Shown here: piece after piece, positions 1-39,279 of the stretch | Position numbering within the stretch: position 1 is the stretch's first letter | Layout: every line of letters starts with the position of its first letter | From: Salinivenus sp. | GTDB lineage: Bacteria > Bacteroidota > Rhodothermia > Rhodothermales > Salinibacteraceae | Reading direction: 5' to 3' | Length of the DNA: 39,279 bases | Assembly (NCBI GenBank): GCA_018609755.1 | Contig: JAHENZ010000088.1 | Location: forward strand, 1-39,279 | Position numbers and translations under genes: made by a program | The notes under the pieces: generated by a model | Seen by the model: the letters and a program-made list of their open reading frames with translations, nothing else | Database searches by the model: none | What the model was told of the DNA's origin: nothing

Positions 1-191
1 GGTCTACGATGAGAAGAGCGTCCATAACCGGTGATATTTCAGTGTTCAAACAGGAAGGAATGCAGCAAAGGAATCCAAGCCACAGAGTATAAAAACGCCA
101 AAGTGGACTCGGATGTTTGGCGCGAGGTGAGGATCAAGGCCTTTGCAGTCGGGATTCAATTCAGTCATTCTCACGAACTTTCGTCCGTTGT
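1..191. other. left edge, no gene seen
   Basis: No convincing coding frame, RNA gene or repeat is visible before the aldehyde dehydrogenase. The open frames here are short and continue as shadows of the downstream gene. It may hold the promoter of that gene, but I cannot point to a specific element. Confidence 0.4.
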
Positions 192-1619
192 ATGTCCTCC
201 TCCCCAGTCTCCCCCGACGACCTTGGCGCCCTCGTATCGACCCTTCAGGCGCATGCGACGACCGTGCGTCAGACGTCTGCCGCGCAACGCAAGCGGAAAC
301 TCGAACGGCTGGCAAACGCCCTTCTCGATCGGCGCGATGCGTTTTGCGACGCCTTACGGTCCGATTTCCAGAAAGCCCCCGTGGAGGTGGACCTGACCGA
401 GATTAAAACGGTGACGAAAGAGATCGAGCACGCGGTGGCCCACCTCGAGGACTGGATGGCACCAGATCCTGTAGGCTCGCCTCTTCTCTTCACGGGCACT
501 CGCTCCACCATACAATACGAGCCGAAAGGGGTCGCACTCATCCTATCCCCCTGGAATTATCCGGTAAACTTGACGCTCGGCCCCCTGGTAGGTGCCATCG
601 CTGCGGGCAACTGCGTGGTCCTGAAGCCCTCCGAGCACGTCCCCCGAACTGCGAAAGAGTTGACCCGTCTGATCGGCGATCTTTACGACGAACGAGAAAT
701 CCGCGTTGTGACTGGAGGCCCGGACGTCGCAGAGGCCCTCACTGCTCAGCCGTTCGATCACATCTACTTCACCGGGAGTCCAACAATCGGCCGGCGGGTC
801 ATGAAAGCTGCCGCCGAGCACCTCGCCTCCGTCACGCTCGAACTGGGGGGCAAATCCCCCGCTATTGTCGACGACACTGCCGATCTCGATCAGGCCGCCG
901 GACGCATTACCTGGAGCAAGTTCACGAACGCGGGGCAAACCTGCATCGCGCCGGACTATCTGCTCGTGGCAGAGTCGGTGCACGACCCGCTGGTCGATCG
1001 ACTCCGTGCGCGCATTCAGGAATTTTACGGACCAACTCCACGCGCACAGCAAGAGAGTGAGGACTACGCACGGCTCATCCACGACGACCATTTCGACACG
1101 ATCGTGGCCCTTCTCTCCGGTGCGCTCGACGCCGGAGCCACCGTGGCCTCCGGCGGTCCACACGACGCCGCCACCAAGTACGTGGCCCCCACCGTGCTTA
1201 CGGACGTGCCGCTCGACACACAAATCATGCAGGAGGAGATTTTCGGTCCATTGCTCCCGATAATCTCCTACCAGACCCTCGATGAGGCCTTGCAAATCGT
1301 GAATGACCGCGCGGCTCCCCTCTCACTCTACTTGTTTACAGAACGAGAATCTACCGTCGACACCATTCTCGATCAGACGACGGCTGGAAGCACCTGTGTG
1401 AATGAAGGGTTTATTCACTTCGTGCATCCCCGATTGCCATTTGGCGGGAAGGGCGAAAGCGGCATCGGGCGTGCGCACGGTCGGCGGAGCTTTCTGGAAT
1501 TCTCCAACGAACGCTCCGTGCTCCGCCGGCAATTTGGCGCTGACATCCTGAACGCCCTGTACCCTCCGTATGACGGCTTGACGAGCCGGGTGTCGAACTG
1601 GGTGCTACGGTTCTTCTGA
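192..1619 (+). CDS. NAD(P)-dependent aldehyde dehydrogenase, class-3-like
   Basis: Oxidises aldehydes to carboxylic acids with NAD(P)+ in the cytoplasm. The 475-residue protein has the aldehyde dehydrogenase landmarks: the SPWNYP segment near residue 119, FTGS at 193-196 for cofactor binding, the general-base glutamate in LELGGKSP (E217) and the nucleophilic cysteine in NAGQTCIAP (C251), followed by QEEIFGP and a PFGGKGESGIG motif. Length and the hydrophobic C-terminal end resemble the ALDH3 group (fatty, aromatic or coniferyl aldehyde), but the substrate cannot be read from sequence. The frame is open 25 codons further upstream; I prefer the ATG at 192 because the extension has no family similarity. 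Its 3' end overlaps the convergent PH-like gene by 15 bases. Confidence 0.9.
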   Translation: MSSSPVSPDDLGALVSTLQAHATTVRQTSAAQRKRKLERLANALLDRRDAFCDALRSDFQKAPVEVDLTEIKTVTKEIEHAVAHLEDWMAPDPVGSPLLFTGTRSTIQYEPKGVALILSPWNYPVNLTLGPLVGAIAAGNCVVLKPSEHVPRTAKELTRLIGDLYDEREIRVVTGGPDVAEALTAQPFDHIYFTGSPTIGRRVMKAAAEHLASVTLELGGKSPAIVDDTADLDQAAGRITWSKFTNAGQTCIAPDYLLVAESVHDPLVDRLRARIQEFYGPTPRAQQESEDYARLIHDDHFDTIVALLSGALDAGATVASGGPHDAATKYVAPTVLTDVPLDTQIMQEEIFGPLLPIISYQTLDEALQIVNDRAAPLSLYLFTERESTVDTILDQTTAGSTCVNEGFIHFVHPRLPFGGKGESGIGRAHGRRSFLEFSNERSVLRRQFGADILNALYPPYDGLTSRVSNWVLRFF

Positions 1620-2186
1620 GCGGTTTTTCTCCTGCAGCGTTCCGAGCAGACGGTCAAAGTCCGCATCCGTAAGCTTGTTCTGAGACCGAAGCCGGTCGAG
1701 CGCCTGCCGGACGGCCTCCACGTCCGTTTCAGTTGAGGCGTCTTCGACATCCAGGTCTACACCCTTCAGCATCAGGGTGTGCAGTACGTCGGCGATGTAC
1801 TCGGCAGCCTCGGGAGAACCAGAGCAATCGATGGAAAGGTCGAAGGTGGCCCGTCCCCGATTTACCGTCAGATCGACTCGTTTCCCGCCAAGGCCCCACC
1901 ACCGGCGGGCCGCTTCGACCCCGACGAGGTCCTGATACCGCACAGTCTGGGCGGACTGGAGGTCGTTGTTCTGGAAGACGACGCGGTCGGACGTAAACAG
2001 CGCCCCATCCCCGGCCGTGCCACTGAGCGTGGCATCGTAGAGGGCAAGAACGTCCGTGTGCTCTAGCTCCGGTGCGTAGTCGGAAATGGCATTCCGAAGC
2101 TTCTTCGTCGGCACATCCGGCGCGACGTAGAGCCCCAATTGCGGGGCGTGCGGCAGGCGGTCTTGAATCAGATCCGTGATGCTCAT
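1605..2186 (-). CDS. PH-like domain protein with SHOCT-like tail
   Basis: A 193-residue soluble acidic protein of unknown role. The middle (about residues 60-125) alternates beta strands with GALFTSDRVVFQNND and a tryptophan-rich WWGLGGKRVDL segment, which resembles bacterial PH domains. The last 35 residues (VRQALDRLRSQNKLTDADFD, then LLGTL) resemble the short C-terminal SHOCT oligomerisation motif. No signal peptide or membrane helix is seen. I start at ATG 2186; a GTG one codon upstream is possible. The start is preceded directly by a GGAG that belongs to a heptameric repeat. The gene converges on and overlaps the aldehyde dehydrogenase. Function unknown. Confidence 0.65.
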   Translation of the reverse strand: MSITDLIQDRLPHAPQLGLYVAPDVPTKKLRNAISDYAPELEHTDVLALYDATLSGTAGDGALFTSDRVVFQNNDLQSAQTVRYQDLVGVEAARRWWGLGGKRVDLTVNRGRATFDLSIDCSGSPEAAEYIADVLHTLMLKGVDLDVEDASTETDVEAVRQALDRLRSQNKLTDADFDRLLGTLQEKNRSEEP

Positions 2187-2213
2187 CACTCCACGCTCCG
2201 CAATCCAACAACC
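2186..2213 (-). repeat. heptameric short tandem repeat, 4 units
   Basis: Read on the minus strand this is GGTTGTT, GGATTGC, GGAGCGT, GGAGTGA: four 7-base units of one pattern. The last unit overlaps the start codon of the PH-like gene and supplies a GGAG. The same 7-base periodicity recurs at 4243-4270, 6049-6069, 12444-12485, 17654-17688, 20801-20835 and 36613-36654. This copy lies about 80 bases after the nuoN stop, further than most others. Confidence 0.6.
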
Positions 2214-2230
2214 GACGGACCGCTACGGGG

Positions 2231-2300
2231 CAGTCTGAAACTACTTGCTGGTTTCACTCACGGCGCAGTCTGAAACTACTTGCTCGTTTTACTCACGGCG
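2231..2300. repeat. 35-bp tandem duplication at the nuoN 3' end
   Basis: Bases 2231-2265 and 2266-2300 are adjacent 35-bp copies differing at two positions (units start cagtctgaaactacttgct). The right copy contains the last codons and stop of nuoN; the left copy is a duplicate of that 3' end lying just beyond the gene. Looks like a replication-slippage duplication, with no sign of a mobile element. Confidence 0.85.
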
Positions 2301-3789
2301 CCGTTGCCATCGCCGTAGCGTCGAAGAAGGCCGAGGTCGTCTCGATTACGCCCCCAAAGAAGACGCCGAGCACCAGCAGGGCCACCGCGCACACGACGAG
2401 CGTGCCGAGCGCCGCCGGGGTGGCCTGCGGCAGTGCCGCCTCCGTGTATCCTTCCGCCTCCACATCCTCGGGCGACTGCATCCAGAAAACGTAGACCACG
2501 CGGAGGTAATAATACGCACTCAACGCACTCATGAGGACGCCAATCACAACGAGCCACGTGAGGCCTGCGTCAACCGCTGGGGCAAAGACGAGATACTTGC
2601 CAATGAAGCCCCCGAGCGGAGGGAAGCCAATGAGACTGAACATGAAGATGCCCATGGTCGAGCCGAGCAGGGGCCGCTGCATCCCGACGCCAGCGAGCGA
2701 GTCCAATGTCTGCTTGCGTCCTTGCTTCTCGTCCCACTCCAGCAACCCCATCACACCGAACGCACCGATGTTCATGAACGAGTAGACGAGCAAGTAAAAC
2801 AGCGCGCCCGAATACCCGGCACTCGACCCCGCAGCGAGGCCCACGAGCACGTATCCGGCGTGGGCGATAGACGAATAGGCAAGCAGGCGTTTGACGTTGC
2901 GTTGGGAAAGTGCCATTACGTTGCCCACGACCATCGTGATCACGGCAATCACTGCCAATACCGTGTTGGCTTCGCCCCCCGGGACAGCATAGAACAACAC
3001 GAGGATGAGTGCTGCGAAAGCAGCGGCCTTGGATGCTGTCGACATGTAGCCGGTAAGCGGCGTGGGGGCCCCCTGGTACACGTCCGGCGTCCACATGTGG
3101 AACGGAGCCGCACTCACTTTGAAGAAAAAGCCGACGAGGAAGAGCGCAAGTCCGCCCCAGAAGAGGAGTTGACTCGTCGGGGTCGCGAGTTCAGCCTGCG
3201 CCATCGCGGGCAGCGTGAGCGTCCCCGTCGCCCCATACATCAATGCGATGCCGTAGAGAAAGAAACCCGTCGCAAACGCCCCGAGCAGGAAGTATTTCAA
3301 GGCACTTTCCACAGCCCCCTCATCTTCCCGCACGAGCCCGGTGAGGACGTAGAGACAGACGGACATCGTCTCCAGGCCGAGGAAAATGCTAATCATGTCG
3401 TTCGCGGCCCCCAGCAGGAGCATGCCGACCGTCGAGTACATGATGAGGGCGTACACTTCTCCGTAGTCTCGCTTCAGACGACTGAGATACGGATTCGACA
3501 GCAGGATCGTCGCCAGCCCCGTGAGCAAGATGATGAGATTGATGAAGGCGGCGAACCCTCCGGTCCGGATCGTCTCGAAAAAGGCCGTGGTCTGCGGCGC
3601 CCCAAGGTGAAACACCTCCCAGACGGCTCCGACCGCCAGAGCGCCCACCCCCATCCAGGGAATCGCCGGGTGGTTGTTGCGGAAAGAATCCAACCCAATC
3701 ATCACGAGTCCCACCAGCGCCGCAATCCCCATCGAAAAGACGGCGGGCAGGTCAGCAACGAGGGCAGCGTACGCATTCGCAAGATCCAT
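2293..3789 (-). CDS. nuoN: NADH-quinone oxidoreductase subunit N
   Basis: Antiporter-like membrane subunit of respiratory complex I, which couples NADH:quinone electron transfer to ion pumping. The 498-residue protein is a string of about 14 hydrophobic helices, with family landmarks such as VSAAPFHMWTPDVYQGAPTP (about residues 225-245) and LLAYSSIAHAGYVLVGL (about 295-311). Length matches NuoN. It is the last nuo gene of this minus-strand cluster; a pterin dehydratase gene sits between it and nuoM. The ATG at 3789 gives a normal first transmembrane segment. Its 3' end is duplicated in tandem just downstream. Confidence 0.95.
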   Translation of the reverse strand: MDLANAYAALVADLPAVFSMGIAALVGLVMIGLDSFRNNHPAIPWMGVGALAVGAVWEVFHLGAPQTTAFFETIRTGGFAAFINLIILLTGLATILLSNPYLSRLKRDYGEVYALIMYSTVGMLLLGAANDMISIFLGLETMSVCLYVLTGLVREDEGAVESALKYFLLGAFATGFFLYGIALMYGATGTLTLPAMAQAELATPTSQLLFWGGLALFLVGFFFKVSAAPFHMWTPDVYQGAPTPLTGYMSTASKAAAFAALILVLFYAVPGGEANTVLAVIAVITMVVGNVMALSQRNVKRLLAYSSIAHAGYVLVGLAAGSSAGYSGALFYLLVYSFMNIGAFGVMGLLEWDEKQGRKQTLDSLAGVGMQRPLLGSTMGIFMFSLIGFPPLGGFIGKYLVFAPAVDAGLTWLVVIGVLMSALSAYYYLRVVYVFWMQSPEDVEAEGYTEAALPQATPAALGTLVVCAVALLVLGVFFGGVIETTSAFFDATAMATAP

Positions 3790-3846
3790 AGTCGAAATAA
3801 TCCTATTGTGTCGCCTGCAGGTCTACGGCAGACTCGTCTAAAAAAG

Positions 3847-4143
3847 CTACACCCAGACAAATTCCTCAATTTGAGACGCCAGTTCCACGTCCATCTCCGT
3901 CACCTTCCCTCCGGCATCGTGGGTCGTCAGGGCAATCGACACGGTATTGTAGACATTCTCCAGTTCGGGATGGTGCATCATCTCCTCCGCGTAGAAGGAG
4001 AGGCGAACAATGAAGCTGATCGCCTCCCGGAAGTCGGAAAACTCATACGTTTTCTTGAGCTTGTCGTCCTCGAAAGTCCACCCGGGAAGGTCGTCAAGTG
4101 CATCCTGAATTTCGGCGTCGGAAAGCGGATCGCGGGAGGGCAT
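3847..4143 (-). CDS. phhB: pterin-4a-carbinolamine dehydratase
   Basis: Dehydrates 4a-hydroxytetrahydropterin to quinonoid dihydropterin, recycling the cofactor of aromatic amino acid hydroxylases. The 98-residue protein is full family length, with the motif MMHHPELENVYNTVSIALTT at about residues 55-74 carrying the active-site histidines, followed by HDAGG. It lies inside the nuo cluster between nuoM and nuoN on the same strand, so is probably co-transcribed, though no functional tie to complex I is known to me. No hydroxylase gene is visible in the window. Confidence 0.93.
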   Translation of the reverse strand: MPSRDPLSDAEIQDALDDLPGWTFEDDKLKKTYEFSDFREAISFIVRLSFYAEEMMHHPELENVYNTVSIALTTHDAGGKVTEMDVELASQIEEFVWV

Positions 4144-4242
4144 GACGGTATCCGGTCAATTCAACGGTTGTCGGCAAGTCTGAGCGTCGGAAATTCTTTT
4201 CGGGACGTATTGCCTATTGCGGATCTGTAAGGGAGTGTCAAC

Positions 4243-4270
4243 GCAATACGCAACACGAAATACGCGATTC
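4243..4270 (-). repeat. heptameric short tandem repeat after nuoM
   Basis: On the minus strand, 19 bases after the nuoM stop: GAATCGC, GTATTTC, GTGTTGC, GTATTGC. Plus-strand bases 4247-4264 (TACGCAACACGAAATACG) are identical to 6053-6070 in the nuoL-nuoM gap. A complementary stretch near 4207-4222 (CGTATTGCCTATTGCG) could pair with it to form a hairpin. Confidence 0.65.
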
Positions 4271-4289
4271 CCTTCTCCTTCGAAGCCTA

Positions 4290-5918
4290 TTATCGCTCAA
4301 GTTCCAGCTTGTCCACCTCAATCGTCACCTCCTCGACCTCCGGCGGTGCCGCAGGCAACTGTGCGGTCTCCTCAGAAGGCTCAGCCTGTTCCAGTGCGGC
4401 CGTTCGCTTCTCTTCGATTTTCTCCAGCAAGAATTCCGTGGTCGGTTCCGTCTGTCGCAAGAACGGGTTCGGGAAGAAGCCCATCACGAACATGAGCACG
4501 ACCAGCGGAGCCATCAGCAGGAGCTCTCGTCCATTCACGTCCGCCATGTCGGCGTTGGCTTCGTCGTCCAGCTCCCCAAAGAAGGTGCGATACACCATGT
4601 GGAGCAGGTAGACCGCTGCGAGGATGACGCCGGTCGTCGCGAAGACGACGAGGGCGGTCGAGTCGAGCACGGTGCTCTTGAACGAGCCGAGGAGAATCAT
4701 GAACTCCCCCACGAACCCGTTGAGACCGGGCATCCCGGCGGAGGCAAGCACACTGAAGACCATGAGCGTCGTGAGCACGGGCACAGACGCCGCGAGGCCG
4801 CCGTAATCGTCCATCAGCCGCGTGTGGCGCCGCTCGTAGAGCATCCCCACCAGCAGGAAGAGCGCGCCCGTCGAGAGGCCGTGGTTCACCATCTGAATGA
4901 CCGCTCCCTGCATCGCCTCCGTCGTGAAGGCAAAGAGGCCGAGCACCACAAACCCGAGGTGACTCACGGACGAGTAGGCGACGAGGCTCTTGGCATCGTC
5001 CTGCACCCGGGCGATGAGCGCCCCGTAGATGATGCCAATCACGGCGAGGATGCCGATCAGCAGCGCGCCGCTCTGTGCGGCATTCGGGAAGAACGGCAGG
5101 CAGAAGCGCAGCAGACCGTACGTTCCCATCTTCAGCAGCACGCCGGCCAGGATGACGGAGCCGCCAGTGGGAGCCTGCACGTGCGCGTCCGGCAGCCAGG
5201 TGTGCAATGGAAAGAGCGGCACCTTGATCGCGAACGAAAAGGCAAACAGCGCAAAGAGCCAGCTCTGAGTAGCGATCGGGATGTTGTACTCAAGCAGCTT
5301 GTACCAGTCGGTCGTAAACACGCCATTGTTCACCGCCGCCCCGGCCTCGTAGCCGAGAAACAAAATCGCCACCAGCATGAGCAGCGAGCCCACGAGCGTG
5401 TAGATCACGAATTTCACCGCCGCGTAGATGCGATTCTTGCCCCCCCAGATCCCAATGATGAAGTACATCGGGATGAGCGTGAGCTCAAAGAAGATGTAGA
5501 AGAGAAACAGGTCGAACGACGTGAAGACCCCGGTTATGCCCGTTTGCAAGAGCAGCAGGAGTGCGTAGTACCCTTTCTGCTTCTCGGTGATGTACGTCCA
5601 AGACGAGAGCACGACGATCGGGCCGAGCAGCGTCGTGAGCATTATCAGCAGCAGGCTCAGACCATCCACCCCAACGAAGTACTTGATGTCCAGGGTGTCC
5701 GGGAACCAGGCGCTCGACACGTCGGCCAACTGCGGCGCAATGGCGGTGCTCACCGACGGATCGTAGCCCACAAAGAGACCAATGGACAACACGAAGGTGA
5801 GCGTGGTCGTCACCAGGGCCGTCCACCGAATGCTGGAGGCCTCCCGCAGGAAGAGCGTCAGGAGCGCGCCCAGCGTCGGCAGAAAGATGACCAGAGACGT
5901 GAGGTACGGAATGTCCAT
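4290..5918 (-). CDS. nuoM: NADH-quinone oxidoreductase subunit M
   Basis: Antiporter-like proton-pumping subunit of complex I. The 542-residue protein shows about 14 hydrophobic helices and strong family motifs: FFELTLIPMYFIIGIWGG (about residues 142-160, with the conserved glutamate), FAIKVPLFPLHTWLPDAHVQ (about 229-248, with the channel lysine) and LVAYSSVSHLGFVVLGL. The C-terminal 50 residues are charged and extend beyond the usual NuoM end, an acidic tail likely reflecting salt adaptation. It follows nuoL by 186 bases and precedes phhB. Confidence 0.96.
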   Translation of the reverse strand: MDIPYLTSLVIFLPTLGALLTLFLREASSIRWTALVTTTLTFVLSIGLFVGYDPSVSTAIAPQLADVSSAWFPDTLDIKYFVGVDGLSLLLIMLTTLLGPIVVLSSWTYITEKQKGYYALLLLLQTGITGVFTSFDLFLFYIFFELTLIPMYFIIGIWGGKNRIYAAVKFVIYTLVGSLLMLVAILFLGYEAGAAVNNGVFTTDWYKLLEYNIPIATQSWLFALFAFSFAIKVPLFPLHTWLPDAHVQAPTGGSVILAGVLLKMGTYGLLRFCLPFFPNAAQSGALLIGILAVIGIIYGALIARVQDDAKSLVAYSSVSHLGFVVLGLFAFTTEAMQGAVIQMVNHGLSTGALFLLVGMLYERRHTRLMDDYGGLAASVPVLTTLMVFSVLASAGMPGLNGFVGEFMILLGSFKSTVLDSTALVVFATTGVILAAVYLLHMVYRTFFGELDDEANADMADVNGRELLLMAPLVVLMFVMGFFPNPFLRQTEPTTEFLLEKIEEKRTAALEQAEPSEETAQLPAAPPEVEEVTIEVDKLELER

Positions 5919-5999
5919 GAGCAGTCGGTTACCGCAAAAACGTCAGAAACAGTTCGTAATCGTCGTTCATCGGGAATTTCCCCCAACGCGCAGAAGCAG

Positions 6000-6070
6000 T
6001 GCGTAATTTGTATTCCGTATCTTGAGGTCGCCAGTGGTCCGAGTTTCGGATCTACGCAACACGAAATACG
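6000..6070 (-). repeat. repeat-bearing nuoL-nuoM gap with heptameric units
   Basis: On the minus strand, 6069-6049 reads GTATTTC, GTGTTGC, GTAGATC, about 35 bases after the nuoL stop. Bases 6053-6070 duplicate the 18 bases at 4247-4264. At 6003-6021 similar sequence occurs in opposite orientation (a CCGTAT/ATACGG pair brackets the middle), so the transcript could fold back. It probably belongs to the same family as the repeat after nuoM. Confidence 0.55.
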
Positions 6071-6104
6071 GACCATGCAATATCAGGGCACTTCGACTTC
6101 GGCT

Positions 6105-8102
6105 TTATACCCCAAAGAGCATGATGCCGATGACGAGGGCGACCCCAAGAACCAAACCGAGAGCGTAATTCTGCACGATGCCCGTTTGGACCAGGCGGAG
6201 TCCCCCGCTCGCTCGTTGAGCAAGCCGGGCCACCCCATTGACCGCTCCATCAATGACGTTCGTGTCAAAGGCCGCGAAGGCCTTCCGTCCGATGCCGTCG
6301 ATGAGGGTATCCACGACGACACTGTTGTAGAACTCGTCCCAGTAATACGTGTCCTTCCAGGCCTGATAGAGCCCCCCAAAGCGGTTGGCCAAAAATGCGT
6401 CATATTCGAGGCCGTAGGACGAATAGACCGACCAGGCGTAGTAGAGGGTGCCGATGGCGATGAGAGAGCTGAGCCCAATGAGCCCCCACTCCAGCGCCAG
6501 CGGGACGTGGCCGTGCAGAGATGCCTCCGCCACTGGCCCGCCGTACTCGGCCCCCAGGTAGTGGTGAATCCAGTTCCACTTCCCTCCTTTGATGACAGCC
6601 GGGAGCCCGATGAAGCCCCCAACGAGCGAGAGGATGCCGAGCGTCCAAAGCGGAATCGTCATGGACGAGGGCGACTCGTGCGGTTCGTGCCGGTCCGGCG
6701 CCGCCCAGCGCGGCTCCCCCTCAAACGTGAGCATGTACGAGCGCATCATGTAAAATGCCGTAAGCAGCGCCGTAAAAATCCCTACGGCCCACACCGCCCA
6801 GGCGTAGCCGTGTCCGGCGTAACCGAACTCGAACGCCTTGAACAGAATCTCATCCTTCGAGAAGAAGCCCGCCGTCAGCGGAAGGCCCGAAATTGCTAGG
6901 GTCGCCAGCAGGTAGGTCGTGCTCGTGGCCGGCATGTACTCCTTCAGCCCCCCCATCGTCCGCATGTCCTGCGGATCGAAGTCCTCTACGTCGTGCCCTT
7001 CGTGCTCGAGGCTGTGCTCCACCTCCTCCATCCCGTGAATCACGCTGCCGGACCCGAGGAAGAGACAGGCCTTGAAGAAGGCGTGCGTAACGACGTGAAA
7101 AATAGACACGAAGAAGGCCCCCACGCCCGCAGCCATAAACATGTACCCGAGCTGCGAGACCGTCGAGTACGCCAGGACGCGCTTGATGTCGTTCTGTGCA
7201 ATCGCAATCGTCGCCGCCATGAGCGCCGTCGCGGCCCCAACAATCGCTATGATCGCCATCACGACCGGTGCACTCAGCACGACGGCCGAGAGTCGCGCCA
7301 ACAGGTACAGCCCACTGGTCACCATTGTGGCCGCGTGAATGAGGGCCGACACGGGCGTCGGGCCCGCCATCGCGTCCGGCAGCCAGACGAAGAGCGGGAT
7401 CTGCGCGCTCTTGCCCGTCGCCCCGATGAAGAGCAAAAAGACGATCCAGTTGAGCGAGTCGACCGAAAGCTCCGGCCCCTGGGTGAGAAGCACGTCGAAG
7501 CTCAAGGAGCCGAGCTCCTGAAAAATCATGAACATCGCCACCAGAAAAGCGAAGTCGCCAATGCGGTTGACGATGAACGCCTTATTGGCGGCGCTGCTGT
7601 TGCTGAGATCCGTGTACCAGAAGCCGATGAGAAGGTACGAACACAGGCCTACCCCCTCCCACCCCAGGAACAGCACCGGCAGATTGTTTGCCAGCACGAG
7701 GTTGAGCATGGCGAAGATGAAGAGGTTGAGGTAGGCAAAAAATCGCCAGTACCCCTCGTCCCCGTGCATGTACCCGATCGAGTACACGTGAATGATTCCC
7801 CCCACCCCCGTCACCACCATCGTCATGATGAGCGACAACTCATCCACCCGGTAGGCAAAACTCAGATCCAAGTCCCCGGCCGCCATCCAGGTATAGAAGT
7901 CCGCAACCACCGGATCCCCGCCGTAGGTGACGAACAGATAGAGCGTCAGCAGGAACGGCACGGCCACCACCGTCGTCCCGATGGTCCCAATAAGCGTCTC
8001 CCGCGTGCGAAACTGCGCCAGAAACAGGGGCGCAATGCCGTTCACCACGGCCCCTGCCAGCGGCAGTAGCAGAATGAGACGAATCAACAGGTCAGTCTCC
8101 AT
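6105..8102 (-). CDS. nuoL: NADH-quinone oxidoreductase subunit L
   Basis: Largest antiporter-like membrane subunit of complex I; carries the long amphipathic lateral helix near the C terminus. The 665-residue protein shows GDEGYWRFFAYLNLFIFAML, FLGWEGVGLCSYLLIGFWY (about residues 128-146), KSAQIPLFVWLPDAMAGPTP (about 225-244) and the histidine-rich HVVTHAFFKACLFLGSGSVI (about 335-355). A charged loop EVEHSLEHEGHDVEDF follows. The frame is open 19 codons upstream; I chose the ATG at 8102 because family members begin at this hydrophobic start. It sits between nuoK (101 bases upstream) and nuoM. Confidence 0.96.
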   Translation of the reverse strand: METDLLIRLILLLPLAGAVVNGIAPLFLAQFRTRETLIGTIGTTVVAVPFLLTLYLFVTYGGDPVVADFYTWMAAGDLDLSFAYRVDELSLIMTMVVTGVGGIIHVYSIGYMHGDEGYWRFFAYLNLFIFAMLNLVLANNLPVLFLGWEGVGLCSYLLIGFWYTDLSNSSAANKAFIVNRIGDFAFLVAMFMIFQELGSLSFDVLLTQGPELSVDSLNWIVFLLFIGATGKSAQIPLFVWLPDAMAGPTPVSALIHAATMVTSGLYLLARLSAVVLSAPVVMAIIAIVGAATALMAATIAIAQNDIKRVLAYSTVSQLGYMFMAAGVGAFFVSIFHVVTHAFFKACLFLGSGSVIHGMEEVEHSLEHEGHDVEDFDPQDMRTMGGLKEYMPATSTTYLLATLAISGLPLTAGFFSKDEILFKAFEFGYAGHGYAWAVWAVGIFTALLTAFYMMRSYMLTFEGEPRWAAPDRHEPHESPSSMTIPLWTLGILSLVGGFIGLPAVIKGGKWNWIHHYLGAEYGGPVAEASLHGHVPLALEWGLIGLSSLIAIGTLYYAWSVYSSYGLEYDAFLANRFGGLYQAWKDTYYWDEFYNSVVVDTLIDGIGRKAFAAFDTNVIDGAVNGVARLAQRASGGLRLVQTGIVQNYALGLVLGVALVIGIMLFGV

Positions 8103-8203
8103 CGGCGCTACAAGATCGAATGACGAAAAGCGATTCAACGAGGGACGAACGCCCCACACGAAAAAACGCCGACGGCCCCGTGGGCAATCGGCGCGAAATC
8201 AGA

Positions 8204-8509
8204 CTAATGCTTAAAGAGATTGATCTCCGTGACGTCGACGGTCACATTGCTACGGAAGATGGCAATCACGATGGCCAAGCCCACCGCCGCCTCGGCTGCC
8301 GCCACGGCAATCGAAAAGAAGACCAGCATCTGCCCACTCGGATCGCCCATCGACTGGCTAAACGTCACCAGCGTCAAATTCACGGCGTTCAGCATCAACT
8401 CCACCGACATCAAAATGACGATCGCGTTTCGGCGGAAGAGGACCCCGAGCGTGCCGATCGTAAACAGCACGGCGCTAAGGGCGAGATACCAGTTAACAGC
8501 AACTTCCAT
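8204..8509 (-). CDS. nuoK: NADH-quinone oxidoreductase subunit K
   Basis: Small MrpC-like membrane subunit of complex I. The 101-residue protein has three transmembrane helices and the conserved glutamates in [14 protein letters not shown] (about residues 32-45) and [19 protein letters not shown] (about 68-86), both needed for coupling in the family. Length is exactly typical. It lies between nuoJ (97 bases upstream) and nuoL on the same strand. Confidence 0.96.
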
Positions 8510-8606
8510 TTTATGTGGCTGGTTGGTTGTTTGTCGCTAATTATTGATTGTCGTTCCCATCGGTCGTTTCGAACAACCGACGAACAACAATCAACGAACC
8601 CCAGGA

Positions 8607-9116
8607 CTATTCGAACCGACGTTGCGCCAGCATTACGGCCCCAACGGTCGCGGCCAACAGGAGAATGCCCGCCACCTCGACGTGCAAGGCGTATCGTGTA
8701 AAGAGCATCTCCCCGAGCGTAGCGGCAGAGCCAACCTCCGCCGCGGTTTCTGCATCGACCGGATCAACCCCGAGGTCAAATTCAAGGGCCACCACGTAAA
8801 GGAGTTGACTCAGCACGAGCATGCCCAGGATGAACCCTCCGACCCGAGCCCAACCGATCTCACTGAGTTCCGGGAGGGCCGAGAGGTTCAGCAACATGAT
8901 CACGAATAAGAACAGGACCATAATCGCCCCGGCGTACACCAGAATCTGAATGGCCCCGATAAAGGAGGCATTCAGCGTCACGTACAGCCCGGCGATGCAG
9001 AAGAGATTCAGCACCAGCCAGAGGGCACTCGTTACGGGACTGCGAGCGATCACCATGCCGAGAGCAGCCGCAACCGCTACCGTCGCCAGGAAGAAAAACA
9101 TGAAGGGGGACGCCAT
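8607..9116 (-). CDS. nuoJ: NADH-quinone oxidoreductase subunit J
   Basis: Membrane subunit of complex I with about five helices. The 169-residue protein has the family core FIGAIQILVYAGAIMVLFLF (about residues 48-67) and a normal length. The ATG at 9116 (MASPFMFFF) is chosen over upstream non-ATG starts because it begins the first helix. It is the first nuo gene here: nuoA-I are not upstream, where the next gene is ppx, so the operon is split or truncated relative to the usual 14-gene order. The 183-base gap before it probably carries its promoter. Confidence 0.94.
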   Translation of the reverse strand: MASPFMFFFLATVAVAAALGMVIARSPVTSALWLVLNLFCIAGLYVTLNASFIGAIQILVYAGAIMVLFLFVIMLLNLSALPELSEIGWARVGGFILGMLVLSQLLYVVALEFDLGVDPVDAETAAEVGSAATLGEMLFTRYALHVEVAGILLLAATVGAVMLAQRRFE

Positions 9117-9299
9117 AATCCCGACCGAGCTGAGTGAAATCCTAATCGCAGTGAGGGACCCGCCGAGACGGGCATTTCCCTGGAGATCGGCGGGCAAGTT
9201 CAACGCGCAAAGTAACGCGCCTCCGTCGTAGGGGCAAGATTCGGCCCGGTAAATCGTTGATGAAGAGCCATACCTCCTGTATAACAGGCTCCATAAGCC

Positions 9300-10973
9300 T
9301 CAGGCGGCCGACAGGGCAGCGTGTGTGACCGGCGGCTCCGGTTGGGTCCCGTGCCCGGCCTCCATTGTGGTCGACTCGACCGTGAGACTGCGCCCGAACT
9401 CGGTTTCAAACATGGTGCCCTCCTCATTCCCCGACCAGACTTCGAGTTGTGGGTCTCCCTTGGTCGCAATCGACAGGACAAGCTCCTCGTCCGTCAGCCG
9501 CGCTCGAAGCGCAACCACGTTCTGAAAGTGACTCCGGTCCAGGCCCTCGGCGATTCGGAGGAGCGACGCGAGCTGCCGAACCCGTCGTTTCTGCTCCCTC
9601 GTGCATTTCCGATAGTGCGTGTGCGAATCTTCGGGCGGAACGGCTCGATGATATCGGGCCACGAGCGACATGACCACCTCTTCCTCGGGCTGGAACCCTT
9701 GCAGGTCCGCGTGCCGGATGAGGTACCGCGAATGCTTGTGGTGCGTGTCGTGACTGATGGCGTATCCAATGTCGTGCAGGAGCGCGGCGTACTCCAGTAG
9801 CTTCGCGTCGCGGGCGGGACCGTCGTAGAGGGGACGACAGACGTCAAAGAGAAACGTAGCGGTGGCTGCCACGTGCTGGGCGTGACGCTCCTCCCACTGA
9901 AACCGGTAGGCCAGCTCGTGCACACTGCGGCGCCGGGGGTCCCGAAACGGCGCCATCTGACGAATCCGCGTGTAGTTGGTATCCATGAAGTGGACGACCA
10001 TACCCTCCCGCAACGCGTTCGGAGAAACCCGCATGATCTCTACATCGGACACCAACTCGAAGATCGTGTCGAGCAGCACCGCGCCCGCCCCAAGCTGATC
10101 GACCCGTTTGGGATCAATGGAGGGATGAGAGATCCGCTCGTCTGCCGTCGACTTCATAACCCAATCCAGCGCCTTCCGAACCCGAGGTACAGGGAAGGAT
10201 TGCTGAAAGATGGTTCGGCCGGGATCTCCTCCCTGCTCCACTGCCAGTCGCGCGAGCGTCTTCATGGTTCCCGACGACCCTACAATGTCTTCTACTCCGT
10301 GTGTTCGACACGCCTCCACAACCGGCTCCAGCCGATCGTTGAAGTGATCCTGCAGTGCCTCCACGTCTTCTCCCGAGAGGGGGTCCGAATTGACGAACTT
10401 CTCCGTCATCCGCGCCGCCCCGAGCTTGAGACTCCTCGCAAAGACGGACTCTCCTCCCGAGACGATGATGCACTCAACCGACCCGCCCCCGATGTCCACC
10501 AGCAGGGTCGGAGCCGTCAAATCCACAGCACGCCGAACCCCCCGAAAGATGAGCTCGGCCTCTTGCTCCCCACTGATCGGTCGGATGCGAAGCCCCAACT
10601 CCCGACGCACCTGCCGGATAAACTCCCCCCCATTGGCGGCTTCCCGAATCGCACTCGTCGCAAAGGCTAAAAATTCCGTCGTATCCCATCCCTGAGCCAG
10701 CAGGTGAATGCGCTTAAGTGCCTGCATCCCCCGCTCGATGGCATCATCCGGCAGCGTGTTGGCCTCCAGGCCGTGCTGCCCCAGCCGCACCATTTCCTTC
10801 ATCCGGTCCACCACCTGGAAGCTCCCGTTGGCGTGGGCATCCACGATGACGGCGTGAAATGAGTTGGTGCCCAGGTCAATCACACAGACGCGAATCGGAG
10901 AAATCGTCCCGTTGGCGCCGTAGGTGGTTTCGGGGACGAGGATACAAGCGGCGCGCTCATCGGACGTAGACAT
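9300..10973 (-). CDS. ppx: Ppx/GppA phosphatase with C-terminal HD domain
   Basis: Hydrolyses inorganic polyphosphate and/or pppGpp; cytoplasmic. The 557-residue protein has the actin-like phosphate motif VCVIDLGTNSFHAVIVD (residues 29-45), AFATSAIREAANGGEF, the second phosphate motif LLVDIGGGSVECI (about 158-170) and SSGTMKTLAR. The C-terminal part is HD-like, with LLHDIGYAISHDTHHKHSRY around residue 395, as in long exopolyphosphatases. An N-terminal extension of about 28 residues precedes the first motif. It follows alaX by 88 bases on the same strand and may share its transcript. Exopolyphosphatase versus guanosine pentaphosphatase cannot be decided from sequence. Confidence 0.9.
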   Translation of the reverse strand: MSTSDERAACILVPETTYGANGTISPIRVCVIDLGTNSFHAVIVDAHANGSFQVVDRMKEMVRLGQHGLEANTLPDDAIERGMQALKRIHLLAQGWDTTEFLAFATSAIREAANGGEFIRQVRRELGLRIRPISGEQEAELIFRGVRRAVDLTAPTLLVDIGGGSVECIIVSGGESVFARSLKLGAARMTEKFVNSDPLSGEDVEALQDHFNDRLEPVVEACRTHGVEDIVGSSGTMKTLARLAVEQGGDPGRTIFQQSFPVPRVRKALDWVMKSTADERISHPSIDPKRVDQLGAGAVLLDTIFELVSDVEIMRVSPNALREGMVVHFMDTNYTRIRQMAPFRDPRRRSVHELAYRFQWEERHAQHVAATATFLFDVCRPLYDGPARDAKLLEYAALLHDIGYAISHDTHHKHSRYLIRHADLQGFQPEEEVVMSLVARYHRAVPPEDSHTHYRKCTREQKRRVRQLASLLRIAEGLDRSHFQNVVALRARLTDEELVLSIATKGDPQLEVWSGNEEGTMFETEFGRSLTVESTTMEAGHGTQPEPPVTHAALSAA

Positions 10974-11061
10974 ACAGAAAGCGATCTAAAACAGAGACGA
11001 ACGGATGCAAAACACTCAGCCCCCGCCCAATAAAAGCAAAAGACGCTCCAGGATCATCCCG

Positions 11062-11784
11062 TCATCCTGTGAGCTCAAACTCGATGCGTTCCACCCCGGC
11101 GCCCTTCGACGTCCGGTTGGTGATTCGGATGCGTCCCACCTCCGCTAGGTGATCCACGTGCGTGCCGCCACACGGACACAAATCAAACGCTCCGATGCGC
11201 ACCATTCGAAGCGGATCGACGTGATCCGGAATGAGGTCGAGGAGCCCCCGCCCGTCCGGGGTCTGCTTCTCGGCCTCCGCTCGCGCCATCTCCGCCTTCG
11301 TCACCGGCAGGTCCTGATCGAGAACCGCGTTGGCCCGAGACTCGATCGCATGGACTTCGTTTTCCTCGAAATCCGCCGGTTCGAAGTCGATCCGAGAGCG
11401 ATCGGGATGAATCTGATTGCCGGCGGTCTGGGCGTCGAAAAGATCCAGCACCACCTTCGAGACCACGTGCTGGGCCGTATGCATCCGGCGGAGCTTCGTG
11501 CGGCGCTCCTCGTCAATTTGCCCCTTTACCTCCTCTCCTTCCTCGGGAAGACGCCCGTCTACGTTCTCAACGTAGTGACGCACGTCACCGTGCTCTTTTT
11601 GCACGTCCACCACATCGGCGGCGCCGTCGTCCCAGTGGAGACTCCCTCGGTCGGCAGGCTGTCCCCCACCCTCTGGGTAAAAATAGGTGCCGTCGAGAAC
11701 GATGTACTCGTCGGTCGCTGATTCTACAGCGTCGGTGAACGTCGTGACATCGTCCTGGTCGGGGAGGTAGCGAAGATCGGTCAT
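11062..11784 (-). CDS. AlaX-type alanyl-tRNA editing hydrolase
   Basis: Free-standing editing domain that hydrolyses Ser-tRNA(Ala) or Gly-tRNA(Ala), protecting against mistranslation. The 240-residue protein has the AlaX N-terminal motif TYFYPEGGGQPADRG (about residues 34-48), the zinc-binding HTAQHVVSK (about 104-112) and the C-terminal CPCGGTHVDHLAEVG (about 206-220) that completes the zinc site. It lacks the aminoacylation part of AlaRS, as expected for AlaX-M. I use the ATG at 11784; a TTG nine codons upstream is less likely. It lies upstream of ppx on the same strand. Confidence 0.9.
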   Translation of the reverse strand: MTDLRYLPDQDDVTTFTDAVESATDEYIVLDGTYFYPEGGGQPADRGSLHWDDGAADVVDVQKEHGDVRHYVENVDGRLPEEGEEVKGQIDEERRTKLRRMHTAQHVVSKVVLDLFDAQTAGNQIHPDRSRIDFEPADFEENEVHAIESRANAVLDQDLPVTKAEMARAEAEKQTPDGRGLLDLIPDHVDPLRMVRIGAFDLCPCGGTHVDHLAEVGRIRITNRTSKGAGVERIEFELTG

Positions 11785-11906
11785 GCTGTACGGATGCGTT
11801 TGCAGAATCAATTCCGAAGAGCTTCGTGCCGGGGTCCTTTCGCCGGAGCATCGGTCGAGTGGATTCTGTACATGCTCTCTGCGTCACAGATCCGGCTGCG
11901 AAGAAC

Positions 11907-12266
11907 CTACACAGGTCCACTCCCCTTCTCCGGTCGCCACAAATAGGCGAGAATACACCCTCCGACGACCCCTCCTACCACCTCTCCGCCAAGCACGGAC
12001 GGCCACGCTACATTGGACAGAGAAAAGAGAATTTGCAGCCCCCCTTGTACAATTCCGTACGTGATGCCCCCTGCAAGTCCACGGCCAACCCAGTTCGATG
12101 GAATGTATGCCGCTGCGGCTGCGAAGGCTAAACTTCCCCCCGCGAGTCCCCCCTCGATTCCGATGTGCCCGGGTCGGAAGGCTCCATGAAGGAGTCCTTC
12201 CAGTAGCGCGGAGACGCCCCCTCCGATCAGTCCCGCTACCGCACCTAATACAACCCAGCGTCGCAT
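11907..12266 (-). CDS. small glycine-rich membrane protein
   Basis: A 119-residue hydrophobic protein not matched to a named family. Four hydrophobic stretches can be seen (about residues 5-25, 37-55, 58-80, 90-113), with many Gly-Gly and Gly-x-x-x-Gly pairs such as GAVAGLIGGGVSALLEGLL and GGEVVGGVVGG that allow tight helix packing. The frame is open to 12455 but the upstream part is not protein-like; the ATG at 12266 (MRRWVVLGAV) gives a positively charged N terminus. It lies downstream of ahcY on the same strand. Confidence 0.6.
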   Translation of the reverse strand: MRRWVVLGAVAGLIGGGVSALLEGLLHGAFRPGHIGIEGGLAGGSLAFAAAAAYIPSNWVGRGLAGGITYGIVQGGLQILFSLSNVAWPSVLGGEVVGGVVGGCILAYLWRPEKGSGPV

Positions 12267-12443
12267 AGCCAATTCGTAAACGAGAAAATTGTACTCGACG
12301 ATTCGTACAAGCAACCTGCCGACATGGCCGAATGCAACCAGCGCCGCCCGTCCCTCCCCAACCTTCTCAATAACAAAAGCGCCGCCCCGCCCGAACACAG
12401 TCGGGTAGAGCGGCGCCGTGATTTCTCGAGAGTGTGTCAGTGT

Positions 12444-12485
12444 CGAACTCCACAATCCACACTCCCCATTCGAAATTCCACAATC
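12444..12485 (-). repeat. heptameric short tandem repeat after ahcY, 6 units
   Basis: Starting two bases after the ahcY stop, the minus strand reads GATTGTG, GAATTTC, GAATGGG, GAGTGTG, GATTGTG, GAGTTCG: six consecutive 7-base units all fitting GANTNNS. This is one of the two clearest members of the family. Confidence 0.75.
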
Positions 12486-12487
12486 GA

Positions 12488-13765
12488 TCAGGTGCCAGCG
12501 GAGTAGTCCGTGGCGTAGTGCTCCTGCTCCTCGGAGAGGCCGTCGATCTCGACGCCCATCGTGTTGAGCTTCACGCGGGCGATCTCGTCGTCCATCTCCT
12601 GCGGGATGTCGTAGACCTTGTCCTCCAGCATCTCGCCGGACTCATGGCGCTGGACGAGGTCGAGGTGGGCACGAAACTGGTTGGCGAAGCTCATGTCCAT
12701 CACCTCGCTCGGGTGTCCTTCCGCCGCAGCCAGGTTCACGAGCCGCCCGTCGCCGAGCACGTAGACCCGGTCGCCGTTCTCCTTCGTGTACTCACGGTTG
12801 TTGTCGCGCACTTCACGGGCGTCGATGGAGAGGTCGGCCAGCTCTTCGAGGTTGAGCTCCACGTCGTAGTGGCCCGTGTTCGCGACAATCGCACCGTCCT
12901 TCATCTTCAGGAAGTGACGGCCGCGGATCACGTCCTTCATGCCGGTGGCCGTCACGAAGATGTCGCCCTTCTCGGCGGCCTCGTCCATGCTCATGACCTG
13001 ATGGCCGTCGAGCGTGGCCTTGAGAGCGGTGGCGGGCCGCACCTCGGTGACGATCGTGTTGGCGCCCATGCCCTTCGCCCGAGTGGCGACGCCGCGACCG
13101 CAGTGGCCGTAGCCGGCGACGACGAAGTTCTTGCCCGCTATGAGCGTGGAGGTTGCGCGCAGGATGCCGTCGATGGTGCTCTGCCCCGTACCGTAGACGT
13201 TGTCGAAGTCCCACTTCGTCTCGGCGTCGTTGACGGCGTAGACCGGATACTGCAGCTTGCCGTCGTTGTCCATCGCGCGGAGGCGATGCACACCGGTCGT
13301 CGTCTCCTCACTGCCGCCGATGATGTCGTCCATCATCTCCGGGTGATCGGAGTGGACCGTAAAGATAAGGTCCGCTCCGTCGTCGAGCGTCAGGTGCGGC
13401 GGCGTGTCAATGGTGCGCTCGATGCACCAGTAAAAGTCGTCGGTGTCGAGGCCGTGCCAGGCGTAAATTTCCGTGCCGTTGTTGGCGAGGGCGGCCGCAA
13501 TGTCGTCCTGCGTCGAGAGCGGATTGCAGCCGCTCCAGGCCACCTCGGCGCCACAAGCCTGCAGGGTCTCGACGAGCACCGCCGTCTCTTTCGTTACGTG
13601 GAGACAACCGGCAATCTTATAGCCCTCAAACGGCTTCGAGTCGGAATATTCCTCGCGCAGTTGCATGAGGACGGGCATGCGGCTTTCCGCCCATTCAATG
13701 CGCTTCCGCCCTTCGTCGGCCAGACTGAGGTCTCGAACTTTGTATTGTCCTTCCTTGTGATCCAT
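12488..13765 (-). CDS. ahcY: S-adenosylhomocysteine hydrolase
   Basis: Reversibly cleaves S-adenosylhomocysteine to adenosine and homocysteine, relieving product inhibition of methyltransferases. The 425-residue protein has substrate-site segments GCLHVTKETAVL (about residues 53-64) and KWDFDNVYGTGQS (about 184-196), the NAD-binding loop VVAGYGHCGRG (about 215-225) and the conserved C-terminal end with HYATDY. Length matches the shorter bacterial/archaeal type without the mammalian insertion. The NAD loop reads GHCGRG where many homologues have GDVGKG. It is very acidic, as in halophiles. It is preceded by a long leader that could be structured and followed at once by a heptad repeat. Confidence 0.96.
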   Translation of the reverse strand: MDHKEGQYKVRDLSLADEGRKRIEWAESRMPVLMQLREEYSDSKPFEGYKIAGCLHVTKETAVLVETLQACGAEVAWSGCNPLSTQDDIAAALANNGTEIYAWHGLDTDDFYWCIERTIDTPPHLTLDDGADLIFTVHSDHPEMMDDIIGGSEETTTGVHRLRAMDNDGKLQYPVYAVNDAETKWDFDNVYGTGQSTIDGILRATSTLIAGKNFVVAGYGHCGRGVATRAKGMGANTIVTEVRPATALKATLDGHQVMSMDEAAEKGDIFVTATGMKDVIRGRHFLKMKDGAIVANTGHYDVELNLEELADLSIDAREVRDNNREYTKENGDRVYVLGDGRLVNLAAAEGHPSEVMDMSFANQFRAHLDLVQRHESGEMLEDKVYDIPQEMDDEIARVKLNTMGVEIDGLSEEQEHYATDYSAGT

Positions 13766-13990
13766 GTGCGTGTGGGATGTAAAAAATGCAGTAGACGTGT
13801 CGTGCAGTCGTGCTACGGCCCCTGGAGAGTTGCGTCGGAGCCGAAACAGAGTCGCCCCGCGCCCTGATGCCGACAGTTTCGGCAGAGGACATCCTCCTGG
13901 GGTGCGCCCCGGCGATCGAGGGCGACAAGGCCCTGGCGCGACCGGGAGTCACAGTACCACCGGATGCTACACGCCACGGGGGGAACAGTT
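13766..13990 (-). promoter_or_regulatory. possible structured 5' leader of ahcY
   Basis: About 225 bases of GC-rich non-coding sequence precede ahcY. Read as RNA on the minus strand it contains GGGG-CGCA-CCCC (plus coordinates 13899-13910), an 8-bp perfect stem GCCGAAAC/GTTTCGGC closing a 28-base loop (13840-13883), and a CCGG/CCGG pairing around 13945-13965. SAH, SAM and cobalamin riboswitches control this pathway in other bacteria, but I could not match a known consensus. A leader RNA or simple GC-rich spacer are both possible. Confidence 0.35.
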
Positions 13991-13999
13991 TATCAGTTT

Positions 14000-14014
14000 G
14001 GGGTAAATTTCCCC
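14000..14014. promoter_or_regulatory. short palindrome upstream of the ahcY leader
   Basis: GGGG-TAAATTT-CCCC, a 4-bp inverted repeat around an AT-rich centre, in the nhaC-ahcY gap about 235 bases before the ahcY start. Could be an operator; chance occurrence cannot be excluded. The remainder of 13990-14172 shows no gene. Confidence 0.25.
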
Positions 14015-14172
14015 TTTCATTCCCTATCCCCGCCCCCTCATCGCTCAGGACGGTCCGTCCATCATCAGCCCCCACTCTTGGCTTTATGATATGATTCTAT
14101 GCCATTAGACTTAGACAATGCACTCCTACGACAAAAGCGTACATTCGATCGAAGGGACCTGACGCCCTGGAC

Positions 14173-15852
14173 TCAAACAAAGAGAAGAACCATCAGGGTG
14201 TACGCAACAATCGCCAGCCCCCCCGCCACCGACGCCAGCGGAAGCTGCGTGTAGACGTGATCCATGAGGTCCGAGCCGGTGGCCAGCGACGACAGCACCG
14301 TCGTATCCGAGATGGGCGAGCATTGATCGCCGTAGACCGATCCGCCCACCACCGCCCCAAAGCACAGCGTAATGAAGAGCGGATCCTGGGAGATGCTCCA
14401 CGCCAGCGGCATGGCCACCGGAAACACTACCGCGTACGTGCCCCACGACGTGCCCGTCGAGAAGGCAATAATGAGGCAGAGCACGACGAGCAGCCCCGGC
14501 AGCACGGCGGGCGGGATGGCCTCTCCGACCGTAGCCACGACGTACTCAGCGGTCCCTACGGCATCCGCCACCTCTTTCAGCGACACGGCCAACGCGAGGA
14601 TGATCGCCCCAATCGTCACGCCCTTACACCCGTCGATGAACCCATCGATGACCGTGTCGAAGTCCATGCCCTTGAACAAGGCAATGCCCATGCCCGCAAG
14701 CATGGCCAAAACGAAGGCCTCTGCAATGAGGAGCGTGGGATCCTCCGTGTTTCCCAGATAAAAGTACGTGTAGAGATACGGAAGAATGGCGATCCCCAAC
14801 AGCGTGCCGATGGGCCCGACGAAGTCGACGAGACCGGGCGTGTAGCTGTCCGGAACGTCCATCTCCGTGAGCTCCCGCGACGTAAGCGGGGTAGAGCCCT
14901 CCCGATCAAGCTTGCCGGTGGTCCGGGCCCGCTCGATTGCGTCGCGCATCTGCTTGCTCGGCACCCACGACAAAAACTCCCAGGCGAAAAGAAACGTCAG
15001 GATGATCGCAAAAATCGCGTAGAAGTTGGCCCAGATGGAGGAGAAAAAGAACGCGATGCCATCCTGAGTGGTCTGAAACAGCGGTATCGTCCCGGCCACG
15101 AGCCCGCCCACGTAGATGGGCCACACGTTGAATGGAATAATGGTGGCCGCCGGGGACGCCGTCGAGTCGACGACGTAGGAGAGTTCCTCGTGCGAGACGT
15201 TGTGCTGATCGCCGATGGGACGGGCGGTGGCACCCGTGAGTACGGTCGAGATGGTGCCTCCCTGATGAAAGATCAGGCCCATGATCCAGGTAAAAAACTT
15301 CGCCGTCCGCGGGCCGCGGACCATGCGATCCCCCGCCCACTTTGCGAATCGGAGCGCCCCCCCGGTGCGCGTCCAGAGCCCAATGAGGCCGCCCAGCGCC
15401 CAGAGATAGACCAGCAGAATCAGTGCAAAATCCTCCGTGCCGATGGCCGGCAGTAGAAAGGCGTCGATGATGTTGACCTGGCCGGAAATGAGACCGCCCG
15501 CCGCAATCCCGATGAAGAGGGCACTCACCACCTCCCGCATCCAGAAGGCAAGAACGATGGCAATGAGGGGCGGAAGGATCGACCAGAAGCCATAATGGCC
15601 GTCCGTCTTGGGAATATCCCCCGCAAAATAGACGGCGACTCCCAGCCCTCCCAGCACGAAAGCCGCGACCGCCCAGCGGGTCCAATCAGTGAACGGCGAA
15701 GCGGATTCGTTCGTCGACGCGGATGAGGACGTGCTTTCGTCATTCTCAGGCGCGGAGCGATCGGGCATGATGAAGTGGTAAATTGTGAGGATCGCACTCA
15801 GCCCAACTAAGGAATTGACGAGCACGGACGCCAACAACGTCTGAACCCCCAC
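14173..15852 (-). CDS. nhaC: NhaC-family Na+/H+ antiporter
   Basis: Probably exports Na+ in exchange for H+, controlling cytoplasmic sodium and pH; inner membrane. The 559-residue protein has about 11-13 hydrophobic helices and the NhaC signature segments IIAFSTGTSWGTYAVVFPVA and GGSVYGDQCSPISDTTVLSS near the C terminus, plus FHQGGTISTVLTGATARPIG near residue 215. After a first helix there is a Ser/Asp/Glu-rich cytoplasmic stretch (about residues 30-52). The start is a GTG at 15852; the ATG at codon 29 would remove the first helix, so the true start is uncertain. Substrates of NhaC relatives include malate/lactate exchange, so Na+ specificity is inferred. Confidence 0.88.
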   Translation of the reverse strand: MGVQTLLASVLVNSLVGLSAILTIYHFIMPDRSAPENDESTSSSASTNESASPFTDWTRWAVAAFVLGGLGVAVYFAGDIPKTDGHYGFWSILPPLIAIVLAFWMREVVSALFIGIAAGGLISGQVNIIDAFLLPAIGTEDFALILLVYLWALGGLIGLWTRTGGALRFAKWAGDRMVRGPRTAKFFTWIMGLIFHQGGTISTVLTGATARPIGDQHNVSHEELSYVVDSTASPAATIIPFNVWPIYVGGLVAGTIPLFQTTQDGIAFFFSSIWANFYAIFAIILTFLFAWEFLSWVPSKQMRDAIERARTTGKLDREGSTPLTSRELTEMDVPDSYTPGLVDFVGPIGTLLGIAILPYLYTYFYLGNTEDPTLLIAEAFVLAMLAGMGIALFKGMDFDTVIDGFIDGCKGVTIGAIILALAVSLKEVADAVGTAEYVVATVGEAIPPAVLPGLLVVLCLIIAFSTGTSWGTYAVVFPVAMPLAWSISQDPLFITLCFGAVVGGSVYGDQCSPISDTTVLSSLATGSDLMDHVYTQLPLASVAGGLAIVAYTLMVLLFV

Positions 15853-16249
15853 CTCTTCTCAACGAAACCGCTCGCCAGATTTCGGGCGAAGCCCACACCA
15901 CAACGAGCGGCCCACGCTTACGACCTTCCCGCCGACGTTGGGATTATTTTCTTTTGCAATAACGGAAACAGAATATCCTACCTCTGGTCTGTTGGAGGAC
16001 CGTACCTATTGCATAACCCGACTCTCCCAGCCCACTGTCCCCCGGTGACGGTGGTTTTCGTTTTTAGAAGAGAATGCCGTCTACGAATTGAGGACATTCG
16101 GCAGAGGGTCATGCGCTCAGAAATTAGGCGTGCACTACCCCAGCGTTGGTTCGGAGACTGCCTGCAAGCCTGAAGCGACAAAATCTGGGATTCCTTAGAG
16201 ATCGCACGACAAGCAGCGGCTGCAAGTATCCTTCGTCGTGATCGTGCGC
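15853..16249. other. 397-base gap, no gene seen
   Basis: A minus-strand open frame across 15978-16283 has an arginine/serine-rich composition unlike a real protein and overlaps the TerB-like gene. I see no RNA gene. The stretch presumably holds the nhaC promoter. Confidence 0.4.
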
Positions 16250-16732
16250 TCACGCACGGGGGAGGTCCTTGTCTACCCCCCACTTGTCACACAGCATCTC
16301 AAACACCTCATACTCCTCTTCCGACACACTGGCGTCCGCTACGATGAGTCCCTTCAAGAAGTCTAAATAGCGCTCCCCCACGGCCTGCGTACGGTCACCC
16401 GCCTCCTGTGCCAGTTCGGTCGCCAACGTTTCGATGCGGTCGCGAATGGCGTCCGGCCCCTTCTCCAAAAGGGGCGCCAACTCATTCGCACGAGCCTCCG
16501 TGTCCACGCTTCCCTCTTTCTCCATCCGGGATTCGAGCTTTCGGGTCAACATCCGTTCGGAAATGTGTTCAGTCCCGTCCGCATTCATGAGCAGATAGGA
16601 AAGGTCAAAAAGCATTCGCTTCAATGCCTGCACACGACCGGGCTCCGCCGCGCCGGAATCCTCCTCACCTGCCAGGTCGAAGAAGCCTACGCCGTCATCC
16701 GTTGCGTCGGATGCATTCGAAGGGGCTGCCAT
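16250..16732 (-). CDS. TerB-like hypothetical protein
   Basis: A 160-residue soluble acidic protein. After a low-complexity N terminus (about residues 1-30) it is all-helical. The C-terminal end, FLKGLIVADASVSEEEYEVF then MLCDKWGV, looks like the TerB/TerB-like tellurite-resistance fold, in which acidic residues can bind metal. No tellurite operon is nearby. It lies 99 bases downstream of hisI on the same strand. Family assignment is tentative and function unknown. Confidence 0.55.
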   Translation of the reverse strand: MAAPSNASDATDDGVGFFDLAGEEDSGAAEPGRVQALKRMLFDLSYLLMNADGTEHISERMLTRKLESRMEKEGSVDTEARANELAPLLEKGPDAIRDRIETLATELAQEAGDRTQAVGERYLDFLKGLIVADASVSEEEYEVFEMLCDKWGVDKDLPRA

Positions 16733-16831
16733 TGGATAAATTGATCTGGGTGAATGGAAGAAGCGATCGTTTCGACTGCGTGCAATAGTACGAGAGATGC
16801 AGTCAGAATCACGAACACCTCTTGGGAACGG

Positions 16832-17224
16832 TTAGGACGCATCGTAGACCGCGTCTGGATCAAAGACCTTTTCCCCATCCGCGACGAGCCCGGCCTCCGT
16901 ACCGCGGCGATAAAAGCAAGACTGGTATCCAGTGTGGCAAGCACCTCCCTCCTGATCAACCTTAAAGAGGAGCGTGTCCCCGTCGCAGTCGAGCCGCACG
17001 TCCTGCATCGTCTGCGTGTGGCCGCTGGACTGCCCCTTCACCCACCGCTCCTGCCGCGACCGACTCCAGTACACCATCCGGCCCGAGGTAAGCGTCTCGC
17101 GAAGGGTCTCGGCGGTCATGTACGCCATCATGAGCACTTGATCGGTAGCCGCATCCTGCACGATGGCGGGCACGAGGCCAGACTCGTCGAAGGTCACGGC
17201 GTCCAGGAGATCGTCTGCAGACAT
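16832..17224 (-). CDS. hisI: phosphoribosyl-AMP cyclohydrolase
   Basis: Third step of histidine biosynthesis: opens the adenine ring of phosphoribosyl-AMP. The 130-residue protein has [12 protein letters not shown], the core [20 protein letters not shown] (about residues 52-71) and the zinc/magnesium-site cysteines in RLDCDGD and [12 protein letters not shown]. It is the monofunctional HisI form without a HisE domain. The ATG at 17224 is chosen over a GTG two codons upstream. No other his genes are in the window. It is divergent from yidD. Confidence 0.95.
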
Positions 17225-17369
17225 GAGCACAGGAGAATGGGAAGAAAACCGTAGTTCGGAAATTGAAAGGCCGCGTCCCCCCGATGGTTCAGCCGAGATC
17301 TATTCCGAACTCCAAGACCTGTATGACATTCATACAACAAGTCTCCATTACTCCGAGAGGAACTGCCAC

Positions 17370-17690
17370 ATGCGGCGCGTAGGGACGTTTCTGATTCGGC
17401 TACCTCGTCTCTTGTTCATCGGACTCGTGCGGGCGTACCAGTTGCTTCTATCCCCCCACATGCCCAGTACGTGTCGCTTCCACCCGACCTGCTCACAATA
17501 TGCCATCCAGGCCTTCCGAAGATACGGAGCGATCCGCGGCCTCATCCTAACCGTGTACCGCCTGGGGCGATGCCATCCCTGGGGCGGCCACGGCTACGAC
17601 CCGCCCCGCTGGTTCGGCGAACCGGTCCCCGAATCCCCCTCTACGAACGAAAGCCAACTCCGCAATCCAACATCCGAACTCCAAAATTGA
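17370..17690 (+). CDS. yidD: membrane protein insertion efficiency factor YidD
   Basis: Small membrane-associated protein that helps YidC insert inner-membrane proteins. The 106-residue protein has an amphipathic N terminus (LPRLLFIGLVRAYQLLLSP) and the family signature CRFHPTCSQYAIQAFRRYG (about residues 33-51) followed by RLGRCHPWGGHGYDPP. A GAGAGG ribosome site lies 10 bases before the ATG. Unusually it is not beside rpmH-rnpA-yidC. The last 12 or so residues (NESQLRNPTSELQN) are encoded by the reverse strand of a heptameric repeat that belongs to the convergent VWA gene, so the tail is probably unconserved. Confidence 0.92.
   Translation: MRRVGTFLIRLPRLLFIGLVRAYQLLLSPHMPSTCRFHPTCSQYAIQAFRRYGAIRGLILTVYRLGRCHPWGGHGYDPPRWFGEPVPESPSTNESQLRNPTSELQN
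17654..17688 (-). repeat. heptameric short tandem repeat after the VWA gene
   Basis: Starting five bases after the VWA gene stop, the minus strand reads AATTTTG, GAGTTCG, GATGTTG, GATTGCG, GAGTTGG. The units fit the GANTNNS pattern seen after ahcY and fdxA. The repeat overlaps the 3' end of yidD, coding its tail on the other strand. Confidence 0.7.
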
Positions 17691-17693
17691 GGA

Positions 17694-18800
17694 TCACCGC
17701 ATGTGGCTGCGGCGATTGCGTACGTAGTCCTCGAACAGAAAGGAGCCAAGGTCGTCGAGCTCAGCGTAATAGGCGCGGCCGCGATTCACCTCTGTGAGCT
17801 CCCGCACGAAGTCCTGCAGCCCAGGATCGCGGGCAATCATGAACGTCGTAATCGTGATGTCTTGGCGACGGCAAATCGCCCCCTCGTCGAGCACCTTGTT
17901 CACGATCTTCGGGTCCAGCCCGTAGGGATTTCGGTACATCTCCCCGTTTTCGATGTGGCAACTGGGCTTGCCGTCGGTAATCATGAAGATCTGCTTGTTG
18001 CGGTTGTTGCGGCGGTGCAAGATGTGCCGCGCCCGCTGTAGGCCCGCTCGGGTATTGGTGTGATACGGTCCCACGTCGAGGTAGGGCAGGTCCTCGATCT
18101 CAATTTCCCAGGCGTCGTTGCCAAACGCGACGATGTCGAGCGTGTCTTTTGGGTACTTGCTCGTGATCAGTTCAGCCAAGCCCATCGCCACGCGGCGTGC
18201 CGGCGTAATGCGGTCCTCGCCGTAAAGCACCATCGAGTGGGAGAGGTCGATCATCAGCACGGTGGCCATCGTGGCGTGATGATCGGTCTCGTGGACCTGG
18301 AAGTCGTCTTCAGCAAGGTTCCAATCGTCCCCAAGCCCGGAGCGGCGGAAGGAGTTGGAGAGGGTGCCCGTAGCGTCGAGGCGGGAGATGTCGTCGCCGA
18401 ACTGCCAGTCGCGCGTCTCAGGGAGCTGCTCGTCTCCATGCCCCGTGTGCGGCGTTTCGTGATCGCCCTTCCCGTGCTTTCGAAGCTCACTGAAGATCTC
18501 TTCGAGCGCGGACCGACGCAGGGACCGCTCGGCCTTTGCCGTAATCTCCACAGTGCCGTCTTCTTCATCCTCCGAGAGATATCCACGCTTCTTCAGTTCC
18601 TCGATGAAGTCCTCAATCGTCTGGTCGGTCCCCTCCGTCAGATCATACTCCTCATCCAGTTGTCGGAGCCACCGAAGCGCCTCCTCAGCGTCGCCCGCCG
18701 TATGCTCTAGCAGCTCTTGAAAGAGGTCGAACAGCTCCTCGAAGAGTGGCTTTTGGCTACCGTGCCGGGTGGGGTCCCACTCGGTGTATCGAAGACGCAT
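17694..18800 (-). CDS. VWA-domain protein
   Basis: A 368-residue protein. The C-terminal half is a von Willebrand factor A domain with a complete MIDAS metal site: DLSHSM (D185, S187, S189), a threonine near 250 and MITDGKPS (D276). The N-terminal half is acidic and helical with no recognised fold. Similar proteins often pair with an MoxR/magnesium-chelatase-type AAA+ ATPase as a metal-dependent chaperone, but no ATPase gene is adjacent. It is soluble, with no signal peptide. Convergent with yidD, 3 bases apart. Confidence 0.8.
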   Translation of the reverse strand: MRLRYTEWDPTRHGSQKPLFEELFDLFQELLEHTAGDAEEALRWLRQLDEEYDLTEGTDQTIEDFIEELKKRGYLSEDEEDGTVEITAKAERSLRRSALEEIFSELRKHGKGDHETPHTGHGDEQLPETRDWQFGDDISRLDATGTLSNSFRRSGLGDDWNLAEDDFQVHETDHHATMATVLMIDLSHSMVLYGEDRITPARRVAMGLAELITSKYPKDTLDIVAFGNDAWEIEIEDLPYLDVGPYHTNTRAGLQRARHILHRRNNRNKQIFMITDGKPSCHIENGEMYRNPYGLDPKIVNKVLDEGAICRRQDITITTFMIARDPGLQDFVRELTEVNRGRAYYAELDDLGSFLFEDYVRNRRSHMR

Positions 18801-18949
18801 GGGCCTGGCGGAGTCGGTGAGTAGAGACGACTAGCAAAAAGGGTACGCCCCCGGGAAGACCTTTGTTTTCGGCGCGCCCCCAAATGCGTCGCGATCAGCC
18901 CGGCCGAACCCACCCCTCAGGCCCATGCCCGAGACACTTGCGGAGGACG

Positions 18950-19351
18950 TTACATTTCTGACTCGCGGACCGGTTCGGACGCAGAGTAGGCCTCCTCAGA
19001 CGGAGAAGCAGAAAACGGGTCCTTGATTTGATCCTCCCGTTCGATGAAGTAATATCCGAGCAGGGCCGTACCGGATGCGAGCAACAAAATCCCGTAGGCC
19101 AGCGGCGACTCGAAGCCAATGGCCAGCAGGTCCACGAGCAGGACCCCGATGCCGAGTGACACGATGACGAGCCCCCACTTCAGGGCCGAGCGCGTGCTGG
19201 GCTCCGACCACTTTTGATTGAGGATCGCCTCCGCCACATCGGCCTCCGCGTGCGAGTCGAGCGCCTTCCGCCGGATCCGCGTGTCCCCAATGAGCTTGGC
19301 AATGTACGCGATCATAGCGAAAAACCCGAGGGGGACGAGAATATCTTCCAT
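18950..19351 (-). CDS. DUF6249-like membrane protein
   Basis: A 133-residue membrane protein with three hydrophobic segments (about residues 2-20, 55-75, 80-100) separated by a charged helix (TRIRRKALDSHAEADVAEAI). The pattern MEDILVPLGFFAMIAYIAK then a basic helix then two close helices resembles DUF6249 proteins of Bacteroidota. Those commonly neighbour an ECF sigma factor, and here the next gene, divergent, is one. The ATG at 19351 fits the family start; the longer frame upstream is not protein-like. Confidence 0.65.
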   Translation of the reverse strand: MEDILVPLGFFAMIAYIAKLIGDTRIRRKALDSHAEADVAEAILNQKWSEPSTRSALKWGLVIVSLGIGVLLVDLLAIGFESPLAYGILLLASGTALLGYYFIEREDQIKDPFSASPSEEAYSASEPVRESEM

Positions 19352-19738
19352 TGCAATAGGTATGTGTCGTGAGTAGTGACGAACCGGACGGTCGTTGCCC
19401 AACCGTGCACACACAGCAGACAGGCCCATTCGCAAATCGGTTGCACCTCTTCTGACCCTCTTCCTACCTTCACAACAATCATCCACCAAACCTTCACATC
19501 ATTTCCTGCAACCGAATCTCTTCCCCTCCTGTCTACTTCGATTGCTACGCTCCATCCTCCAGTTTGTGCACTCCTCCCTGCTGAGTTACCGATCCGTGAG
19601 CAAGCAAGGAAAAGGCAATCCGCATTAGATGGGGACCGAGCACAACCCTGAGCAACAGTGGACTTCGAAAACGTATTCACGTATCGGTAAGGTCATTCTA
19701 CTGGTGTACCCACAACCGACCAGTTTGAGGAACGCTCT
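19352..19738. other. 387-base divergent gap
   Basis: Pyrimidine-rich, lower-GC non-coding sequence between the DUF6249-like gene and the sigma factor. Open frames here are serine/proline-rich and not protein-like. It should contain both divergent promoters; GAGG at about 19727 before the sigma factor ATG is a plausible ribosome site. Confidence 0.4.
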
Positions 19739-20353
19739 ATGAGCACTGATGCCGACGTACGTTCCGAGCGCGAGCTGGTCGAGAAGGTGTTGGACGGGGA
19801 CCGAGACGCCTTCCTCGCATTTATCGACCGATACGAGCGCCTCGTAAAGCACGTCGTCTTCCGAATGGTGGATGACGACCGGGATCGCGAGGAGCTGTGT
19901 CAGGACGTGTTCATGCGGGCGTACCGCTACCTGGACGATTTTCGGTTCGAGTCAAAGCTGTCAACCTGGCTGGCGCGCATCGCCCGAAACACGTGCCTCA
20001 ATCACCTGGAGAAGAAGGACATGCCGCTGTATGCGGACCATGCCCCTGCGCCCGACGACGAATCGCCCGACGCCCGGGCGGCCCTCAATCGCATCGAGGA
20101 TCCGGACGAAGACGTGGCCGATGCAGCGTCCGACCGTGAGCGTCGTGCGTTGGTCCGCGAGGGCATCAAGACCCTTTCGGAGCACTACCGAACGGCACTC
20201 ACCTTGTATCATTTGGAGGGAATGAGCGTATCACAAATCAGCGACATTATGGAGAACCCCGAGGGCACGGTGAAGAGTCACCTGTACCGGGGCCGCAAAA
20301 AACTCAAAGACTGGCTGCTCGACCGATACAGTCAGGAGGAACTGACCCTATGA
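19739..20353 (+). CDS. ECF-type RNA polymerase sigma factor
   Basis: Directs RNA polymerase to a specific promoter set, likely for envelope or stress functions. The 204-residue protein has sigma region 2 (ERLVKHVVFRMVDDDRDREE, then LCQDVFMRAYRYLDDFR, about residues 31-68) with the STWLARIARNTCLNHL core, an acidic linker, and region 4 (LSEHYRTALTLYHLEGMSVS, then ISDIMENPEGTVKSHLYRGR, about 145-190) forming the -35 binding helix-turn-helix. Its stop overlaps the start of the next gene as ATGA, indicating translational coupling with a probable anti-sigma factor. Confidence 0.93.
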   Translation: MSTDADVRSERELVEKVLDGDRDAFLAFIDRYERLVKHVVFRMVDDDRDREELCQDVFMRAYRYLDDFRFESKLSTWLARIARNTCLNHLEKKDMPLYADHAPAPDDESPDARAALNRIEDPDEDVADAASDRERRALVREGIKTLSEHYRTALTLYHLEGMSVSQISDIMENPEGTVKSHLYRGRKKLKDWLLDRYSQEELTL

Positions 20354-20802
20354 ATGACCGTGACCGCTCGCTCCAAGATGAGTTTGACCGCCACTTCCGT
20401 GGCGACGGCCCCCCGCCTGACACCGACAATCGGGAGGCGGCGGCCTATCAGGCCGTCTTTTCCGCCCTTCAGGACGAGCCGGAGGGCGACCTACCGGACG
20501 ACTTTGCGGAGCGTGTGGCCGACCGGGTGAGCCTCCGCCCTGAGCCCTCCATCGTGTGGAGCGACGTCCTGCTCCTCGTCCTGACCGTAGCGGCCGCCGG
20601 TGCCACCCTCGTCCTGATGCCGTCCGTGCACACGATCCTGGAAGAAACGGTGTGGGTGATCGCCCGCTCGTTCGGGGACCTCTCCTCATACGTCCGCCTG
20701 GACGTCATGGCCGCCGCCGGGCTCGTGCTACTCCTTACCCTCGGCCTCGATGCCCTACTGCGCCGCTGGCGCCCCCTGCGCCACGCCCCGACCGCCCCCT
20801 AA
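20350..20802 (+). CDS. probable membrane anti-sigma factor
   Basis: A 150-residue protein: acidic cytoplasmic N-terminal 65 residues, then hydrophobic helices at about 70-92 and 117-137, ending in a basic tail (LLRRWRPLRHAP). Coupling by ATGA overlap to the sigma factor and this topology suggest it holds the sigma factor at the membrane. I see no zinc-binding HxxxCxxC motif, so it is not a classical ZAS-type anti-sigma. Assignment rests on context. Confidence 0.6.
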   Translation: MNDRDRSLQDEFDRHFRGDGPPPDTDNREAAAYQAVFSALQDEPEGDLPDDFAERVADRVSLRPEPSIVWSDVLLLVLTVAAAGATLVLMPSVHTILEETVWVIARSFGDLSSYVRLDVMAAAGLVLLLTLGLDALLRRWRPLRHAPTAP

Positions 20803-20835
20803 TTTCGGATTGTGGATTTTGGAGTGTGGAATTAG
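20801..20835 (+). repeat. heptameric short tandem repeat after the anti-sigma gene
   Basis: Beginning within the stop codon: AATTTCG, GATTGTG, GATTTTG, GAGTGTG, GAATTAG. The units fit the GANTNNS pattern and run in the gene's direction, here on the plus strand. The rest of the gap to 21067 is pyrimidine-rich with no gene. Confidence 0.75.
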
Positions 20836-21067
20836 ACTGTTGCTTGTTGGATGCAAAAGGAGGAACGGTCTCCTCCCAACTGCCTTTCTCGCTTCGATTC
20901 TTCGTTCTCCACCATTCATCTCTGCACGACCTTCAATCCTCCACCCTCGCCCTTCGCCCCACGCCTCTCGCCCCTCGATCCTCTCCAACATCGGCTTGCG
21001 CAGCATCGCCATGACAGTTATCCTTTCGGGGTGATGTCGACTCTTCGAATCATCCCCATTGCCACTC

Positions 21068-22207
21068 ATGGAACGGCGCGATTTCGCAAAGAAAGCCCTG
21101 CTCGGCGCAGCCGGCGCCAGCGTCCTCGGCGGGTGTGCAAACGACGAATCGTCCGGCGATAGCGACGCGGCCAACGTTCAGCCCAATAAGCAGGTGCGCT
21201 GGAACCTCGCCTCCAGCTTCAGCCGCTCGCTCGACACCATTTACGGCGCGGCCGAAGTCCTCTCGGACCGCCTCGCGAGCCTCACGGACGGAAACTTCCA
21301 GATTCAAACGTATCCCGGGGGCGAGCTGGTGCCGCCCCTCGAAGTGCTGGGCAGCGTGCAAAACGGCACGGTGGAGATGGGCCACTCGGCCAGCTACTAC
21401 TTCATCGGCAAAAATCCTGCGCTGGCGTTCGACTGCACCGTTCCGTTCGGTCTCACCGCCCGCCAGTACCGTGCCTGGTTGTACTACGGCGGCGGCATGG
21501 AGCTGATGCGGGACCTCTTCTCCGACTTCAACATTCTGAACCTGCCCGGCGGCAACACGGGTACGCAGATGGGCGGTTGGTTCAACCTCGAAGTCAACTC
21601 GCTCTCCGACATGAACGGCCTGAAGATGCGGATTCCGGGCCTTGGAGGGAGCGTGATGAGTGAGATGGGCGTCAACACGCAGGTGCTGCCCAGCGGCGAA
21701 ATCTATCCGTCCCTGGAACGGGGGGCCATCGACGCCGCAGAGTGGGTGGGCCCGTACGACGACGAAAAGCTCGGCTTGCACGAGGTGGCGGAGTACTACT
21801 ACTACCCCGGCTGGTGGGAGCCCGGTCCGGCCCTCACCTTCTACGTGAACCGCGATGCCTACGACCGGCTCCCCACGCAGTACCAGGAGGCCCTGGAAAC
21901 CGCCGCTGCCGAGGCCGACCTCCGCATGCTGGCGCAGTACGACCACAAGAATCCGGCGGCGCTCGACGGCCTGCTCGACCAGGGCACCACGCTCCGCCGT
22001 TTTCCCGACGAGGTGATGTCGGAAGCACAGGAGATCACGACGCAGCTGCTGGAAGACAATGCCTCGGGCAATAAGCAGTACCGCAAAATCTACGAGGCCT
22101 ACAAGTCGGCCCGCGAGAATGCCTATCGCTGGTTCGGCACCGCGGAGATGGGGTACGCCGACTTCGCCTTCCCCCGCATGGGCGAAAATGCCGGGTCGTC
22201 AGCCTAG
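21068..22207 (+). CDS. TRAP transporter substrate-binding protein, TakP/DctP-like
   Basis: Extracytoplasmic receptor that would bind an organic acid for a TRAP transporter. The 379-residue protein starts with a twin-arginine-like signal MERRDFAKKALL and a lipobox-like LGGCA (cysteine about residue 24), then the DctP fold with FQIQTYPGGELVPPLEVLGS, the substrate-binding region MRIPGLGGSVMSEMG and AIDAAEWVGPYDDEKLGLHE. The W-x-GP-Y-D segment resembles the 2-oxoacid-binding TakP group, so a keto acid is a reasonable guess. No TRAP permease genes (DctQ/DctM) are adjacent. The ATG at 21068 is preferred over a TTG three codons upstream. Confidence 0.88.
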   Translation: MERRDFAKKALLGAAGASVLGGCANDESSGDSDAANVQPNKQVRWNLASSFSRSLDTIYGAAEVLSDRLASLTDGNFQIQTYPGGELVPPLEVLGSVQNGTVEMGHSASYYFIGKNPALAFDCTVPFGLTARQYRAWLYYGGGMELMRDLFSDFNILNLPGGNTGTQMGGWFNLEVNSLSDMNGLKMRIPGLGGSVMSEMGVNTQVLPSGEIYPSLERGAIDAAEWVGPYDDEKLGLHEVAEYYYYPGWWEPGPALTFYVNRDAYDRLPTQYQEALETAAAEADLRMLAQYDHKNPAALDGLLDQGTTLRRFPDEVMSEAQEITTQLLEDNASGNKQYRKIYEAYKSARENAYRWFGTAEMGYADFAFPRMGENAGSSA

Positions 22208-22275
22208 CGGTACGGCCAGTGTCCAGGCGGCAACCTCGCCTCTCCCCCTACGCCCCTCTCTACCCATCCTCCGAA

Positions 22276-22917
22276 ATGCTCACCGACGTTTGGGCGTTGT
22301 TTGAGACCCACGTCTTCCCCGCCCCGTCCACCGACGAGGCCTTCAACCCGTACCGCGACCGGCGGGACGACCTCGACGTCCCGACCGCCCCGGAGATCCG
22401 ACGGGAGAACCTGCGGGCCTACCTCGCCGCGTACGATGAACCGCCGCCTCTCTTTCTGCTGTTGGAAGCCCCCGGGCCGTGGGGCTGCCGCTTCTCGGGC
22501 GTGCCCATCACGAGCGAGGCGCAACTGACCGATTCGGCGTTTCCTGTGGACGGTCGGCAGACAAGCCGTGAGGCGGACCCGCACACCGAATACAGTGCGT
22601 CCATCTTCTGGCGCGTCCTCCGGCCGTACTTCCCCCATTTTTTCGTCTGGAACAGCCTGCCGCTCCACCCCCACGATCCCGGCGAGCCGCTCACGATCCG
22701 CACACCACGCCGGACGGAGGTGCGGGCGTGGCAGCCACTCCTGACCGGGCTGCTTGACACGCTGAGTCCCGACCGCATTGTCGGCATTGGCCGGAAAGCC
22801 GAACGTGCCCTCACGGAGGTAAACGCCGATCCTACGTACGTGCGCCACCCGTCACAGGGCGGAGCCAAAAAGTTTGAGGCAGGCATTGACGAAATCGTGG
22901 AAGTGATGGGACTGTAG
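22276..22917 (+). CDS. uracil-DNA glycosylase superfamily protein
   Basis: A 213-residue protein with the layout of the UDG superfamily: motif LLLEAPGPWGCRFSGVP (about residues 61-77), WNSLPLHPHDPGEP (about 139-152), GIGRKAERAL and a C-terminal YVRHPSQGGAKKF (about 193-205) matching the HPS/H motif that binds uracil-DNA. Such proteins may remove damaged bases or have lost catalysis; the exact family (UDG 4, 5 or other) cannot be assigned. ATG 22276 is chosen over a GTG 19 codons upstream that lies in low-complexity sequence. Confidence 0.72.
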   Translation: MLTDVWALFETHVFPAPSTDEAFNPYRDRRDDLDVPTAPEIRRENLRAYLAAYDEPPPLFLLLEAPGPWGCRFSGVPITSEAQLTDSAFPVDGRQTSREADPHTEYSASIFWRVLRPYFPHFFVWNSLPLHPHDPGEPLTIRTPRRTEVRAWQPLLTGLLDTLSPDRIVGIGRKAERALTEVNADPTYVRHPSQGGAKKFEAGIDEIVEVMGL

Positions 22918-23056
22918 ATCTCCCCCTCTTGCTTCTCTTCGCCCGCCTTCCGAGTATTAAGATGTTGATCATTCTCTGCGACAGTCTGGCAGTTTTTTGG
23001 CGACCAAATGGGTCGAAGTGAGTCGCAACGAGCACAGTCTGCCATTTTGTAGCAGG

Positions 23057-23206
23057 GGTGCCTCCGCACACGCAGAGATTGTTGCAAGCTCTTCTCGTGC
23101 CTCTAATGGATCGTAGTGGTGCCTCCGCACACGCAGAGATTGTTGCGGCCCAGCGGGGAGAATCGGGTCGATGAGATCGGTGCCTCCGCACACGCGGAGA
23201 TTGTTG
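23057..23206 (+). CRISPR. small CRISPR array, 3 repeats and 2 spacers
   Basis: Three 28-base repeats at 23057-23084, 23118-23145 and 23179-23206, separated by two 33-base spacers (23085-23117, 23146-23178) of unrelated sequence. Repeats 1 and 2 are identical; repeat 3 differs by one base. Each starts GGTGCCTCCGC and ends GAGATTGTTG, and carries a central stem CTCCGC-ACAC-GCGGAG, perfect in repeat 3 and with one mismatch in 1 and 2. Repeat length, spacer length and the stem match type I-E. No cas gene lies in the window. By analogy with type I-E repeats the transcript would read on the plus strand, with 22918-23056 as leader. Confidence 0.9.
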
Positions 23207-23342
23207 AGAACTCACCTGCCGACCTTCTGCCGTGAGCGCTTCTCGAAGTCGCCGCACGTCTTCGGAAACTCAAACCGAGTCAGAAAAGCAGGTACGCGGT
23301 CGGCAAGGTGCAGTGGTGGGTTCTAGCGCTCACCGCTTCGGG

Positions 23343-23620
23343 CTATTGAATCTCCACTTCGCGCATTAGGTCTTCGCTATCAGGCTGGTCGCCTACCACC
23401 GTAAACGGGTTGTCGTAAGGTGACGTAAACGTCAATGTCGTATCTACTGAAATGGGTAGAAAAACGCAATATGTAACTCGACCCGATCAAACAGATTCGA
23501 TAGTCGAAGCCCCCATCCACTAGCGCTCTCACCCTCGACCGGCGAAGTCAAACCCGCTCGCTTGACAGCAGCCGATAGCGGCACCGGCCCATTTTCAGCT
23601 GCAGCGAGGAGTTCTGCCAA
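23343..23620 (-). pseudogene. possible gene remnant
   Basis: Downstream of the TIR-like gene on the minus strand are two partly overlapping frames with protein-like composition. One (23620-23444) reads LAELLAAAENGPVPLSAAVK and on to SGWGLRLSNLFDRVELHIAF before a stop. The second (to 23343) reads RVTYCVFLPISVDTTLTFTS then NPFTVVGDQPDSEDLMREVE. A single frameshift near 23490 would join them. There is no ATG start. Not recognised; it could be the decayed 3' end of a third cassette gene or chance. Confidence 0.3.
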
Positions 23621-23628
23621 CCGAGGAC

Positions 23629-24294
23629 CTAATCAACATTTTCCGAGACCCATTCCTCAACTGAATCGATGTATTCCGACACGGGCATTCTTTCGATATC
23701 TTCAATTACATCCTCTTCAGGAATATCTTCCGTCAATCGATCTTCAAATAGATCTGCCGTAAAGTCATTAAACTGATTCCAGATTACTTTGGGGTAATCC
23801 GCCTCGTCAAATCCGGCTGTCTCGTAAAACCAGTCTCGAACGGACCGGACGATCTCGTCCGCCTCGTTATTATGGTTTTTAATATCGACTCCCGAAAGAT
23901 CAGATAATGCTTTTTTGTACTCGTAGGGCTTCTCCTCAAGTATCAAACATTTTTTATTACCCATTTCCGCTGAACCATGCTGACGAGTACCATAATCGAC
24001 TCCTAGTTCAAAGGGCATATTGAGTCGATAAATTTCGTCGACCTCGTCTGCTTTTAATCGCGATAGATCGTGGATTCCGTACTTTGACTCATAAATGAGT
24101 TCACAAATCTTGTCCACACGGTTCTCTGCGGAATCGAGACGCTCAGAAGCCAATCTAGGGGTACACCCTAAATAAACGACTGTAAAAAGAAGTGGCCGAA
24201 GTAGTGACTTATATTCTTCATCAAATGGGCAGTTGATAAAGACATTCGACTCGAAACCCGTTGGCAGACCGTCACCATCTGAACCATTACTCAT
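23629..24294 (-). CDS. TIR/deoxyribosyltransferase-like protein of unknown function
   Basis: A 221-residue soluble protein. N-terminal 160 residues: a strand with VFINCPFDEEY (18-28), a helix plus VVYLGCTPRLASERLDSAEN, then ESKYGIHDLSRL (69-80), NMPFELGVDYG (92-102, glutamate E96), and KKCLILEEKPYEY. The order of strand, S-x-x-x-I-x-D-x-S and E-L-G matches TIR-like and nucleoside 2-deoxyribosyltransferase-like folds, where the ELG glutamate acts on an N-glycosidic bond. The C-terminal 50 residues are acidic and helical. The start overlaps the DUF2188 stop as ATGA. Lower GC than its neighbours suggests transfer. I recall the FINCPFD family as widespread but uncharacterised; a nucleotide- or NAD-targeting effector role is inference. 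Confidence 0.6.
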   Translation of the reverse strand: MSNGSDGDGLPTGFESNVFINCPFDEEYKSLLRPLLFTVVYLGCTPRLASERLDSAENRVDKICELIYESKYGIHDLSRLKADEVDEIYRLNMPFELGVDYGTRQHGSAEMGNKKCLILEEKPYEYKKALSDLSGVDIKNHNNEADEIVRSVRDWFYETAGFDEADYPKVIWNQFNDFTADLFEDRLTEDIPEEDVIEDIERMPVSEYIDSVEEWVSENVD

Positions 24295-24530
24295 CTCTTA
24301 TCTTCAGGCGGATGAGGATCATTTCCGTAGGAATTTTTCTTTCGTATCATTCCATCCCGTCGATGAATATACAGCTCTGCTTCCTGGTTCTTACTGATCT
24401 CTCGACCGTAAGATATAGCATCCTCTTGGGTATCGAAGCGCCTCGTTGCTCGCGTCGAGCCTCCCTTCTTCACGCTCCATCCCCCGTCGGGGTGCGGCAC
24501 AACGTGCTGAGACTTCTTTTTATCGGCCAT
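24291..24530 (-). CDS. DUF2188 protein
   Basis: A 79-residue basic protein with the DUF2188 pattern: HVVPHPDGGWSVKKGGSTRA (residues 9-28), a helix with TQEDAISYGREISKNQEAEL, then YIHRRDGMIRKKNSYGNDPH. Full length for the family. Function is unknown; the fold is small and could bind nucleic acid or a partner protein. It is the first gene of an overlapping pair with the TIR-like gene (ATGA), so the two products are probably made together and may interact. Confidence 0.75.
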   Translation of the reverse strand: MADKKKSQHVVPHPDGGWSVKKGGSTRATRRFDTQEDAISYGREISKNQEAELYIHRRDGMIRKKNSYGNDPHPPEDKR

Positions 24531-24878
24531 GGCTTTACCCCTCTAGATTCGAAAGGTTGTGCACCAAGTTAACTATCATGAGGTAGCAATGTTTTTCCAC
24601 TGAGCGTAGTGGTCAGTCAAGCCGTGTGGGGTGCCGAGTTGAATACGCCCGCTTGAATGTCACTTCAACGGCCTGAATACCGTTCATTGATCGGGGCTCT
24701 ACTCGACATAAAAAAGATGCACCGCTAGTCGGCATAACGTGGAGACTCAGACGCGACGGGCTTCAAATCGTATAAAAGGAATTCGGGAGACCCCATCTTT
24801 CGAAAGTAGTAACAGCCCGTCGTCGGCTGTGATGGTGGGCAGCACATCGTAGCATCCGGGCAACGTTAGAGAACTTTA
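24531..24878. other. 348-base gap upstream of the DUF2188 cassette
   Basis: Lower-GC non-coding sequence with no convincing frame. It separates the DUF2188 start from the 3' end of the S41-like gene, both on the minus strand, and so probably holds the cassette promoter. No repeat or tRNA that would mark an attachment site was found. Confidence 0.4.
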
Positions 24879-26855
24879 CTACTCTTTTCCCTGATCGGGC
24901 TGCTTCAACTCTCGCAACCGGTCATTTACAGCCCCTCGCCGGCTGGGGTCAAGCGTCCAGACCGTCTGGTAGGCACTGATTGCCTCATCCGTCCGCCCGA
25001 GGAGTTCGTAGTTGTATGCAAGGCTGAAATATGCCCTCCAGGACTGCGGAAAGAGCTCCACGGCGAGCTGATTGTAGCGGAGCGCGTCGATCGGACGGTC
25101 CTTCGCTTCGAGTGTATCGGCCCGCGCCGTAAGGGCACTGGTGATCCAGCTATCGAGCTTAAAGCCCGAGGCCTGAGCGGCGCGGAGCCGCGTGGCGGCC
25201 TGCTCGAACCGACCAGCCCGGAGGTCCTCTGTTGGCAGGGTGAAACCGGGGTGAACCGGCATCAGTGTGTAGGTGGTGTCCTTCCAGACCAAGGCGAGTT
25301 CTTCCGAGCCAGAACGCCGCTCCAAGTACGCATCAGTGATGTCGGTTGCGAGCCGGGTGGAGGAACGTGGGTGTAGGTCCGACTCGATGAACGGGTGCAG
25401 GCCAGATTCCGGCCGTCCCCGATCGACGCGGACAAAAAATCCATCGCCGGTGTCGGTGACCCGCGCCCGATGAATGGGAGACAGACGGTACGTACCCGTA
25501 AACAATGCACGCTCTTCTTCGGTCAGTGAGATCGTTTCGCGGGGGGCCGGCTCGTGCTGCCGCACGGCAATCATCGCTGAGTCTGTGTCTGAGAAGTGCT
25601 GATCGGACGTCAGGGGCACCCGAATGTCGGGATTGAGGCGGGTGCGCGGGTCGTCCGGCAGGCCGGTTTGCCAGTAGCGATACGACACGTTGCCAACGAG
25701 TTTCGAATGGGGAAGAAGAAACGGCACCGTGTCGCCCCACATGTTTGGTGCAAAGCTCCCCGGCTCTCCCACGAAGAGGGTTTTCGTCCGCCGTTCCAGT
25801 TCCATCGCGAGCGTCCCGGCTGCCGAGAACGTCTTGCGACTGAGGAGCGTGTAGAGCGTGCCTCGGCAGTCAATCTTGGGATGGCTGCTGAAAAGATCGA
25901 CGAGCGGTTCGATCAGGTTGTGGTTGCCCCCACCGTTGTTACGTAGGTCGAGGGCGACTTTGTCGATTGGATGTGCGTCGGCAATTGCACGGAGGCTGTC
26001 GGCCAAGTGCGCAATGGTCCATTCCGGAGACTCGTTCTGGACACTGTTGAATTGTACGTAGAGCAGGTCGGTCGACTTGCGGTAGGAAAACCAGTAGTTG
26101 CGTTCTCGCGGATGAGCGTTCGCAGGAGACCATTTCCCCTTCACTGGCTCTTGCAGGGCCTTCTCGTAAAGCACGGTGGAGAGTGACCAGGCTCCACTGG
26201 GCTCAATAGCCCGAGTCACTTGGCGCCCGCTCGAAGTCTGCATCCGGACGGGAATCTCGCTGGCCTGTTCAACTACACCGATGGCTTGAAGCGGCTCCAC
26301 AAACGACATGATCCCCCATGGAGCGAGGGCCTTGGCGACCGAATCGGCAGACGTGTCCCCAATGGCCAACACTTCATTGCCGACGAGATTATCGTCCTTC
26401 GCATGGACGACGTAGTAACCATCGTCGAACGCAAAGATGCGCATCGGCAGAAGTCTCCAACTGATCGGTCTCTGGATGAATGGCAGGGTGGTATGCCCGG
26501 TACCCGGCGCTGGAAGATCCAGCAGACGCGCCACCGACAGGATGCGCTCCGCTCGGGTCTGCTCCGGCACCATACGCTTTAAAGAGTCGACCCGGCGGGC
26601 GAGCCGACGCAAGCCGTAGGCGTCTTCGACGTAGAGGAGCCGTTGTCGAAGAATCTGCGCGAGGGAGTCGAGGTCGGCCTGCCACTTGGCGGATGAAAGC
26701 TCTCTAGGGACCTCCTGATCGCCGATGATCTGCTCAGTGGAGGGGCTAAACTGACTATAAAGGAAGTGAAGGCCGTTGACGTGCCACCAGAGCCCGGCTG
26801 CCAGAAGAACGAGGAGAAGGGTGCCGCCAGCAATCTTGAGTGGGGTTCGAATCAT
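24879..26855 (-). CDS. S41-like peptidase with TPR-like C terminus
   Basis: A 658-residue protein, probably anchored to or exported across the inner membrane by one N-terminal helix (about residues 6-27). The middle resembles the S41 tail-specific protease core: VALDLRNNGGGN (about 301-311) and RKTFSAAGTLAMELE (about 340-354), in which the serine after TF is the expected nucleophile. No clear PDZ domain is visible. The C-terminal 120 residues form TPR-like helices (DALRYNQLAVELFPQSWRAY, AYNYELLGRTDEAISAYQTV). GGAGG lies 9 bases before the ATG at 26855. Substrate unknown. Confidence 0.75.
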   Translation of the reverse strand: MIRTPLKIAGGTLLLVLLAAGLWWHVNGLHFLYSQFSPSTEQIIGDQEVPRELSSAKWQADLDSLAQILRQRLLYVEDAYGLRRLARRVDSLKRMVPEQTRAERILSVARLLDLPAPGTGHTTLPFIQRPISWRLLPMRIFAFDDGYYVVHAKDDNLVGNEVLAIGDTSADSVAKALAPWGIMSFVEPLQAIGVVEQASEIPVRMQTSSGRQVTRAIEPSGAWSLSTVLYEKALQEPVKGKWSPANAHPRERNYWFSYRKSTDLLYVQFNSVQNESPEWTIAHLADSLRAIADAHPIDKVALDLRNNGGGNHNLIEPLVDLFSSHPKIDCRGTLYTLLSRKTFSAAGTLAMELERRTKTLFVGEPGSFAPNMWGDTVPFLLPHSKLVGNVSYRYWQTGLPDDPRTRLNPDIRVPLTSDQHFSDTDSAMIAVRQHEPAPRETISLTEEERALFTGTYRLSPIHRARVTDTGDGFFVRVDRGRPESGLHPFIESDLHPRSSTRLATDITDAYLERRSGSEELALVWKDTTYTLMPVHPGFTLPTEDLRAGRFEQAATRLRAAQASGFKLDSWITSALTARADTLEAKDRPIDALRYNQLAVELFPQSWRAYFSLAYNYELLGRTDEAISAYQTVWTLDPSRRGAVNDRLRELKQPDQGKE

Positions 26856-27097
26856 CGGGTCGTCCTCCAATCACATTGTAAGTTCTCTGGCACTGTGTCG
26901 TGCAGCATAGCGATCTAGCTCAGCCGAAATGTGCACAAAAAGGCCCGGCAGACTTTCCATGCTAGATCGACATCTGCTCGCGAAGTTACTAATTGCTGGC
27001 GTCGACACTCTCTACAGGCGAAGCCGAGGCCCCTTGGCCGACTTCGCCTGAAAACGGCTCACGCCCATTTTCAGCTGTACCGTAGGGTCTATTCTGT

Positions 27098-27583
27098 TCA
27101 GGGATCTACCCGACCCCTACAGGTCTCTGATGTTGCACTTCTGTTTTCCAGCGGCCCGTTTCCTAGAAGGAGGATAACCAAGCTCAGGATGGCCATCACG
27201 AGTGGCCAAGTCCAAAAGATAAATAACTCCAACACGGTGTTCACTCGAGGCAAATCCGTAAGTGTCACGCCCGATGACGGATCTGGAAAGATCAGACCGA
27301 ACAGTACTACAGCTGCTACAGCCGCTACATTCATGCTAGCGGATAAACACCAAAAGTTCGACCACGGGATCGGCGTGTTTCCTCGAAAGACCGCGCATCC
27401 ATAGCCGTAAAGGAGCCACCATCCTGTCAAAATCGCACCGCCGAGCAGAACACCACCGATCCGGGACCACCAGAAACTCATTGAGCTAGCAACAAGCGAG
27501 TACGCCATGAGGAGCCCAAAGAGACTTAGCGGAAGGCCGAGAATGGTGTTTACCCAAAAGACGATATAAACGAGAACACGCAC
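27098..27583 (-). CDS. four-helix membrane protein, unknown
   Basis: A 161-residue protein with four hydrophobic stretches (about residues 4-30, 40-62, 80-100, 118-143), tryptophan-rich between the first two (MSFWWSRIGGVLLGG). It starts with GTG. No family recognised. It lies alone between the S41-like gene and aroA on the same strand. The flanking gaps (26856-27097 and 27584-27838) show no gene or repeat. Confidence 0.5.
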   Translation of the reverse strand: MRVLVYIVFWVNTILGLPLSLFGLLMAYSLVASSMSFWWSRIGGVLLGGAILTGWWLLYGYGCAVFRGNTPIPWSNFWCLSASMNVAAVAAVVLFGLIFPDPSSGVTLTDLPRVNTVLELFIFWTWPLVMAILSLVILLLGNGPLENRSATSETCRGRVDP

Positions 27584-27838
27584 CCCGTACGGTGGAAAGC
27601 TGAAATTGCAAAACTCATTACTTACCTGCAGCGCCTGTATCGTATTGGTGCCGCCGCACAGCCGGACACGTCCGACAGCAGAGGTAGACCCGGCCAGCGT
27701 GCCGAGTCAAGCGCCTCCAGTCGGCCTCGCCAGGCCAAAGAACAATGCGCCCTCTACTCTCGATCCTCAACACCCTCTCTCCACAAGTCGGACGCACTTA
27801 ACCCGAGGCGCTCACACTCGGATAAGGGAGACAACTTT

Positions 27839-29128
27839 TTAGTGAGACGCCACCCGCTCCACCTCCGTCCAGAAGCCCGGGAACGACACCTTCGCACATT
27901 CTGCATCGTTGATGGTGGTCGAGCCGTGCGCCACGAGCCCGGCCACGCCCATCGCCATCGCAATCCGGTGATCGTCAAAACTGCGCACGGTGGTGCCCAA
28001 AAGGTTCGGACCATTTCCCTCAATGATGAGGCCGTCTTCGCGCTCCTGCACCTCCGCCCCGAGCGCATTGAGGTTCTCGGCCATCGCGTGGAGGCGGTCG
28101 GTCTCCTTCACCCGAAGCTCCTCCGCGTCGCGGATTTCGGTCGTCCCTTCCGCACAGGCCGCCGCCACGGCCAGCACCGGAATCTCGTCAATCAGGTTCG
28201 GGACGAGGCGACCGCCGACGTCTACGCCCGACAACGCCGCACTCCGCACCGTGATGTCGCCCACGGGCTCAGCCCCCTCAACGCGCTCATCTTCGACCGT
28301 GATGTCGGCGCCCATTCCGTCCAGCACCTCCAGCAGGGCCGTGCGGGACGGGTTGAGCCCCACGCTCTCCAGGTGCAGCTCGCTGTCTGGTACGAGAGAG
28401 GCGGCGACGATAAAGAAGGCCGCCCCCGAGAAGTCGCCCGGTACGGTCCACGACGTGGCCGGAATGGTGTGCCCCTGCTCCACTCGCAGGTGCCGGACCC
28501 CTCCCACCTCGTCCACCTTCAGCCCTAGCATCCGCTCGGTGTGGTCGCGCGAGGGAGTCGATTCAATCACGACCGTCTCGCCGGTCGCAAAAAGCCCGGC
28601 CAGCAGTACACACGACTTCACCTGGGCTGAGGCTACCGGTAGCCGATATTCAATGGGGTCGAGACCGGACTGTGTGCCGCGAATGCGGATCGGGGCGTGA
28701 CCGTCCTGCAACGAGACCCGTGCGCCCATCGCCTTCAACGGATCGGCGATACGCTCCATGGGCCGCTGGCGCAACGAGTCGTCCCCAGTGAGGACCGACC
28801 CAAACCGCTGCCCTGCCAGGATCCCGGACAGCAACCGCATCGTGGTGCCGGAATTCCCGCAGTCGAGCGGTTCGTCGGGCGGACGCAGCCCGCTGAGGCC
28901 TCGCCCCTCCACCTCCAGAACGCCCTCTTCATTCCGCTCCGCAGAAATGCCAAGGCCCCGGACGCAGTCGAGTGTCGACTGCGGATCGGCGGAATCCGGA
29001 AAGTTCTGGATTCGTGAGGTGCCCTCCCCGAGGGCTGACAGTAAGGCCGAACGGTGAGAAATGGACTTGTCGGCAGGAAGCGACACGGAGCCGCGGAGCG
29101 ACGAGGCCTGACGAACGGTCTGAATCAT
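27839..29128 (-). CDS. aroA: 3-phosphoshikimate 1-carboxyvinyltransferase (EPSP synthase)
   Basis: Sixth step of the shikimate pathway: transfers enolpyruvyl from PEP to shikimate-3-phosphate. The 429-residue protein has the N-terminal LPADKSISHRSALLSALGEG (about residues 17-36), LDCGNSGTTMRLLSGIL (about 87-103), and C-terminal RVKETDRLHAMAENL and DDHRIAMAMGVAGL, all substrate-contact motifs. Length is typical. The ATG at 29128 (MIQTVRQAS) precedes the family start; the 34-codon upstream extension is not conserved in character. No other aro genes are nearby. Confidence 0.96.
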   Translation of the reverse strand: MIQTVRQASSLRGSVSLPADKSISHRSALLSALGEGTSRIQNFPDSADPQSTLDCVRGLGISAERNEEGVLEVEGRGLSGLRPPDEPLDCGNSGTTMRLLSGILAGQRFGSVLTGDDSLRQRPMERIADPLKAMGARVSLQDGHAPIRIRGTQSGLDPIEYRLPVASAQVKSCVLLAGLFATGETVVIESTPSRDHTERMLGLKVDEVGGVRHLRVEQGHTIPATSWTVPGDFSGAAFFIVAASLVPDSELHLESVGLNPSRTALLEVLDGMGADITVEDERVEGAEPVGDITVRSAALSGVDVGGRLVPNLIDEIPVLAVAAACAEGTTEIRDAEELRVKETDRLHAMAENLNALGAEVQEREDGLIIEGNGPNLLGTTVRSFDDHRIAMAMGVAGLVAHGSTTINDAECAKVSFPGFWTEVERVASH

Positions 29129-29516
29129 GAGGGGGCGGGAGCAACGTGAAAGGACGTGTGACTTTCTATTGTACCAAAGAGCCGGTCCATCGTCCATCCT
29201 CCGAGGGGCAATTTCCACGGATCTATCCAAAGCCCCCTTCTAGCAAACGCCGACGATTGTGGCGTCACGTGACCGACGCTCGAAACCGCCAGAGTCGTTG
29301 TGCAAGGTCACTACCTTTATGTGAACGTGCCTGCGAAAAGAACCACTCGCTCGGGGACGTGACTGCTGTGGAGCCGATCCTCCATCCGATTCTGCGATCT
29401 GAGATGACTGAGGACCTCATGAGCGAGCCCGGTCAGCACACCGCCGACAGTCGGGAAGACTGTAATTGGTGGGACCTGGCCGACTCCATCCGTGTTCTGC
29501 CCCCAAGAGAAGACGG
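29129..29516. other. 388-base gap, no gene seen
   Basis: A plus-strand frame from 29146 runs into the antisense of the NnrS-like gene and has no protein-like character. No RNA gene or repeat identified. It presumably carries the aroA promoter and the 3' end of the NnrS-like transcript. Confidence 0.4.
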
Positions 29517-30722
29517 TTACTCGTCGCCGGGAAACTCAAGGTCGGGGACATCCTCTGCCGACACGTCGGGCTCCGGCTGCGTCGCGGCACGTCCGTCCAG
29601 CCCCGGGGCCGGGGCATGGGCCGACTGGTTTTCGGATCCGTCGGCGTCGGATCGAAGGACGCTGAACACGGTAGTCCCTAGAAAAAGCAAAACGGCGATT
29701 GCATTGCCCCATCCGCCCCACGTGCGGAGCACCTCCACGTACGCAAGGTCTCCAACCACCCGCAGCAGAAGCGCCCCGTGCAGCAGAACCACGTGGACGT
29801 AGAAGAATGGCCGATACGGAATAGAGATACCGAGCACCGATGGAAAAATGACCGGCGCATGCCCGAAGATCATGCTGAAAACGAATCCGACAAACACGGC
29901 GTGCAGCGTGGCGTCATAGACAAATCCCGCGCCCGTATTTCCGAAATAGAGAGCGAGTCCGCCCCCAAAGAGGAGCCACCCATAGCCTGCGAGTAGACAG
30001 ACGGCGATAAAACGCGTGAGGCCCTCCGCCCGCACCGTACGCCGGGCCATGTCGTAGACCCCGAGCCAAAGCGCCACAGCGGCCAATCCTGCTCCCATCA
30101 CCCGAAACCCAAGATCCGGTGCTTCAACCGACAACAGGATCCCGGCTCCAAGCAGGCCCACGAGCGACAGGAACAGCGTCTCGGTCCAGGATGCGTGAAA
30201 CAGCATCCGACTGAGCTCCAGGCGTTCTCCGGCAATCGTAAACACCAGAAAACCGATCCACCACGGCACCAGGGCGTGGACGGGCCACCCACCCAGCCAA
30301 AGCACGTTTCCTCCCATCCAGGCCAGGGCCCCGCCCGTCATGACGATAGCGAAGGGAACGTCCTGAATTGACAGGACGACGCCGAAGATCGCCACGAGGC
30401 CGACGCTTCCAATCGTAATCAGCCCCGGGCCGAAGAGTCCGCCAATCCCCAAAAGCGTCATAATCCCACCGATCCCCGTCGCGGCGGGCGCCAGAAACGC
30501 CCACGTCCGGTCCAGCGCCACGGCCCGCTCTAGACTAATGAGAGTCCCGAGAAAGCCGCAAACCATCAGCGGACCGTGGGCGGCAGGTAGGTTCACCTGC
30601 AAGAGGGGCCCGGCCCACCCGAGGCGGAGGAGTCCGGCCCAGAGGCCGCCGAGCAAGGCAAGCATGCCCGTCGCCATGAGAACGAAGCGGAGAACGGTGT
30701 TGTGTCGGAGTATCGAGACCAT
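29517..30722 (-). CDS. NnrS-like multi-pass membrane protein
   Basis: A 401-residue protein with about 11-12 hydrophobic helices and an acidic C-terminal tail (about residues 360-401). Conserved-looking histidines lie within or beside helices: NLPAAHGPLMVCGFLGTLIS (about residues 45-64) and ATLHAVFVGFVFSMIFGHAP (about 270-290). The layout resembles NnrS and distant heme-copper oxidase subunit I relatives, which bind heme or copper and relieve nitric oxide stress. The position beside nirK supports an NO-linked role. ATG at 30722 starts just before the first helix. The exact family is uncertain. Confidence 0.6.
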   Translation of the reverse strand: MVSILRHNTVLRFVLMATGMLALLGGLWAGLLRLGWAGPLLQVNLPAAHGPLMVCGFLGTLISLERAVALDRTWAFLAPAATGIGGIMTLLGIGGLFGPGLITIGSVGLVAIFGVVLSIQDVPFAIVMTGGALAWMGGNVLWLGGWPVHALVPWWIGFLVFTIAGERLELSRMLFHASWTETLFLSLVGLLGAGILLSVEAPDLGFRVMGAGLAAVALWLGVYDMARRTVRAEGLTRFIAVCLLAGYGWLLFGGGLALYFGNTGAGFVYDATLHAVFVGFVFSMIFGHAPVIFPSVLGISIPYRPFFYVHVVLLHGALLLRVVGDLAYVEVLRTWGGWGNAIAVLLFLGTTVFSVLRSDADGSENQSAHAPAPGLDGRAATQPEPDVSAEDVPDLEFPGDE

Positions 30723-30875
30723 TGAAGGGGGAATGTCAGAATGAACGACCGGCCCTTTTTTCAAACCGACGGGTAGTACGTGTAAACCTGAACTTCATCG
30801 ACCGTTCGGGCACTGCACCGAACCTCATCGCGATTCCCTGATAATTTACGTGCTATATGACTAATTAAACTATCA

Positions 30876-31253
30876 ATGGAAATCCGTCTGTACGATTTTT
30901 CCCCTCAAGGCTGCGAACTGGCCCCTCGCCTGTCCCCCCGGCCGACGCGTTCTGTCCCGATTGCTTTCCAATCGGAGGCGGAGGATCTCCAGTTGCGAAT
31001 TGAAAATGACGGGGTCGGGTTTGAAGCGGAAAATCCCGAGGCTAGAGGAATGGGCCTCCGGACCATGCAATACCGGGCACGCCTCATCGGCGGAACGCTC
31101 GAAATCGACAGCCGTCCAGGCGAGGGAACGTCCGTAACCTTCACGCTGCCACGTCCCTCCCCGTCAACGAAATCGGCAGAGGAGACCTCCCCTCCCCCCA
31201 ACGGCACATTGTCCGAATCCAAGAACGGTGCGGACCCGCAACCGAATGACTGA
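30876..31253 (+). pseudogene. histidine kinase ATPase-domain remnant
   Basis: A 125-codon frame whose middle is the last part of a NarX/LuxR-group sensor kinase ATPase domain: LQLRIENDGVGFE (G1 box) then MGLRTMQYRARLIGGTLEI (G2 box) and SRPGEGTSVTFTLP. The N box, dimerisation histidine and sensor part are absent, and the first 30 codons look unrelated. An in-frame stop lies 21 bases upstream of the ATG. It looks like a decayed kinase beside nirK, perhaps once sensing nitrite or nitrate. A short expressed protein cannot be excluded. Confidence 0.6.
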
Positions 31254-31392
31254 AGCTCCCTCGTCAAGAGAAAAACAGCGGGACATTCTCCTTCCGCATT
31301 TCTAAATCTTGCACCTCCGCTCTGCCTTCGTCAGTCCTCCCTTCTGTGTAGGGCCGTGCCCCACCCGTCCCCCAAAGAGTCCCCACACCCTT

Positions 31393-31512
31393 AATAGAAT
31401 ATTTCGTACCTTCCTGTACGCTTTTCCCGGACGCTCGGAGTGGACCCCTTTGGATCTGACCCGTAGAAGCTACCGCGACAATAAATCGGAGTCATAGGTA
31501 CGAAATTCTATT
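31393..31512. repeat. inverted repeat bracketing 86 bp upstream of nirK
   Basis: Left arm 31393-31410 AATAGAATATTTCGTACC; right arm 31497-31512 GGTACGAAATTCTATT, the reverse complement of the left arm apart from two extra bases (AT) in the left. The arms enclose 86 bases and the right arm ends 41 bases before the nirK start. Possible readings: an invertible promoter segment, paired operator sites, or a small mobile element. No target-site duplication is visible at the ends. Confidence 0.75.
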
Positions 31513-31552
31513 CCGACCGACTCGCGTTTTGCTCATCCATCTCTCCTGACCC

Positions 31553-32680
31553 ATGTTTGGATCTTCACAGAAGCCCAACGCAGAACCGTCCTCCGATGAG
31601 GCCAAAGACTCTCCCTCTCGCCGTTCATTTTTGAAGGGATTTGGCACCGCCGCGGCCGCTGGCGGCCTCATCAGTTCCCCCGGTCTCTCCGTGCTCGACG
31701 CGGAAGCAAAGGATACGACCGCAATGGAGACCAGTCTTTCCCGCGCCCCCGACCCTCAGGTGGCCGCCGACCCGACGGACCTTCCCCCGCCGGTCGATTG
31801 GTCTTCGCCCCGCACACACGACATCTCGCTGAAATGCGAGGAAGTGACCGCCGAAATTGAACCGGGCGTCGAATTCTCCTACATGACGTTCGGCGGGCAG
31901 GTCCCCGGCCCCATGATCCGGGTGCGGCGCGGCGACACGATTGAGTTTACACTGGAGAACGTTTCGGCCAGCGTCAAGCCGCACAACATCGACTTCCACG
32001 CGGTCTACGGCACGGGCGGTGGCGCCGAGGCGACGATGGCCCCGCCGGGACAGTCGCAGTCGATCTCTTTCCGGGCCGAGTACCCGGGCGCCTACATTTA
32101 CCACTGCGCCGTGCCCAACCTCGACTATCACATTTCCTCCGGCATGTTCGGTCTGATTTTCGTAGAGCCGGAGGAAGGTCTCCCGCCGGTCGACCGCGAG
32201 TTTTACCTCGGCCAGCAGGAGGTGTACACCGACAAGCCGACCGGAGAAAAGGGATCCCACGGCTTTGACTTCGAAGCGATGAAGCGCGAGGACCCGACCT
32301 ACGTCCTCCTCAACGGCCAGAAGCACGCCCTCACGAAGAATGCGTTCGGGCCGATGACGGCGGCGGTCGACGAAACCGCCCGCGTCTTCTTCGTCAACGG
32401 CGGGCCCAACCTCACGAGCAGCTTCCACCCCATCGGCAACGTGTGGACGAAAGCGTGGCGTGAGGGCGCCATTGCGAGTGAGCCGGAGCGTCAAGTGCAA
32501 ACCATGACGGTCGCCCCCGGCAGCTGCGGCATCTTTGAGATGGACTTCCCAGTCCCCGAGACGGTTAAGATCGTCGATCACGCCCTCTCTCGCGTCGCCC
32601 GCAAGGGCTTCCTCGGCGAAATCAAGATCGAGGGCGAAGCGCAGCCGGACATCTTCGATCCTGATCCGGGGACCACGTAA
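31553..32680 (+). CDS. nirK: copper nitrite reductase, AniA-like (class II)
   Basis: Reduces nitrite to nitric oxide in the periplasm. The 375-residue protein begins with a twin-arginine signal (RRSFLKGF, residues 23-30). It has two cupredoxin domains with all copper ligands: type 1 H144, C185, H193, M198; type 2 H149, H184 and H343; catalytic D147 (PHNIDFHA) and H292 (SSFHPIG). The segment GGPNLTSSFHPIGNVW closely resembles Neisseria AniA rather than the Alcaligenes type. An azurin gene follows 43 bases later. An inverted repeat lies just upstream. No NO reductase is adjacent. Confidence 0.96.
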   Translation: MFGSSQKPNAEPSSDEAKDSPSRRSFLKGFGTAAAAGGLISSPGLSVLDAEAKDTTAMETSLSRAPDPQVAADPTDLPPPVDWSSPRTHDISLKCEEVTAEIEPGVEFSYMTFGGQVPGPMIRVRRGDTIEFTLENVSASVKPHNIDFHAVYGTGGGAEATMAPPGQSQSISFRAEYPGAYIYHCAVPNLDYHISSGMFGLIFVEPEEGLPPVDREFYLGQQEVYTDKPTGEKGSHGFDFEAMKREDPTYVLLNGQKHALTKNAFGPMTAAVDETARVFFVNGGPNLTSSFHPIGNVWTKAWREGAIASEPERQVQTMTVAPGSCGIFEMDFPVPETVKIVDHALSRVARKGFLGEIKIEGEAQPDIFDPDPGTT

Positions 32681-32723
32681 CGACTGGTTCATTCTTCATT
32701 TTCCGGACCAACCAATAGACGCC

Positions 32724-33197
32724 ATGCACATTCGACTGACCTCTGCGGTTGCAATTCTACTCGCCATGGGACTCGCCGGGGCTCTGTCAGTCCAGGCTGC
32801 CGAGCCCGCCCCTCCGCCCACAAAGGTGATCCTCGAACCCAAGGGGAACCAGATGCAGTTTGCAACGACGGAATTTACCGTCGAGCCGGGCCAAAAGGTG
32901 CGGCTCGTGTTTGAGAACACCGCCGATAGTCCCGCGATGATTCACAATGTCGTTCTGCTCACCACCAGCGACGAGGACGTCGCTCAAACGGTGGGACAGG
33001 CCGGAACCAATGCCGGTGCGAGTGCCGACTACATTCCGGACCACGAGGCTGTGCTGGCGGCGACGGAGATCGCCGAGCCCGGCGAAACCGTCGAGGTCAC
33101 CTTTACGGCCCCGGAAGAGCCCGGTGCATACACCTACCTCTGCACGTATCCGGGCCATTGGGCGACCATGAAGGGCACGATGCGCGTCGAAAACTGA
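32724..33197 (+). CDS. azurin-like cupredoxin
   Basis: Small periplasmic blue copper protein, the likely electron donor to NirK. The 157-residue precursor has a signal peptide (about residues 1-25, ending SVQAA) and a type 1 copper site: H74 in AMIHNVVLL, then C140, H145 and M149 in CTYPGHWATMKGTM, the azurin spacing. The ATG at 32724 is chosen; the open frame further upstream overlaps nirK. The 43-base gap to nirK suggests one transcript. Confidence 0.93.
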   Translation: MHIRLTSAVAILLAMGLAGALSVQAAEPAPPPTKVILEPKGNQMQFATTEFTVEPGQKVRLVFENTADSPAMIHNVVLLTTSDEDVAQTVGQAGTNAGASADYIPDHEAVLAATEIAEPGETVEVTFTAPEEPGAYTYLCTYPGHWATMKGTMRVEN

Positions 33198-33224
33198 CGT
33201 CCCGTACGCCTCCACCCGGAACAG

Positions 33225-33260
33225 AACGGCCGGCCGACGCACCCCGTTGGTCGGCCGTTT
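33225..33260. terminator. hairpin between convergent genes
   Basis: GGCCGAC (33232-33238) pairs with GTCGGCC (33250-33256) around an 11-base loop, with extra pairing outside (AACGGCC against GGCCGTT). It lies between the azurin stop and the stop of the convergent membrane protein, and is followed by GTTTCTAT on the plus strand. Probably a bidirectional terminator. Confidence 0.6.
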
Positions 33261-34508
33261 CTATGGGGGTGCGGGTCGACCGGACGGCTCTCTCGCCCGA
33301 ATCCCTCCCGCGGCGAGGAGCCCCACCGCTACGAGAAGCGGAAGCACAGCAGTCCACAGTGCGAGTTTCTGCGCGAGCTCGCCCCCCGGCCAGACCAGCA
33401 TAACGAGTGACCCGAGCACGAGTCCCACCGCTCCGTAGAACGCGGCGAGCCCCCAAACCGACGCCCCTCGCCACACAGTCCGAGCTCCGGCCGCCAGTCC
33501 CATGGACACAAAGCCGAGCAGCATCAGGTGCAGGTAGAGAATCCGAAGGTCGGCATGGTCGCCCGGCCATAGCACGGGAACGAACGCCACCGCGAGCTGG
33601 CCGGCGGCCTTGAGGGCAAGGGCAAACAGGGGAAGTCCCCATATCCAGACGTACGTCTCCGCCTGCACGCGGCGATACAGGCGACCGACAAACAGCAGCA
33701 GACCGAGTCCCACGAGCCCCGCCCCCAGGCGCCCCGCGAGCTCAATCCCGTCCGACAGGTACGCCGAGGGCAGCGCCAGGACAAAAGACCCGAACACTCC
33801 ACACGTGACGAACAAAAGCGGCCATTTCCAGCCGCGGGTCTGCCCCTCTCCGAGGACGCCAACCATCACCCCGAGAACGCCCAGAACAAACCATCCCTCC
33901 GAAAAGAGATCCAGGTAGAAGTGGATTGCGGCGGTGGTCCAAATCGAGCCATACACGTCGAGGCCGTGCAGGACGCCGACGCCCCACGCGCCCAGCGTCG
34001 AGACGGTGAGAATTGCCAATGCCACGTCCCAGATTCGGAGCGGTCCCCTGCGGGCACGTCCCCAGGTCCCCACGGCGTACAGCGCCACGAAGGCATACCA
34101 GCACAGGATGGTTAGGCCCGACGCCGCCGCGGCAATCGGCATCCGCACCGGCCCCATCTGAACCGGGGTGTAGCCGTAAAGCAGAAATAACGGGTAGCAC
34201 AACACCGCCGCCGCAAACGTCGTCCCCACGACAATCCGAAAGAATCGACCGTAGGGCTTCGTTACCTCGGACGGCACCAGCGCCCAAATGAGTCCCATCA
34301 GGGCCGGGGTGGCCCACCCCATGTACATCAGGTGTGAGTGGGCGTGACGAACGTTGCCAAGGCTCAGTGCCTCAACGCCTCCGTACGCCACTTTGAAGCG
34401 AAAAAGTGCTCCCGTGGCTCCCGCCACGCAAAAGAGCACGAGGCTGCCCCACCAGATCCAGCGACCGGGCCGGGGCTCCTCTCTCTGAACCGGAAACGGG
34501 TGGATCAT
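33261..34508 (-). CDS. 12-helix heme-copper-like membrane protein
   Basis: A 415-residue protein with about 12 transmembrane helices. Histidines lie in helices in a pattern reminiscent of cytochrome oxidase/NO reductase subunit I: LGNVRHAHSHLMYMGWATPA (about residues 50-69), VLHGLDVYG with AIHFYLDLFSEGWFVLGVLG (about 190-222), and LYLHLMLLGFVSMGL (about 330-344). It is shorter than true subunit I (normally 450 or more residues), and I cannot confirm the full ligand set. It converges on the nirK-azurin pair. A heme-containing NO- or nitrite-related role is inference. Confidence 0.6.
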   Translation of the reverse strand: MIHPFPVQREEPRPGRWIWWGSLVLFCVAGATGALFRFKVAYGGVEALSLGNVRHAHSHLMYMGWATPALMGLIWALVPSEVTKPYGRFFRIVVGTTFAAAVLCYPLFLLYGYTPVQMGPVRMPIAAAASGLTILCWYAFVALYAVGTWGRARRGPLRIWDVALAILTVSTLGAWGVGVLHGLDVYGSIWTTAAIHFYLDLFSEGWFVLGVLGVMVGVLGEGQTRGWKWPLLFVTCGVFGSFVLALPSAYLSDGIELAGRLGAGLVGLGLLLFVGRLYRRVQAETYVWIWGLPLFALALKAAGQLAVAFVPVLWPGDHADLRILYLHLMLLGFVSMGLAAGARTVWRGASVWGLAAFYGAVGLVLGSLVMLVWPGGELAQKLALWTAVLPLLVAVGLLAAGGIRAREPSGRPAPP

Positions 34509-34694
34509 GGAGTATCCGTTTTATAGAACGAAAACATCTTCTCGCTAAAGGCGCGTATCCCGTCTGGTTTCTACGGAGCGCCCCCAGGCCACGTCTCATC
34601 GTAAGAGGACTTGGCGGTGAACGGAAGGATTACACGTTGAGCGAGACCTCCTCGTCGACCCGATGGCACCGACTGCAGATCAAACGGTGGAGTC
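34509..34694. other. gap upstream of the 12-helix gene
   Basis: Short non-coding stretch of 186 bases between the CopD-like gene and the 12-helix gene, both minus strand. No repeat or gene visible. Confidence 0.3.
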
Positions 34695-35222
34695 TCATCC
34701 CCCAATCCCCACCCCCAAAACAGCCGCCGTGACGCCCGACGCAAACGCAAGAATGTGGAGGACGACCGACACTTTCTGAATGAGGGGGTCGGGGTTGCCG
34801 TGACAATCCGCCGGGTCGTGCGACGAGTCGGAGGGGCCGTGACGAGCGTGCGAGGCGCGCAAGAGAAGCGGTGCCGTGTAGTACACGCCGAAGAGCACCC
34901 CGGCGGCGCCCAGCTTCAAAAGCATCCGGTGGCCCACGCCCGTCTGCGTGAGCGCCGTCCAGTTCAGCAGGCCGTGGTAAGCCATGTTGTAGCCCCCCGT
35001 GAGCACAATCGTCGGAATCAGCCAAAACACGATGCCGCGGATCCGCTGCTGAATTTGCTTCTGCAGAGCCGCCGCCTGGTTGGGAACCACACGCGTGGCC
35101 ACGGGCCGAAGAATACCGAACATGAACACCATCCATCCAAGCCAGAACACGCCGCAAAAGACGTGCAGGGCCGTGGCGGCGAAGTGAACGGGCGTTGACC
35201 AGAAGGAAAGCGCTGGAATCAT
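34695..35222 (-). CDS. CopD-like membrane protein with His-rich loop
   Basis: A 175-residue protein with about four helices (about residues 8-38, 60-82, 100-120, 150-172). The first helix carries LHVFCGVFWLGWMVFMFG, like the His/Trp-containing helices of CopD and related heme or copper membrane proteins. Between the last two helices is a hydrophilic loop rich in His and Asp (HARHGPSDSSHDPADCHG) that could bind metal. It is followed by the 12-helix gene and preceded, 12 bases upstream, by a related CopD-like gene. Copper handling for NirK/azurin is plausible. Confidence 0.6.
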   Translation of the reverse strand: MIPALSFWSTPVHFAATALHVFCGVFWLGWMVFMFGILRPVATRVVPNQAAALQKQIQQRIRGIVFWLIPTIVLTGGYNMAYHGLLNWTALTQTGVGHRMLLKLGAAGVLFGVYYTAPLLLRASHARHGPSDSSHDPADCHGNPDPLIQKVSVVLHILAFASGVTAAVLGVGIGG

Positions 35223-35234
35223 CAGAAGAGAGGG

Positions 35235-35735
35235 TTACAGCCCCCCGCGGACGAGGATCACGGCGAGCACCAGGATGATGAGCGAAAGCAGCGTGGTGAG
35301 TCGGCCCAGGTAGCTGGCCGCGCGGCGCACGGTTTCGGCCGAGGCGTCGTCAGACTCGAGAAGGCGCGTGGTGCGCGGCCCGAGATAAAAATCGTGAACG
35401 GCGGTGACGACGAGGACGAGACCGACGAACCCGAGCTTCCAGGCCAGTGTGCGCCCCCACGGCCCCGCCCACAACGTCCCGTCCCACAGGTGCGCCCAGG
35501 TGTAACCGCGCATGCCGAGCATGAGAACCCCCGTGGCGATTAATACGCCCAGGAGTCCCCATCCAATCCACCGAAATCGCACGCCGAGTCGGTGCAACAG
35601 TGTCGTACGAACCGAGGCCAAGTCGGGCTCACGCAGTACAGGAACAACGGCAACCCCAAGAAACACCATCGACCCAATCCAGACGGTAGCGGCCAGAATG
35701 TGAACGCCAACGACGAGAAGATACCAGCCAGGCAT
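35235..35735 (-). CDS. CopD-like membrane protein
   Basis: A 166-residue protein with four helices: YLLVVGVHILAATVWIGSMV (about residues 5-24), GWGLLGVLIATGVLML, GFVGLVLVVTAVHDFYLGP and a C-terminal LIILVLAVILV. The histidine in the first and third helices is typical of CopD-family proteins that move copper or bind heme. It lies 12 bases upstream of a second protein of the same general type, so the two are probably a co-translated pair. Confidence 0.65.
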   Translation of the reverse strand: MPGWYLLVVGVHILAATVWIGSMVFLGVAVVPVLREPDLASVRTTLLHRLGVRFRWIGWGLLGVLIATGVLMLGMRGYTWAHLWDGTLWAGPWGRTLAWKLGFVGLVLVVTAVHDFYLGPRTTRLLESDDASAETVRRAASYLGRLTTLLSLIILVLAVILVRGGL

Positions 35736-35858
35736 GTTCGTTCAGGGGAAATGTGAAACGAATCGGTCGTCAAGAATAGAAGTGTTGGCCCGCGGTGCTC
35801 AAGAGTTCTCGTTCAAAAGAGCCGATTCCGTCATTCGCGCGGACCCGCCCGTACAGAC

Positions 35859-36098
35859 TCAGGGAGTACATTCCGGGGCGGGATCGTCGTGCTCGGATGT
35901 GTCCGGCGGCCCCTCCGTGTCGCAGTCCCCGCAGTCGATCTGCCGCCCGAGGTAGCGCTCTCGTCCTTCCAGCGTCGTCACCCAGGGGCGGTTCATCCAC
36001 GGCGGATCGTGCCGAACGTGCCGCTGGTGGCCGCACGCGAGGTGCGCCACCCAGTCTCCCTCCTCGTCCCGATGGTATCCCGTAATCTCGCGTTTCAC
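35859..36098 (-). CDS. DUF3565 protein
   Basis: A 79-residue protein fitting DUF3565: ITGYHRDEEGDWVAHLACGH (residues 5-24), QRHVRHDPPWMNRPWV and IDCGDCD. The histidines and cysteines (CGH, HVRH, CGDC) could form a metal site. It starts at a GTG. An acidic tail (EGPPDTSEHDDPAPE) follows the domain. Function unknown; it lies downstream of osmC on the same strand. Confidence 0.8.
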   Translation of the reverse strand: MKREITGYHRDEEGDWVAHLACGHQRHVRHDPPWMNRPWVTTLEGRERYLGRQIDCGDCDTEGPPDTSEHDDPAPECTP

Positions 36099-36156
36099 GT
36101 CCCTCGTCTTCTTTTCTGTGCGGATGACGGTTGAACCGCGTCGTCTCGCGTCTTCC

Positions 36157-36576
36157 TCACGACTGCAGGCGAGCGGACATCAGCTTGATGTCCGTCCCGG
36201 CCAGGGCCTTCGAGACCGGACAGCCGTCCTTCGCCGCCTCGGCAATCACCTGAAACGTCTGCTCGTCAATGCCCTCCACGGTCGCCTCCGTCCGGAGCTC
36301 AATCGTAGGAATCCCCAGCGCATCCGGATCGAAATGCACCTCGGCCGTGCTGCGCACCGACACCGGCGTGTACCCGGCTTCGTCGAGTTCATGCGGCAGG
36401 GCCATCGAGTAGCACCCGGCGTGCGCGTCGCCGATCAACTCCTCCGGACTCACGCCTTTCTCGTTCTCGAACCGACTCGCAAACGAATACGAGCCGCTGG
36501 ACGAATCGGACTCCAGCGATCCGTCCGCCTCTTCGAGAGTGTTTGTCCAGGTGGCCTGTGCTTTCCGTACGATCAT
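36157..36576 (-). CDS. OsmC-family peroxiredoxin
   Basis: Thiol peroxidase that reduces organic hydroperoxides. The 139-residue protein has the two redox cysteines of the family, C55 in DAHAGCYSMAL and C119 in KDGCPVSKAL, and the arginine/glutamate context of the OsmC subgroup. Length is typical. It is 80 bases downstream of fdxA on the same strand, with a heptad repeat between them. A role protecting the Fe-S and NO-related enzymes nearby is inferred. Confidence 0.9.
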   Translation of the reverse strand: MIVRKAQATWTNTLEEADGSLESDSSSGSYSFASRFENEKGVSPEELIGDAHAGCYSMALPHELDEAGYTPVSVRSTAEVHFDPDALGIPTIELRTEATVEGIDEQTFQVIAEAAKDGCPVSKALAGTDIKLMSARLQS

Positions 36577-36612
36577 ACGAGTTTATCTTCATGATTCAGG
36601 AATATACTCGGC

Positions 36613-36654
36613 TTTCCTCCCCATTCGCCACTCGCAATTCGAAACTCGAAATTC
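36613..36654 (-). repeat. heptameric short tandem repeat after fdxA, 6 units
   Basis: Starting two bases after the fdxA stop, the minus strand reads GAATTTC, GAGTTTC, GAATTGC, GAGTGGC, GAATGGG, GAGGAAA. Five of six units fit GANTNNS exactly. Same pattern and same position relative to the stop as the repeat after ahcY. Confidence 0.75.
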
Positions 36655-36655
36655 C

Positions 36656-37000
36656 CTACACATCCCAGGTCAAGATGTCGTCTTCGGACTTGTCCGCCCC
36701 CTCCCACTCGTCGGAATTCTCCATCGGCCCGTCTTTCTCCGTGATGTTGTAGCCCATGTCCCGCCACTGATTCGCGAGGTACTCATTCCACTGCTCATAG
36801 TGAGCCCACTGCTCCGGCACCTCGTCGCCGGGGTAGATGGCCTCGACCGGGCACACCGGCACGCAGGCGTTGCAGTCAATACACTCGTCGGGCTGGATGG
36901 CGAGGAAGTTCGGGCCCTCGTAAAAGCAATCCACCGGGCAGACCTCCACGCAGTCGGTGTGCTTGCAGTTGATGCAGGGCTCGGTAACGACGTACGGCAT
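36656..37000 (-). CDS. fdxA: seven-iron ferredoxin
   Basis: Low-potential electron carrier with a [3Fe-4S] and a [4Fe-4S] cluster. The 114-residue protein has the FdxA cysteine pattern: C9, C17 and C50 for the three-iron cluster; C21, C40, C43, C46 for the four-iron cluster, in [19 protein letters not shown] and [17 protein letters not shown]. The C-terminal extension is long and acidic, as in halophiles. It lies 12 bases downstream of the DUF59 gene and is probably co-transcribed. Confidence 0.95.
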
Positions 37001-37012
37001 AAACGTGAGAGG

Positions 37013-37345
37013 CTAGGTGTACTGTGAGGCGTACTGCGGGGGTTGTCGAAAGCCGCGGCTCTGCACGTCTGGATCCATCATCTGCGGTGACCAAGGCGGA
37101 TCCCAGACGATCTCGATCTGCACGCCCTTGAGACCCTTTACCTGCTTTGTCACCTGGTGGATGTTCCGCTTGATGTAGTCGCTGAGAGGACACGCCGGCG
37201 TCGTCATCGTAAGCTTGATCGTGAGATCCCCGTCGTCGAACTGGAGATCGTAGATCAGACCGAGGTCCACGATGTTGATGCCCAACTCCGGGTCGTCGAC
37301 GTGGCGGAGAATGTCGGCAAGTTGCTTGCGGATCGGTTTGGGCAT
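37013..37345 (-). CDS. DUF59/MIP18-family Fe-S assembly factor
   Basis: Helps mature iron-sulfur proteins; related to SufT, PaaD and MIP18. The 110-residue protein has the family core DDPELGINIVDLGLIYDL (about residues 17-34) and the conserved cysteine in MTTPACPLSDY (C52), then WDPPWSPQMM. Position between a ferredoxin gene and a DUF2249 gene on the same strand supports a joint Fe-S or NO-response operon. Confidence 0.9.
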   Translation of the reverse strand: MPKPIRKQLADILRHVDDPELGINIVDLGLIYDLQFDDGDLTIKLTMTTPACPLSDYIKRNIHQVTKQVKGLKGVQIEIVWDPPWSPQMMDPDVQSRGFRQPPQYASQYT

Positions 37346-37397
37346 AAGCCTGGGAAAATCGATTCAGACAGAATGAAGAGGAGACGGGCGTCCCTCC

Positions 37398-37773
37398 TCA
37401 AGTGGACGCCGCGGCCGGCTCCAGGGCCTTCTCCTTCTCGACGTGTACCCGCCAGACCTTCGGTCCATCGTCGAGATATTCAAAGGAAAAGGTTTCTGGC
37501 CCGTGCTCGGCCTCGAGGGTGTAGTACATACACTTCGGATCGTGATCGACGATGAGCTCAAGCGTCTCTCCGGGCGTATAGCGGTACTCAGTCGCATTGA
37601 GTGCTCAATCAGTCTCAACGACCGAGTGCGGACAGCGCCGTCGAATCATCCACCAATTCGAGTACCGCTATAAGATCGTGGTAAGCCCCCATGATCTTCT
37701 CGAAGCGGTGTTTGGGCTCGATGGGGCGAACGTCGAGTTGGTGTTCGGCGGAGATCTCGGAGAGATCTGGCAT
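37398..37773 (-). pseudogene. DUF2249 gene interrupted by a MITE-like insertion
   Basis: The 5' part reads MPDLSEISAEHQLDVRPIEP then KHRFEKIMGAYHDL, and the 3' part TPGETLELIVDHDPKCMYYT, LEAEHGPETFSFEYLDDGPK and VWRVHVEKEKALEP, together a full-length DUF2249 protein of about 93 residues. A 94-base insertion (element plus TA duplication) falls between HDL and TPGE, shifts the frame and brings a stop. Removing exactly 94 bases restores HDL-TPGETLEL. DUF2249 proteins cluster with hemerythrin, nitrite and NO genes, which fits the surrounding cluster. The first half may still be made as a 52-residue peptide. Confidence 0.85.
37579..37670. mobile_element. 92-bp MITE-like element with TA duplication
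   Basis: Perfect 11-bp terminal inverted repeats TAGCGGTACTC (37579-37589) and GAGTACCGCTA (37660-37670) enclose 70 bases with no coding capacity. TA flanks both sides (37577-37578 and 37671-37672), the target duplication expected of IS630/Tc1-mariner-type transposition. The interior holds a small palindrome ATTGAG-TG-CTCAAT (37596-37609). It sits inside the DUF2249 gene. No matching transposase is in the window, so it would have moved in trans. Confidence 0.85.
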
Positions 37774-37951
37774 GGGACTGGGGTCTAATTTCGATGACTA
37801 AGAATACTAGCAAAACGACGATCTTCGTCGCTCTAGGACATCTCAAATTACAGGAGCAACGATGGACCTTTTTCCGATGTGACCGACCTTAAGTCGTTAG
37901 GGTCCAGGATAAAACAGTAGTTGATTAAGAAACTCATTTAGCACGGTCCGG
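37774..37951. other. gap between DUF2249 and TIM-barrel-like genes
   Basis: 178 lower-GC bases with no gene, probably containing the promoter for the DUF2249-DUF59-fdxA-osmC run on the minus strand. Confidence 0.35.
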
Positions 37952-38662
37952 TCACGGAGTTGCCTCGTTCCGGACGGCCTTTTTCTGAGCGGCCGTTCCA
38001 CATCCCCACCCCCGCCCTTCGAAGAGCCACTCGCGCCATGTAGCGACGGAGCCCTCGGCGGATGGGGTGAGGGCGACGGTGCCGGAGTACCCGCTCAGGG
38101 CCAATTCTTTGAGCACCGCGCCCGTGCCCGCCGTCCCTGGCACTGCCGACTGCGTTTCCGGTCCGGCCCTCAACAGGCGCACGTGAGCCAGGGTGGGCAC
38201 TGTCGCGTCGAGCACGTCGGCAAACTGTTCTTCGTCCCGCCGCCCGAGCTCCACGGTCCAGCACGTCTTGGCGTCGTGCATCCGAGCCCACGCCGCCGCC
38301 CGCTGGGCCGCCTCAGGGTCCGTTCCATGCACCAGCGCGAGCGGAAGCCCCAGTGGCGTCTCCGGGATCGTGTCTCTGAGCAACAGCCCGGCGTCGAGAA
38401 GAGCGGCCTGTCGTCCCCAATAGAGTACGTCTGTGATCGACGGCTTCTTTCCCGCCAAAAGCCACTGGACGGGGGGCGCACCTTCCGCGGACGGGGCCGT
38501 TCCCCCAACCGCAGAGTCCGATTCACTGGGCATACCGATACCATGTCCGTGCCCCACCCCGAGCTCCAGCTCCAGGGCCTTGAGGTCCCGGCGCTGGGCC
38601 GCACGACGGAGCATGCCGATCGACGCATCGGGCAACGCGGCGCTGCTGAGAGCAAGTTGCAT
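37952..38662 (-). CDS. hypothetical protein, possibly TIM-barrel
   Basis: A 236-residue soluble protein. Repeating strand-helix units can be seen (MQLALSSAALPDASIGMLRR, DLKALELELGVGHGHGIG, LLDAGLLLRDTIPETPLGLP, THARVRLL-like AHVRLLRAGPETQ), and the end has LKELALSGYSGTVALTPSAE. This resembles sugar-phosphate isomerase/epimerase-type TIM barrels, but the usual metal ligands are not evident. The ATG at 38662 starts the first strand; the longer frame to 38728 is less likely. Function unknown. It lies at the upstream end of the Fe-S/NO gene run. Confidence 0.5.
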   Translation of the reverse strand: MQLALSSAALPDASIGMLRRAAQRRDLKALELELGVGHGHGIGMPSESDSAVGGTAPSAEGAPPVQWLLAGKKPSITDVLYWGRQAALLDAGLLLRDTIPETPLGLPLALVHGTDPEAAQRAAAWARMHDAKTCWTVELGRRDEEQFADVLDATVPTLAHVRLLRAGPETQSAVPGTAGTGAVLKELALSGYSGTVALTPSAEGSVATWREWLFEGRGWGCGTAAQKKAVRNEATP

Positions 38663-38964
38663 GTAATCCTCCGGTCTTATATTGCGTAGAGAATTCCACA
38701 AACCCCTCCTTTTAACACCTGATACCAAGGATAACTATGCACGTCGACAGGCGAGCCTCGGAACGAACGAGTCACGAGGCGCGCCTCGCAACGGACGTTC
38801 CACTCAAGCTGACGTTTTCAGGTGCACAGTGACCTTTCGAAAGTGGCATAAGAAGAGGCTCCTTCCTGTACGTAAGGGAGTAAAATTTGCTATCTAACGT
38901 TTTTATTTGCGACAAAGAAGTTACACTTCGTCGACAGGTCGGCGCTCTCAAGCCGAGACCTGGT
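38663..38964. other. 302-base gap, no gene seen
   Basis: Non-coding, of lower GC toward 38880-38930. A hairpin AGGTC-GGC ... GCC-GA-GACCT (38936-38961) lies just beyond the stop of the regulator gene and may be its terminator, though no T-run follows. GAAGT-TAC-ACTTC at about 38918-38930 is a small palindrome that could be an operator. Confidence 0.35.
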
Positions 38965-39279
38965 TCAGGTCGCAGGTTCGGTAATCTCGTACGAGCAGGA
39001 GGAATTCCCCTCTGGAATGTGAGCGACTCGTTCGAGCTCCCCCCCGAAGATCTCCTTGTAAAACTCCTCCTCCAGCCGACACGGGATGCGGGTCTCTTTC
39101 ACCGACTCGGGAAAAGGGCAGTTGCACTCCCGAATCGTCACCTGACCTTCCTCGCGGGAAATGTGGGGCATAAAGCCTTCCTCCTCCAGAATTTGCCGGA
39201 GGGTTTCCACCTTTTCGTCGATGTCGCCGGACGCGACCTCTTCCAGTTTTTGCTTGACTGCTTCGGTCCGGTCGTTCCA
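38965..39279 (-). CDS. SufR-like Fe-S-sensing regulator, C-terminal part
   Basis: The frame is open to the window edge, so the gene is cut at its 5' end; 104 codons are visible. The C-terminal region has TIRECNCPFPESVKETRIPC and GNSSCSYEI. The second cysteine of CNC and the next are separated by 12 residues, and the last lies 28 further on, which resembles the cluster-binding cysteines of SufR repressors. The DNA-binding domain would lie outside the window. Nearby DUF59 and ferredoxin genes fit Fe-S homeostasis control. Other cysteine-containing ArsR/MarR-type regulators are possible. Confidence 0.65.
   Translation of the reverse strand, partial: WNDRTEAVKQKLEEVASGDIDEKVETLRQILEEEGFMPHISREEGQVTIRECNCPFPESVKETRIPCRLEEEFYKEIFGGELERVAHIPEGNSSCSYEITEPAT

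Follow-up and report, generated by a model that had tools for sequence, protein, structure and literature searches.

Degenerate heptad arrays abut gene ends and change dialect at persistent sites in Salinivenus

The intergenic DNA of Salinivenus sp. contains short arrays of degenerate heptads that follow a fixed grammar, abut the edges of coding sequences, and form convergent pairs whose two arms vary independently of each other. The sites persist across congeners while the letters of the heptads, or their whole dialect, turn over. We suggest tentatively, at less than even confidence, that these arrays are extragenic recognition tracks at transcript ends, in which the letters are free and the grammar is kept for a putative factor.

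Heptad runs in the window

The window (the whole stretch of 39,279 nt that we analysed) belongs to a 5.0-Mb assembly in 328 contigs, the source genome (G000). A sequence-only reading had noticed runs of GANTNNS heptads just past several stop codons. The run past ahcY is present (Table 1), as are those after fdxA, the VWA gene (where a single unit is imperfect), and the gene that ends at 20802; GTATTTC/GTGTTGC runs follow nuoM and nuoL at the claimed distances, while the run said to precede the PH-like gene was not located. The gene ending at 20802 had been called an anti-sigma gene, and this identity is unsupported (no Pfam match). On the minus strand, the ahcY run reads GATTGTG-GAATTTC-GAATGGG-GAGTGTG-GATTGTG-GAGTTCG.

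Table 1. Heptad arrays and associated features in the window
Feature	Coordinates	Strand	Remarks
Six heptads, mostly G-ending dialect, single array	12444..12485	-	2 nt after ahcY stop
ahcY (adenosylhomocysteinase)	12488..13765	-	Compared with relatives
Intrinsic terminator, GC-rich hairpin and CTTTTG	12374..12417	-	Downstream of ahcY run; counterpart in congeners
Five heptads, partly imperfect	17654..17688	-	5 nt after stop of VWA-domain gene
Five heptads	20801..20835	+	Overlaps or adjoins stop of gene 20350-20802; counterpart at orthologous site in congener G009
Five heptads, C-ending dialect	36620..36654	-	1 nt after ferredoxin (fdxA-like) stop
GTRNTNC-dialect array	4243..4270	-	19 nt after nuoM stop
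Inverted partner of nuoM array (reverse complement CGTATTGCCTATTGC)	4206..4220	+	Read from sequence
GTRNTNC-dialect array after nuoL	6056..6083	-	35 nt past nuoL; two strict units at 6056-6069, two weaker before
Degenerate inverted partner of nuoL array	5995..6019	+	Read from sequence

The best named relatives of AhcY are from a Salinibacteraceae MAG (82%) and from other Bacteroidetes/Rhodothermales MAGs, and the congeners are at 92-98%, which places the organism in the Rhodothermales, within or close to Salinibacteraceae. The C-terminal residue is the same in relatives, so the run leaves the protein unaltered. In the gap behind ahcY, G-type runs are found in the source genome and in G009, and remnants in G012 and G001. 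Congeners with and without the run have the intrinsic terminator beyond it. Because the true terminator lies beyond the run, we rejected the run itself as the terminator.

No Rfam family matched the window at its gathering score. In the window, nuoN is also followed, at 2225-2301, by a tandem repeat of 35 bp (2.2 copies, 92%), and there is a CCCTCGC stretch of period 7 at 20944-20977, in the same gap as the array at 20801-20835.

Period-7 arrays across the genome

Four consecutive GANTNNS heptads match the whole source genome 94 times, as compared to 0 matches for the reversed pattern. For a survey of arrays and genes, we took stretches amounting to about 1 Mb of the source genome, with genes called by a hexamer model, and 1.15 Mb of G009. 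Some source contigs were picked for holding matches, so densities in this sample are not genome averages; the placement and orientation statistics are independent of that choice. In the sample of about 1 Mb, there were 56 intergenic loci of period 7, as compared to 0-1 for periods 4, 5, 6, 9, and 10 and 21 for period 8, and 65 of 67 runs with at least three units were intergenic. The heptad runs are real and not due to chance, and period 7 dominates the intergenic DNA. A scored array detector (score of at least 16) reported 99 arrays, as compared to 1 in the reversed sequence; we used the 91 that are intergenic.

The units are not near-identical, but vary at positions 3, 5, and 6. More than half of them (158 of 282) are of the C-type dialect. 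G-type units have GG every 7 nt, while the C-ending units and those of a further dialect, GTRNTNC, have no recurring G-tract. The GTRNTNC dialect has 51 matches in the genome, as compared to 0 for the reversed pattern, and includes the nuoM and nuoL runs.

The period-8 loci are a separate intergenic family of GTGTGGGN-like octads (21 loci in about 1 Mb, as compared to none in coding sequence). Examples in the source genome are at C222:106, C26:15958, and C1:7370, and in the rpsI-rpsB gap at C277.

Arrays adjoin coding edges

The 5' ends of the arrays lay no more than 15 nt from a coding edge in 62 of 91 cases, as compared to 21.8 +/- 3.7 if position and strand are drawn at random within the same gaps. 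Only 2 of the 91 arrays had their 3' ends this close. Divergent gaps held 0.22 arrays per kb, as compared to 0.61 in tandem gaps. Gaps of at least 200 nt contained 14 flush arrays, and 13 of these were at a stop in the sense orientation. Thus, the fixed direction after stops that the sequence-only reading had described holds for single arrays in long gaps. It does not hold overall: the 5' side of the array faces a stop in 46 of the 91 cases and a start in 45, a near-equal split that arises because many arrays are paired with a second, convergent arm. The reading had also named what would refute it, namely runs that are no more frequent after stops, or no more often in sense, than elsewhere in intergenic DNA. 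We ran this test and found an excess of arrays at gene edges and sense orientation at stops in long gaps, so the claim survived.

Some arrays provide the stop codon themselves, via GAATAGC, GAATGAC, or CAGTGAC units. We rejected a preferred stop codon as the target site: TAG accounts for 17 of 40 stops, as compared to 273 of 798 genome-wide (p = 0.30). The dialects differ in layout: C-type arrays are mostly paired and in gaps of under 150 nt, while G-type arrays are mostly single and flush to the stop in longer gaps.

Paired arms converge but do not co-vary

Among neighbouring arms at most 120 nt apart, 25 pairs were convergent (+/-), with just 1 pair in each of the other arrangements (++, --, and -+). 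The paired element consists of CANTNNC-(GANTNNC)3-GANTNNG, a loop, and an inverted copy, and it fills the space from the stop of one tandem gene to the start of the next. The modal arm has five units, CANTNNC-(GANTNNC)3-GANTNN(G/A), of which the first and last are special, and the loop between arms is 1-44 nt (median 14). The sequence-only reading, which put most runs just after stop codons, missed this pairing; the nuoM and nuoL runs also face inverted partners.

Identity between paired arms at the variable positions (3, 5, and 6) was 0.443, as compared to 0.445 +/- 0.02 when arms were swapped between elements. Because the arms of an element are no more alike than random arms, we rejected stem pairing as the conserved feature. 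Compared with dinucleotide shuffles, paired elements do fold better (z mostly -2 to -6), but this excess is expected from the fixed positions alone. We also looked for a U-tract (TTTT no more than 10 nt outward from an arm) and found it in only 1 of 25 paired elements; with the tract missing in 24 of 25 and a separate terminator at ahcY, we rejected the idea that the elements are intrinsic terminators. Terminators were found in 3 of 17 gaps with arrays and in 39 of 310 gaps without, which is no difference.

Sites persist across congeners while dialects change

G009 has about 80% nucleotide identity to the source genome, and nine orthologous gaps could be compared: in G009, five have the same kind of array, two have the other dialect, and two have none. 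Just a few percent of the gaps in G009 hold arrays, which, as a rough inference, makes the two dialect switches unlikely to be due to independent insertions. Directly after the stop of rpsI, in the rpsI-rpsB gap, the array is C-type in the source genome, G009, G008, and G005, but G-type in G002, and G001, G003, G004, and G007 have decayed elements. In the gcvH-guaA gap, the source genome and G008 have C-type arrays, while G009 has GTRNTNC-like arrays. In the ftsL-ftsI gap, the source genome has the element, G009 has a shorter version of it, and the other congeners have none.

For the left arm at rpsI, the congeners that keep the element (G009, G005, and G008) showed 21 differences from the source genome at variable positions and 2 at constant positions, as compared to 29 and 26 in G001, G003, G004, and G007. 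This contrast, which concerns one locus (the rpsI 3' end), gives p = 0.0015 by Fisher's test and p = 0.001 by a binomial test that allows for ascertainment. The first group is rich in GANTNNS matches genome-wide (35 in G009, 6 in G005, and 25 in G008) and the second is poor (7 in G001, 0 in G003, 0 in G004, and 1 in G007), although the grouping is soft because G005 and G001 are borderline. G003 also has 26 matches to GTRNTNC. One orthologous arm (C12) runs counter to this contrast: it hardly differs from species to species, and the sole change is at a constant position.

The rpsI-rpsB gap also contains, upstream of rpsB, a stretch that is conserved across the genus (ATCATACGGCCCGATGYGACAGTGGGTTGACC ... 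GACGGTCGTAGTAG; L323-L332). It is perhaps a ribosomal-protein leader RNA.

Wider distribution

Runs of the same pattern occur in 27 of 41 relatives and in named genomes from the Ignavibacteria, Anaerolineae, Desulfobulbaceae, and Kuenenia. Of 148 genomes sampled from the phylum, 52 have them as well, and many of these match the reversed pattern too. Since perfect 7-bp arrays of other sequence also score in several of the genomes (the reversed control is nonzero), the count across phyla includes plain tandem repeats besides arrays that follow the grammar. The relatives G032, G018, and G022 contain long perfect 7-bp arrays. In the relative G031, the reversed control pattern matches 661 times, which implies a different heptad dialect in large numbers. 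In the Anaerolineae genome G085, dispersed repeats with GANTNAC heptads share non-heptad flanks (L295, L298, L304, L312, and L322) and also hold GTGATGC-type heptads in reverse.

What might maintain the arrays

The conserved feature of these small extragenic elements is the heptad grammar (GANTNNC, GANTNNG, or GTRNTNC). A track comprises around five units with its outer end abutting a coding edge; in short tandem gaps two tracks converge, while in long gaps one track stands alone behind the stop. We infer that a putative nucleic-acid-binding factor reads the fixed positions (G, A, T, and C/G every 7 nt) and that they are kept for this reason, although their apparent conservation is inflated by our having selected arrays by the grammar itself. 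The sequence between the fixed positions would not matter. Reading would most likely take place in the 3' UTR or the intercistronic spacer of the transcript, with a putative role in mRNA-end processing or stability; alternatively, a putative activity might keep rewriting the fixed positions at gene ends. A role at transcript 3' ends, as the sequence-only reading proposed, may exist, but at ahcY the terminator is separate, and of the paired elements 1 in 25 has a U-tract. About half of the arrays adjoin starts instead of stops, and we found no protein that reads or writes the tracks, both of which count against our reading. Furthermore, the same pattern could result from repeated regeneration without any function. 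We also considered a trans-acting factor of sporadic, cross-phylum distribution that would read or write the 7-nt grammar (GANTNNS and its sister dialects) at gene ends, so that the grammar would be a heritable signal and arrays would decay once the factor is lost; we regard this as distinctly improbable.

The main rival to recognition tracks is neutral turnover of tandem repeats, by slippage and local duplication, with repeats surviving only where they disrupt no coding sequence or promoter and so collecting after stops and in short operon gaps. Turnover of this kind would fit the long perfect arrays in G032, G018, and G022, the wide spread of other-sequence heptads in the phylum, and the depletion of arrays from divergent gaps. 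We think it unlikely because the degenerate units still obey the fixed positions, the modal arms have five units of which the outermost two are special, pairing is convergent by 25 to 1, and outer ends lie no more than 15 nt from a gene edge in long gaps too. A transposase that inserted mobile, MITE-like or REP-like elements at gene ends would account for inverted, extragenic pairs that are present or absent between species, for the growth of the ftsL-ftsI gap from a few nt to about 70, and for the dispersed repeats with shared flanks in the Anaerolineae genome. However, arms in the source genome are no more similar than column-permuted arms and near-identical copies are missing, so we rejected recent transposition within this genome. 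The 10 nt that lie 5' of an arm have no consensus such as a GTAG/GGAG-like foot, and by eye we saw no target-site duplications in the flanks of paired elements (no strain is close enough to offer a clean empty site). We also rejected the RAYT/Y1 transposase (PF01797) as a partner: it is absent from array-bearing G009, G011, G022, and G032, and two copies are present in array-free G003. The targeted insertion that had been proposed thus finds neither a flank consensus nor recent copies, though sites do persist while dialects change, and we consider mobile elements to be quite unlikely.

The paired arms might instead act as RNA hairpins, either as bidirectional terminators or as barriers to 3' exonucleases. 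Their folding scores and their location at 3' ends and between tandem genes agree with this, but the arms do not co-vary, U-tracts are rare, G-type arrays are mostly unpaired, and the ahcY run has a terminator of its own; we find this explanation very doubtful. G-quadruplexes, which were proposed for similar repeats in Xanthomonas (PMC4692102), would suit the shared register and placement and the GG every 7 nt of the G-type. But the C-type and GTRNTNC dialects, which use the same kind of site, do not have a recurring G-tract. For these dialects, quadruplexes appear to be largely excluded by the letters themselves, and as a general explanation they are extremely unlikely.

Comparison with known repeats

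Heptameric repeats are known from several groups of bacteria, with no agreed function. The heptanucleotide repeats of cyanobacteria (STRR) have period 7 and are intergenic, as here. The sequence-only reading saw a likeness in period; the likeness goes beyond period, as the Nostoc unit GGGGA(C/T)T is GACTGGG/GATTGGG in our register and fits GANTNNS. However, the cyanobacterial arrays are near-perfect, while our units differ at positions 3, 5, and 6. REP/BIME elements, which are associated with RAYT, are short, inverted, and extragenic, and they lie at 3' ends and between the genes of operons. Our arrays are similarly inverted, extragenic, and located at 3' ends and in operon spacers, but without a tetranucleotide foot, arm co-variation, or co-occurrence with RAYT. 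The TAACTGA repeats of marine Beggiatoaceae are intergenic heptamer arrays that occur sporadically across phyla, including Bacteroidetes, but they consist of one exact heptamer, lie mostly upstream of start codons, and have no degenerate grammar (PMC4679880). Our literature searches found no report of the arrays in Salinibacter or Rhodothermus.

The Rhodothermales arrays are close to the Xanthomonas GGGAATC/(GGGANTN)n heptamers in period, grammar, paired arms, and placement at stops and starts. The Xanthomonas repeats have period 7 and mostly four units, form 70-75 convergent pairs per genome, and are mostly transcribed; they lie in sense within 50 bp of stops and antisense within 50 bp of starts, and are depleted in genes and between divergent genes; in a comparison of two species, 83% of them were conserved in position (Rehm et al. 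2015, PMC4692102). Stop-proximal sense placement, which the sequence-only reading took as a distinguishing mark, was therefore already on record. Since GGGANTN is GANTNGG in our register, the two kinds of repeat agree closely in grammar, geometry, and placement, down to the GANT core. In contrast to Xanthomonas, GA is preceded by either C or G, with no GGG tract retained; the modal arm has five units and begins with a CANT unit; and a second dialect (GTRNTNC) coexists, with whole dialects replacing each other at orthologous gaps. We also tested for co-variation of the arms, which goes beyond the Xanthomonas report, and found none. The C-ending dialect, which lacks G-tracts, argues against the quadruplex explanation given for Xanthomonas. 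Thus, the Rhodothermales arrays separate traits that coincide in Xanthomonas: they can do without G-tracts and without complementarity at variable positions, but they retain the 7-nt grammar, the paired geometry, and the contact with gene edges, even as dialects swap at a given gap. The question thus becomes the narrower one of what reads or writes a period of 7 nt at the ends of genes, and the array-rich and array-poor congeners offer ground for the search.
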